Part shown: in pieces, positions 1-64,000 of the stretch
Layout of the letters: each line of letters starts with the position of its first letter
Position numbering within the stretch: position 1 is the stretch's first letter
Assembly: GCA_018466975.1 (NCBI GenBank)
Contig: CM031561.1
Span: 3,534,001-3,598,000 of the forward strand
Source: Sparassis latifolia
Taxonomy: Eukaryota; Basidiomycota; Agaricomycetes; Polyporales; Sparassidaceae
Direction: 5' to 3'
Length of the DNA: 64,000 nucleotides
The notes under the pieces: generated by a model
The model's input: only the letters and a program-made list of their open reading frames with translations
Databases searched by the model: none
Told to the model about the DNA's origin: nothing
Program-made: the position numbers and the translations under genes

Positions 1-113
1 AGGCGCGTGTACTGACCGCTATACGATCAGGGATTGGATAACGTCGTAGTTCAATCTATATTTACCAACTGTCGCTCATCGCCCTCAGTCTTCGCACTTT
101 CTTGAACTCTACC

Positions 114-1000
114 ATGGCGAACAGAGAATCCGACTCTGAAGATGACCCAGATTACCTCCCTCCTGGTGATGCCGGTGAGACAGACTCACAGTGGATCATT
201 GCTTGTGCTAAATTGCATTGTAGAGTCCTCTTCCTCCGATGAGGAACCAGACGCGAAGCGTGCTCGCACCAGCTCCCCACAGTCGACGGAGATGAACGAG
301 GCGGACAAACAGTATGTATTATCGATCATAATGATATGTTGCCACTTAGCTGAATTGCAATAGGGAGCTTTGGGCTGCATTCCAAGCGTCAGTTGCAACG
401 CCTTCTGTGAGGCCTCCGCCGCCCTCGCAGGTCATGGTGAAGATCGTTAAGCGCTTCAGCTTCGCCGGAGAGGAGGTTACGTGAGTGCCCGCAGGTTCCA
501 CTCCTCATTCGATTAGGATTGAGGTAGTCTTATATCCCAGAGAAACCAAAGAAGTACCGGAGGATTCTGAAGATGCCATGAAGTGGCCCCGCTGGCGACC
601 ACCAGAAGGAGAGGATAACACGGTTTATCAGCCGGAGTCATCAGCAGTCCAATCCGGAGACACTACTCCGTCGTCCAATGCCACTCAGCCTCCGACTACT
701 CCCACTCCTGCAAAGCCCCCTGTTCCTGCAAAAGCAGCCCCAAAGCGTCCTGGTCCTCGCAAACCAAAGATCACACTAGCTTCGGCTCCCAGAGCTGCGA
801 AGAAGCTAACGACTCTGGACAAGTCCGCCATGGATTGGCGTGCGCACGTCGACACTGAAGGGGCATCAGGCCTCAAGGACGAGCTCGAAGCAAATAGGCG
901 CGGTGGAGGGTATCTCGAGAAGGTTGAGTTCTTGCAGAGGGTTGAAGATCGTAAGGCAGGTGCCCTGGAAGCGAGCACGTCAAAACGCAGACGAAGGTGA
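114..1000 (+). CDS. SWC5: SWR1-complex subunit Swc5 / BCNT-domain protein
   Basis: Four exons joined by short GT-AG introns (after GATGCCG, after GACAAACA and after GGTTAC). The N-terminal half is acidic and Ser-rich, and the middle is Pro/Thr/Lys-rich and disordered. The last 75 residues form the BCNT-C domain, with the landmarks KLTTLDKSAMDWRAH and GGGYLEKVEFLQRVEDRK, and the protein ends in a basic tail. In the family this domain serves histone-variant H2A.Z deposition by the SWR1 remodeller in the nucleus. The start is the first ATG in good context (ACCATGG) and is followed at once by an acidic ESDSEDD stretch, as usual for the family. Identification rests on the C-terminal domain; the rest is poorly conserved in all BCNT proteins. 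Confidence 0.88.
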
Positions 1001-1183
1001 GGGGTACATAGTATATTGGTATCGTGCTGCAGACGTCGTACTGTATTATACAACCCTTGCAATAGGGAATTGGGTCCAAAATACGCGGGTACAGATTACA
1101 GCGGGAGGCACAGGAAATGCTACAAGGCAATTCGACTTGAAGGGGTACTTACATTGTTACAACTTTTGAAGCGATAGTATTCT

Positions 1184-3507
1184 CTAAGCCGGAGCTTTGC
1201 AAACGCGCTTGTGCTCGCTCCAGTGGGATTTCTGACACCCTTGGTCACAGTATCTGTCAGACAGATTATTAGTACTGAAAGTAAGCGACAGCAGCTCGAC
1301 ACTTGCCTTGTCTTCGAGCATCCACCGCACTTCCTGAGGACGGCACTCGGGTTACTGCACCACGAGCAACGGTAGAGGGCGACAGAGTTGGTGTTGATTT
1401 TGGGATGTGAGCACCGCTCGGGCTGCGGCGAATCATCATCCACCTTCAGATCGTCTAGCCATGCAGCTAGATCATCTTCCGCTTTCTCGGCAGAAATACT
1501 CTTGTCTTCCGACCCGCCTGTGTCAAACCGGGCGATGACGTCCTTCCATTCCTCGACTGCTTTCGGGTATAGATCAAAGATCATCTCTTGCGTGAGCCGC
1601 ATTTGAGTCCTCTTCGGTGGATTCCCCAAGAACTTGCCAAATTGATCAGCAGTTTCAAGCTTCTTGCGCGCCAGCTGAGCAAATATTCAGAAAGCGCATG
1701 CATGCGAGTACGCGAGTTACTCACATCTAGCTCTGCCAGGTTTGTGCTAATTTCCGGTCCTTGGAGGGCGATAGTCAGGATAATGTACCAGTTGAGAATG
1801 ATCTGCATATTCCTAGAGTCAGGTGGCGCCTCAGCGATGAAGGTCTTTGCATCCTCCAAAGCCGACATCAAGAAGGCTACACCTTCGGAGTAGTCTTTGC
1901 CTCCGGCTTTGGCTTCCATGAGGAAGCTGACAGCAAGGTTTCCGGCGTGATCCACGGCGCGCCACAGCATGTAGTTGCGTACGAAGGGAGTGATGTTCTT
2001 GCACTTCAGGCCCTTCTTGACGGACCTCAGACTATGCTTGCTATCTCCACCCAAGCCGATCGCATAATAAGCATACGCCAAATTCGGATTGCGCTCGATG
2101 GCCTTGTTCCCCAGCATGACGACGTCGGGGATGCGCTGCTTGATGATGAGATACTTCAGGTCGACGATATCTGCCATGTCTAAGTCTGACGGGCTACCCT
2201 TCTCGCGGAGCGCATTGGCGCATATAGGAAGCGCATCGGTCCACATCTCGAACGGCAGACCGATATCCATGGCTTCATATTGTCCGGTACGCTCGTTGAA
2301 CGCCTGGAACATACCCTCCGCAACCGAAAATTCCGTGCGCACAATGAGCTGCGACAGCGTTTTTCCTAGAGCGTATAGGTCGCGATCCTGGGCGCATTTC
2401 ATCATCGCCTTTTGGAAATCGGCTGTCGTACGCAAGATGATAGTCGTGTCGCACTTGTCTAGACCGTATTGCATCATGATGTCTCCAAGATTCTGCGGGA
2501 AGCGGCGGCTCACGGCCGCTATCATCTTCTGTGGGTCGTAGTAACGAATGTCGGGCTCCGAGCCAGCATCGTTGAGGCGTATGAGAGCGCCGATAGCATT
2601 GCATCGGATAGTGAGGTCATCGCTCCGAAGACATGCCACGAGAAATGTCATTAACGACGGAATGGCCTTGCAGTCCTTGTAGCAGTGCTGCGTCGCACCG
2701 GACAGGAGGCCAAGGGCATGGTCGATCATGTAGTTCGATGCAATTGGTTTTCGGATGTTTTCTATGGTATCCTGGAGAACGTTATGGATCTTCAGTTCCC
2801 TGAATTCCTTTGCAGTGGGTGACTCTTCCACACTGATAACAGCACCGACTGCATGAGCTATTGTCACCGTCGCAAGCTCTAGAAGTTTGGCATCATCGCT
2901 GTGTTCTCGCATTAGCTCCGAGAGACGGGGAGTTAACTGTGCGATTTCTCTTCGGGCCTCGCTACCACCATGATGGGTCACGTTGCAAAGCGCCTGCAAA
3001 GCAAGGTGGCGAGTATACGAATCATCCAACAGAGGTTTCAATCGTGTTAAGAAACCTAAATATTCCTCAGCTGCCTCTTCGCAAACACAATTCTTGGGCA
3101 CACCTGCTTTGAACAACTTGGTTCGCAGGATGGCGTCGGCAGACATCTTGGCCCAGACACTAACAATCCCCCCAGTCACTTTGACGTTATCCTTATTGGC
3201 CAAGAACGCATGGTCAAGCTTAGTTTGAATGGTCCCAAATTTTGCATGGATCTCTTTCAGTCCGCTGCGCGTGGTGAGGTCTACTCACAAAGGTTCAGAT
3301 TCTCTCGTCTAATGTTTAGACGCAGGACTGACCTGGAAGTTGAAAGTACTCGCATATAAAGTCCGCAGTTATGCTCCAGGTTTGCGCATTGTCGATTCCC
3401 TCCAAAATCGCGTTATCCGCGCCATCAGCACCGGTGGACTTTAAAGGACGCCGATCTGCACGAGAACTATGGGCCTTTGGCTTGTTTTTTTGGGTCTTCT
3501 TCCCCAT
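1184..3507 (-). CDS. MYND zinc-finger protein with helical-repeat body
   Basis: Four exons. The first encodes a Lys-rich N-terminus (MGKKTQKNKPK). The large second exon encodes an all-helical body of armadillo/TPR-like character, with LALQALCNVTHHGG and a run resembling a TPR around NPNLAYAYYAIGLG. The third carries an acidic linker and the first half of a MYND finger (CSWCSNPSAVLRKCGGCSKTR). The last completes it with YCDQGCQKSHWSEHKRVC and then stops. All eight zinc ligands are present. The intron inside the finger starts with GC (AG/GCAAGT). MYND fingers usually bind proline-rich partners. The exact role is unknown; related multi-repeat MYND proteins are common in agaricomycetes. It is divergent from CIAO1 with 196 bp between the starts. 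Confidence 0.8.
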
Positions 3508-3703
3508 GCTAGGGAATAAAATTTGTTCTTGCTGAGTTCCGAACAAGAAGTTCTGATGATACACGTATATGGTCTATATGAACGTCGTGATCGTGGTCGT
3601 GGTCGTTGCGAAGCTGCAGCAGAATCGCGATGCGTCTGGTCAAATCGACTGTATCTCGCGTGTCGCGTTTCGGCATTTTCCGCATTAACTTTACTGCCCC
3701 ACC
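3508..3703. promoter_or_regulatory. Shared intergenic promoter of MYND protein and CIAO1
   Basis: These 196 bp separate the ATG of the minus-strand MYND gene from the ATG of the plus-strand CIAO1 gene. The stretch must hold both 5' leaders and a bidirectional promoter. It contains a short run of CGTGATCGTGGTCGTGG repeats near 3584-3605. I see no clear TATA box. Confidence 0.5.
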
Positions 3704-5040
3704 ATGACGGAGGACGAACTTCTGGCTCGAATTGAGCCCGTCGCTCAACTGGAGGGTATGAAAATAAATATCCACAGATACTCCTGCTTACTTTGGGAGA
3801 GCAGGACACGATGATCGTGCCTGGCATGTCGCATGGAACCCCGCACGACCCATTCTCGCAACTTGTTCTGCAGACAAGTCCGTGCGCATGTACAGTTATC
3901 GCGCAAATCCAAATCCCGAAGACGAAGATTCTCTGTCTTTGACTTTCTCCCATATCGCAACAATACCGACCGGTCATGCGAAGACCGTCCGAGCGATCGC
4001 CTGGTCACCGTCCGGGAAGACTCTGGCGACAGCATCCTTTGATTCTAACATCGGCATTTGGGCTCAAGAGGACGATGAAACCGAAGATGAAGATGGTGGC
4101 TCGCCTAATGCACAGTGGGAGTGCATGAGCCTGTTAGAAGGACATGAGACAGAGTGCAAGAGCGTCGCGTACTCGAGCTCAGGTAATCTACTTGCCAGTT
4201 GCAGTCGTGACAAGACTGTATGGATATGGGAAGGTATGATGTGTAGGCCTCTCAGATGCAGTTGATGACGACTGATCTGCTTAATGTCCAGTCCATCCCG
4301 ACTCCGACTTCGAATGTATGGGTGTGCTCATGGAGCATTCTCAGGACGTGAAATGCGTCGCTTGGCATCCCACAGAGGAGGTCAGTGTATCCATTGCTCT
4401 TTTTTACTTTGCATCTCTCCTCGGCACTCACCATCCCAACATACTCCCAGTGCAGATCCTCGCCTCCGCCTCTTACGACGATACCATTAAGCTATACATA
4501 GACGACCCATCTGAGGACTGGTTCTGCTTTACGACGCTAACCGGGCACGCGTCAACAGTGTGGTCGCTCGCGTTCTCGCCCGATGGCCAGTTCCTCGCGT
4601 CGGGATCGGAAGACAAGACTGTGCGTATCTGGGAGCGCGTGCAGGAACACAAGTGGGAGTGCGTCAGTGTGCTGGACGGGCACGAGCGAAGCGTGTACTC
4701 TGTCACTTGGGGCCGTGGGAAAGGTGCGGAAGAGGGCAGCGTGGGCTGGCTTGCGAGTACGGGCGGGGACGGTAAGATACTCATCTGGGACATCAGAGTA
4801 AGTCCAGATGGTCGCTCTATGGCCCTACATCTGATTTCCCTGTACCTGCAGATCTCGGTCTATGCTTCTGGCGGCGGCAAGAGCACGCTGACTCACAGAG
4901 TGCTCGCACGTCTCCCTTCTGCGCATGGGGTGTTCGACGTGAACAGCATCGTGTGGTGCCCGAAGGAGGGTCTCGAGGACGTCTTTGCGACTGCAGGAGA
5001 TGATGGGCTTGTACGTGTGTGGAAGGTAAACTCACGTTGA
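3704..5040 (+). CDS. CIA1: Cytosolic iron-sulfur assembly protein CIAO1 (WD40)
   Basis: A seven-bladed WD40 propeller encoded in about five exons. Repeats are visible as GHDDRAWHVAWNP, GHAKTVRAIAWSPSGKTLAT, GHETECKSVAYSSSGNLLAS, EHSQDVKCVAWHPTEE, GHASTVWSLAFSPDGQFLAS, GHERSVYSVTWG and a last blade ending in DDGLVRVWKV. Spacing, the acidic insert in blade 2 (DDETEDEDGG) and length match CIAO1/Cia1, the scaffold that hands Fe-S clusters to cytosolic and nuclear apoproteins with the MMS19 complex. The start ATG (ACCATGA) gives MTEDELLARIEPV, and the first intron splits EG|HDDR. No blade is missing. The last codons after VWKV are short and could instead be intronic. Confidence 0.9.
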
Positions 5041-5126
5041 CTCCTAATTTATCACAGTCGGAGTAAGTATCTAAGGGAGCGTGCGAGAAGAACGAACACT
5101 TTGTATCATTCAATCATGGAACCAAT

Positions 5127-5853
5127 TCAAGTTACTTTCATGTACAGGCGCATTGGGCATGAATGTTCCCGCACAGGTCGCTTAGAAATCTCTAGTGTTG
5201 TATTGCGACCATAGGCTTGCTGGGAAGTTTCTGATCCATCTGGTGCGTTCACTATTTGCGCGACAATCGCAGGCCGTGAGTCCGAAGCCTCATGAATAAG
5301 GTTGACAGCGATACTGAGCGGATGATTTGCATAGCACGGTTTTAGAGCAACGAAATCGGCATAGTGAGTCTGATCCAAGGTGCTGCCAGGTTCACCGCTA
5401 GTTTCAATGGCCTGTGGGCCCTGACATCTACTGACTATTCTCGGATCCGTATCTCTCTGTCAGCAAACCCTGCAATGTTGGGGATTTCTACCAACTCACA
5501 GGTGTTTGGTTTATAACGAACGATGCGCTTCGATTCTTGTTTGTTTCCCATGGAACATAACATGACCGCAACTTGACGGCAATGCGACATTATTTTCCAT
5601 ACAGTTTTCTCACAGTACGTGCGCCTGTCCAGCCAATCAGAATCTTTTGTCCGTTCAATCGTTCGGTTTGGATGTTCACGCAGACATCGTTATTAGCTAA
5701 CGCGCTGTGTTGCCACGGTAGGCATTCCATCATCGTGCCGTGCCTCTCAATGTGTACGTTCGTCAGGCGTCGCCTATGTTTTAGGTACGCAACCTCATTC
5801 TGATGGAAATTTCCGTGGACCCACAAGGGTCGTCGTTGTCGATCGCAGTTCAT
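5127..5853 (-). CDS. Unrecognised multi-exon gene (start uncertain)
   Basis: No single long frame exists, but three minus-strand stretches join through plausible splice sites into one continuous reading. The first (about 5640-5853) includes RLNGQKILIGWTGA, the second (about 5450-5580) includes SMGNKQESKRIVRYKPN and GFADREI, and the last (5127-5416) includes DFVALKPCYANHPLSIAVNL and ends in LYMKVT-stop. Frame keeping across two introns and even residue composition argue for coding. The true start probably lies further upstream, where a related segment around 5980-6030 (RFGPGHQDD) is seen. I do not recognise a family. It could also be a gene already decaying, since a diverged second copy lies at 6180-7010. 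Confidence 0.35.
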
Positions 5854-5869
5854 GAATGACAACATGTAC

Positions 5870-7010
5870 GCAACCGCTACCTTTTTTGGTGGTACAACAA
5901 CTGAAGAACTCTACAGGCCTATGGTATACTTGTCCGCAGCTCAGCATTCCCCAGCTATTTCCTGTGTTGGACATGAATAATACGTATATCCATACTAAAA
6001 TCGTCTTGATGACCTGGTCCGAATCGAGTCCGAGCATGTACCGGAGAACAATCTGGCGGTGGGGACTGGTCACAATCTGCAGCTTGTTTAGCACTACTGG
6101 TCAACGTTAACGGTACAGGCCCATCTTCAAAGCGGGAGTGTCGCAGCTATGGGGTGCACGATGTAGCGTCTAGAAAATGCAGTTGTCTGGTCTTTCGATA
6201 GAAATCAGAACGTGCACGTCATTGCACTCCCTCTCTCAGTCGTCGTGTACCTGGTCTGTCTTTCCTTCACACCGAGCGGTTGAGAAGATTATATTGGCTT
6301 CGAACACTAGAGTTACCCAGCATGCCATCCCCATCCACGGATGCTCGTGTGCCTCAATTCAGTCAAGAAAAACAAGGCCTGATCGACCATGCACATGTGC
6401 TGTACTTCCTCAAAGACAAGATGAGGTGACCACTGCAGCTGGCAGTCTGGCATCGCTCAGGCTCACATTGTTTGATGATTGAACGAGTGTCTGGTTTTGA
6501 ACAACACGCTCAGCCTGTTGTTGTCTTTTGAACAGGTAGTCCATCTCTGCAACCTATAAATTGTGACGGGTCAATTGCAAGTTATTGAAGTTAGGACTCC
6601 TCAAATTTCTCAAACGGGTGGTAAAAGTCTCGCTGGATATTATTTTTACATCAGCTTGATGAGCTGGTCGGAATCGGATCCGACTCATCCATCCCGGAGA
6701 ACGATAGTAGAGAACGCTCCGGCGAAGCCTGGGATGATCACAATTTATTCGATGCCATTCAGCGTTGTCGACGTTAGAGATACTAGTACTGCCACATCTT
6801 CGCGGAGTGGGAGTATGGTAGCCATGAGGCCTGTGCGTAGCCCTCGTCTAGAATGGTCATTCGATAGAAATATTCGTCAGGAACATGCGTCGCTTAACGT
6901 GTACTGCGTACACCTGCTCTCCTCCGAGTCAGAGATTATGATCGTCCTTAGTCTGTCCTTCCTCCTTTCCTTAACTCAGACCGGTTGAGCACCACACACG
7001 TCTTCCAGCC
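5870..7010 (-). pseudogene. Diverged direct duplication, remnants of the 5.1-6 kb gene
   Basis: Two stretches of this interval repeat each other in the same order. The block at 5995-6060 (TTGATGACCTGGTCCGAATC) is echoed at 6655-6720 (TTGATGAGCTGGTCGGAATC). The block at 6190-6290 (TTTCGATAGAAAT through GCGGTTGAG) is echoed at 6858-6990 (ATTCGATAGAAAT through CCGGTTGAG). The offset is about 650-690 bp. On the minus strand both copies read a similar peptide (RFGPGHQDD against RFRPAHQAD), and the second copy has stops. This looks like an old tandem duplication of the 5' part of the neighbouring gene, now broken. Confidence 0.4.
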
Positions 7011-7362
7011 AAAACGTCGAACCTCGACGCTCATTCTGCGCAGTCGCGAGGGTTATCGATATCTGCTTCAACGTTTCTCCGGGTATTATCTGACATGATC
7101 ATGCTAATCGCATGAACTGCTAGCTACTGTAAGTGTATTATACCATTGCAATGCAGTGTTGAGCGTTGGGGCTCGTTCAAACTTACTAGCGACGCAGCAG
7201 TCATCGCAGAGCCATCGGCAGCAAGCTTCGAGCGACGGCCCTCCCTTCTCAGCATTCTCTGGCTTCGGACTCCTGCGCACTGCGCCGTACTAATTGAAGT
7301 TTACATAGATCACTCAGCCTGTCTCTTCCCCGCTCACATCACCTTCGTATCGTACTCCCACA

Positions 7363-10300
7363 ATGCTCAAGCATAAGAAGAATCAACCTACAGCCCAGGA
7401 ACTATATCGCGCGCGGAAGCAGCGCGAAGAGCAGGAGAGGGAGGCCTATTTGCCCCCGGGGCTGATTAATCACGGGAACACCTGCTTCATGAACTCCACG
7501 CTCCAAGGTGTACGTCCACCGCATTCGCGTCCGCTCATCTGACCTTCCGAGGTATTCACGCTTACTCTCGGTAGCTCCTGGCGACAAAGTTGTTACACAA
7601 CCTCGTCAACTTCGAGCCCGTTCCGTCTGCCGCGGGGCCATCCGTGCTCGCTCACCGTTCGCCCCAACTGACGAACGGGCACGGATCCGGTGGGGAGTAC
7701 GAGCGGTCGTGGGAAGAGGGCATGCCGCTTGGAGACGTCTTTGTGAATGTGATGCAGAAGGCGTGGAGTCTGCAGGAGGGTCGGAAGCGGGAGAGTATGA
7801 GCCCCAAGTAAGCCTGATAGGGCATAATAACATGATACCCTTGCTGATGGCGCATTAGAGAGATCCTCACCGGGATCGGGCGCAAGTACGACCAGTACCT
7901 TGACTTCCGGCAGCAGGACGCGCACGAGTTTCTGCGCCACATGCTCGATGCGATGCGTATGGAGGAACTCGACGTGCGTACTCAATTCTCTCCACTTTCG
8001 CGTGTATACTTAGGTTGCTTGTCTCAGATTATCAAGAAGCGCCAACCGCCGCCAACTAAAGACAAGGCGACGCGATCTCACAAGAAGCGGCACGTGCGAT
8101 CTCTGCCGTCTGCGACTAAAGTTGTTCTGCCCGAGCAGACGTCACACTCAGATCCTTCGATAGCATCTCCGATAGCATCTCCTGCAGCTGCCTCCGTGTC
8201 TGCGCCCGCGGAAGAGGACAAGCTAACGTCGTTCGTAGACCTGATATTTGGGGGGCGACTCGCGAGCATCCTGGTGTGCGAGAAGTGCAAGAAGATTTCT
8301 GTGACGTACGAGGACTTCAACGACATCAGCCTGAGCATTAAGCCCGAGGACTACGTTAAGGACCGCAGGCGTGACCGCCTGAAGAAACTGGCAAAGAAGC
8401 TGCGGTTCTTTCCTCAGCCAGGCTCGGGCTCGACCAGCGACCTGGACGACGGTGGGCAGAGGCGGCGGTCGTCATCCGTACCCCCTCCAAGTCCACTCAG
8501 GAAGAGCATGGAGGCTATTGCGCACGTTCATGAAGAGCCGCCGATACATGACGGGCCCCGCCGAGTGAGTTTCGATCATGCAGGACCTGCTGCAGAAGAC
8601 GCGCGGGACGCGGTGAGGGATATGGCAGGAGACAAGGTTGAGGCAACAGCTGAAGCGGCCGAGAAAAAAGAGGACGCGAATTGGGAGGTCACAGACGCTG
8701 TAGATGCGACGGAGAACGCTCTCAAGGATAAGGCTGATGGCGGGCAGGGGAAGGAGAAGAAAGAGAAGGAGGATCCGTGGGGTAAATTGGGACGACGAAT
8801 CAGCATGAGGGTGAGTCGGAGGATGCGGGAGCTGGGAAGCCCCAGCCACTCGGTCGAACGGGGAAGAAGAACAGGATCTAATGATGCAGTCCGATTTTTG
8901 GCCAAAAAGGACAAATCTGCGCGTTCCTCTCTTGCACCAACCCCTGTGAACGAGCGCGATACCGACAACGATACATCTGATGCTCCGGTCAGGCATAGCG
9001 CCCCGCTCTCGCCGGTTTTGACCCCGCTATCTTCTCCTCATACAGGCACGGCGACATTGGCCCAAACCGCGCCTATCAAGCGGACGCACTCGGACGCGCC
9101 GTTCACCCCGCGAAGATCGAGGTCGCCCGTTCCTCCCAAGCTTTCCAACGGAGAGACCGCGTATCTGCGTCGAATCCTGGCGGACGTCAATACCTTATCC
9201 ACGAACCCAAACCCATTCTCTATGCTGCAGCAGGCTCTGACATCTACGCACTACGGGGTGGGCCCATCCTCCTCTGCGTCTGCTGCACACGCTCTCTGGG
9301 TGAGGATGGGTCATCTCCCGGGGGTTGTCGAGTGTCTCCGGATGTTCACCGCCGTCGAAGTGCTCGATGGCGAGAATATGGTAGGCTGCCATCGATGCTG
9401 GAAGATCGCAAATGGATGCTACAAGTTGGCGCACCGCGACGAGCTTGTCGGCGAGGACGCAGACAGCGAGAGTGAGGAGAGTGAAGCGAGCGAAGGGAAG
9501 CTAGAAGGCAACATAATGGCGCCGAATATCACACAGAGAGTACGCTCCTTGGACGCAGACGAAGGACCGCTATTATCGTCTCCCGATATGTCTACTGGCG
9601 GCGTATCACCTGCGTCGACATCAGCGATTTCTATGAGCGTGACATCGGACTCGGAGTATGTGAACGATACCAAGTCGGTATCGACTGCGCCTTCCACTGT
9701 CGACATCACGCTGTTGCCAAATGGGGATGTTTTTCTTTCTCCTGAAGCCTCTTCTCTAGCAACGTACAGTGGTATTCCAATCCCATCAATATCTACGACC
9801 GCACCGGAGTTGCCACACTCTACCTCTCAGATGGCTGTGGCCACCCAGTTATCTGAGGCCGACCAGAGCAGGCCACCTAGCTCGCTCGATGCTCCGACTT
9901 CGACGGATACATTGCTCACTCCAAAGAGGCACCCACGTTCGCAGCGGAAGGACGCCGCCTCCGGCGAGAGTGACAGCTTGGATGACAGCGATGACTCCGG
10001 TTCCTTGAGCGACACTTCAGCTAATACATCCGCATTCTCCGATGTATCTCCTGCTGCATCTCCTTTGGCTTCTCCGACAGTCTCCCCAAGAGCTTCTGTC
10101 GAAAATTTGCAATCGTCCGCGTCTCCTTCGGCGGTTCGGCTGAAGACGCTGGACGGGACGTCATCTCCTCAGGTGCCGCGTTCCAAGCAGGTCATTCCGC
10201 GACGAATGTACAAACGCTACCTCATCGCGACCCCTCCTCCGGTTTTAGTCGTGCACCTCAAGCGATTCCAGCAGGTCTCGAAGTTGCACGCTATGTCATT

Positions 10301-10813
10301 CTCGGGTGGATTCAAGAAGCTCGACCACTTTGTGGCGTTTCCGGAAGAGCTGGACCTTGGGCCATTCGTCGCGCCAAAGAAGGAAGACTTCGTGCTGAAG
10401 GGGAAGGGCACAAGGCGTACTCCCAACGGTGTGATAAAAGGGACCGAACGCTGTATGTACCGCCTCTATGCCGTCGTGGTGCATATAGGCAATATGGTAC
10501 GTATTCTGTCTACTTTTCGTTCACTCATACATTTTCCACTCATACATTCCGATAGTTGGGCGGACACTACATTGCATACACAGCTCTATCATCGCCAAAC
10601 GCGGCTCCCCCTCCGCCGACACCCCCAGCAGACTCGAATTCTCCAACCCTCTCGACCACTGCGCCAACGAAGCCCATGGGCTCCGAATACCAGGTAAAGT
10701 CCACGAAAAGTCCGAGACAGTGGGCGTATATCAGCGATACTGTCGTCCGGCTCACCACTTTAGAAGAGGTACTCAAGGCGAAGGCTTATATCTGCATGTA
10801 CGAGCGCATATAA
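7363..10813 (+). CDS. Ubiquitin carboxyl-terminal hydrolase (USP/UBP family, Ubp16-like)
   Basis: A cysteine protease that removes ubiquitin. The Cys box GLINHGNTCFMNSTLQ lies about 30 residues from the start, and DFRQQDAHEFLRHMLDAM follows. The zinc-ribbon-like CEKCKKISVTYEDFNDISL comes next, and the His box GGHYIAYT with WAYISDTVV lies near the C-terminus, which ends in KAYICMYERI. A disordered insert of roughly 600 residues rich in Ser, Pro, Asp and Lys separates the two halves of the catalytic domain. Four to five short introns interrupt the gene; the first donor is GTACGT after CTCCAAGGT. The start MLKHKKNQP follows a CAACATCAC-type leader. Family assignment is firm; orthology to yeast Ubp16 is inferred from the compact ends. 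Confidence 0.88.
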
Positions 10814-11436
10814 TTTCACCGCTTCATCTTCTCCCACCGTCCTGCACGTTCGTTCGCCGGTGTATCAATACTCTGTGGGATGTGCTGGTCACTTGTACTG
10901 GACTGGCGACCGTTTAGTTTGTATTGTCCGGCTCATAAATTATTCCCACGTTGCCGCGGCATATATATCTTTTTCTCTCTACTGTTATGCACCCATTACA
11001 CCGCTCAAAGAACGACGAACGAAGGGATGAGTCCGTACGTCCACACCTGATATCGATAACTGCTCGGCTATAACAGTGTCAATCTCCCACTATCGCTCGA
11101 GGTGGGACATTCAAAATATGGTTTTACACAAGAGGTATGTCAGAAAATATACCAGCTTGAATTCCTCTTTGGCTACGCTAAACGTTCATTCTGCACATTC
11201 CAGTTAGAGTGGCTACAGTCCCGCGGCTCCTATGGAAAACAAACTGAATATGCGAGTGTGTTGACCATTGTAGCTTCGAGAAGAGGGCCGAGAAGTTGGT
11301 TCCCACGTAAGTAGCGCTTCAGTAGTCTCCCAAAGGCAGGTTGTAGATACTCTGCTTCAACCTTCGTGCCTCAGGATATCCGTATCTGACTGCTTCAGAG
11401 ACTCTGCGCCAGCGTGGAAGACGAACAGTGAGACGA
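10814..11436. other. Intergenic, no gene seen
   Basis: This holds the 3' end of the hydrolase gene and the upstream region of the P450. A TATATATCT stretch sits near 10962. The open frames are short and show no family features. Confidence 0.5.
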
Positions 11437-13902
11437 GATGGGAACGTATCTCATCGGAGCCCTTACGCTTGCCTTTCTGTACATTATTCGGAGATGGCTT
11501 GAATATCGCGGTCTGCTTCGAATCATTCGGCGAGTGCTACTTATCTACTTCAAACGGGGGCGATTGTTGAAGATGGATACCTCTTTCTGTCTCCAGTGAC
11601 TTTCCAGGACATCGCACATTACTCAAAGGTTTCAGTCCAATGTTAAGATGGCGTATACCGTACATTTGCCCGGGCAGCGACAGCGACATATACCGCAAGT
11701 ATCAAGACTTCGCAGAATGTGGTCATGACGTTATGGCTTGGGTCAGTCGTCCAACCTGGCACAATGGAACACGTTGTGACATCGTGAGCCTATCTAGGTC
11801 AACATGTTTCCCCGCGCTCAGGTGGCATACGACATAGCGGACGCGGAATGTCTGAAAGTAAGTGTTCTGGTTGACGTTGAATACTTGTTTGATTGTATCT
11901 TGTTTTCCCTGTTCTGAACAGGAAATTGTCAATGCCCGTGCTCATTTCGTCAAGCCTGTCTACATGTACCGGATGTTGTCTTTCTTCGGCAGCAACCTCC
12001 TCATAACCGAGGGTTATGAATGGAAACGACAGAGAAAAGTTGTCGCCCCAGTTTTCTCTGAGGTTGATATTTCTTTTACAAGTGTGCTTGAGTTACTTAT
12101 GTTTTTAGAGAAACAATAAGCTCATCTGGGACGAAACGATACGCATCGTAGGTGACTTGTTCGACAATGTTTGGGGCAACAACGAGCGTGTCGACGTGGA
12201 CCACGCAGTCGATATAACACTTCCGGTGTGCATCATTTCGCCAATGCAATGATCTCCACCTCCTAAATATCTCTGGATATAGTTAGCATTATTTGTCTTG
12301 AGCGGTGCTGCGTTCGGGAAGCCGGTGTCCTGGACTCAAGGATCTTCGGTTCCTCTAGGGCATACCATGGCATTCAAGGTGGCTCTCACCTTCCCTTGGA
12401 GCTTGCGTCTTTTCGAGCGGCATATCATAGGATGCGCTGCACATCGTTTCGACACAGATAGAGTTGAAGATGATTGTCCCGAGTTGGGCACTGAGATGGG
12501 GGATCACTCCAAAGCTGAAGAAATTTCAGCAAGCCTACGAAGAGTTCTCCGTATGCAATTCGTAATTTATACAATTTTCCGCGCATTTCATTCGCCCGAT
12601 CTCACAGAGCTACATGTCTGACATGATTCGGGAGCGCAAGAGCGATGCGCAGAAAGCGGGGGGCGCAGATATCTTGTCGTCGCTCGTGCAAGCGAATGAG
12701 GAAGAATTTGACGGCGATTCAAAGTTGAATCAGGGCGAGCTCGAGGGTGAGAGGAACGGCATCTAATGCGCTGAGTTTCCCGTTGACTGCTCTCGATAGG
12801 AAATACTTTCATTTTCCTTCTTGCCGGTTTGTCTACAGAACCGTCTCAAAAGCTTTGCTAACGGCCCTTGCTGATGACTTGGTTGCTATTCAGGCCACGA
12901 GGTCTGTTTCATTGCTCCATTCTCTGTTAGGCTCGTCTTATATGATCGTCAACGATAGACGACGGCTCATTCGCTTGCGTTTACCTTCGGTCTTTTGGCT
13001 TTGTACCCCGACGAACAGGAAACGTATTACCAGCATCTCAAGGAATATCTTGCAGATGGCAGGACTCCTGTGAGTTCCATTACCACTGGCACTGCAAGTA
13101 TTTTTTTTTACCGATATCCTTCCTTCAGGGATATGAGGAAATGGGGCAACTAACTTACAGCCTTGCGTGCGTGCGGATTCTAAGTTCGATTTTAGCATGC
13201 TTACCACAAGTGCAGTGTGTTATACGAGGCGTTACGGATGTACCCTACAGTTGGGTGTCCGGAGTCCCTTATGGCTTCCGAGGCTCACTCTATTCCCATT
13301 ACAGACTAAAAGAGTTCCGAAGGTCAGCACCGAGGACACGACCTTGAGCACTATCAATGCAGGGGGACAGAAGGTCGTCATTCCAGTTCCAAAGGGAACA
13401 GAATTATTTACGTCTGCATTCGGGATGCACTACAATCGTGAATGCTCCTCCCTCTCCGCATGTCTGTGACTCAACCCATGACCAGCACGATATTGGCCGG
13501 ATCCGGACACGTATAAACCTGCCCGTTTCCTCGGTGACTACAACCGCGACGCCTTTGTACCATTCAGTGTCGGTGCACGTGCATGCATCGGACGCAAGTG
13601 AGTACTCGTCCCGTCTCTGAAATCATGCTGAACACGCGGGTCCTGCGCAGGTTCACGGAGACCGAGTCTGTCGCTGCGCTCACCATGATCATCATGCGCT
13701 ACAAGATCGAGCTCAAGGACGAACCCCAGTTTGCCGGCGAGTCCTTTGAGCAGAAGAAGGCGCGTCTGTTCATCGTGAATTCCGGCGTCACTCTCGCGTA
13801 AGTATGTCTCTCCCGTTCTGAGTCTACTATAGTCCTCACTTTCGGGCCAGTCCTAGAAGGCTTCCCCTCGTATTCAAGCGTCGTTCACTTCTGTATCTGT
13901 AA
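11437..13902 (+). CDS. Cytochrome P450 monooxygenase
   Basis: A membrane-anchored microsomal P450. Exon 1 gives MGTYLIGALTLAFLYIIRRW, an N-terminal anchor. Landmarks in order are GFSPMLRWRIPYICPG, EGYEWKRQRKVVAPVFSE (helix C), the oxygen-binding AGHETTA, YEALRMYP (ExxR of helix K), PRYWPDPDTYKPARF, and the heme loop FSVGARACIGRKF with its cysteine. It ends after an intron with LPLVFKRRSLLYL-stop. At least eleven introns are needed. Two exons around the I helix are tiny: 12800-12826 and an 8-nt exon at 12894-12901. All catalytic motifs are intact, so I read it as functional. The junction of exon 1 to exon 2 (around 11530-11610) is not resolved. Substrate cannot be told from sequence. Confidence 0.85.
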
Positions 13903-14266
13903 CGTGTGGGTTTTTGGTGTTTTCTTTAGATATGTAATGCTACGATTTACGCCGGAGGTGTACGGTCTCTGGCTGGATGTAAGATAATGAGTATACCTTT
14001 GTAAATTCATGCGAGACGATCGAGGCGGACGGTATACAGTGTGTAATTCGCTTTATCAGACGTGTCTTTCGACGTCGATAGAAGTTGCTATCGTCTGCAA
14101 CGGATTCGGCTTACTGCAAACATCGCCCACAGGAATTACGACGCTTCAACGACCCTGGCCACATTTCTGTCAGCGAATGTGACAGCTCTAGAAGTGATCG
14201 TCATGCCCTCTTGAATAAATAGTCTAACATCTCAACAAATAATTGACATATGCCACACATCTAGAT
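13903..14266. terminator. Convergent 3' region of P450 and HIS aminotransferase
   Basis: The two genes end towards each other across 364 bp. The stretch is AT-richer than the genes and must hold both polyadenylation regions, with AATAAAT at 14213 and CAACAAATAATTG near 14234 as candidate signals. No gene is seen. Confidence 0.35.
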
Positions 14267-15633
14267 CTAGATCTTCTTCAGCATCTCCTCGAATTTCTTC
14301 AGCACAATGTCGTTCTCCTGCACGTTCCCGACCGTGATCCGCAGGCAGCCCACGCAGCCGGGCTCGCTGCCGCGGTAGCGCACGACGACGCCCTCTTCCT
14401 CCGCGAGCGTCTTGTACACTCGCTGCGCGCGTACGTTGTCGGGCTTGCCGCTGCCGTTCTTCTCGAGCACGGGCACCACGATGAAGTTCGCGTTGTTGCC
14501 GCCAATCGCGGCCCCGAGGCCGAGAGGCCTTAGCATCGCCAGCTTCTGCCGAAGTACGTCGCGCTGCTTGCAGAGCGCGGACACTTTCTGACTCATTGAC
14601 GCGACTGCGGACGGAGAGAGCGCAGAGAGCGCGAGAGAGGCGGTGGGTGCGGAGATGTTGTACGGCGCCTTCGTATTCATAAGGATCTGGATGAGCGACG
14701 GGTGAGCGAGAGCCATGCCCAATCTGGATACAGGTGGAGAAATTAGGGAATTGTCGAGGGCGAGCACGTCTCTCGACACGTACCGGATAGCAGCCAGTCC
14801 GAAGCTCTTGCTGAGTGTCTGCGTAACACAGAGATTCGCGTATTCCTTTACGAGGGCGGCAGCGCTGGATCCTTCTGGTGCGAAGTCGATGTACGCCTCG
14901 TCTACTACGACGACGCCCTTGAACTTCTCATACTCGAGCAGTGTACGAATCGCAGAGAGCGAGATCAGGGTGCCAGTAGGATTTCCAGGGGAGCACAGAA
15001 TGACCAGCTTGATTGATGGGTCGGCATCAATGGCAGCCTTCATCTGGGGCAGCAGTCAGCGTTGGAGCCCCCCGGTATCCGAATAGCAGCGCCTCACACC
15101 TCCTCGACCTTGAGCGAGAATCTGCCGGCCTCACCGCCCTCACCACGCGCGCCGCTAAGCTCAAGCGGGCACTCGACGATGCCTACATCGTTCACCTGGG
15201 CGCACACTTTGTACATTCCATACGTCGGCGGCGTGATCAGAATCTTTTCCCGTCCGGGCGCGACGCACACACGCATGAGCAAGTCAATGACCTCGTCAGA
15301 GCCGACACCAAGGAACACGTAGTCGGTGCTAGGGAGGGCACGCAGGGAAGCCAAGCGCTCTCTGATGGGGTCGTTGCGCGGCGATGGGTAGCGGTGCAGG
15401 TCGAGCGAGAGGGTGGAGCGCAATTCCGGGTCGAGCTCGGAGTCCGCTGGTGCCGCCGGAATGGAGTGACCTAGAGAATTTTCATTTGCATCAAGAAGGA
15501 TACCTTCTGAGTAGTCGTCCCTGGCACAGCGGTAGGGGTGTAGAGTCAAGATGTTTGGCCGGATCACTTTCTCGATGTCGAAGTGAGCGGGAGCGGTGGG
15601 ATACAGCGACGGTGCAAGTCCGAGGATGGGCAT
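14267..15633 (-). CDS. HIS5: Histidinol-phosphate aminotransferase
   Basis: A PLP enzyme of fold type I that converts imidazole-acetol phosphate and glutamate to histidinol phosphate in histidine synthesis. Three exons. N-terminal landmarks are IRPNILTLHPYRCARDDY and LLDANENSLG, followed by LHRYPSPRND, VFLGVGSDEVIDLLMR and PPTYGMYKVCA. The central part has LVILCSPGNPTGT, VVVDEAYIDFA and the lysine motif TQTLSKSFGLAAIR, where K binds PLP. The C-terminus has GNNANFIVVPV, VVVRYRGSEPGC and LRITVG, whose arginine binds the carboxylate. Length and order agree with fungal His5. The start is the ATG giving MPILGLAPSLYP. Confidence 0.93.
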
Positions 15634-15793
15634 GGCAACAAGGAAATGAAAAGCTCTTCCACGCCTGTTGTTTGGATGGTGGGTGGACTACTTATCAGAA
15701 TCGCTGTGGGTGGGTCAGAGAAAGACGTTTAAAAGAAAATTGAAACGGTGACTCGGACTCGTCGAAGGATCACTGCAGCCAGAGTCGACCATC
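15634..15793. other. Upstream region of HIS5, left of transposon
   Basis: A short 5' region of the aminotransferase gene. The transposon copy begins about 160 bp upstream of the HIS5 ATG, so the element may lie within the original promoter. Confidence 0.4.
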
Positions 15794-15795
15794 TA

Positions 15796-16003
15796 CAGTC
15801 GCTTGCAAAAGTCGTGATAATCCCGTGATTTTCTTTTATTTCGCGCGTCAAGGAAGTTCGGCCAAAGAAATCGCTGTAGCTTGCTCATTACTCCTCCTAT
15901 GTACATAGTATCAGTTGTGTACGAACAATAAAAATTGCCCGCACACACCTATGCACAAATCAGGATCACCAGTGAAGTTCGAGCGCCGCAATAGCACAAT
16001 ACC
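15796..16003 (+). repeat. Left terminal inverted repeat
   Basis: This pairs with 16640-16849 in inverted orientation. The outer 155 bp differ by only a few substitutions and single-base gaps; the inner 50 bp are weaker (for example AAATCAGGA, GTGAAGTT). Confidence 0.85.
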
Positions 16004-16639
16004 TACTTCTTGTGTGTGGTGCACTGTCTCTCTACTTCCTACTTCATGCATCATGGCCAAGCACGGGCGAAAGTATCTGCTATACGTATGAAACCTGATC
16101 GACGTCCTGAACAGTCTGTGGAGCCTGGACAAGATCTGACACATTTGCTTCTCAGCTCATCTTCCTCCTCGCTGGCGCTAGTGCAGTCTCTCTGAGTCCT
16201 CGAAAACTACATCGATCCATCGTCTTCGAGCACTGACAAGTATATTCTCTATGGAGTGCAGGTGACACTGGTCAATATCGATGGTGCTGTCATCCATAAA
16301 TCTTACTCGGATGGAGATGAGATCGCTGTTACGGAACTGGTACTAGCTTAGTCGACTCGGAGAGGTTGTGGGAAGGATATGACACCCCTATAAGGTACAT
16401 TATCATTCACTCATAGCCTACATGCCTTCATCTATATCCTGCCCACACTGCTTGTGGGAGCATCATTGCAGGAGACGAGTTCACGTTACAGGGTTTGATG
16501 GGTGAGAGGGCAAGAAAGTACTCAGTCTCTATGGTGGCAAATCTAAGGTGAGCAGGACGCAAGACTCGTTCACAAAAGTCAGCAGAATATTGCATACCAA
16601 GCAGGCTGATTGCAGAGGGGAAAGATCAGTGCCTTGAGG

Positions 16640-16849
16640 ACAGTAGTCGTGCTGCCGCGGTGCGCCAACTTCACAGTTGGTCCTGATTTCTGCACGAGTG
16701 TGTGCGGGCAATTTTTATTGTTCGTACACGACCGATACTATGTACATAGGTAGAGTAATGAGCAAGCTACGGCGATTTCTTTGGCCGAACTTCCTGACGC
16801 GCGAAATAAAAGAAAATCACAGGATTATCACGACTTTTGCAAGCGACTG
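16640..16849 (-). repeat. Right terminal inverted repeat
   Basis: The inverted partner of 15796-16003. It ends with ...ACTTTTGCAAGCGACTG next to TA. Confidence 0.85.
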
Positions 16850-16851
16850 TA

Positions 16852-17369
16852 AGCGCCCATCAGTGTCCAATAATCTAAGCGCCAGGCCTTGTTGCATATG
16901 GCCGCTGCCAGTGAGTCTGCCCTGCATTGCGGTGCTCACGACTCTCTTGTTTGTAGGTGTCGCTCCACAATTGACATATGTTTTTACAGATACTATCAGG
17001 ATATCCTGTGCGATTTCGAAACGTTACAACGGAGGCTTGACACACTGGTTTCCCCGACTCGGATCTGCGCCTTATAGATCTCTGCCGAACAATGGGGTGG
17101 TGGCTTCTGCTCCAGCAGCTCCAACACACCCGTTGCAATATGCAACGAACAAGCGCAGTTGATTAATCTGTAACGGGTTCCGCGCAACATATAAGCCCTC
17201 CTTGTCTTCTGGATCCTCATCGCCTGTCTGCGTATCATCCGAGCCCGGTGCTCACCCCCTCACTGTCTCTCACTGTCTTCTTCGCTCAACGACTCGAGGT
17301 CACGAACTGTTCTGGATCTTTGTCTGTCCACCACATCACTTTTACATCATCTCAGCATACTCGGGACGC
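16852..17369. other. Promoter region of the Ser-rich secreted protein
   Basis: 518 bp without a supported gene. ACATATAAGCCC near 17187 is a plausible TATA box about 180 bp before the ATG at 17370. The lead to the ATG is CT-rich, as is common in fungal promoters. Confidence 0.4.
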
Positions 17370-18397
17370 ATGTCTCCCTCTACATTTGCTCGGACCGTGT
17401 GCTTCCTTGCATCCCTCGCGTTCGCAGCTCCAGTGCAGGGTGCCCCCGCCGGATTCTATGCAGGCGTCGGTGGAGTCGGTATGTATCCGTGACTGATACG
17501 CGCCACATTCTTCCGTGCTGACGGATCCTTGCAGCACCTCTGCTTGGCAAACGCCAGGCCTCGGTCTCTTCCTCCGCCTCTTTCAGCGCCGGCGCCAGCA
17601 TCTTCTCGAGCCCATCCTCAGCTGCTTCCCTGTCCCCATCCTCCACTGCTGATGGCGGATTCTCAACAGGCGACCCGTCGTCTGTTCCCAGCTCCGCTTT
17701 CTCTTCCGCCTCCATCTTCCCGTCCAGTGGTGCTGGCGGATTCTCCACGGCTGTTCCCTCTGCGTCGACCACGCCGGCCGTGAGCAGCAGCGCTGCAGGT
17801 TCCTCAGCTGGCTTCCCATCCCCATCAGACACCCCATCCCTCTCGGGTGCCAGTGGTGCATCCGTCGTGACCGTAGTCTCGACCCAGTATGTTACCGTTA
17901 CTGCTTGCGGCGGTGCGAACCCTACCGCTGCTCCCACCGGCCCTGCCAGCATTGGCTCCGGCCTCGGCGACAGCACCGCGTTCAGCGCACCCACCGGCAG
18001 CGCGTCAGGTGATAGTCCCGCATCCGGTGTACCCAGCAGCGGGGCCAGCGGAGGCGTGTCCTCACTCGGTCCCGCCTCGAGCGCTGCGTCGGGCGTCCCC
18101 AGCCCGTCCGCATCTGACTCTGGTGGCGGATGTGACGGATCGCCCGCGTCGTCGGCTGTTGTCCCGAGCGCGAGTATCTCGGGCGGCGCCGCGTCGGTTC
18201 CCACTGGCGGAGCGAGCTCGTCCGTTTTCGGGGCAGGTGCATCCTCCGTGTTCTCGCTAAATCCCAGTGCCAGTGTCCCAACGAGCTCCCCGGCGTTCTC
18301 GTTCCCCGTCTCTCCAGCGACCTCGTCCAATTTGCTCCCGCCTTCGTCGGCGGTGTCCGACTCTGCTGCGGCATCTAGCGCGACTGCCGGTTTCTAG
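17370..18397 (+). CDS. Secreted Ser/Ala/Gly-rich low-complexity protein
   Basis: Two exons with an intron at about 17480-17534. The protein starts with a signal peptide (FLASLAFAAPVQGAPA), then GFYAGVGGVAP and a Lys-Arg pair (LLGKRQASVSS) that fits a Kex2-type processing site. The remaining roughly 290 residues are almost only Ser, Ala, Gly, Pro and Thr, apart from one ordered-looking patch, VVTVVSTQYVTVTACGG, of the kind seen in fungal cell-wall proteins. It ends in SAAASSATAGF without a clear GPI hydrophobic tail. It probably resides in the wall or matrix as an O-mannosylated protein. No family is assigned beyond composition. Confidence 0.7.
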
Positions 18398-19091
18398 ACT
18401 GTCGCACAGCAGTGAGTCGCACATCCTTGATCAGGCGCTGATCTGGAGTAACATCAGTGCTGTTAACCAAAATGGTCAGTGGGGCCGAGTGCGGTTTCGA
18501 GAACGAGTGCACACTCTGACGTGTAGTACCATATACCCCGTACGCATCGCAGGTAACGTTCGTACATAGCATTCATGATATTTCAACGGCAAGCCCTTGT
18601 GTGTATGTCCGTCGAGCGCGATCTGTCTTTCTGGCAGCTTTTACTCGTGGGTTCATGTGGGAACACCGAATGAAGACGTGGGTAATGCGGTTTTCGTTCT
18701 GACGTCTGCAGCCTCGAATAACAAGCGTCCTTACCCTTCGTGATAAGCTTCGTACGGTATTGGCAGCGGCGCGAAATCTGAACGTACGCACGCGCATCCG
18801 CGCCACATACCCGAAAATATTGTGTCAAGAAATTTCACCTGGAGAGTACTCTACTTGAGCGAGAAAAAATAAAATGCGCCGAAACGGTTTCAATTCACCT
18901 GCAGGTGACATTCTGCGTGTTGGAGGGTAAAAACATATGCTTGAGAAAATCAGAAGGAGCGCGCTTCGCGCGGGTTCTTCAACTTCTTGCTCGGGGTCGG
19001 GAGACGCGTCGGGAACACGTGACATTACCGATTCCACTTAGCGCCAAGGCATTGGCTTTTTGGATAACTGACTCGGGGTCCAGTTTTCAAG
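18398..19091. other. Intergenic between Ser-rich protein and SHMT
   Basis: About 690 bp. Only short overlapping frames without family features are seen. The right part is the promoter of the SHMT gene. Confidence 0.45.
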
Positions 19092-21394
19092 ATGCTGCGT
19101 CTTCTCTCTCGCCCCATCCGCACCGTCGCCCCAATCTTCCGCAGAACAATGGCTTCCACACCAGATTTTGTATGTTTTGTGTGCCGTCTGACTACATCGC
19201 AACTGACTGTCTTGCGTGCAGAACAAGCCTCTGTACACACCCCTTGCGGAGCTTGACCCTGAGGTCCAAAACATCATCGACAAAGAGACATGGAGACAAT
19301 TTTCTGGCCTCGAGCTCATTGCCTCAGAGGTGTGCAGTGTTCCTGTTATTTTCTCACCGCGATCTGACCACTTAGTACAGAATTTGACGAGCCGTGCTGC
19401 GATGGAAGCGAACGGCTCGATCCTCACTAACAAGTACTCGGAAGGTCTCCCTGGCGCGCGGTACTACGGCGGTAACGAATATGTCGACGAACTTGAGATT
19501 CTCTGCCAAAAGCGCGCTCTCCAGGCGTTCCACCTTGACCCTGCAAAATGGGGCGTTAATGTCCAGCCGTACTCGGGTAGCGTGCGTCTTCCATTCCCAC
19601 TTGTCGTTCGCACGGTTTAATTGACGTAAACCCTGTGTGCCCTAGACTGCGAAGTTTGTCGAATTTGTTTCTCGCATCGGTGTGCGGACTGACGATTGGC
19701 TCGCAGCTTTGCGACTCTCACCGCCCTGCTTCAACCGCAGGAGCGTCTCATGGGTCTTGGCCTCCCTGATGGTGGTCATCTCACGCATGGGTACTTTGTG
19801 AGTGTCCCACAATTGCGATCACTTCTTGGTACTCGCGCATGTTTTTGCTCTCCCTTGCTCGAGCGGTGCAAGGACTGATGTACATGGGTCTGTGGCAGAG
19901 TCCGTCTCGCAGCCGTCCCCAGCGCTGTTCCATCGCTCTGCGCGGATTGCTGTAAGCTGGACTCCGTCGGCGGTCCGTGTTCTGGAGGTCCCGGCGGAAC
20001 ATATCCGCTGCGACACGGCGTTCCGGAGGCTTGAGAGAGGACTCAGCCGTCGTCGCCATATCTTCCTCCGGTTTAGACAGTTTTCCCCATCCGGTGTGCC
20101 GATTCTTGAGCTCCCCAGCGGATTGCGAGATGTGGTAACATAAGTTCGACGACGTGAATGCACTCCTTTCTTTACTCTCTTCCCTTTCTTTGCATACGTG
20201 TGATGGAACACTAACGCATCTCCTGCAGACTGCGAAGAAGAAAATGACGGCATCGTCGATCTACTTTGAGTCGCGTCCGTACGGTCTGGACCACTCGACA
20301 CAGCTGATTAACTATACGGGGCTGGCGGAGGAGGCGCGGGGCTACAAGCCGCAGCTGGTGATCTGTGGCGCATCGGCGTACCCGCGGGACTGGGATTACA
20401 AGGCACTGCGGGCGATCGCGGACGAGCACGGCGCGTACCTGATGGCGGACATCGCGCACACGAGCGGGCTGGTGGCCGCGGGTGAGCTCGCGGATCCGTT
20501 CCAGTACTGCGATGTCGTCACGACCACGACGTGCGTGTTCTTCCATAAGGAGTTGTTGTGATACTGATGCGCACGTTGTGCAGACACAAGACGCTGCGCG
20601 GCCCTCGCGCGGGCATGATTTTCTTCAGGAAAGACAAGGACCTCCAGAAACGCGTGAACGATGCGGTATTCCCTGCGTGCCAGGGCGGTCCCCACAATAA
20701 CGTATGTAGCCTTCGTACGTCTCTGTCTGCTTGCGTTATTGACGCGGTTCTTCCAAGACGATCGCGGCGGTCGCAACGTCACTGTTGCAGGCGTGCCAGC
20801 CTACATGGAAAGCATACGCGAAGCAGGTGATCGCGAACGCGCAGACGCTCGGAGAGGAGCTCGTCGCGCACGGTTATAAGCTGCAGACGCAGGGTACGGA
20901 TAACCACCTCGTACTTTGGGACCTTCGCCCGCTCGGTCTCACTGGCAGCAAGCTCGAGAAGCTCTGCGATCTCGTCGGGATCACTATCAATAGTGAGTCC
21001 GCGACGCCAATCTCTCTTCACAGATTTCGCTGGTTGTTGACGCGCGTTGACAGAGAATGCTGTGTCTGGCGATGCGTCGGCACAGGTGCCGGGCGGTATC
21101 CGGCTGGGCACGTCCGCGTTGACATCGCGAGACATGCTCGAGAGCGACATTAAGGTCGTCGCAGGCTTCCTGCACCGGTCTGTACAACTCGCACTTGTGC
21201 TGCAAAAGGAGGCGGGCAGCAAGCTACTCAAGGACTTCCTGCGCGTCGCGACGGTGGAGGAGGAGGGCAAGCAAGGCGCGCGGCTCGTGCGCGAGCTCCG
21301 CCGGGAGGTGCGCGTGTTCGCGCGGCGATGGCCCGTCCCCGGCGTCGACGTCTCGACGCTCACGCGGCCTGCGGGCATCGAGGAGGATTACTGA
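19092..21394 (+). CDS. SHM: Serine hydroxymethyltransferase, two in-frame starts
   Basis: A PLP enzyme interconverting serine and glycine with tetrahydrofolate. Landmarks are [64 protein letters not shown], the PLP lysine motif [16 protein letters not shown], and [11 protein letters not shown]. It ends in PAGIEEDY. The first 19 residues ([19 protein letters not shown]) are Arg-rich, free of acids and amphipathic, a typical mitochondrial presequence. A second ATG at 19149 in frame begins MASTPDF and would give the cytosolic form. About eight introns are short, but one (about 19797-20228) is 430 nt. The gene appears intact. Confidence 0.93.
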
Positions 21395-22374
21395 TTGGCA
21401 GTTGGCTGTGCTTGGGTTTTGGTTAACATGGTGACCGACGAAGCGTGAAAAGGCGGACGTTCAACTGGTCCAGCCCTCCCAGACGTTCAACATTGTTTGG
21501 GGCTGTACATTTACTGTAGTTTACGACTTGCCTTCCTCAGGCTGCCAGATCCTGTGTCCATAGGGGTGATATTCAACATACTGTACTTCTGGCAAATTGC
21601 GCATTGAGTTGTATCCATATGTTTATGGTATGTTGCAGAATTTAAAGTGGGATTCCTGTTCTGGAAATATGTACACTTCGCTCACCGGCAGCGCGGTGGC
21701 GCAACTTGACAACCACTACTTAGTTGTCGCCAGAGGAATAGTCTCCTCGTCCAGCTTTTCTTCTTTAATACTTGGAGACTCCCAGAGACTCTGCCTGGGC
21801 AGTTGACTCAGACTCCAGGAGATCAGCGGAACTTCATAATGAAGACCATATACTGACTCAGAGGGAACAGTCTGTTGCTAGTTTGCTTTCACGCAGATAC
21901 CACCTCGTTCTTGCTTTCTGATGATCTTTCCTACTGCGACCGACTTATTCTCGTCCAGTCGTGACTGGGAGGGCGGAATCTCCCGATGCGCGTCTTACTC
22001 GTGGCTGGTGCACCCACGCTTTATCCAGACGCACACAACGAGTCTCCATACGCTGGCCATGGGCCTGGCCTGAATTCCGATGCATATCAATACCCCCGGA
22101 AAGCGTGTTCTTGTCTCTGCGGATTGCAAACCGACTGTCTTCTATTAGAGTCATGTTACTATTGTTCTATTCTCGGTCTCCCTGCCAGCCGCCATTGTCC
22201 GCGCAAAACACGAGGCATGCTTTGGTTTGGCTTGCACACAGCAGCCACCTTCTTGTCCGCCGCCGCACATAAAGCCTTCAGGCGCGACACTGCTCCACCA
22301 CTCAATCTCGCGCACGCCTTTTGACTGGAAACCTCCATCGTTTTTGCTATCGTTTCCTTATCGACTTGCTGAGC
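21395..22374. other. Intergenic and chitinase promoter
   Basis: 980 bp with no supported gene; frames here are short and unlike any family. CACATAAAGCC near 22264 may be a TATA-like box about 110 bp before the chitinase ATG. Confidence 0.45.
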
Positions 22375-24065
22375 ATGTTGTCTACGCTTCCTCTTACGCT
22401 CTTGGCTGTTCTTCCTCTCGTCTCGGTATGGGCTGCGCCCTCCTGTTCACTAAGGTCTAGCAGTGCCAGTGCCTCGGGTATAAGTCAATCACCTTCTGGC
22501 TCCTCGGGTTCGTCCCCGTCTTCGAGCAATAGCTCTGGGAGTGGCACGAACGGTGCAGGAGGCGATATCGTTTCGATGGCTTGGTATACGGGTTGGCACT
22601 CTACATATCTCTCCCCGCAGGATGTCAGCTGGTCCAAGTATTCAACCGTGACATACTCCTTCGCGTGAGTGCTTATTATCGCTGATCGCGCGCGATGTGC
22701 TTATGTGTGCAGCACGACCACACCGGACGTAAACACGTTGGCGCTCACCTCTGAAGACACCACGTTGCTCCCAGAAATCGTCCAGAATGCACATGCGAAC
22801 GTGAGAGCACGATATGTCAGCTATGAGACTGTGCATCTGATAGTTATTTCCTACAGGGCGTCAAAGCGATGCTCACGGTCGGCGGCTGGTCGGGATCGCA
22901 ATACTTCTCCACTGCCGTCGCCACCGCTGCCAACCGCACTGCATTCGTCGGTGCCGTCCTTGGTCTGGTTAAGCAGTATAATCTTGACGGCATTGACTTT
23001 GAGTGCGTGTCTCGGTTCACTCTATGTCGAGCTACGTTGACGGAGCTTGCAGCTGGGAGTACCCCGGACGTCTGGGCGTCAGCTGTAACATGATTTCAGA
23101 CTCGGACAGCGCCAATTTCCTCACCTTCCTCCAAACACTGCGCGCTGAGCCCGCCGCCAAGAACTTGACCATCTCTGCTGCGGTGGGAATACCCGTGTTC
23201 ACGGGGTCTAACGGATCACCCATGACCGACGTGTCTGCGTTCGCGTCCGTGCTCGACTTCGTTGAAATAATGGACTACGACGTGTGGGGAACGTGGTCCG
23301 GCAGTGCAGGTGTCGGGCCAAACGCACCGCTGAACGACTCCTGCTCGACACACCAGGCGGGTTCCGCGGTGTCTGCAGTCGACAACTGGACCAAGGCGGG
23401 CTTCCCGGCCAACCAAATTGTCCTTGGTGTCGCCTCGTATGGCCATAGCTTCCTCGTCACCCCCGATAACGCTTTCTCTCCTACGGGCTCCACGACTCTT
23501 GCCAGTTATCCGCTGTTCAACACAACGTACCAACCAGAGGGCGATTCTTGGGACGTGGACGCCCCGGCGGGTACTGACCAGTGCGGGAATGCAACTACCG
23601 GCGGGTGGGACGGGCTCTGGTACTTCAGAGGTCTGTTCGAAGCGGGCGGGTTTCTCACGGGGAATGGCACTGTCGCATCCGGTATCGACTACAGGTTCGA
23701 CTCGTGCAGCCAAACGGTATGTGGTATGTGGGTGCAGCCTTGCAGAGCGTAACTGATTGGCGATGCGCAGCCGTATGTATACAACCCGAGCACGGAGGTG
23801 ATGGTATCATTCGATAACGCTGACTCGTTTGGTAAGCCTGCTTTATTGGCAGTGAATTTACGGTCACTGACGGGATGCTGCAGCTGCCAAGGGCAACTAC
23901 ATTAAGCAGGCTGGCCTGCGTGGCTTCGCGATGTGGGAGGCCGCTGGTGACTACGAGGACATCTTACTCGATGCCATTAACAACGCCATCGGGGTCCAGA
24001 AGGTTAGTACTTTCGATGTTGTTTCATATACGCCCTTCTAACGAGATTGTGCGTCAATGTAGTGA
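22375..24065 (+). CDS. Secreted GH18 chitinase
   Basis: A glycoside hydrolase of family 18 that cuts chitin, probably during wall remodelling. The protein opens with a signal peptide (LPLTLLAVLPLVSVWAAP), followed by a 40-residue Ser/Gly linker and then the barrel. Landmarks are IVSMAWYTGWHS, VKAMLTVGGWSGSQYF, and the catalytic DGIDFDWEYPG, which is only formed after removing an intron (GACTTTGA|GTGCGT...GCAG|CTGG). These are followed by VEIMDYDVWG, VLGVASYGHSF and GFAMWEAAGDY. The acid Glu and both Asp are intact. The last intron (donor GTTAGT, branch CTAAC, acceptor ATGTAG) leads straight into TGA. If it is retained, the protein ends at 24041 instead. Cys pairs and N-glycosylation sequons are present. 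Confidence 0.88.
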
Positions 24066-24163
24066 GCATCGGAGACGAGTCCATCACGAGCGCATCTGGG
24101 GATCGGGGTATGTATTAATGACGCACATAGGTTATGTATCACTACGCAGATACCACATTCAAT

Positions 24164-25020
24164 TTATATATCCTTCACGAGCTCCCTCATCTGCTTATTC
24201 ACGAACAGATCGTCGTCAGGCCAGCGTCCCTTGGCGACCTCGATTGTAAAATGCGCAAGATCGTCGATTGGCGTCAGCAACGAAGGCAAAAAGCAAGACA
24301 TGATTGGCGTTATGGCCCAGTCCATGGCGCGCGCAGAAGCCGGGCGCTGGTTCTTGCGGTCTTCCGGGTAGCGCTTCGAAGGGAAGAAATACCCCGGTCG
24401 ATAGACGTGAGCCTTCATACCCGGCGAGCTTTTGCAGAGCTCGATGAGCTCGCTCTCGGTGCGTCCCTGCATGTCACGTCGTATGAAAATCTGTAAGTAG
24501 GCATCAAAACGCGAAGCGGCGCACCTTGACACGCGCCCACATCTGGGTTGTCTTGCCCGTCGGGTCTGCGCCCTCCCCGCTAAGATACACGAATCTGAAC
24601 GGGCTCTCCGCTTGCCTTCCTTCGCCCACTCGTGCCTCCTGGATCGCGTGCACGGCCGCAATGAGATAATCGTGGGTGAAGGTGGTGTACTCCTGCTCGC
24701 CAACGCCGACGGCAGAGCGACCGAGTGCCCAGATGCATGCGTCGTGCGCTGCTAGATGGCGTGCAAGCTCTGGGGGATAGGATGTAAGGTCGTCGTGCAG
24801 GATCACTGCCGTCTTCGATGCGGCGGACTCTGGGAGCACTGTCCACTCGGGTATCGCGCGGCGCGTCAACAGGGTGATGCGCGTAATGGCGGGGTCTGCG
24901 AGGGCGGCGCGGTATATTGCCAGGCCGGCTACATAATAACATTCCTGAGCTTGTTGAGCGACTTAGAAGGACCTGTAAGCACGTACCGGCGCCGGTAGCG
25001 CCTGTCAAGAGCAGTTGCAT
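24164..25020 (-). CDS. NAD(P)-binding epimerase-like protein (atypical SDR)
   Basis: A Rossmann-fold protein. Exon 1 gives MQLLLTGATGA, and the second exon continues AGLAIYRAALAD, forming the GxxGxxG nucleotide loop. Further landmarks are ITLLTRRAIPEW, HDACIWALGRSAVGVGE, FRFVYLSGEGADPTGK and AHVYRPGYFFPSKRYPED. The usual YxxxK is not obvious; this agrees with atypical short-chain dehydrogenases of the TIP30/NmrA kind rather than classical ones. About 250 residues, two introns. It probably acts in the cytosol as an oxidoreductase or redox sensor. The substrate is unknown. Confidence 0.72.
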
Positions 25021-25527
25021 TCCTTTCGGGTCAAGAATCTAAGTTGCGACTGCGTCCTCTTCGGACGGTATACTAGTACTTGTTACGTTCTGTAGCGCTT
25101 ATACATTTCTGCGTAGAGGTTTATATAGAGCCGTTGGCGCACGCGTAAACCGGCATGCAAACGACGTGGACCATCGGCGCTGGCGACGGCGTCGATACCT
25201 CATTTGATCGCTAACGCCAGTTTGTCTCAGTCCATCCTCATCTGGCTCGCGAATTTACAACAACATGATGCATTGATCCTATGCGACGAAGGTATACATT
25301 ATAGCACAGGGCTACCAAGTGACAATGGGGAGGTAATACATAAACCGAATACATATGCGCAATGAGATGATTGATGATGAATGGACGGTGAGACGAATGT
25401 GAGATGCCCTGTGCTGCCTAGAATACGAGACCAGCGACCGACAAACCGAAAATATGACAACGAGTATAGCACATTTTGGGAGTTGATGGGTTGAGTTGAT
25501 GGGGCGCCAGGGTTAAATCTTGGCAGG
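25021..25527. other. Intergenic, no gene seen
   Basis: About 500 bp between the epimerase-like start and the carboxylesterase end, both on the minus strand. It includes a 5' leader and a 3' region; TTTATATAGAGCC near 25120 could be the TATA box of the epimerase-like gene. Confidence 0.4.
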
Positions 25528-27670
25528 TCAGATCCTGGCCGGACACGGAGGGCCGTTGCTGAGCTCTGTCCCCAGCTTCTGCACCAAATGCATACCAAGG
25601 GGCTCTAGGGCGTCCCTCCACAGCTGCGTCCTGCGACGACCATCGAAGATGCTTCGCGAGCGCTCGCCGATCTCGCCCTCGGGGCCGAAGACGTAAACTT
25701 TCTCCTCCTGCCACGGCGCCTCCCCGTATGCGAACGCAATCCAGCGCTCCTGCACTGCATCGCGCACGCGCGAGTACGTCCAGTCGTCGACGACGGGCAT
25801 TGCCCACTCTTCGATCGATCCGCTTTCGCTGGAGTCGCCGTACGCGTAGTCCGAACCGCTGTCTTCCGCCTCGGAGTCGGACGAGAAGAAACACTCAGGC
25901 CCAGAATCCGTTGGGCACCCATCGCCGGACACGGTGGGGACGACGGACGGAAGGGGAACATTGTCGAAGAGGTAGATGAGGTCGACAGCGTGATGCGGGA
26001 CGCCCCGCGCAGGCCCTTCCTGGTCAAACACGTAACGCCAAACGCCGCGCCCGCCGCGCTCGCGCTTGTGGCTGGCAGCAATGCACTCGGTGGGCCACGC
26101 AAAACGGGAGTCGTTGATGAGCTCGAGCACCCGCTGGGGTAGCTCGTCAACGGGCGTGTACGCGTTGATATCGTAGGCGCGGAGTAAGGCATTCGCCTTG
26201 GTAAGCGACTGACACACTGCGCGAACGCGTCGCACAACGCCAGACGCAGTCCATAGTGAGGCAGTGAGGGACCACAATAGCGACTCGTCACCGCAATCGC
26301 CGATCATAATAGGCTGGAGCGGGTGTCTGTGGTGCGAGTGCGAGCGAGAACGGGAATCTTTATATGGTTGAGAGAATTGATGAAGAAGGCGGTGGGCAGT
26401 TTTCAGCGGGTTCGAATGCGGGATGAGTTCCGGAGAATGTCTGGCTAACTGTTCTTCAGATAGATGATGGTATTCGTCGCTCTCCAACGGCACGAGGAAG
26501 CCTGCGAAGCCCTGGCGGAAGAACGTGCCGTCGTCCACCGCACGCATAGTGGTACTGAGGGAGACGAGCTTCTCGGGATCGACGGCCCGCAATTCTTCTA
26601 GCGTATGCACACGGAGCGCAGACATGATTTTCGACAGCTGCGAGCCCGCTGCGTGCAGATTCGGCACCTCGAAGTCAGTCTGTGCGCTCTGGATGATCGC
26701 GCGTCGGAATAGCGGGTGCGTATCATTCGCCGCCGAATGAAGATGGCAGAGGATGTCGGCGGCGCCTGAAGACTCACCGAAAAGGGTGATGTTCAGGGGG
26801 TTACCGCCAAATTCGGAGATGAAACAGTATACCCATTGATGGGCTCTCCGCTGGTCGCGAAGACCTGTCGTCGAGGGGAGAATATCAGTGCAAACAGCAA
26901 TGATATTACCAACCAAAGCTCACCGTAATTACCGACACCGTCATCCCCTGCGACTCTGTTATCCTCGCGCAACGCGAGGCTGGCAGCACAGCCGAGTAGA
27001 CCGAGTCGATAACTAAATTGGTGGGTCAGCACTCAAGAATATTTGGCGCGGTTGTAGAACACGTACTTGAAGGTCACGACGATGACAGGCTTGCCAATCT
27101 GGATGCTCTTCTGCACGAGCGAACCGCCGTCGAAGATCCAGCTAGAGCCTGAACCGCGGCATCCGCCCCTATTTCTCCGAGGTGAATTCACGAGACATAA
27201 TCGAGGAGTAAACGACAATGTTACCCATGGGTCCATAACATGACGGGGAGATGGGAGTCCGGCGTGGCGTCAGCTGGGCAGGTGATGTTGAGGTTGAGGC
27301 AGTCGGCCTCGCTCTGCTTGAGGTGTTGCTGAGGGATGGAGTCATCAGCTATCCCAAACAGCTCCTCCTCGACCGTTTTGTATCTTGGCTGAGGGCATAC
27401 GGGGCTACCAACGCATAAGGTTAACAATCAATCCGCCAGACAGTTCGTGGATACGAACCCAAAACGAGTCGCATCTGTCTGGGGTGGGTATGTGGTGAAC
27501 AGTCTCGACTGGCGAAAGCGAGCTGGTATAGATGCATATTTAATGCCACGGTACTGGTGCACCGCTGCATCAGGGGTAGAGATAGAATGCACAATGCCGC
27601 TGAACGTAGTTTGGAGCTCCTCATGGAGTACGACGGGCTCCTCCACCGAGTTGAGAACCTTGGCAATCAT
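25528..27670 (-). CDS. Type-B carboxylesterase / lipase
   Basis: An alpha/beta hydrolase splitting carboxylic esters. Exons join to give GIVHSISTPDAAVHQYRGIK, CLNLNITCPA, LPVMLWTHGGGCRGSGSSW (oxyanion HGGG), VVTFNYRLGLLG and the nucleophile elbow ITLFGESSGAAD. Later are MIGDCGDESLLW, likely the acid, and GVPHHAVDLIYLFDN with the catalytic His. After this the protein carries an unusual acidic insert of about 50 residues (SSDSEAEDSGSDYAYGDSSE) before the final helix. No signal peptide is seen at the chosen start MIAKVLNS, so it is probably intracellular. At least four introns. An upstream frame extends further but without homology. Confidence 0.8.
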
Positions 27671-30563
27671 GCTATGAATCAGACGCAACAAGCGCGAGCG
27701 GTGATATGTGGGAAGCCTGCAAATGCAGCAGTGATATGATACACGGGGGGCGCGCGGGAGGGGAACGGGTGGAGCGGGGGACCATAGGGTCGCGCCTTCA
27801 TTTGTACGGTGCGCAGGGCACAGGCCGCAGACCGATATCGATCGTCCTGAGCTCAAGAAATTGGTGTGCTGTTCCCGAAGAGGAAACCTGCTCGGTGTGG
27901 AACACAGTCTGGGTGCATCCCCGGGAATCGCCGAGAGTGTGTAACAACTATCAACAATATGCTTCGAACTTACTGGAACTCCTTTGCTTCGCATTGGGTC
28001 AACCACGGGACCTGCCTGGGCTTCCCCCTTGATATCAATTGTGACGAACACCGTGTAGCGTAGACCGAGTTCTCCCGACCACTGTCCGTGGAGCAAAGGG
28101 ATCTGCGACGTCCTGCATGTACTTACGCATCGAACGATGCGCAAAAGATAGAAGGTTTAGACGCGGAAGCTGCGAGGTAAATGCCACGTACAGATAGTTG
28201 CGCCGTTTCGTTTTAGCGGAGCCGGCGAGGTCACCAGTCCCACGTCCAATGAAGTTGCGCAGCCTCGCAGATTGGGACGTAAGAATATCTGTCTGGTCTG
28301 GGCATTGATCATGATCACTACTGAACCGAGCAGACACTCGGAACAATTCGTGAACCACGCTCACCACAGAAGGGAACGAGCGACAATGTGCCACGCATGG
28401 ATAGTTACCTTATGCACCGTGATGCGCATTGCACCCTCAACGTAGGTTCATCACAGAACAAGGCGAGTGCATTTCGGACGGTACAGTTCTGATACATCAG
28501 CATCGAGAAGTTTCCCATCCCAAATGTGCATCTCATACCCACGCACGCATCGATCCTGTAATGCGGCACATTTAATCAGTACGCCATGAACCGAACCTAC
28601 GTCTTTTATCTGCTGGCAGACCAGAAAATTTCCAGACCACCTGACCTGGCTGCGTCGATGATTGCCAAAACCAAAAAAGACTTCCCCTCATGTTATACCT
28701 GCGCTTAGTGAAATTAAAAGCGAGTGGAACCACACAGAGAAAATTTACTTGCCAGAGTGATGTATCATGACAGTTTCTGCTTCCGAAGGCCACGCGACTC
28801 TGCGACAAGCACCACCCGCAGTGACACAAATCCGGGAGGGTCTCAAGTGCATTGTTATGCACAAACACGGGAACCTTGAAAGGTCAACGTCGTGTATCGC
28901 TCTGTCGGTGGAAGTGGTGAAGGCGAATTCTGTTACGCAGCATCCACATCAGTAACTCGACCGCCCTAGAGAATCACGTCCCGAACCGCCAGCCTGAAAG
29001 ATATGGCGTATCGAAACCACAATAACCAGGAGGCATCACAGCACCACACAAGACCAGGCGCATGTACCAGGCGACAACTTCTGGGATACGGTGGCGAAGA
29101 CGCTGTGCTTACAGGACAATCGGGACACGGGGAAATGAGCGATTGTTCAAGTGCGGCTTCTCAGCCAATCAAGGCCTCGACGAAGCGCCTTGGAAGACCG
29201 GAAATTGAACTGGCAAGACACGTCACTATTGAGCTGCCCACTGAAGCGTGAGAACAATGATACGCAAGGGGAATGTTTGGCAAGAAAAAGACCACAGGAC
29301 ACCAGACCAGCGGGCAAAAGGTAAACAAGTAACCGGCTGACCCCTCCACTAGCCTAAGCGTCACCGCAACATTGAGTGCGCATCTTTTAGCGCGCAGACG
29401 AGTAGGTTAGCACAGATGATGGTGCAGATTTGCACGACGAGGAGCCACGAGTAGCCTGACGTCGATGAGGCCCTGAAGATTCCCCGTGCATACCCGACAG
29501 AGCAGATTCGTAAGGGAACGGCGACTCTAAAAATGCATCTGGCCATCGATCACGCGCGGTAGGGCAGATGGCGCCTGTGCGGTTACAGTAGCACCCAGGG
29601 GTGTATCAAGCAAATAGCCGCAGTGTAATTGAAAGGATGCACCACGCACCGCACCAGCGCTGAGTTCCGCAGTGTTCAAGCTGCCAGGCATCAGATCTGT
29701 CTCGATAGTCAGAAAACAGTTACGATAGAACCCCACATAGTTGGGCGATACACTCAAGCTCAGCAAAAAGGCATACGCGGCAGACCGCGATATCAGACAT
29801 GCATCACAGATGAACAAATCTAAAGCGAATCATGTCGGCGTCGGGTCGACTAGTAAGTCTAGGACAGAACGAAAACGACTGCGCCTCGTGATGTGCTGCC
29901 TCAGATAGCAAGAGGCGCGCCCCAAGTGCACGTCGCGTCTGTGGAGCAGACAACGCGGGCAGAACGTTACCGCATATCTAAGACACACAGCACAACCAGA
30001 GGCGGAACTACGATTGCCGCTGCCGCATGAAGAACAAATTGTCGTGGTGGGTCGACGTGTCATGGCTACGTTGCGCAGCGATGCTTCTCGACGCTATCGG
30101 AGACTATCTGACAGTCCCAGAGCACATTAAAAGTGGAATACGGGAGGAACTTCGACTTACATGTAAACTTAGAGCCCTAAAACCATAACGATCTATGCAG
30201 ATGGAGACGACGACCGACGGCCGACACCGTCTCGTGGCCACTCGCGATCGCTCTCGAACGAATCACTTTTTGTGTCGTCTCATCGTCGATGTTTCGACAA
30301 TGAAGAGTATGCGTTGTGTATTAGCAGAATACTGCTTATGTTTTCCAGAGCAAACCAAAGAGCAAGTCGCAGCGATGAGCGTTGAGGTGAAGATGTGATT
30401 GATCACATCTTCGCGATCGGGCATTATGGGCGTCTATGTACAGTGGTTGCCAGCCAAGCCTACTCAGGCCTGCGGAGTGGGACTACTCAAAATGCCAGAA
30501 AATACATGTGCAGCGTACTACGCCGACAACAATCTACACCTCTGCAGACTATAACGTAGCACT
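27671..30563. other. 2.9-kb stretch without a recognisable gene
   Basis: The left 300 bp are the carboxylesterase promoter. Beyond that, open frames on both strands are short, overlap, and show no motif or splice-joined continuity that I could extend. A minus-strand frame at 29830-30063 has four CxxC-like pairs but nothing else. I saw no terminal repeats, poly-A tail or reverse-transcriptase motifs. It may be old decayed sequence. Confidence 0.45.
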
Positions 30564-31655
30564 TCATCCTCTCACCCGCACAACCTTCCTTTTACCCTTG
30601 CCACCACCGCCTCCCACCGCTGGTGCCGCTTCCTGCGCGTTCATCCCAGCTTTAATCGTCTCTATCAGCACGCCCGACGGTAATGCTGGAGAATAGGCGG
30701 ATATCCTGCTCGTGATAGGGGGATACGGCATTGGCGGGCTTGGCGGTTTTGGTCGACCGCGGGCTGACGGAGGAACCGCAGGAGCAGCTGAGGCTGGGGG
30801 AGTGGTCGCCGTGGACTTTGCCTTTGATGCAGCTTGCTTGCCCTTCGTTATAGTCGCAGGAGCAGCTTTCTGCGCTGCTGCAAGCTGCTCGGGCTCAGAC
30901 GGGCTCACGGCGGTATGGTATGGAGGCTTTGGGACATTATCGGGCTTGAGCATTTGTATCTGTAAGGAAATCATCTCCAAAAGCTGCTTTTCTGTGAAAT
31001 ACCGTATCGGCATATCATCTCCCGCAAAATTGCGCTCCGCCGCAAGGGACAGAGGAGTGGGATGACGGCCACGTACTGGTTTTGATCGAGGAGTTGACCA
31101 GCCGCCCGTCCTTCTTCCACTGCACACGCACACGCCCGGGGTTCTCCCAGTCCCGCGGGTGCGACTTGTGCACTTCGTGCAGCGTACCGAGCCCGAGCCT
31201 ATTCGTCGCATCCGCGATATCTTTGCTGAGCGGCCACCACACACTCTTGGAGCGCGCTATGCGCCGCTCGCCGCGCCCCGACGAACGCTTGGCGTCTATG
31301 TAGATGGGGTATATGCACGTCCACCTGCAGGGTAGGTCCACAGATAACGACCGAAGCGTCATGCGCGGGTACGCCGGAGATGTCACAGGGCTACACACTT
31401 TTTGTACGGCGTGATGTCTGTCACCGTCTTCTGGCCTTGCTCCTCGCGGTCTGGAGTGGGTTGCGTGAACTGCGGCTGCGAGGGGGACGCGGGACCTGCG
31501 GTGGGCTCGACGAGCGTCGGGACGTCGTCTTCGTCGTCGGACAGCTCTTCGAGGATTGCACCCTGCGTGCCTGTATTGGGTAGGGGACGGGTTGGGAGAG
31601 GTAGGTCGGTGTCATCGTCGAATATCTCCTCAACAACTGCTGTTCGGCGAGACAT
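30564..31655 (-). CDS. SEC65: Signal recognition particle subunit SRP19 (Sec65)
   Basis: An RNA-binding subunit of the signal recognition particle, acting in cytosol and nucleolus to assemble SRP54 on the SRP RNA. It has an acidic N-terminus (VVEEIFDDDTDLPLPTRP) and then the SRP19 core: WTCIYPIYIDAKRS, GERRIARSKSV, HKSHPRDWENPGRVRVQWKK and KKQLLEMISLQIQML. The C-terminal 120 residues are Ala/Pro-rich and end in a basic GKGKRKVVRVRG tail, common in fungal Sec65. Three exons: the first intron splits YKK|WTC, and the second precedes KKQLLE. Divergent from the JTB-like gene with 278 bp between. Confidence 0.9.
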
Positions 31656-31933
31656 GCTGTGTGGAATGTATGCGAGGTAGTTGTGAGGTCGTCTGACGCC
31701 TCGGAAGTCGACCTCGGACAGTTGTCACGTTTGTCACAATGTACTGACCTGTGACCGAATTGTCCGTCACAGTGCCAGTACCGTGACCAGTGCCACTTGC
31801 CGGCGGAATTGCCGCGGAGTCCCTCGTATACCTGTAGCTCCCTCCTGCTGTTATGTGGCATGCAATTTAAGTGGATAGGATGGTATGTGTATCCCGATAA
31901 CTTTTGTATGTTTGAAATCTAACACGCCCCAGG
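31656..31933. promoter_or_regulatory. Divergent promoter of SRP19 and JTB-like gene
   Basis: 278 bp between the two start codons. It contains a local imperfect repeat of GTCACA and GTGAC boxes (31730-31792: TGTCACGTTTGTCACA, CTGTGACC, CCGTCACAG, CCGTGACCAGTG) that could be bound by a bZIP or similar factor. Both genes serve the secretory or membrane route, which makes shared control plausible. Confidence 0.4.
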
Positions 31934-32494
31934 ATGATTCTTCTGCTATTGTTCATGCAGGCAGTCTCGGGACAAGTCTCCTCTAACAACGAGACAGAGC
32001 TGATATGTCGACCATTCGGGACATGCGAGCCATGTCCAGAGGATGCTGTATGTTTGACCAGCTTGTTTCTGCTCTCTGATATCCTCACATGGTGATTCGA
32101 TAAGCTCAACGAGCCTTTCTGCCAACCGTTCGGCAACCGACGCCTGATGCACTGTGTCCCCGCATACCCTTCTAACTCCACCTCTCGACCAGACCCAGCC
32201 TCTCCTTTTCCTGCTCACCACGGTCCTCCAGGTGAACCCCGACCTCCTCCGCACCCAAATGCCGAAACCCACCCGCTCCAAGGAGAAATCCCCGCATGGG
32301 AGTCGTGCGGGCGCATCGTTGAGAAGGAGCGCGCGGACTTCTACGAGTTCCTCGCATGCAACTTCGTCATCGCCGTCCTCGCCCTAGTCGTGCTCTTCGC
32401 GCGCTCGAAGCGGCTGCAGGCGATGCACGCTCGACAGCTTGCAGCGCGGATCGGGCTGGTCAGAGACATACCGGCAGGGTGGGTGAACGGGTGA
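31934..32494 (+). CDS. JTB-like type I membrane protein
   Basis: A small single-pass membrane protein. It has a hydrophobic signal sequence (MILLLLLFMQAVSGQ), then Cys-rich lumenal part (ICRPFGTCEPCPEDALNEPF), with the intron lying before LNEP, and CQPFGNRRLMHC. After a Pro-rich linker come WESCGRIVEKERADFYEF and one transmembrane helix (FVIAVLALVVLFA), followed by a basic cytosolic tail. The order of CxxC, C-G-C, SC-x-E-x-F and helix matches the JTB (jumping translocation breakpoint) family of animals and fungi, whose role is uncertain. Two exons. Assignment is from the motif order, not overall identity. Confidence 0.6.
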
Positions 32495-32611
32495 CGGGCG
32501 AGGGGCGACGGAGCCAGTATTTCATCCATTCCATTCGTGAGTCCGGACCCTCCGCTTGGGTTTCTTAGATAATGACATTGATTGATATTGCACTCGGAAG
32601 TATAGTGTGTA

Positions 32612-33231
32612 TTATAGGTAGACGGTCTCGCGCCGTATAATCACTGCATCATGATTGTCGTGTGTGAACTTTCGGACTAACCCCTGCGTGAACATCTTAA
32701 CGGCATTCTCATAGTAATACGCTACACTCTGCTTGGCATACGCAAGATCGGGCCCCGCACTGCCCTCCGTGTACCTGAACACGAGTGCTTCTGTCCGCGA
32801 CGGTGTCCTGTCCAGTCTCCTTCGTCCTCCGGAGGCTATCGATCGAGATCATCGTTCACCCCGAATCCTGGGATGACTCTCATCACGGTGCTTTGTGCTT
32901 CGTTTCCTCCAGAGACTTCCCGATCGCGCATTGACTGGGTGTGGAATTTTCGTCCAGCGAGAGAATCTGCAGTGGATATTGCCCTTCGCGATCGGGAGGG
33001 GACGTGCTTGTATCTAGGTTGCCCTGTGTCCTGTTTGCTGCTGGAAGTTGTCTTGCTATGGCTATGGCCCTTGCGCTGCAACCGATTTTACTTGCCGGCG
33101 GTGTCCTCAAAGCGCCTGCGTCCTTGGACCCATGCCAACTTCATGGGGTCACTTGAACACTGATACTCGTCTGTGTTGCACACGTTAGGGAGCCCGGCAA
33201 TCTCGCGAAGCGCTTGGAGGTCGCTAGCCAT
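32612..33231 (-). CDS. Unrecognised 159-residue protein, three exons
   Basis: No single frame is long, but three exons (33092-33231, 32887-33030, 32808 leftwards to 32612) splice in frame with good GT-AG sites and give 159 residues. The N-terminus reads MASDLQALREIAGLPNVCNT, the middle LQILSLDENSTPSQCAIGK, and the end YTEGSAGPDLAYAKQSVAYY and HDAVIIRRETVYL-stop. The even composition, uninterrupted joins and in-frame stop 11 codons before the ATG support it. I know no family. It is convergent with the JTB-like gene, with 117 bp between stops. No signal peptide or membrane segment. Confidence 0.6.
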
Positions 33232-34288
33232 GGGGTCCCGGGCACAATGTACGAAGTTGCGTCAACTGCCAGTGGCATCAGTAATTTGGATGAGGGATAA
33301 CAGTGATGGTTGCGACAAGGGTGTCAAGGTATTGCTGGGAGAGATGTGATATCCATGATTCTTTTCGTATCGATGTGGCTGATGGATTTCGAGTTAGCCT
33401 TCGTGAATACTTGTGCATCTGGTCTTCCGGGGGTTGCTGTGAAAGGATTAGCAGGAACAAGAGCGTCAATCCGGAAGATGCGAAGGGCGGATCTGGAGGT
33501 GCATGTCCAGTCCTTCCCTGGATGTGATCTTCCGTCCGAGATTGGGTAAGAAAACTATGGACTCGCCAGGTTTCTTGTCACCTAGAAAACTTATCCTCTA
33601 GTGACCTGATTCCATGTCACCGGATCTTATACACATTTCCAGTCCCACTTCCACTTCAGTGGACGGCCTGACGTTCTTCACTTACGTGCTCCACATCCGT
33701 GAAGATGCTCCAAGATCTGTCGGTACCAGCTAGTGCGCACGTCCTTCGTCGCAGTGAGTGTATCCCACCTGAGATACGTCGCGAAAGATCCGAACGCGGA
33801 CCGGTGCTTGACTTGCTCATTCCTTGTCGCGCCCTCGTCTTCGCTTGCAGCTGTTATTCACCTCATCCCAGAGAAAACTATCGCGCTGTGGTTCCAGCGA
33901 AGGATGCCACCGTGCGGTCTGTACTTCATGAATTCCTAGGATATGGGCGGTTAACTAGATCAACTTTATGCCTAAGGGATAACCGTAATTTTACACCTGA
34001 ACTCAAACACTTCACTCACCCTCCTGGAATTTCAAATTCGTGGGCTGCACGAATCACCGCCACACGTACTGCACCCAAACCATCACGCAATTCAGTCAAA
34101 CCCTCAGACATCCATTCACTCAGGACAGAGAGTGATACTCCCCGGAACCATACTGTCGAGCTTACTGGAAAACATTGCAGACGCATGTCATAATTTTCAT
34201 TTGCATGTTGTTACATTAAAAGTTCTGATTGATGTCATTCACGGAAACCTTCAGCCGCTGCAGATCCATGATCATAGCAGGTGCGACT
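33232..34288. other. Intergenic, no gene recognised
   Basis: Just over 1 kb. Several plus-strand frames of 60-160 codons overlap, but none shows domain features. CACTTCCACTTCAGTGGAC near 33648 is a small hairpin. The right end holds the 3' region of the ferroxidase gene. Confidence 0.4.
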
Positions 34289-36960
34289 TTAGTCCGACCC
34301 TCCAGCTTGCCGCCGCTTGATCAAGCCGAAGAAGCGGCCGCGCTTCTCCTTTTCCTCCTGGTGCAGCCGCACCTCGTACTCGAGCTCCTCATCGGAGATG
34401 TTCCCACCGAGCGCATACCACACCACCGTGGCCATACCGATCACGGCGGTCAGCACGCATCTACAACACCGAAATGAAGACCAACAATCAGCATTCCGCG
34501 TACGCAGACCACTCCGCGCAGGTAGCGAGCATAGGAGACGCACCCAGCCATCGCCCCGATGCCACGCGAGTGCCAGCCATTGTTCTGAGGGTAGGGCCCT
34601 AGCGGCAGCCCGCTGAGGTCGGTCGCAGACGTGTGCCCAGCGGCGTTCCCGGAGTACGGCATCCCGAGCGCCTGGCACTGGTCGTTCATGAACTGTGGGA
34701 CCTGACCCCGCTCCTGCGCGATGAGTGGTGCCTCGACGAGCTGCAGCGCGAGCCCGACTTCCAAATGCCACTCGATGTGACCTGTGGTGCGCATGCACGG
34801 TCAGTGCATATGCACAACAGCGGGAGGGTGTAAGAAAGATGACAACTCACAGTGGAAGAACCAGACGCCAGGGTTATCGGCGATGAAGCGGAGCGTCACC
34901 GAGCTCCCGCCCATGACTTGCACGGTGTCGCGCCGGACGGGGTTCAGCTGCGACTCGTTGATGGGCGGGTTCAGCTCTGGGTCGTCCGAGAGATAGTTCG
35001 TCGCGCGGTTTACGATCTGGAACTGATGCCCATGCATATGGCTGATATATACCGCAAACAAAAAATTATTATGAATGCATTGCAGACATGGAGGAGGCGG
35101 AGACGAACAAGGGGTGCTTCCCGGTGTCGCCGTTCATGAGGACGATGTCGACGACGCTCAGGTGGTCGAGGACGAAAGTGAGCGGGCCGTACGCTTCTGC
35201 GACGGTCGCGTTGTCTCCCAACGATAGCTCCGAGAATACCGCAGGCACGAGCGGCGGGTTATACGTCGTCCCGTTGAACATCGCATGGTTCGTGCCGTCG
35301 TCCATCGTGTCGAACACGAACTCGACAGCGATCGTGTAATCTGCAGGCTGCATCCCAATCACATTAAGCGGCACCAGGTATGTGTCCTCAATGTTAGTCA
35401 GGTTGTAGACAGGGCTGAGGTTAGTGATCAGCGCGGAGGAGTTGTAGGTAATGGACGAGGTGACATCTGCATTTCCGTCAGCGTCCGCATCGGAGACGGT
35501 TGGGTGGTAGAACGTACTAGGGTTGAGCCCTGGGGGGACCTTGTCGAACATAACTGTGTCCATTCTGGCGTGGACTGCCCAGTTGGAAGACGTGTCGTTG
35601 CGCGCCGTCACGAGAATGGAGTATCTCTGCGCGACGGTGATTTCTACCATATCTGCGGGATATTCTTCCACATCCGTCTACAGTTTTTATTATCAGCAAT
35701 CAGAGGGAAGATAAGACGTCGCTTCGCATACACCGTCAACTTCGATGATGCGCATCTCGTGTCCGTCTATCCAGAAGTACTGTGCTGCGAATCCTCCTAC
35801 ATTGATGAGCCGCAGACGGTAAGTCTTTCCTGGCTAGAACGCAGATCTTCAACGATTAGGTATGAGCCTAAATGAACGCTCGAATGTCGTCACCTCGAAT
35901 GGCAGCGTGGCGTTCTCGTTGAAACCCACGGCAGCAGTAACAGGGTCCGGATTAGTTCCCGAGATCGGCCCAAGCCACTTGTCATATTGCCCGAAGTACA
36001 TGATAGCAGAATCTGCAGGGATAAGGTTGCGCAAAGCAAACTTAGCACGCTATTCATACAGCGAGATATGATGGAATAGCGGACGGACGCACTGGGAATA
36101 GGTTCGGCACCGCCCGGGTTGGCGATGCTTATGAACTTCTTTAGGAGGACACTCGACTGCTCGTGGTACCACTCGCTGAGGACGACAGTGTACTCTGCGT
36201 CGTACGTGTATTTTTCGGTCTCGGGGTGGATGACCACGGAGGTGCGCAGACCGTCTATGTATTGTCCCTGTTATCGGACAGATCAGCGTTAGATTCTCAG
36301 CAAAGATCGAAGAAGGCAGTAGCTTCTTAAGGGCCGTATAGAAATGTAGTAGCGTAGAATACTGACCCCGAAGTGCGAGTGCGACCAGTACGTGCCTATT
36401 TGGCCGGACTCGTTGATGGGGACGATGTAGTCAAATTGCGCGCCGGGGGGGATACCACTGTAGTAGGCAGCATATTAAGCGCACATTATAGGATAGGATA
36501 GAAGGGCAGAACACGATCGCAGGGCGGGACTATGACTTACCACTGAGTGACACCGGTGGTGCCGTCAAACCAAGGGGTGCCATTGAAAAACATGCCGTGG
36601 TGATGAACAGTCGTGGGCTGGTCTAGGGAGTTTGTTACGTGCAGGATGAATGAATCCGAAGAGTCAACGTTCACGGCGGGCAGTCTACAAGGGCAGAAGG
36701 AAAATATCAGAGCGTCAAAGACAAATAACGGAAAATAACGACGGTAGTAATTGCGCAAAGTACATAGATCAAAGGAAATAAATATAGACGAGTCGTAGGA
36801 TGTCAGAGACTTACGGCCAAGTGCCATTGACACCGATAACTTGACGAGGGTACAGGCCGTCGGGATTGACGTCGTGAACGTAAGTGATGTTCCACCATTG
36901 TTCTTGTACTCCCGCAAAGACGGGCGCGACCACGAAGAGAAGAGGAAGGACGCGCTGCAT
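34289..36960 (-). CDS. FET3: Fet3-type multicopper ferroxidase
   Basis: A plasma-membrane oxidase that turns Fe2+ to Fe3+ for uptake by its partner permease. It has a signal peptide ([19 protein letters not shown]) and three cupredoxin domains. Copper ligands are all present after splicing: [34 protein letters not shown] and [14 protein letters not shown], with Leu as the non-coordinating axial residue as in ferroxidases. Many NxT/S sequons. Near the C-terminus one membrane helix ([19 protein letters not shown]) and a charged cytosolic tail. About nine introns. It sits head-to-head with the FTR1 gene over a promoter carrying iron boxes, the classic arrangement in fungi. Confidence 0.93.
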
Positions 36961-37720
36961 CGTGACAGAGGCGAGCGTTCCCGGAAAGGGAAGGGGTGGG
37001 TCGGGAGAGATGGGCGAGGATGGCGGAGCAGAGCAGATCAGCGGGGGGTGGAGGGTGGAAGAGAGATTAGATAAATGGGTGGAGGGATTCGGAATTCGGG
37101 GGTGCGCGGTAAGTCAGGGCTAGAAGGGATGAGACGATGGAACTGACTTCGAGTGGCCACCGCCTGAACATGCTCGCTGCTTGGAAGATCAAAAAATTTA
37201 TCTGATAAGGACTCACCTCATTATGATCGAAAATCTGAGATTGCGTACTTGGCGCCGGGCTAAAGTTATCTGATAATCATACGACCCCTCTTCGGCCGAT
37301 GCTCCGCAGCACGGCTCGTCTTGGCTCTTCCGGGTTCCTGCACACAAGCTGGAGGAGCAAAGAAGCAATGGCAAAGTGAAGGCGATGGGAAGAGACTGAG
37401 CAATGACTGCAGTGTCACGTAAGTCACGAAGCGCCTGGTTGGCCCATCTGGAAGGCTGGAACAAGATGCTTGGGGATTCTGCACTTTCCCGCAAAAGGTG
37501 GTCTCGAATCCTTGGCTCGGCTTGGTCGCGGAAGCGAGCAGCACGTGCTTGATGGTGCTGAGTTATCTGATAAGATGAAGACGTGGCCTGATCGCGTGTC
37601 GTGCTATCTGATAATTTTTCCCGTCTATAAACACCCGACCGTCCTTCTCCCCATCCTCTAGCCTTCCGACCTAGCGGCTGTCTCCTCTCAGACGAGTCCC
37701 ACGTCTTCTCTGTAGTCGCA
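36961..37720. promoter_or_regulatory. Bidirectional FET3/FTR1 promoter with iron-responsive GATA boxes
   Basis: 760 bp between the two ATGs. Four exact ATCTGATAA boxes lie at 37200-37208, 37268-37276, 37565-37573 and 37606-37614. This is the consensus (ATCWGATAA) of SreA/Urbs1/Fep1-type GATA repressors, which shut iron uptake when iron is plentiful. Two boxes lie nearer FET3 and two nearer FTR1. A TATAAA at 37626-37631 lies 95 bp before the FTR1 ATG, just after the last box, so bound repressor could block it directly. Confidence 0.85.
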
Positions 37721-39333
37721 ATGGCAAGGAATCTTTTCTCTGTCCCGATCTACTTCATTGTCTTCCGTGAGACTGTCGAGGCAGCCATCATCATCTCCGT
37801 CCTCCTTGGCCTCGTCGAACAGATCGTCCACGGAGAGGAGACACAAGAGAATATATCCGAAGCCACAGGTACCTCGGACTCGCTCAACGAAGAGCAGAAG
37901 GAGAAGTCTGCTGCCGAGCTCGGCCAGACCCCCGAGCTCGTCGAGCCCGTGACTGCAGAGAGCGACCAGGACAGCCAACTAAGCACCAAGCGTCTTATCC
38001 GGAAGATGCGCATCCAGATTTTCTTCGGCTCGTTCGTCGGATTGTTCATCGCTCTTGCCATTGGCGCCGCCTTCATTGCCGTCTGGTTCACGCAGGCGAG
38101 CAACCTCTGGGCAAAGTCTGAGAATCTGTGGGAGGGCAAGTCTCCGCGAAATTACTATTGCTCACTGGTATTGACGCTTCACTTCCAGGTATCTTCCAAC
38201 TAATTGCGTCCATCCTCATTTTCGTTATGGGTATCGCCATTCTGAAGATGGACCGTGCCAAGCTGAAATGGCGCGTCAAGCTGCAGCGCGCGTTCTCCGG
38301 GAAGCGTGGGTGTCTGCATTTCGCCACCGCAGATTTCAGAGCTGACTTCTTTATGCGTAGACATCGGCAGGGGGGAAAGGGCAGGAAAATGGATGCTCTT
38401 CTTCATGCCCATGATCACTGTACTCCGAGAGGGTTAGTATCCTTCATTGCGCCGATTTCCCTCTGTCCTGAGGTGCCCACGTGTCCACAGCCATGGAAGC
38501 CGTTGTCTTCGTCGGCGGTGTTTCTCTTGGCCAGTCCGCCGTGTCAATTCCCATCGCTGTGGTTGTCGGACTGATCAGCGGTTTGGGCGTCGGATATCTA
38601 GTGTACGCATTTGCCAGCCGAACGAGTGAGCTTCACCAGTACATCTCCATCTGCACGCGATTTGACCCCTCGTGTCGCAGCCCTGACGATCTTCATGGTG
38701 GTGATGACGAACCTCGTCCTCCTCATAGGTGCAGGCCTCTTCAGTCAGTCAGTCTTCCAACTTCAGGCCCACGCATTCACCCTCCTGTGAGTTCTGCCCG
38801 CTCCATGCGGTCCCGCACAATAATTAAGGGTGCCATCTGTCGCAGCGTCGGTGCAGAGGTCGACGACACTGGAGGCGACGGCCCGGGCAGCTTCGATGTG
38901 CGCGGGAGCGTGTGGCACCTCAACTGCTGCAACCCGGAGAACAACCTCAACGGCGGCGGCTGGATGATCTTCAACGCGATCCTCGGCTGGACGAACAGCG
39001 CATCCATCGGCACCATCCTTGCGTATGTCTTCTACTGGCTCGCCGTCATCACCGCTCTGGTGCGCATGAAGTACAAGGAGGTGCCTATCTTGTGGTTTGC
39101 ATTTTGGCCGATTTGCTGATTTGCTTTTGGATATGCAGGGGCGCACAAAATATTTGGCCGCGAATCTGCTGCGGCGGTCCGGCGGAGGAGCGAACGGAGC
39201 AGAGAGAGCAGGCGGAGCGCACGGCGCTCGCGCAGGCGGTGCAATCGCAGGGGATCTCGTAGAGGGAAGTCTGCTCCCCGTTTCTCGCTCCCCGGCACGC
39301 GCGCCGTCTGCCGTAGGAGAGAAAAAAATCTAA
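37721..39333 (+). CDS. FTR1: High-affinity iron permease Ftr1
   Basis: A plasma-membrane Fe3+ permease with seven helices. Both iron-binding REXXE motifs are present: IVFRETVEAAIIIS near the N-terminus and, after splicing, VLREAMEAVVFVGG. Other landmarks are LWEGIFQLIASILIFVMGI, SVWHLNCCNPENNLNGGGW and GTILAYVFYWLAVI. One intron starts with GC (GAGG|GCAAGT) and is confirmed by the WEGIFQ continuity. The cytosolic tail after KYKEGRTKYL is uncertain: the phase-0 splice gives an Ala/Gly-rich tail ending at 39333, whereas another frame gives a more permease-like Glu/Arg/Gln tail ending at 39262. Partner of the adjacent ferroxidase. Confidence 0.9.
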
Positions 39334-41303
39334 TGTTTTTGTATTCATGACCGCTCGTCGGATACCTGGGCATGTATCATATACCTCACGCACGATAACG
39401 CAAAATAGTATGTTGTAACAACGCTCCGTACCTCTGGGTGGATGTGCAGTGGTGCGAACGATTAGGGGGGAGGATCGAAACGCCTGTGGATGCGTATGGA
39501 CGCGGGGACGCGAAGTTCCTCCAGATGGTCAAACGAGCATGCGGGACGACGCCTGGCCTTCCACGCGAATTCCCTTGTTCTGTGCAGCGAGAACCTATGA
39601 CCATTGAATGGGCCTAAGCGACTGAATTCCAGGAACCACAGCTCCGCCTGGCGCACGTTAGTGGGCGAGGACGGTTCGCCAGCACCTTCACGATGGGCTC
39701 GCCCCAAAGAGACCTTGACGCTGCCATCGACGCCACCGGACTCAACAATCTCCGAGAAGTGGGCGCCTTCAGCGCACTTAATTTGAAGCTCTGCTCTCCA
39801 AAGGGATTCAAGCTTGACTCCGATGGTAATCAGAGCATTTCCGAAGGCATCTGAGCCTGATTATGTGACGGTGGGACAGCGACTTCTGGAGCGAGACAAC
39901 GGACACTCTTCGCGGAGGGCAGCGCGGTGAGCGCGAACTTGAACCTGTCCGTGACGCAGCGCGGGACCGAGCTCCTCAAACAGAGAGGACATTCCGCGGC
40001 GGGTGTGCGCCGATCTATCGGAATAGGGTGACACTGATCAGGGTTTCACTTTTTTGTCGCATGCAGATCAGATTAGAGCAGGCGGAAGCTGACGGCAGCG
40101 AAATGGGGCGCTATCTGATAAGATCAGGAGACCCGTCTCTCCGAGGGCGAGGGCGGCGATGAGCACGAAAATACACCTGCCGGCCTGGCCATGCACCATC
40201 CTGGGCGCTGGAGCCACTTGGGAAAGAGGTGAACAGGGGTGGTTGGGTATTCAGCATCATGTTGTGCAGGGCCGAGCGGCACGTACATAACGACATGCTC
40301 CAGTGCCCAGCCAATCACGACATGGTGGGACTACAGTGCGCCCACGGTCGACCCTTCCGGCACTAGGTAGAGCTTTCGCAAACCTAGAAGTTGTCGTCCT
40401 TGCAAAACGGGAACGCGCAGAATAATTGTTGCTCTGGGTAATTGAGCTGCGAAGAGCGTCAGCTGTCGCCCGTCACCATGCAGCATCACTCGCAGATCAA
40501 CAAATCGCTCAACACATATCTCGTCACAGATAGCGGTATTTGTACAAGGTGCACCAGACGGGAGGGTGCTTTGTGCAGCAGTGCTAGAAGCAAGACGAAA
40601 GGAAACGCCCGACAATGCATTAATATCGCAGATCGTCCGGGAGTAATGCGGGGCAACCCAGTGACGTCGAGTCGTGAGCTGGGCTATACCGGGCATGGTG
40701 TTCGTACACCTGGAGGGTCGCAAATAGCCTATTGGCGCACATGCCACAACAGAAGTATTCGGCAAGGCGAGACAAGAAGAGCGTCGAGCATATGCATTCG
40801 CCTTGGGGGATAAAGCGCTGTTAGGATAAATGCACTATTCGACGAAGAAAGCTCTTCTCAAGTAAACAGCCGCAAACGTTAAACAATGCCGTTGTCGCAG
40901 AGAATAGACCACGCCTTGCCCAATAAGGCATCTTCAGAGCCAAGTGGAAGTCGGAACGATAATGCAGGGACGCAGAAGCTAGAAGTAAGCGGGCAATGAT
41001 TCGCAGTGCCTGAAGCAGCTGCATGTGACGCCGCTCGAAGTCATCGGTGGATGCCTATGTACGTGATGATGGATGAGGATGAGTGGTTATCATGGAAGTC
41101 GCGTCACCTCGTGCCCGCCTGGACGATAATTGAGGCGAAACCATACGGGCAAGACTGGAATGCTGGAGCGGTGCGGTACCTGGCAACGCCCGAGACACTT
41201 ACAGCAAGCCGGGGGGTTAGGCTATGACAAATGTTCGCATTCCTTGTTCGTGGTCTACAAAAAGATCATACAGTGCAAGACAGTAATACAGATAAGACAG
41301 AAA
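39334..41303. other. Intergenic, about 2 kb, no gene recognised
   Basis: Contains a fifth ATCTGATAA box at 40113-40121. A minus-strand frame of 145 codons (40331-40765) and one of 64 codons (40124-40318) have some coding look but no known motif, and I could not splice them together. The right end is the 3' region of the minus-strand RING gene. Confidence 0.4.
40113..40121 (+). promoter_or_regulatory. Isolated iron-type GATA box
   Basis: ATCTGATAA, identical to the four boxes between FET3 and FTR1, followed by GATC. It lies 780 bp downstream of FTR1 and next to no gene that I can support. Confidence 0.4.
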
Positions 41304-43439
41304 TCACGTATTCACCACATCCATCTTCAGCAGTACAGCTTTCTCGCATACAGGACATCGGAGGTTCTCTGCAAGCTCCTGAATGATGCACCTGTGCATG
41401 TCATGGGATCAGTCCGGACGAGCAAAAATACTGGAACACTCGCACCTCTTGCAGAATATATGGCCACACATCGTGGAAGTCGGCTCTTCGCATGCAGCTT
41501 TTCCACATATTCTGCAATGCCAAGATGGGCCGACAGTGTAGTCACCTGCCTTACGTTGTGCAACGCTGTCGTTGATCGGGACTAGAGAAAGACAAGTATG
41601 AACAGGTATAATGCACGCTCGTGGACAAGTAAGACTCACCTCCCCCGCTATAAGCTGGCGAGAGGGGTGGACGAATTATGATCGGGCGTAGACCAGGATC
41701 ACTGTCCCAAGACGAAGATCGAGTAGAGGCACAGCCTTCAGAGGGTTGCACTAGTACATCGGCAACCATATATTCAGAAGAGTTTTCATTGGAATGTGCA
41801 CTCGGAGACCGAAGTCGGGGAAGCACTTGGAGAGGTTCTACACGAGTTAACACCCCGGCCACGACAAATCATTAGCCACCAAGGACATCGTCCACGTAAA
41901 AAATCGAGAAAAAGAGGGGACGTACCAACTGGATCTCTGACACAGCGTATCGGGCTGGCGCTGAACACGAAACTCGTCAGTACGATAGCATGGCATTGCA
42001 TGAAAAAGCTCATTACCGTGCGCACGTCAATCCTACGCAGTCCGGTTCCACAGCACCCCATTGTGGTTGCCTTCCACGGGTACGCTGGAACGCTGGTGGC
42101 GACGTGAAAGAATTTGTGTTTGTCGAAGTAGAGAATGGCGGCGATCGCCTTCCAGGTACGGTGCAATAGGTTGGCAGTGGCGTACCCACACTGCCAGTGA
42201 GCTCGCGAGAGGGAGGAATATGAATTATTTGATCATCGCGAAACCAGCATGACGGTGATCTGTTGCAACATGTTCTTCGCGCGAATATGATCGAAGGGCT
42301 CTTGCTCCTGCACCCACTCCTGCTCCTGTGCCCCACTGTTGACGCTGTTTGCGCAACGATGATGGGCGAGATGCTGCGCCTCGTCAGTGAGTTTGCGTCA
42401 CACTCGGACGACGGCTCCCTCGAGGGAGCTAGAGTCCGAACTGGGGGGATTGGGAGACAAAGCGGTGCAGGAGAATCGTCCAAGGACGACTGAGGAGATG
42501 GCGAGATACTGAAGGAGCTCATTGACTGTGCAACCGGGGAAATCGGGCAGGAATGCACGGATGACGCCCACTTTCCCGGAACCGGCGCATGAATTGCGCC
42601 TTCGTCCCTGCTTTCTCGAGATAGGGGAGTATGGGTGGAGATGTAGTGCTGTGCATGCGTTGTCAGCGCCAGGCCAACTCTCAACGGGCGTCATACCGAC
42701 CTCGAGAAGCCTCTTGTGGTCAAGAGGTCCGACATTGCATAGCATACAAGACGGATGGTCTGTAGATTCCTGGAAGTGTTGTTCCAGTAGTTTGGCCGAC
42801 CCAAACTGCTGGCTGCAGGCATCGCATCGCAGCTTCGGGTGAACGGCGGCGCTGTGCTGAACGGCAATGCAATTGTGAGGCAGAGATGACGACTCGCGGA
42901 AGACGCGCACCTCGTTGAGGAAGCTGGTGGCTAGAAATACAATACCGCAAAGAGTACATGCCGGCAATGACTTGTGCTCAGACTTGTCTTCCCACTTCTC
43001 GTTGGCATCATTGTTGGAGTTGCAGCGATTTTGCGGATGTGCTGTGGTGAAGTGCTATGATACTACGTGAAGCGACACAGTAGAAAGCACCAATGTTGTT
43101 ACATACATGGATGGAATCCGAAGCGTAGTGGGCGCAGCTGCATGAAAAAGTACTAAGTTAGGCGAGTGAACGTAAGAATGCGATCGATTGTACTTGTGAC
43201 AAGCGTAAATCGAAGGTGTTTGGCTTGTTCTGCACTGCTGAAACCGTGAGTAAGGATTAGCGCCGGTGGTCGTAACAGATACGTACCGCACGAGCTGCTT
43301 CCTCGCGGCTCAACCCACACCTGTCACAGATCAGACGATGTTCATGGAGATTATCGCGAGAACTCTGGTCGTAGGTCGGTGGCAGGGGACGGACGGAGGA
43401 ACATATCTGACAGTACCAGGACTCCGAGGACAGATGCAT
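41304..43439 (-). CDS. C2H2 zinc-finger and C-terminal RING protein, copy 1
   Basis: An N-terminal run of C2H2-like fingers, a long Ser/Pro-rich disordered middle, and a C-terminal C3HC4 RING. Fingers seen after splicing include CDRCGLSREEAARAHFTTAH, CTLCGIVFLATSFLNEHSAA, CDACSQQFGSAKLLEQHF and CMLCNVGPLDHKRLLEHYIS. The RING reads WHCRICGKAACEEPTSTMCG, HIFCKRC and LRCPVCEKAVLL, with the intron between CK and RC. The RING suggests a ubiquitin ligase, and the fingers suggest nucleic-acid or protein binding. The start MHLSSESWYCQICSS is the first ATG of the first finger exon. Joins in the disordered middle (41860-42050) are approximate. Paralogue on the plus strand at 52315-54591. Confidence 0.65.
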
Positions 43440-43805
43440 GGCTTAGACCAAAGTAGGGGAGACTGCAGAGCCTCGCAAGATATATAGGGTAAAGAAGGCG
43501 CCTAGAAGTATGAAAAAGTAATGAAGTCGCCCCACGATAGTCCACTTAAAAGCCGTGCGTGATGCAACGGCCGCCCGGGCGCCAATACTCCTAGGAAACA
43601 TTGTACAAATAATCGGCGTGGGAGCCTTTAGCAAGTTCAGGAGGTACACTTGAGCAATGCAAAGTCTTGACGACACCGACGAACAATCAGATCACCAAAG
43701 CGACGCACCCACCATCAAGAAACAATGATTCGGACGATGAACGACGTACCTTGGAGCTAGGTTCCCCCGTATCTAAGGCTTGTCCGTGTATTCCACATAG
43801 CGCCC

Positions 43806-44045
43806 ATGCGGTGCAAAGAATGGCATTCCGTGCGATTTCCCGATAATGGAGAGCAAGAATACGGCTTAAGCCTTCCAGATTGGAAGTATTCTACCGTACC
43901 TGAGGCCTCTAGGCCGCGATCTGTTCCGAATGATTATGTCGACTTGACAGAACCAACGCCGAGTAAGCGCCAAAAACAGAAGTGAGAATTATGTTACTGA
44001 GGAAAACCGAGTGATGGTTTTGTCAGCTGCAACACCACTGAGTAG
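43806..44045 (+). CDS. Possible small gene or terminal exons, unrecognised
   Basis: Two exons (43806-43981 and 44027-44045; donor GTGAGA, acceptor GTCAG) give 65 residues beginning MRCKEWHSVRFPDNGEQEYG and continuing SLPDWKYSTVPEASRPRS and VDLTEPTPSKRQKQ. The composition is clearly protein-like; VDLTEP resembles a SUMO-interacting motif and SKRQK a nuclear signal. An in-frame exon just upstream (reading RNNDSDDER, donor GTACCT near 43751) could extend it. Short, no homology known to me. Divergent from the RING gene. Confidence 0.35.
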
Positions 44046-44319
44046 CCCAGCAAGTTGCGAAAACGGTAAGACCGCTGAACAGCTGAGAGAAGGTTGTGCT
44101 AGCTACAAGACGCTGAGTAGTATATGCCTGGTGCTGTGCCAGTGCTCCGGACATATATGCCTTACTGAGTATCACTCACCTGCGCCACGATGGTCAACCG
44201 GAATGAAACGCCCCAGAGGTTCCCTTGCAGTAATTCAAACAGAGTTCTTCTACATTGCTGTCCTGGTTACAGTGCAGTGTAGAATCACCATGTCGCGCTT
44301 GATTGCCATAAACATTCTG

Positions 44320-46617
44320 TCAATTCTTCAGCTGGCCTCGAATCGTCTCCTCCCGTACCACCCATTCGAGGAACTTCGTCCACTGCTTCTCCCACAGATC
44401 GAGTGCACGTTGCTTCTCTTCCTGACCCATGACAGCATGCTACGGCGCACAACTGTTATTAATACGAGGCGACCGGACAAACAAACGACGTTCGCTCACC
44501 TTAAGGCTGTCCCGAGCAAATTCGCCCATCGTGATCAGTCCAGTGACTTCGCTTGCTACGAGGACCTGATGAAATTGGCTTGAACCTCGGAACGAGGCTG
44601 ACAAGTAAAAGGTACGAACCTGGAAGAAGTCAAAGGATAGACCCATGTTACCGAACACTGCGGGGTCGTCCGAGCACAGTGCTACAGAGACACCTTGGTT
44701 CACCAAGATAGGGAGGGGATGCATCGGCATCGACGACGTCAAACGCTACTCCAAAGCCCAGTTAGCCGGCTTGACTTTTAAGGCAGAACGAAGCTGCGAC
44801 TTACAAGTATCTCGTTGCTGGTGTTATCATGGTTTGTCAGCAATCATATTAAATCAGAGAACTATGCCATACGAGATGGGGCACATTTCCACGGCGATGT
44901 CCTTCTCCTTGCAGATTTCAATGAGTTTTGGATGTTTAGCCAGGGAGAACCTAGATGACATCCAACAAAGTTGTCACCAAGTATCTGCTGAGTATGATAG
45001 CTTACCCATGACCGATGCGTTTGGTGCCAAGGAGGATAGCATCATAGAGGTTCATATCCGCTGGGGTACCGTCACCAAGCGTCTCTCCTGCGTGGAAAAT
45101 GAAGGGAATATCAAGGCCAAGCTTTTTCTGCCTTTCTACGAACTTCGTGAGCGGAACGATGTAGTCAATGAGGGGTTTTAAGGAATCTTCGTGTCCCACG
45201 AGGTCGAAGCCTAGCAAATGCGTTTGATGAGAGGTCAGTTGAAGCCGATAAGCGTAGAAATATACCTGCAATAAGGTGGGGAAATTCTTGCTTGAGGGAG
45301 AGACAGTCTTCCAGATACCATTCGAGTTCTTCTGAGGTTATGTGTCGCAATGTGACATAGATAATCTTCCCATTTGAAAGGGTTAGGACAGAAAAACGAA
45401 TTCGGAACACAACCGTATTACCTTCGAGCCAACGAACTCATCCTCGCGCCCTTGACGTTTCAATTCATCCTTAACTTCGTTCAGAACTCGGTCGTATATG
45501 ATAAGCCATTCTCGATGTGGCACGTCCTCTTTTCCATCTGCACCAATCATGCATCTGCTAAACTTCATCAGGATGCATGCGAACACGAACTGAAAGTTAT
45601 CTCACTTATGCCAGAAATTAACGCGTGCTTCCATGTATGAAATACCATCTTCGGTGGAGGACAGGAAGAATTGCCGAATGTACTCGGTCCAAACGGGCAC
45701 GAAATGAATGAGGCCCTTTGACACGTTTCATCAGCTCTTTTCTGTTAAATGGAGGAACAAATGACTTCTCACCGTCGAAGTAACGAAGGTGCTTGTGAAC
45801 TTCGCCCATATCTAATGCCAGAAGGGTGAGCTTCCGCTACAACAAGACCGATAATGCCGAACCTTCTGTGTGGTGTTGTGTGTAACGTAGGCTTCCGAAG
45901 GATTGATCATCAAGGCGCCGACGACCCATTCGTCGAATCCTTCAGGGCCCCCGAGACTCGTGTCGAAATTCTCTCTAGCCTTCTGGATCGGCACCCATTC
46001 ACCTGGAGTGTACGCCTCATCCGTCAAACTGGTGAAGCTGGTGAAATTGGCTTGCGAGAGGCCTTTGAATTCCGGCAGTGTGCCCTTGACAGTGCTGGCG
46101 GTGACACGCTTAGATGCGCGAACGTGCATGGCGGACTGTGTAAGTGCAATCGTGAGCAAAATGCGGGCATTGACGGTGGCATCGAGGTGTGCATGCAAGA
46201 GCGCGCCTTTGGGCATCTGGTAGTCGGGTGAATATCTGACATCTGCTGCTGCTGAGGTCACTCACCTTGCTCAAAACTCTGAATAGTTTCGTCTGAATAA
46301 TGGTATTTCGCGCTGACAATAGACATAACAATTCAGCACGAACCGGGATCGCAATGGGATAGATATCCCGAGGCTGCACCTGTCAAGAACTCCATACCCG
46401 GAAACACATTTGCAGATGTATCCTCTGGAGAATACTCGAATATGCTCTTGCTCTCGAACGCCCATACAGACTTGGCTTCAGCAGTGCGAATGCTACGCAC
46501 AACAGCGTCCGCTCTCTGCTCGAGATCTGTCAGGCTCGCTCTGTTAAGAGGAGAATCCACTCGTTGTGCTCTGTCTGCATGTATGAGCTGCTTGCGACGC
46601 TCCAGATATTCCTCCAT
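44320..46617 (-). CDS. ADGF/CECR1-type adenosine deaminase
   Basis: A zinc hydrolase that deaminates adenosine. Zinc and catalytic motifs in order: KMPKGALLHAHLDATV (HxH), FDLVGHED, PFIFHAGETLGDGTP, LGTKRIGHGFSLAKHPKL (GHG), CPISYG and VALCSDDPAVFGNMG. The N-terminal region (MEEYLERRKQLIHADRAQR) and the block EWVPIQKARENFDTSLGGPE belong to the longer growth-factor-related subfamily rather than to the classical Ada/Add. No signal peptide is visible at this start, in contrast to many members. After the last intron, HAVMGQEEKQRALDLWEKQW leads to the stop at 44320. About ten introns, all motifs intact. Role: purine salvage or extracellular nucleoside use. Confidence 0.88.
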
Positions 46618-47265
46618 CCTGGCCTAGCAACACGACGGTCTAACAAAAGACTCCTTGAATCACATCACGGCGTCTAAATGATTCTGCTTCGATAATCAGC
46701 GCAGCTTCAAACCATTGGGAATCTTGGGCATCCAGGCTGTGAGTCTTGAGAGCTACCGTGAAATTTTGACGACACTGACACTTCAAATTTACGGAGAATC
46801 AAAGTTCAGACCAAGTGTTGCACTGAAAATTGCGGCAAGGGAGGCGGCCCGCCACTGGCAGGCGCGTGAGCGCTTCATGAGCGCTTAATGTATCTGTCCA
46901 CGCGACAGCCACAACACACTCACAAGACCCCCCCGGTCTTCAATCATGTTGTGCACATGTGCAAGCGCCACTTTGCAACAGGTCGATCGAAATCCCTGCC
47001 CAGGAATTCAAGATCTACCGCGGATTTGTTTTGAAGGCGCAACAGTACACTCTGGGGTGCTGACGAAAGGGCGCCGCCATTCAAACATGTATTCAGGTAT
47101 AAGCCAAATGTGGTAGATCCTACTGTACTCGATGAAAATGATTTCAGAGAGGACTCACTACGTAATAAAATCAAAATAAGGCATGAATCCCCCTCGACGT
47201 GACTTGCGAATCGACTCGTGCAGCGGGTTCGTACTAATGGCGACGCGATGGGGTTATGCAAAGTG
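46618..47265. other. Promoter of the adenosine deaminase and 3' region of MFS gene
   Basis: About 650 bp with no supported gene. GGCAGGCGCGTGAGCGCTTCATGAGCGCTTAAT near 46856-46888 holds a direct repeat of TGAGCGCTT. Nothing else stands out. Confidence 0.4.
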
Positions 47266-49575
47266 CTACGGAACGGTGGTGGATGTCCGAGGCTGCTTTA
47301 GAGGCCCTGCGCCCTGGGCAGGCTTTTCATCCTGGCGCGCATGCTTGCTCATTCCTCGGATGCGTGCTCCATACTTCCAAAATAACCAGATCCTGCGAGC
47401 ATTCCATCATCATTAGTATTCCATCACCATTTATGCAACTCTAGAACAACGTACGCAGGAAATCCGACGGCAAGCGCAAACGCGGCCAGAATTGTGTCGC
47501 CGACACCGTATCCGAGTGCTTTGTACATGGCGGGAGCGAAGAGTGGGAAACCGAAACCTGCCAAAGAACGTAGGCAGGATACCGCGGCCAAAGCTGTCCA
47601 ACAAAAGATGGGCACTGGAATATCTACACAGCGACTGAGTTATAACTCACCGGAGGCAGCATGTGCGGTGAATGCGTCGATGACATACGTCTGTATACCT
47701 TGGAAAATGAGTATCGTTCCAGCTCCTATGAATGCGAATCCCTGCAGTTCGACTGGTCAATGAGAAATGATACCGATATAAGATTGAACACTTGCGATAT
47801 CGGGCAAGATCCAATGGACATGCTTTTCAGCACCCCATCCGGCGATGAGGAGACCGATAGGGAGAAGAAGTGTTCCGGGCATCACATTAGCTGCCCCACA
47901 AATACAGCGAGATGTGAGGAGAGGAGGTTCCGGGGTAAAAAGACAAATATTTACGCAGACGGAACTCAGGAAGACCCACGCCACCATTTCGCTCCTTGAG
48001 GCGACGATAGACACGATCCAGCATACGAGCATTAGTCTGCGATGCAATAGATAGCCCTATAAACAACCACTCATATGGGTCCGACATCAAAAAAATATCG
48101 CTCGCAAGACATACCGATGCCCAGCGAGATATACTGAAGACCGGCAACACCAGCCTTCTCGTGGTAAGTAAACTGGAAGATATCCGGGATCGTCGTAAGG
48201 ACAACTGTGTTTGCCTCAGTAACTCCAGTACAGAGGAAGTGGCACATTTGGTACATACGGTAGACTGTTCCATAGACGAAGGCGAGGTAGATGCCCAAGA
48301 GCTGAATGATTGGCTCCTGAGCGAATAAGATGAACGGCCGGAATAGGGACTTCGCGAAGAGCCGTTTCCAACTTCAAGCGACTCCATGAGCAGCTGTGCA
48401 CACGGTGCAGATCTTGAACTTACCGCCTGTCTTCGGTCTGGTATACCGTGCGGACCGTACGTGAGCCCTTCTCGATATCTAGTTCCTTTTTAATCTGCTT
48501 CGCCTTTCGTGCGAGAAGTAATGGGGCATTCGCTAAAGAAGGGAAAGCAAACGATATTGGTAGGACGACCCTTGACCTGAGGTCAACGAACCTACTCTCG
48601 CGTAGAAAGAAATAACCGAAAAGCTGAACGACAGCGGCTGCGATGCTTGTGGAGCGGAACACCCAACGCCAAGTAGACAGCTGCGCTATCCAGCCGCCAG
48701 CCACCGGACCGATGACCGGGCCCAACAAGGGAGCGAGAGAGTAGATGGCGATGGCTTGCCCACGCTGATCCGGCGTCCACATGTCGCTCAGAACGGCGCC
48801 GCCGGTCTGTTCGTAAGAATAAGCTTCCACTGGGATGTGCCGTAACTAGATTTGGAACTCACAGCCAATGGTGCACTACCACCGAGCCCGGAGAGGAACC
48901 GAAATGCAATGAGTTGCGCCTTGTTCTGCGAAAATCCACACGCTAAATTCCAGGCTATAAAAGTGTTAGTAAATATATATGAAAACAATAATAACTCTTA
49001 CCAATAAAAAATAGATTCGAACCTCGCAGGATTAAGACGCGTCCGTACATCTCGCTGAGAGGTCCGAGAAAAAGTGGGCCGACCGCTGTCCGGGCGATTG
49101 ATCAGAATCTTTGGTTAATCGTTCAGGCGAGGAACGTCTCACCGTATGCAAGGACGAATACAGAGATTGTCATAGCTATTTCAACGCTACTTGTGATATG
49201 AAATTCAGCAGCAATCTGGTTGGCAGCGGGTGCTACCATGGAGGACGAGACGGGAGAAATAAAGGTGAAGGCGGAGACAGTTAATGCTGCAGCCCATTTG
49301 CGTCTCTTGGACCAGCTGTAACAGAGCGAATCAATGATATTTAGCAAGCGCACTGGCGCTTTCACCACGACGCACTTTCTTGGATTTGCGGGATCATCTG
49401 GACCGTCCCAGTCTACGATAATTGCTTCTGGATTATCTTCCACTGTGTTAGCATCTGCTGCGCGCTTCTCTAGAAGGACATTGGAACAACGATTCGAGTC
49501 GCCTTGTTTCTTCTGGTCAATCGATTGCGAATCTTCGGCTAGTGGCAACGTTGAGGCATTAAATGGAGAGGCCAT
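47266..49575 (-). CDS. MFS transporter, DHA1 drug:H+ antiporter type
   Basis: A twelve-helix proton antiporter of the plasma membrane. It has a long soluble N-terminus (PEAIIVDWDGPDDPANPR), then SKRRKWAAALTVSAFTFISP as helix 1, motif A region LGPLSEMYGRVLILRG, FRFLSGLGGSAPLATGGAVL, LGPVIGPVAGGWIAQLSTWR (motif C), a central loop, and the second half with GIYLAFVYG, AGVAGLQYISLGIG, GVGLPEFRLP, PGTLLLPIGLLIAGWGAEKH and SLAGFGFPLFAPAMYKALGY. The last exon (about 47266-47394) gives a basic tail starting IWLFWKYGARIRGMSKHA. About nine introns; no broken helix. These transporters commonly export drugs or metabolites; the substrate here is unknown. Confidence 0.88.
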
Positions 49576-50427
49576 AGGCCAGAGGAGAGGGAACCATGAT
49601 TGCGAGACGCGCTCCTCTTATATGTACAGTACGTCAGCCACCGATCTTCTAAAGAAATGGCATTTCGGGGGAATGCTGGGACGCGATGTGTCATTTGTCC
49701 TCAGTAAGAGGAGCAACTCAGCTCCGCGAGCCGTTCGGTACACCGGAGTGATGGAAATTATGACAGCGGCTGCCATATCGGATTGTAACACCTGTCGACG
49801 TTCAGCGGCTGCGGATGACTAGTGACTGACCCAGTGGGGACTTGGTCGAGACCTATGCATTGTGAGAGAATGTACACCGCTCAGCTGCAAGCTTCAAGCT
49901 TCGACTGGCTGTCACCAAGTTTTGTGCGAGCCCAGTGTTGTACAAACAGCGTGGGAACTTCGGTGACACCCACTGCGGATTCAGATTCAGACCAATGGCC
50001 CGGGTCATTTAAGTCATTGCATGCATACATCATCACTGGAAGTAACTGACGACAAGTGCTGGCTGCTGCTGGGCGTCCTGACGAACTTAACTTTCTGTGT
50101 CTGTGAATGTCCACTGATTTGTGACAGTATTCTTTAATAGACAGATGCAATTTTCTAAAACAGGTTTTCTGATCTGACGGGCACACCAACATATACTGCT
50201 CCCTCTGCCCGCAGCGATCGATATATTGATATCCTCTTGACGCGTACGGGCCATAGTGAATTTCCAGCAATGAAGACGCAGGAATTCCCATATCAAGGCT
50301 CATTCCATAAGAGGAGCTGAGAGTTACGTCACTATTGAACCTCAAACTTTCGCTGTTGTTATTGCCTCGATTCTAGAGGGAGCTCGCTGAGCTCTAAGAT
50401 CTCAATTCTGAAAACAATAGGAAGGTC
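49576..50427. other. Intergenic, divergent upstream regions
   Basis: 850 bp between the MFS start (minus) and the DUF4336 start (plus). A minus-strand frame of 154 codons (49881-50345) exists, but no domain feature or splice partner supports it. CAGCTGCAAGCTTCAAGCTT at 49884 is a small direct repeat. Confidence 0.4.
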
Positions 50428-51862
50428 ATGGCTTTGACAAGCAAATGTGTTATACGCGAGGTCAGCAGACACCGTTTGCTGGATGTGCCCGACTGACGAT
50501 CGGCACTGACCTCATGTTCGTATTTCTCAGGTAGTGAAGGACGTCTGGACCTTTTCATGGTAAGTATAAGTACATCGAACTCAAGTTTTTCGACTTACGT
50601 TGTCTTGACAGTCCCTTTTCACGATTTGGTGTAATCCCATTTGGTGGGCGATCGACCGCCGTTAAACTCCACAACGGGGATGTGTGGTTGCTTGCATCAA
50701 CCCCGCTTGACGGTGAAACAAAGAGTAAGCTTGCTGAAATAGGCCCCGTCAAGTACGTGCTTCTCTGATTGTAAACCTGCTAATTATCTGATGCGAAGGA
50801 AGTACAGATGGATCATCGGAGCGGACAGGGTTCACTACCTCTACCTTGGTGAGTTCGAACTCTCAAAATAAGTACACATCTCTGCAGAAAGCACTTAGAA
50901 GTGTATGCATATCTACTTCTACTATTCCTTACGACAGCGACTGCTACACATTATCTCCAAACCCTTTTTTCTGGGACATACGGCTATATGACTTCTACCC
51001 GCTCGGTGTGACTACCGTACGTGATACAAAGTTAACGATTTGTTGTTCTTACAGCGGAGTTTAAGAAAGAATATCCCGACGCCAACCTCATAGCGGTGGA
51101 AGAGGTGAAGAACGCGAAGGAAAAGGAAGGACTAGAGTTCCATGGAGGCGAGTTGCTCTTTCATAGTTGGCTGCTGGTGATAACACTTGATATAGCATGG
51201 GGTGCTGATCCCCCTGATACGAAGTACGGATTTGAAGATGATGTGAGTTATAGCCTCAGTCTTCTGGTAAGAAACTAATTCAATGTGGGCGTCAGATTGA
51301 GCATTGGTGAGAGTTCAAACATAAGACTTGGTTCCGCCCACCCATAGCCAACAGTTACTTCTCCGGTCATATCAACAAGGATGTGGCTTTCTTCCATCCG
51401 GCTTCGAAGACCTTGATGGAAGCAGACCTCCTTTTCAATCTTCCGGCAATAGAACAGGCGAGTGATTGCACGAGTTCATTGCGTTGCATCTTCTCTCTGT
51501 TAACATAGCTGCTCTACAGTACTCTAAGACTGGGTCTTCTGGTCGGCTTCCGATCTTTGGCACGTTGAAGCCCGACACGTGGCTGCACAAGAAGTTTGCG
51601 TGGATGACAGGGCAGGATAAGGAGTGCGCAAAATTCTCTGTCTCATCGCTTTAACTAACGTTTATTCCGTGTCGCGTAGAGCCATGAAACGCGACGTGAA
51701 GACGGTTGCGGGGTGGAATTTCGAACGCATCATCCCTTGCCATGGTGTATGTACCTTGTTTCTTCTACTAACCGAAACTCACACCACAGGCGTTCTTAGG
51801 ACGTGATAGAGAAGGATGGAAATGCTGCCTGGAGACAGGCTTTCCAGTGGTATTTCGACTGA
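50428..51862 (+). CDS. DUF4336 family protein
   Basis: About seven short exons joined in frame. They give MALTSKCVIREVVKDVWTFS, RFGVIPFGGRSTAVKLHNGD, VWLLASTPLDGETKSKL, GADRVHYLYL, EFKKEYPDANLIAVEEV, YFSGHINKDVAFFHPASKTL and a C-terminus with RDVKTVAGWNFERIIPCHGD and WRQAFQWYFD. This is the layout of DUF4336 proteins, which resemble metallo-beta-lactamase folds (HxxF..., LLFNLPA, PCHGD) with altered metal ligands. Cytosolic; function not established. All joins are clean, so the gene appears active. Confidence 0.75.
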
Positions 51863-52314
51863 TTCGTTTTCAAGGACTCTTGGCTCGGACTGGCTCTGTT
51901 TGGCTTCTGTTGTATCAATATCGTATGGACTTGAATCCAGGTGTCACTTTTCAGCACTTGCGAGCGGCGTTTCCGTGCTGTCAGGATCGCCTGCCTGCTT
52001 CTTCGCCTGGCCTTGCGGATCTGGTCTGTTTTCAATGCAGGTGCCTCGCTTTCAACAGTTGTTCCCGATAACGTAATATGATTCCCAGCGATATACGTTA
52101 AAGGAGGGACGAGAAGGGCATGCCTTCCTGGCCATCTGTCCTGCGCGACGCTGTCATGCGCTGGTGCTGTTTGCCTACATCCTACATCTGGCATGCACGA
52201 AGCGCATCCTCGCGGAAACCACGAGGGACCCTGCCCGCCGTGCGGTATATCTGCAAACGCCCTGCTGGTTTATACCATTTCCCCTTTCTCTTTCGTCGAA
52301 GGCGCTCCATCACG
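51863..52314. other. Intergenic, promoter of RING copy 2
   Basis: 450 bp. Frames here overlap and are shadows. No gene is supported. The last part is CT-rich (CCCTTTCTCTTTCG) just before the next start. Confidence 0.4.
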
Positions 52315-54591
52315 ATGGTCTTTTGTGTTACTTGCGACAGGAGCTTCAATAGTTACGAGGCATACAGACAACACGCCCGAGACAAGAAGCATGAGTACAA
52401 ACCATACCAGTGCGACACTTGTGACGTGGGACACGCCACCCAGGATGATTTGAAAGGGCACTACCGCACTAGCGATGACCATCCCTCGTGCGCTCGATGT
52501 CCCGAAGCCTTCAAGGACCAGGCCCAACTTACCGCGGTATGTCATCCCTTGATTGCTGAGTAACGACACGTTATAAATGATGGTACCGTGGTAGCATATG
52601 ACGGCAATTCACTACATCAAGTGCAACCCATGCAACCTCACCTTCTACCGGGAAGACATTCAGCTGCACTTCAGAGAGTCGGCAAATCACCCCACATGCG
52701 TCGTGTGTGGTGATGGCTTTGAGACCGATGTTCTTCATCAGCAGGTAAGTCTACCAATGTCCACAAAGCGTACTGTGGTGAGATCTGTCAAGTGATTACT
52801 ACTGACGTACTGCCCGCGGCTTTTCCAGCACACGACATCAGCGCATACCGACACACGATGCGCACCCTGCAATCGACTCTTCCGCACCAAAGAATCTCTG
52901 CGGGATCATTACAGGGATTCTCCCGCACATCCGCACTGCGCTATCTGTGGAGTTGGATTCGAGAACGACGAGGCGTGCGATGCAGTGCGTATCGAGGTTC
53001 ATCACATACGACTTGCAATTTTTACTCTGTCCATACTGTTGTAGCATATGACGCAGAACCATCCTCCTCGGCGCGTCATAGCCTCACCACCTCCCAGCAT
53101 CCGAACGCAAGTTGAGGCTGTAAGCCCATTCTGTGACTTCACCAATTGGCGTTACGATTGACCCGCCTCTATGCTGACATAGATACAGGACGCCGATACC
53201 GTGTTGTCTGTTGCCACCACGCAGCTGCAGTCCTCGCAATCTCCTCCTCTCCAGCCGTGTGACGACAACAGCATAAGTCCTGATGAGCCGCAGTCCGTCC
53301 TTCACCAGAGCACAGTCAGTAGCCGACTCTTCATCATGCTCTTTGTACGATCACTAACCCCCCTTTTCCGACAGATGTCCGAGTATTCTCACAGCAGCGC
53401 GCTGCGTACGGTCTCGGAGCCAGCCTTGCCCTCTGCTTCCTCTCTCGGTGGGTTCACCAGTCTGCGATATCAGGAGATACGCTTACGGAGCCACGTAAGT
53501 AGTCGGGGGTAACTTCGCGAACCATGTGCCAGACAACAGACCAGCACCTGATGTATCGCCGCCCTCGCTCACCTGTGTCGAACAAGACGAGGCAAGTATA
53601 CCGGGTATCTCGTGCAACACGACTCCGATTATGTCTCAAAGGTCCCTAGAGTACACAGCAACAGGGAGCATCGCTACGCATCTGACGGGAAATCCAACAG
53701 CGTCTCCTGTATCTCAGGGTACCTTGGACTTTGTCTCGTAAGCACCGTTAGATTCACCTGAATACATCTCCTGACGAGAGTCTCAAGATTCCCGGGTTTG
53801 AGGGAAGAAAGTGCTCCCTCTGAGTCATCTATGTCGACGAGCTCTCTACACATGTCTGATCTAGTATCGGAGACCAAATCACCCGCATTCGAGGAAGCTT
53901 CTCCTACACCCTCTGTTCGACCTCTTCCGCTATACCACAATCCTAGTAGAGTGTCGCTCTCCCTTTCTGAGGCTCACCTGCGTGCAGCGTCTGAAGTGAA
54001 GGAGATTGTTACCGCTCGTCCAGAGCCTTTGATAAGCAGCGTCCTGGCCACTCCTTCGCATACCGTGTCAGGGCAAGACTTCGGCCAGATCAACACTAGC
54101 TTCAGTCCACTCGCGCAGGACCCCCATTCGAGGCCGGCCAGTACTCTGCCGTCTCCCCCACTTTCCCCAGGGAGCCGCCGTATGTCCGTCACGTCAGCTG
54201 CGTCTGTCCGCCGAGGTGAGCAGAATGTTTTCTTGCCGGAGACGCGCTCGTTGAGCCTTGCAGCACGGTCACGATTGGCGACATTGAGCGACACCGACGC
54301 TACCGTCCAGAATGTGCCCGCTTCAACCGAGCGTGCCCCCTCGGCGTCGCGAACTCCGAAGGGGCTCTCTTGGCATTGTCGGGTGTGTCTGAAGAACCCG
54401 TGCACGGAGCCTACTGCGACAATGTGTGGACACATATTCTGCCACAGGTGTGTGACCTCTCGTACCTTTGATGTCTACTGTGGGGTGACTCGTATGCTGG
54501 TAGTTGTATCATTAAGGAGATTGCAACGAATATGCAATGTCCTGTATGCAAGAAGTCCATGCTGTTAAGACTGCACGTCGAGACGGACTAG
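52315..54591 (+). CDS. C2H2 zinc-finger and C-terminal RING protein, copy 2
   Basis: The better-preserved paralogue of the gene at 41304-43439. Fingers: CVTCDRSFNSYEAYRQH, CDTCDVGHATQDDLKGHYRT, CARCPEAFKDQAQLTAHMTA, CNPCNLTFYREDIQLHFRES, CVVCGDGFETDVLHQQHTTS, CAPCNRLFRTKESLRDHYRD and CAICGVGFENDEACDAHMTQ. These alternate between an H-x6-H finger inside an exon and an H-x4-H finger split by an intron. Then come about 350 disordered Ser/Pro residues and the RING: WHCRVCLKNPCTEPTATMCG, HIFCH, CIIKEIATNMQCPVCKKSML. Probably a nuclear or cytosolic ubiquitin ligase. Start ATG gives MVFCVTCD. Exon joins in 53200-53790 are approximate. Confidence 0.7.
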
Positions 54592-55170
54592 AAATACGAT
54601 AGGTTTATCCTTTGTACTCGTTCGTCATTCGTCCTTAACCTAATGTTCGGTATAACCTGTAACACAATTACTGGAACACACCTCTGGTGTCCTACCTACT
54701 TATTATTCGTTCGACGTTCCGCACAATAACCGCTGTATGCATAAGCTACACGCGACGCGTGAATCACGCGGACGCGTAGTGGCCCTATGGACCTTCGTAA
54801 GACAGTGAACTCTCGCCTACTCTCGCCACGCACAGTATTATTAGATGGCCGGTCCGCTGCCAGTGAAGCGTCGAAGTTCTAAAGTGACTTATAAGTCACC
54901 CACGTGGATTTCTGAAGCGCTAGCGCTCTACGAGCCCTTGCTAAAACCTTGCGCAATACTCAATTTTATTCGTTAGCTGATGCGTGTCTCCACGCTCGCT
55001 CAGAGTCAATAATAAACGAACGCCGATTCACATCAACAACGAAATTCCTGTGGGATATGCTGTATTGACGTATCTTCGTCGTGTCTTCCAGGAAGTGGTA
55101 CCCGCAAACACTCGCATTAATTGCGGGAACATGCTGAGGTGGGCATGATTGAAGAACTTGAATAGATAGT
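54592..55170. other. Intergenic, no gene seen
   Basis: 580 bp of AT-richer sequence between the RING gene and the first kinase fragment. It includes AGTGACTTATAAGTCACCCA (54880), a perfect TGACTTATAAGTCA palindrome. No coding features. Confidence 0.45.
54881..54896. repeat. Perfect palindrome GTGACTTATAAGTCAC
   Basis: A 16-bp perfect palindrome centred on TTATAA. It could be a binding site for a dimeric factor, or the edge of an old element. It has no neighbouring start codon. Confidence 0.4.
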
Positions 55171-55560
55171 TTACAGTGAGGAGGGTCTGCTGAAGTGCTG
55201 AAGTGCCCCGATGTCGTACTCTGTAAGAAAGTAAGCCGATAGCCTATCGTCTAGTTCGCTTTCAAAGAGCCCGTGGCAGGCGGGGACGATGTCGCCTTGT
55301 ATCGGTTTGAGCTGACGGCGGTGGATGTCAACCTCGGAGCACAGCCTAGCGATAGGCTCAGAACCAGACACGGCCTTGCAGAGAGCCACTCTCAAATTAT
55401 CCAACGTAGCGCGACAGACAGTACAACGATCGCGGTGGAGGACTATTGCACCGTCGACAAGAGGTCGTACCCGGGGCCTCGACCGTCGGTGCGGGAGAGC
55501 TTGAAGGATTCGGAAGTAGAGCCGGGGGGAAGTGCGATAGTAGCGCAGTGATAGTCTCAA
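55171..55560 (-). pseudogene. Kinase-like gene fragment (K0)
   Basis: The frame keeps only the middle of the kinase-like family seen to the right: EVDIHRRQLKPIQGDIVPAC and HGLFESELDD align with EAEIYRQLRGLQRDVIPAC and YGLFEGELEE of copy K1. The N-terminal glycine loop is garbled and the half with the catalytic HGD and DFD motifs is missing. No partner nuclease gene remains beside it. I read it as a truncated, decaying copy at the left edge of the array. Confidence 0.7.
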
Positions 55561-55840
55561 ACGTATTCGCAGTTCGATGACATCCGAACAGCAGGAGGGC
55601 GCTTCCCGGAGACTTGGCAGACCTCTAAGCCCATGTAGCAGGGAAGGAGCTCCTCATACGAAAACGTGGCGAAGACGAGAAGCTCAGACTGAGCAAACAA
55701 ATGAGGGGTATGTTACAGAAAACCATACATAGATAATCAAGGTCGAGCGGACATAACATCGTGATCCTCACTAAGGAAGTTCAGTAGCAAAGTCAACAGA
55801 ACAAGAGACGGGTAGTACACACCACTCGTACAACGACAAG

Positions 55841-56805
55841 CTACGCAACCGTCCCTCCGCATGACCGTACCATAGGATTGCGATCCGCCCATTTCCCATA
55901 TCTGCGCTCGTAGCTTTCAATTACCAGACGTGCTTGCTCAAGTGCTTCTTCCTCGGGAACATCCGCAGGTGCGAGAGAGGCAAGCAGTTCGGGGCTCTCC
56001 AAGTACCCTACATGCGCATATCCGGTCAAATACCGCACCATGTCTAGAATCATGTTATTCTTGGCCATTGTTAGATATCACAGAAATGTACGCACTTGGT
56101 GTCCAGAGCTTGCAGTCAATACATATGCACCACAGCTCATCGCACCCGAATTTATGCCGACAGGGTTCTGTTACATCAAACATAATCGGTTTGTGGCAGA
56201 GACACTGGTGCCTCTCCGCGCGGTCGAAGTCGATGATCGTCGGCTGCCGGTTCTGATAGAGAACAACATTGCATTCTCTGAAATCGCCATGCTGTACACC
56301 AGCTGCGTGTATCTCCGTCAAGGCGTCAACGAGGTGAATCCTGAGATAAAATTGTAATTAGTCAAGTCAAAGGTATCAACTAAAAAAGAGCTACAAACCT
56401 CAATTGTAGATCGAGGCAATCAAAAGTGGTATCCAGTGTTTTTCCGCAGTATTCTGTGACCAGGCAAGCCGACGGTCCTTCTTCTAACTCTCCTTCGAAG
56501 AGACCATAGCATGCAGGGATCACGTCGCGCTGTAGTCCGCGGAGTTGTCGGTATATTTCCGCTTCGTGGCGAAGCCTCGCAATTTTTCGCTTTCCAAACA
56601 CAACCTTGCAGACGACGTCCTCGGAGCGGTGCCCTTCACATGCCAGTGAGGCACGATAAACTTGTGAATGACCATCGTGAATCTGCTTGGTATTACTGAT
56701 GACGAACTTTAGCCCCGCGCCGGGAATATCAGTGCGGGACATTTCGTAGATATTTGGAGAATCGCAGTGCGAATGCTGGTCGGGGAAGTGGAGAGTGGTG
56801 ACCAT
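55841..56805 (-). CDS. Kinase-like protein K1 of the tandem array
   Basis: Three exons, about 285 residues. Order of motifs: a glycine-loop-like HDGHSQVYRASL, VVCKVVFGK (lysine of strand 3), RHEAEIYRQL (helix C Glu), ACLVTEYCG (hinge), AAGVQHGDFRECNVVLYQN (catalytic HGD and Asn), PTIIDFDRAERHQC (metal-binding DFD) and a Cys-rich patch FGCDELWCICIDC. The C-terminal 70 residues are helical (LESPELLASLAPADVPEEEA). This is the compact layout of protein-kinase-like/aminoglycoside-phosphotransferase-like folds, with all active-site residues present. No membrane segment. Divergent from the nuclease-like gene N1 across a 389-bp promoter. The family has no functional name that I can give. Confidence 0.75.
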
Positions 56806-57194
56806 GGTGGTGAAAAAGCTGATAGAGTGCTGGACAAGCGGGAATGAACCATTTTATGTAAGTTACGCGCGTGTGGCTGGGCACGTGCTCACGCGGCTCA
56901 AGAAACCAATACTTACCTCGCGCGATGCTTCAGCCACTCGGCCTTGCAAACCTTGGACGTTCGGACAATAAGTTCCCCGCATTTTAACAATAGAATTCCC
57001 ACGTGCGAACAATGATGCCGCTCTCCCTTGTGCATAAATAGTATCTGCACTCATGCGTCGATCATCAAGCCATGAGCATTCAATAATGAACTTTCCCATT
57101 CCGGCAATGTACAAGGCCATTCTCCGTAGTGTTGTGGCCATTGAATATATAAGGTGAGTTGGATCGATCCTCTCAGACAGCTTCCGTTTCCAAC
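56806..57194. promoter_or_regulatory. Divergent K1/N1 promoter
   Basis: 389 bp between the two start codons. TATATAAGG at 57146-57154 lies 49 bp before the N1 ATG. On the minus side, ATGTAAGTTACGCG and GGCACGTGCTCACG near 56856-56895 precede K1 and are kept nearly unchanged in the K2/N2 promoter. CACGTG is an E-box. Confidence 0.6.
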
Positions 57195-58777
57195 ATGTCT
57201 TCCACACCTCCAAACTCACCCTCTCCGTTGAGCATCGCGCTTGAGGTAGAACTGCCAGTGACACCAAAGAGGAGGCACCGCCTTATCTTTCCGGTTGAAT
57301 CACCTCGAACTACAGACGACGATGACACACCTCGCCCGAAGCATCTGAGTCGCGCTGAATTGCTGGATTTCGAGGATCCCAATACTCCTACACCTGCACG
57401 TCGTTCTACCCATCGTCCAAAATATGAAGCCCACGAAGAAGGGACACAATCTCCTTCAGAATCTTCCAGCACTTCTACCTCAGAGCAAGGCGAGTCAAGC
57501 GATTCGGCCCGGTCCAACGTTCCTGGTCGCAGAAAGGACTGGGTGTTGCCTTTGCCGTTTGACCCCCCGAGCGCTGCAGACATCCACTCATTGCATGATC
57601 TACTCCGAGTGACGCTGCCAGAGAATCCTCCACCATACCGTGACGGTGCCCTGACGGGAATGAAAACAGTGACAGAACATGAGTTCGCAATCAGTGCCGA
57701 AGCTCCTCTCAAGAAAGTGGTGTATGTACCGGACCTGGTCACACAGCTTCGCGATCAAGCTGAGAAGCAACTCAGCAATCTCAAAATTGACATGGACACA
57801 CTGAATCCAGACTTATTGTCTGTTTGCCAGATGCATCCTTACCTCACTGCAAGGAACCTACCCCAAAAAATCCACAGCGAAAAAGACACTGAAGACTGGT
57901 GCAATGCCGTTCTATTCAGACCGGCGCTCGCTGCCTTACGCTGTGTCATTGCAAAGAAGATCATCCACAACTTTGAATTCAAATATCCTTACATATCGTC
58001 AGCACCAGGTCGTAAAGTTATTCCAGACGGAATCCTCGTCAGGAAGAATACCTTATTCCATCAAGAGTCGGATTCAGATTTCTGGTACATAAAAGACGGA
58101 AAGGTCATCCTCACGATTGAGGTCAAGACGCAGCCTGCGTGGGAGAAGATGCGTTTCGAAAAGCTTCAGGCTCTTCCTATCCATTTTGAGAAAGGAACTG
58201 CTATGCGTTTCGTTTGGCCGACGAGGGAAGACAAACCGGACGAGCAAACACGATTGCTTGTACAGGTACGACTTTCGTTTAGCTCGGCCGTCGATAACAC
58301 CTTACTCGTTTTCCTACTTACAGGCGTGGACACATATAGTGAAGTCAGTGCACGGCATCGAGATCCTTTCGACTCTACACTTGACTACATTCCTGGTGCG
58401 AGGGCGAAACGAAGATAACAGTGATACGCTCTATATTTCGCCCAGCTATGATCGTGAGTCATGCCCGATCTACGCAGTCTACTGTTGGTTTGCCCTGGCG
58501 ATGGGTGTCATAAATTTCGAGAGCCTGAATCTCCCTTCTCCGATCACCACTCGCTGGCCCGATGGGGCAATGGATGAATATCAAGAATCTTGCGGAATCT
58601 TGCCAGCGTAAGTGCAAATTTCTCGGCCTTACCATATATCGCGTTTATATTGATACGTGTAGAACGCAATACGACGCGTACGAGCTTTCTGCAACTCCCA
58701 ACGTTAATACCCGTGGGCGCGCCGCTACTGGTAAGACGACACGATCTAGGAGACCTGCGGCTTTCGAAGCACTGTAG
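57195..58777 (+). CDS. PD-(D/E)XK nuclease-like protein N1 of the tandem array
   Basis: Three exons (57195-58265, 58324-58607, 58663-58777). The N-terminal 130 residues are disordered and acidic/Pro-rich, with ELPVTPKRRHR. Then come IHSLHDLLRVTLPENPPPYR, VVYVPDLVTQLRDQAEKQL, KDTEDWCNAVLFRPALAALR and the nuclease core: VIPDGIL, a turn of about 20 residues, and VILTIEVKTQPAWEKM. The D of PDG and the E and K of EVK fit the metal site of the PD-(D/E)XK fold. A C-terminal domain follows with SPSYDRESCPIYAVYCWFAL, then a basic tail (TGKTTRSRRPAAFEAL), possibly nuclear. The fold call is from motif and context, not alignment. Paired with K1. Confidence 0.7.
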
Positions 58778-59469
58778 TTCAGCCGCCGATTGCTACTACA
58801 TCGTCCTGTTTCGGTCCCAGTGTTTTTAATATAAATGGCTTGCGCTGACTTCAACGCAATGCTGAAACCGTTTGACACACTCCTCATACCGGAAGTGTCC
58901 TGAAGTCCTCAGGCTTCCGCTTGATCTCGTCAAACATAGAGAACTTGGCACCCAAGGGCAGCACGGCTCAAAAGTGTAGGAGTTTCGTTCGAACCCCTTT
59001 CGAGGACAAGCACTTCTCCTCCGCCACTCCGCTCATAAGATTGTCTTCCATGTCACTGGCGTCCGTGCGCGCGTCCTTGTCGGATGTCATTACAAGGTGT
59101 GGCTCAGGTCACATAATATTCTGAAGCAATATACTGTATGTAGTTGTAATGAGGGTGCAAGTTCTTCCAAACGACGGTCTTGAAATATCTGTGTGTCCCA
59201 TCAAATCCATATGCAACCTAACAGATAGTATCTCGAATAGGCTGTAGAACGATCACGGTTACCACATTAATTGCTAAGTATGAAGTCGTACTGGGGGCAC
59301 CCGAGGGACAACTCCTTCACCTGATTCTGATATGCGAAGTCGCGAGTCCTAGAGCCACGAGGTGTCAAGAAAAGTTGTGAACATGAAGAAAGGTCTATTG
59401 TGGGTATAACTCCAGAATCCGCAAACCAGAGAGTAGGGTAGTAGGGTCGACAGAAGACGAAGCTAAGGA
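58778..59469 (-). pseudogene. Relic of a third gene, unit 1
   Basis: Between the N1 stop and the K2 stop. The block at 58935-59110 aligns with 62655-62820 in the next unit (ACCCAAGGGCA, GCTTCTCC or ACTTCTCC, CATTACAAGG or CATTGCAAGG, TGGCTCAGG). On the minus strand the second unit reads a protein-like stretch there, while this copy is interrupted by stops. A former third gene of the cassette, broken here. Confidence 0.5.
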
Positions 59470-60468
59470 TTACACAACGTTCTTGCGACAAGCTCCGGAA
59501 CTATGCAATCGACCCTCCTCATCAACGTACCACGGGATGGGATTACGATTCGCCCATTTTCCATATACGCGCTCATACCGTTCAATGGCTACGTGTGCTT
59601 GCTTGAGCGCCTCCTCCTCGGGGACATCCTCCGGTGCTACAGAGGCGAGTATTTCGGGACTCTCCAAGTACCGTACATGCACATGTCCGCTCAAGTACCG
59701 TACCATGACTGGAATCATGTCATTGTCAGTCATTGTTGGGTCATACAGAGATGTACGCACTTGGTGTCCAGACATTGCAAGTATGACAAATTCGCCACAG
59801 TTCATTGCATCCAAACTCATCCTGGTACGGTTCCGTCACCCCCAGCGTGATCGGCATTGGATGGAGACACTGGTGCTTCGCTGCACGGTCAAAGTCGATG
59901 ATCGTTGGTTGCAGGTTCTGGTAGAGAACAACATTGCATTCACTGATATCACCATGCTGTACACCAGCTGCGTGAATCTTCGTGAAGGCTTCAATGACGC
60001 GAATCCTGTGATAAGATATCGGTTTAGTCTAGGCATATAAGAGCTCGAAAGAATTGGATACCTCAATTGTGAGTCACTTCTCTTGAAGCTCTTATCCAGC
60101 GTTTCTCCGCAATATTCTGTGACCAGGCAAGCCGACGGTCCATCTTCCAACTCTCCCTCGAATAGCCCGTAGCATCCAGGGATCACGTCGCGCTGTAGTC
60201 TGCGGAGTTGTCGGTATATTTCAGCTTCATTGCGAAGCCTCGCTATGCCACGCTTCCCAAAGACAACCTTGCAGACGACGTCCTCGGCGGGGTACCCTTC
60301 ACAAGTCAATGAGGCGTGATAGACTTGTGAGTGACCATCGTGAATCCGCTTGGTATTACGGATGACGAACTTCAGGCCCACACCAGGAATGTCAGTGCGG
60401 GACATTTCATAGAGTTCGGGATGGTCACAGTGCGAATGCTGGTCGGGGAAGTGTAGAGTGGTGACCAT
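59470..60468 (-). CDS. Kinase-like protein K2 of the tandem array
   Basis: Same three-exon structure as K1. Motifs: HDGHSQVYHASL, VVCKVVFGKRGIARLRNEAE, ACLVTEYCGETL, AAGVQHGDISECNVVLYQN, PTIIDFDRAAKHQC and the acidic C-terminal helix APEDVPEEEALKQAHVAIE. Unlike K1 it has a longer C-terminus (WYVDEEGRLHSSGACRKNVV). The active-site residues are complete, so it is probably functional. The Cys-rich patch of K1 is altered to FGCNELWRICHTC. The second intron begins GTGCGT as in K1. Its partner is N2. Confidence 0.78.
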
Positions 60469-60884
60469 GATGGACGGACAAGCAGAGGAAATGCTAGACA
60501 AGTCGAAATGAACCAATTTATGTAAGTTACGCGTGTGTGGCTGTGCACGTGCTCATGTGTCCTCTGGCCCAGCGCTAGCGTCTCCGCCGCCTGACAATGC
60601 AGCCGCAGTGACTTGAGGCTTGAGCCACTGGGCCTTGGCATTCGGACAATGACATTCCCCCATTTGAACAATGGAATTCCCCCATGTGAGCAATACTGAT
60701 ACCGCTCTCCATTATGTCTCGGTATGAGTTATATCGGCACTACGATCATTAATAGGCGGTAAAGAATGAGCCTTCCCGTTCCGGAAACCTGGCAATTCTC
60801 CATCGTACAGTGGCCAGTGTATATATATAAGGTGAGTTATAGCTTGGTTTTACTGTAGACCCTCGTGCGACTTTTGTTTTGAAC
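60469..60884. promoter_or_regulatory. Divergent K2/N2 promoter
   Basis: 416 bp, alignable to the K1/N1 promoter over its whole length (TTATGTAAGTTACGCG, GTGCACGTGCTCA, TATATAAGG at 60824-60832). It carries a small extra block around 60560-60660. N2 starts 61 bp after the TATA. Confidence 0.6.
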
Positions 60885-62487
60885 ATGTCTTCGCCGTCAC
60901 CGTCCACACCTCCAGACTCCCCTCCAGCGTTCAATACTGCTTTCCAGGGAGAGTTACCTGTGACCCCTCTCAGGAGGTACAAAGATATCCCTGCGGCACA
61001 TTTGCTCTTCACGGACGACGACGACAACGACGATGACGACAACGACACACCTCGGGCCAAAATGCTCGGCTCGCGCGCCTCATTGCTTGTTGTTGATGAT
61101 CCACAGACTCCCACCCCTGTGGGTCGTTCTTCCACCCGTTACCGAAAGAAAGCCGATGATACGACGGCGCAACCGACTTTGGATCCCTCCCCTAATGCTG
61201 ATATTGACTGTGGAGATGTTCCATGTGACGACAATTCGACCCACAGCGCGAATGATTGGGTATCACCATTGCCTTTAGTAGCTCCCAGCTCCGAATCTGC
61301 CGGGATCCACTCGCTGCATGATCTACTCCGAGTGACACTACCAGAGAACCCCCCACCGTATCGCAACTCTGCGCTGAAAGGCATGAAGACTATAACAAAG
61401 AACGAGTTGGCGATTAGCCACGTAGCTCAGCTCAAGAAAGTAGTTTATGTGGAGGACCTGGTCACACAACTTCGCGACCAAGCTGAGAAGCAGCTCAGGA
61501 ATCTCAAGCTTGACGGGAATGTACTGGATCCAGATGTATTCTGCATTTGCCAGATCCACCCTTACCTCACTGGAAATAATTTACCCCGGAAGATCCACAG
61601 TGAAAAAGATACAGAGGATTGGTGTAATGCCGTTCTATTCAGACCGGCCCTTGCCGCCTTGCGCTGTGTCATAGCGAAGAAGATCATTCACAACTTTGAA
61701 GGCGAATTTCCTTACATCTCATCGGCCCCAGGTCGTGAAGTTATTCCAGATGGAATACTTGTCGAGGAACGTACCGTTCACATTCAAGAGCCTGGTTCAA
61801 GCTTCTGGAACATACAGGACGGAAAGGTAATTCTTACAATCGAGGTCAAAACCCAGCCGGCCTGGGAGAAGATGGACTTCCACGAGCTTCAGACTCGTCC
61901 AGTGTATCTTCAGAGAGGGACAGCGATGCGTTTTGTCTGGCCAACTGAGGATGACAAAAATCCAGATGAGCAAACAAGGTTGCTTGTACAGGTGAGGTTT
62001 TTGTTTGTGTCAGGAGCCGACATGATCTGATTCGTTTTTCTACCTACAGGCGTGGACTCACATGGTGAAGTCAGTGCACGGCATCGAGATTCTTTCCACT
62101 TTACACTTGACTACATTCTTGGTGCGAGGCCGAAATGAAGATAACAGCGACACACTGTACATTTCGCCGAGCTATGATCGTGAATCATGCCCGATCTATG
62201 CAGTTTACTGCTGGTTTGCCTTGGCAAGGGGTATCATAAGTTTCGAGAGCTTGAACCTCCCTGCTCCCATCACGGCTCAATGGCCCAAATCGGCCCACGA
62301 TGAATATCATGAGACTTGCGGGATATTGGCTGCGTGAGTGTCAAGTTCCCTCTCTCAGTTGATAACTCGCATTGATATTGATGTATGTAGAACACGATAC
62401 AACCGCTGTGGACCTCCTGTGACTCCCACTATTGCCCGTGGTGTGGCCACACGATCTCAGGGACCTGCAGTTTTCGGAGCACTATAG
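60885..62487 (+). CDS. PD-(D/E)XK nuclease-like protein N2 of the tandem array
   Basis: The copy of N1, with the same three exons. The N-terminus is disordered and has diverged (SPSPSTPPDSPPAFNTAFQ, then ELPVTPLRRY and an Asp/Asn-rich run DDDDNDDDDND). The folded parts are nearly the same: IHSLHDLLRVTLPENPPPYR, KDTEDWCNAVLFRPALAALR, APGREVIPDGIL, VILTIEVKTQPAWEKM and SPSYDRESCPIYAVYCWFAL. The catalytic D, E and K are kept. The C-terminus ends RSQGPAVFGAL. A strong match of the core against a free N-terminus indicates selection on the core. Located just upstream of K2 on the opposite strand. Confidence 0.72.
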
Positions 62488-63087
62488 TTCCACGTCCAGC
62501 CTTTATTTCCTGTTACATTGTCCTATTTCTGTTGGAATTTCTGAAATATAACTGCCGGCTTGTACTGACACCATCGCAATGCTAAGACGGATTGCTACAT
62601 TCCTCGCGAAGTATACTCAAGTCCGTCCGATCGAGTCAAGTACAGAGGACTTTCGGGTACCCAAGGGCAACACGCATCACTTATGTACGAGCTTCGTTCC
62701 CGCGGTCGAGGTCAACTGCTTCTCCCGCCACACACTGCTTGTACCAATCCGTCGTCTTCCGTGTCTCTTCGAGTGTGGCATTCTTTGGCGTGTGCGTCAT
62801 TGCAAGGCCTGGCTCAGGCAGCTCACAATGTTCTAAAGCAACATACCTCCCGTAAACGGCATCATCGCTGCGAGAGACGCCGGGGATCAGCTGAGAATAA
62901 CAGCAATACAGTGGGTACGGATCATGCATATTCAGAAGTAAGACGTTACTTGACCTGATTCGCCAAGTTGCGAGCCTTGAGGTCAAGACAAGCTGCGAAC
63001 ACAGAGACAGGTCTATTGTGGGTATAATTCCAAGATCCGCACACCAGAGAGTAGGGTAATAGGCTCCACAGAACACAAGGCTATGTA
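62488..63087 (-). pseudogene. Relic of a third gene, unit 2
   Basis: The minus strand at about 62681-62870 has an open, protein-like stretch: DDAVYGRYVALEHCELPEPG, LAMTHTPKNATLEETRKTTD and WYKQCVAGEAVDLDRG, then a stop. Upstream of it the frame loses coherence. It is homologous at DNA level to 58935-59110. I do not know the family. It is probably the C-terminus of a gene lost in both units, though an intact short gene cannot be ruled out. Confidence 0.5.
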
Positions 63088-64000
63088 TTATGTACCATTT
63101 TTGTGACAAGCTCTTGAACTATGTAATGGATCCTCCTCGTCAACGTACCACGGGATAGGATTACGATCCGCCCATTTCCCATATATGCGCTTGTACTGTT
63201 CAACCACCATATGTGCATGCTTGAGTGCCTCCTTGTTGGGTACATCCACAGGTGTCACAGAGGCAAGTAATGCAGGGCTCTCCGAGTACCGTACATGCAC
63301 ATATCCGCTGAAGTATCGCACCATGTCTGGAACTACATCATTGTCAATCGTCGCTCAATTAAGGAAACGCACACACTTGGGGTCCAAACGTCGCAGTCAA
63401 GGCATATTTGATAGAATTCAATACATCCAAACTTATTCCGAGAGGGTTCTGCCACATCGAACAGGATCAGTCGCGGGTAGAGACACTCGTGCCTCTCCGA
63501 GCGGTCGAAGTCAATGATCGTCCGTTGCTGATTTTGATGTAGAACGACCTTGTATTCCCTGATGTTACCATGCTGCATGTGAGCGAATCTTTGCTAATGC
63601 TTCAATGATGTCTATCTTGAAAAAAGGGAGCAGAATACTAGATTAATCAAGGCAAAGGTATTGACAAAAATAGAACTAGTTACCTCAGTTGTACATCAAC
63701 GCAGTCAAAGCTCATCTCCAGCATATTTCCGCAGTACTCTGGGACCTCCTTCGAAGAGACCGTAGCATCCAGGGATCACGTCGCGCAGTAATTTGCGAAT
63801 TTGAAGGTATATTTCAGCTTCCTGTCGAAGCCTCGCTATCTTCCCAAATGCAACCTTGCAGACGACGTCCTCTGCGGGGTACCCTTCACAAGTCAATGAA
63901 GCGAAGTAGACGACTTGGGAGTAGCCAGTGTAAATCTGCTTGGTCTTACCGATGACAAACTTTAGCCCCGCGCCGGGAATATCAGTGCGGGACATTCGGG
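63088..64000 (-). pseudogene. Kinase-like copy K3, decayed and cut by the window edge
   Basis: Third copy of the kinase-like family. The C-terminal part is intact (ESPALLASVTPVDVPNKEAL). The N-terminal part reads MSRTDIPGAGLKFVIG and EDVVCKVAFGKIARLRQEAE, so two residues are lost after FGK. A deletion of about 30 bp removes the hinge after GLFEG and shifts the frame, and a second break lies before the catalytic loop. That loop reads MQHGNIREYKVVL instead of HGD...N, so both the catalytic Asp and the Asn are gone. The 5' start and any partner nuclease lie beyond the right edge of the window. Confidence 0.75.

Follow-up and report, generated by a model that had tools for sequence, protein, structure and literature searches.

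Tandem divergent pairs of kinase and PD-(D/E)XK nuclease-like genes in a mushroom genome, a candidate poison-antidote module

Organization of the locus

Two complete units, each composed of a gene for a small protein kinase (K) and a gene for a PD-(D/E)XK nuclease-like protein (N), occupy positions 55841–62487 of the window, the whole 64,000-nucleotide stretch of DNA analyzed here. These limits are exactly those of the original prediction, and all four spliced gene models are open, with two GT-AG introns each and no internal stop. In the first unit, K1 (55841–56805, minus strand, 284 amino acids) has introns at 56398–56341 and 56095–56044, and N1 (57195–58777, plus strand, 489 amino acids) at 58266–58323 and 58608–58662. 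In the second, the K2 gene model (59470–60468, minus strand, 296 amino acids) has introns at 60061–60006 and 59760–59709, and N2 (60885–62487, plus strand, 495 amino acids) at 61992–62049 and 62334–62390. The two kinases are 76% identical in protein sequence, and the two N proteins about 65%. Close relatives occur in S. crispa: N1 matches SCP_1501090 at 97% over 260 amino acids, K2 matches SCP_1501080 at 99%, and N2 matches a ‘predicted protein’ (P0012) at 98%.

The unit recurs after 3663 bp between K starts and 3690 bp between N starts; since the spacing between repeats ranges from 3587 to 3726, the 3.62-kb period first proposed was close. The genes of a pair are divergent, as predicted, but ‘facing’ was the wrong word for their layout: they stand back to back, with 389 bp (K1/N1) and 416 bp (K2/N2) between starts. 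The predicted conserved promoter is present within the intergenic regions (56806–57194 and 60469–60884) as a 76-bp core (56816–56891 and 60480–60555) that is 84% identical between the two units, despite a synonymous divergence between K1 and K2 of dS 0.62. CACGTG palindromes are located at 56882 and 57000 in the first region, and CACGTG at 60546 in the second. An E-box promoter common to all pairs in the genome was considered and rejected, because the intergenic region contains CACGTG in 3/3 pairs on C10, the contig of the window, but in 1/6 others, and is thus a C10 feature.

Kinase remnants flank the array. K0, a partial and decayed remnant at about 54984–55505 (minus strand), also occurs in a segmental copy at C10:3500 kb. 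K3 (minus strand) is a decayed kinase, interrupted by three frameshifts and a stop, beside which no N was found; it spans 63097–64048 and so extends beyond the window end at 64000.

K is a protein kinase

As originally predicted, K is a kinase. It has the kinase fold and the catalytic Lys, C-helix Glu, HxD...N, and DFx of the protein kinase superfamily, and K1 and K2 both retain HGDxxxxN and DFD. K1, whose catalytic residues are present, scores above the Pfam cut-off for APH and Kdo. The proposed placement of K among FunK1 kinases (PF17667) is not supported. Against a family cut-off of 24.1 bits, K2 reaches 16.8 bits and K1 is absent from the matches; at E up to 0.1, five of 12 K members match FunK1, with a best E of 0.00032.

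N has a PD-(D/E)XK signature

The residues of the PD-(D/E)XK superfamily signature, namely a helix Glu, PD, (D/E)xK, and a Gln helix, occur in order in N (E229, P277-D278, E309-x-K311, and Q357, N1 numbering). E, PD, ExK, and Q are conserved in all nine genomic copies, and E, PD, and ExK in all nine database relatives, three of which are from S. crispa. The PDG...EVK string noted originally is intact in N1 and N2. The order of elements in the predicted core is compatible with that of PD-(D/E)XK proteins (alpha-beta-beta-beta-alpha-beta). The description of N as nuclease-like is supported by its signature and, more tentatively, by its predicted core; family searches gave no match for N and Foldseek no significant one.

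Phage, defence, and NCBI family libraries returned nothing credible for seven N members (the two frameshifted N excluded). The best hit of the N profile among PDB sequences was REV1 (E 0.23), which we do not believe. A second search for protein relatives, made with an N profile and limited to 7995 scored candidates, added none to the nine known, and 66 pattern matches in viral contigs included no relatives by tblastn. Common ancestry of N and K was also considered and rejected (hhalign probability 0.05–0.2%).

Pairing across the genome

Homologues that never occur as a pair had been named as counterevidence to the original prediction. Instead, a divergent K is located 300–1026 bp upstream of N at 9/9 N loci, which are distributed over four contigs and have identities down to about 30%. 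Two further N queries returned the same nine loci. The K and N distance matrices of the nine pairs are correlated (Mantel r 0.96, 0 of 20,000 permutations). Such pairs probably occur in S. latifolia and A. lapponica as well.

The association runs in one direction. Every N found has a K beside it, whereas K lacks an N at 26 of its 35 loci or fragments, and no N remnants were detected near these 26 at E 0.05 in the DNA regions examined. The 26 lone K take in relics and fragments, with 15 reaching 200 amino acids; nine copies are lesion-free and have intact core residues. The count of 35 modelled loci or fragments is a lower bound: it leaves out a K match at C7:2813338–2813565, outside the modelled DNA, and what we read as a K-like, plus-strand stretch near 2833.9 kb of C4, found by repeat search only.

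The kinase core residues K, E, D, and D are intact in 9/9 K beside N versus 15/26 others (Fisher one-sided p 0.019; p 0.007 when absence of lesions is also required). Two of the nine N copies are frameshifted, and the K partners of both keep their core residues. Pairwise dN/dS is 0.25 for K1/K2, 0.23 for N1/N2, and 0.17 for the N core; both K and N are under purifying selection. When the K tree was used to count how often N was gained or lost, these events were no more clustered than in shuffles (three K models under 140 amino acids excluded). The paired K at C14:783.6 kb has a single stop, taken by eye as its natural end.

Linkage might suffice to explain these pairs, if one early copy in a large lineage-specific kinase family gained a nuclease neighbor by chance and the block was then tandem-duplicated. 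K far outnumbers N (at least 35 modelled loci or fragments versus nine), the units stand in tandem arrays, and block duplication accounts for the co-divergence of K and N. Yet pairs on four contigs, and probably in both species named above, have stayed together down to about 30% identity, while lone K are common, and the kinase core is more often intact where N is present. We consider this history unlikely.

A segmental copy with K but without N

The left flank of the array together with K1 (50968–56827, the left limit being the edge of the DNA compared) is a duplicated block, 96.3% identical to C10:3496001–3501877. The copy is recent and is likewise on C10, at a distance of about 89 kb. The match stops just past the K start: the copy has an intact K and a 71-bp inverted piece of the promoter, and the 2.3 kb that holds N in the window’s unit is missing. 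This N-less K has its closest relative in S. latifolia, and its dN/dS relative to K1 is 0.19, a pairwise value and so not that of its branch alone.

Both this copy and the presence of pairs on four contigs could be accounted for if K/N belonged to a mobile element, as its cargo or as a relic, and were carried and spread by a transposon. We searched around the isolated pair on C7 and found no inverted repeats of at least 14 bp framing it (one 14-bp pair lies beside it), by which transposon cargo was rejected for that pair. By eye, no transposase frame was recognized within the two units, and the copies are mostly in local arrays. We judge a mobile element to be a very improbable explanation.

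The K-only copies, the recent copy that keeps K without N, and the absence of N alone are as predicted if K is an antidote and N a poison. The putative toxin-antidote, or conflict, module of the original prediction fits these observations. A common promoter, joint divergence, and the retention of both active sites would equally be the anatomy of a defence or self/non-self pair, in which K is an activator or sensor switching N on against foreign nucleic acid, transposons, or an incompatible partner. Kinase-controlled nucleases exist, and the fold matches of the K model include RNase L and IRE1, though scores are similar for all kinases in that list. It is hard to see what an activator would do in the absence of a nuclease, but nine lone K are free of lesions with intact core residues, the N-less K of the segmental copy has the pairwise dN/dS and the closest relative given above, and both frameshifted N stand beside a core-intact K. 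Activation of N by K appears improbable to us.

Comparison with known systems

The SPOK proteins of Podospora and FuSpok of Fusarium likewise join a PD-(D/E)XK nuclease and a eukaryotic-like kinase as one module in multiple copies. The nuclease of SPOK3 is described as killing and its kinase as protecting, each being separately mutable (PMC6660238), and SPOK1 with a dead kinase as disrupting DNA in E. coli and yeast (PMC9972908). Antidote-only versions and multiple copies are reported (PMC6660238, PMC12693581). SPOK is a single protein with coiled coil, nuclease, and kinase, whereas K and N are encoded separately, on opposite strands, and each gene has a start and a stop of its own. SPOK is ascomycete and K/N basidiomycete, and our comparison is by description and motifs. 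With its exact spacing, the SPOK cluster C-x3-C-x13-C-x5-H-x7-H (PMC6660238) occurs in none of the 44 models of K and N and in none of the four proteins of the window. SPOK has QxxxY after ExK, whereas the conserved Q of N continues as QxWxx; the four N copies that contain QxxxY have it at other places than this Q.

One FunK1 locus of the same genome (C8:2912 kb) has, by eye, PDFIL...FIEVK ahead of its kinase part. There the parts are fused in one protein, and K1 and K2 fall below the family cut-off. A split FunK1 gene was considered as a source of the pair and is not supported: N against the first exon of one same-genome FunK1 protein gave an hhalign probability of about 0.1%. The test is insensitive, since even K reached no more than about 1% with that exon despite having the kinase fold in common with FunK1. 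CR-type (Crinkler-like) effectors have REase-like and kinase domains within one protein; K and N resemble them in this partnership but are separate genes. Partnership of nuclease and kinase across domains of life is summarized in PMC12693581.

A two-gene layout like that of K/N is found in Neurospora Sk-2 and Sk-3, in which killing and resistance reside on separate genes (PMC9972908). Compared by description only, these are not presented there as a nuclease/kinase pair. Among the titles of the matches listed in the open-access literature, none concerned a kinase/nuclease gene pair like K/N or a mushroom spore killer, which is weak evidence of novelty.

A possible two-gene poison-antidote module

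We suggest, with about even weight for and against, that K and N together form a poison-antidote module of two genes, with N the poison and K the antidote. N would be an active PD-(D/E)XK nuclease damaging nucleic acid, most likely DNA, in its own cell or in a nucleus in a common cytoplasm. K would be a small active kinase, transcribed divergently from the short promoter it has in common with N, and might restrain N by phosphorylating either N or its target. Nuclei or spores inheriting the pair, or K alone, would survive, and those with neither would be exposed to N made before separation. The module builds on the gene structure, kinase fold, nuclease signature, adjacency of N and K, joint divergence, purifying selection, and K-only copies observed here; it would entail nuclease activity, toxicity, protection by K, and drive in meiosis or heterokaryons.

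The way in which one SPOK protein both kills and protects is described as an open puzzle (PMC6660238, PMC9972908, PMC12693581). If our reading is right, poison and antidote lie on two genes, and each could be expressed, tagged, and titrated apart from the other. More tentatively, and less likely than not, K/N may constitute a selfish system of mushrooms that runs the SPOK logic of nuclease poison and kinase antidote over a divergent gene pair, with arrays of independent specificities and surplus antidote-only kinases, and that biases which nuclei are inherited, whether in spores or in the dikaryon.

Structure of the K/N units

The region at 55841–62487 contains two complete units, as originally predicted, each consisting of a minus-strand gene for a small kinase (K) and a plus-strand gene for a PD-(D/E)XK nuclease-like protein (N). 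The two genes lie back to back, with spacers of 389 bp (K1/N1) and 416 bp (K2/N2), and the units repeat at a period of 3.66–3.69 kb. All four gene models (K1, N1, K2, and N2) are open, with two GT-AG introns apiece whose positions match between units. The kinase of a third unit, K3 (63097–64048), is a relic that crosses the window end, and an even more decayed kinase remnant, K0 (~54984–55505), is located to the left of the units. Beyond the DFD motif, an H-x-C, a C, and a W (residues 180–215 of K1 and equivalents) occur in every kinase aligned (12 of 12) and in every database kinase (11 of 11); these form a possible metal or disulfide site.

Pairing across the genome

The window (G000:C10:3534001–3598000) belongs to a 41.4-Mb genome of 22 contigs, in which three different N queries all led to one set of nine N loci. 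C10 carries three of these, C14 four, and C4 and C7 one each. In splice-aware alignments, all nine have an opposite-strand K 300–1026 bp upstream of the aligned start; the chance of such a K at a random place is ~0.0005 (calculated by hand from 38 K matches in 41.4 Mb). Although the nine pairs are not independent, they come from four contigs and show differences of as much as 70%. Distances among K closely track those among N over the nine pairs (Mantel r 0.96; 0 of 20,000 permutations of the labels; the two frameshifted N were part of the test): K and N have a joint history of inheritance. K and N thus form a genuine unit. Another, larger cluster at C14:777501–815500 (L034–L037) contains four pairs along with several kinases that stand alone or are relics.

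Relatives of both proteins were found in other genomes. K2 is 99% identical to Sparassis crispa SCP_1501080, N1 is 97% identical to SCP_1501090 across 260 residues, and N2 is 98% identical to another protein of this cauliflower mushroom. The two tags look consecutive, and the kinase and nuclease-like genes are therefore probably neighbors in the deposited S. crispa genome as well; we infer that these proteins come from the published 39.0-Mb genome (PMC6207663). Among the matches listed, three S. crispa N proteins are annotated as ‘predicted’, ‘hypothetical’, or ‘uncharacterized’. Linkage is also probable in S. latifolia, whose listed N and K relatives share a longest contig size (240,541 bp), and in A. 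lapponica, for which this holds (102,633 bp) for one N match of the two listed and one K match of the four. Fomitopsis serialis and one further source had only an N relative among the matches listed, the K search being a single-sequence one.

Kinases without a nuclease

The relationship is one-sided. None of the nine N loci found lacks a K, whereas only nine of 35 modeled K loci or fragments adjoin an N (a lower bound on K, as at least one further match, on C7 at 2813 kb, lies outside the 35). No N remnant was detected near the 26 lone K at E 0.05 within the stretches compared. All nine paired K have an intact kinase core (K, E, D, D), as do 15 of the 26 lone K (Fisher one-sided p 0.019); the lone K include short fragments, which push the comparison in this direction. 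For an intact core free of lesions, p is 0.007 with one probable natural stop counted against the pair, and 0.0007 otherwise. Among K of at least 200 amino acids, the lesion-free models number 7 of 8 when paired with an N and 6 of 15 when not. Two paired N are frameshifted, with core residues kept in their K. On C14, the kinase at 806.4 kb is nearly identical to the kinases around it, yet has no N.

The clearest single case of K kept without N is a segmental copy on the same contig. Window positions 50968–56827 are duplicated ~89 kb away at C10:3496001–3501877 (96.3% identity; at least 5.9 kb, the left end lying beyond the DNA compared). Its K is intact (pairwise dN/dS 0.19 versus K1) and is followed by an inverted 71-bp piece of the divergent promoter, at C10:3501872–3502090 (L025) where the nuclease gene is missing, then by a small fragment of the spacer between K1 and N1, and finally by the next kinase. 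For both N-less kinases, S. latifolia has a sister sequence (P0002 and P0003), and the two thus seem older than the species split. The duplicated left flank also carries an open frame (window 53762–54568) with, by eye, a RING-finger-like stretch (C..C...H..C).

Relation to FunK1 and SPOK

The original prediction of a two-gene conflict module is partly supported, and the genome-wide pairing strengthens it. Membership of the kinases in FunK1 (PF17667) is not supported, as K1 and K2 fall below the Pfam cut-off. FunK1 is abundant in this genome (at least 135 matched stretches, 107 of 208 candidates scored), with no overlap with K/N loci among the matches listed. N showed no similarity to a piece of a FunK1 protein from this genome, in a comparison that was insensitive. 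One FunK1 locus does have, by eye, a PD...EVK stretch ahead of its kinase part, in keeping with the association of FunK1 with PD-(D/E)XK domains.

In the Podospora spore killer SPOK, the nuclease substitution K240A is reported to abolish killing but retain resistance, and the kinase substitution D667A to be toxic in the absence of wild type (PMC6660238). In both E. coli and yeast, dead-kinase SPOK1 reportedly disrupts DNA (PMC9972908); some Fusarium homologs are described as acting likewise, and antidote-only versions as reported or predicted for SPOK and wtf (PMC12693581). We rejected K/N as a SPOK: SPOK is one protein while K and N are two genes, and, judged by published motifs, K/N lacks the SPOK cysteine cluster and has QxW rather than QxxxY at the conserved Gln of N.

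N is lost more readily than K, and K is also kept alone, which suggests N as poison and K as antidote. N would act as a nuclease, and K would phosphorylate N or its target, mirroring the division of labor within SPOK, but with the two activities split between a pair of genes that share one divergent promoter. With poison about, the antidote could not be given up, and antidote-only copies would be useful. We regard this mechanism as plausible, with the balance for and against about even. In a mushroom it might conceivably operate in basidiospores, or in the dikaryon, where nuclei of two types long share a cytoplasm. The K/N pair would then be a new variant among nuclease/kinase conflict systems.
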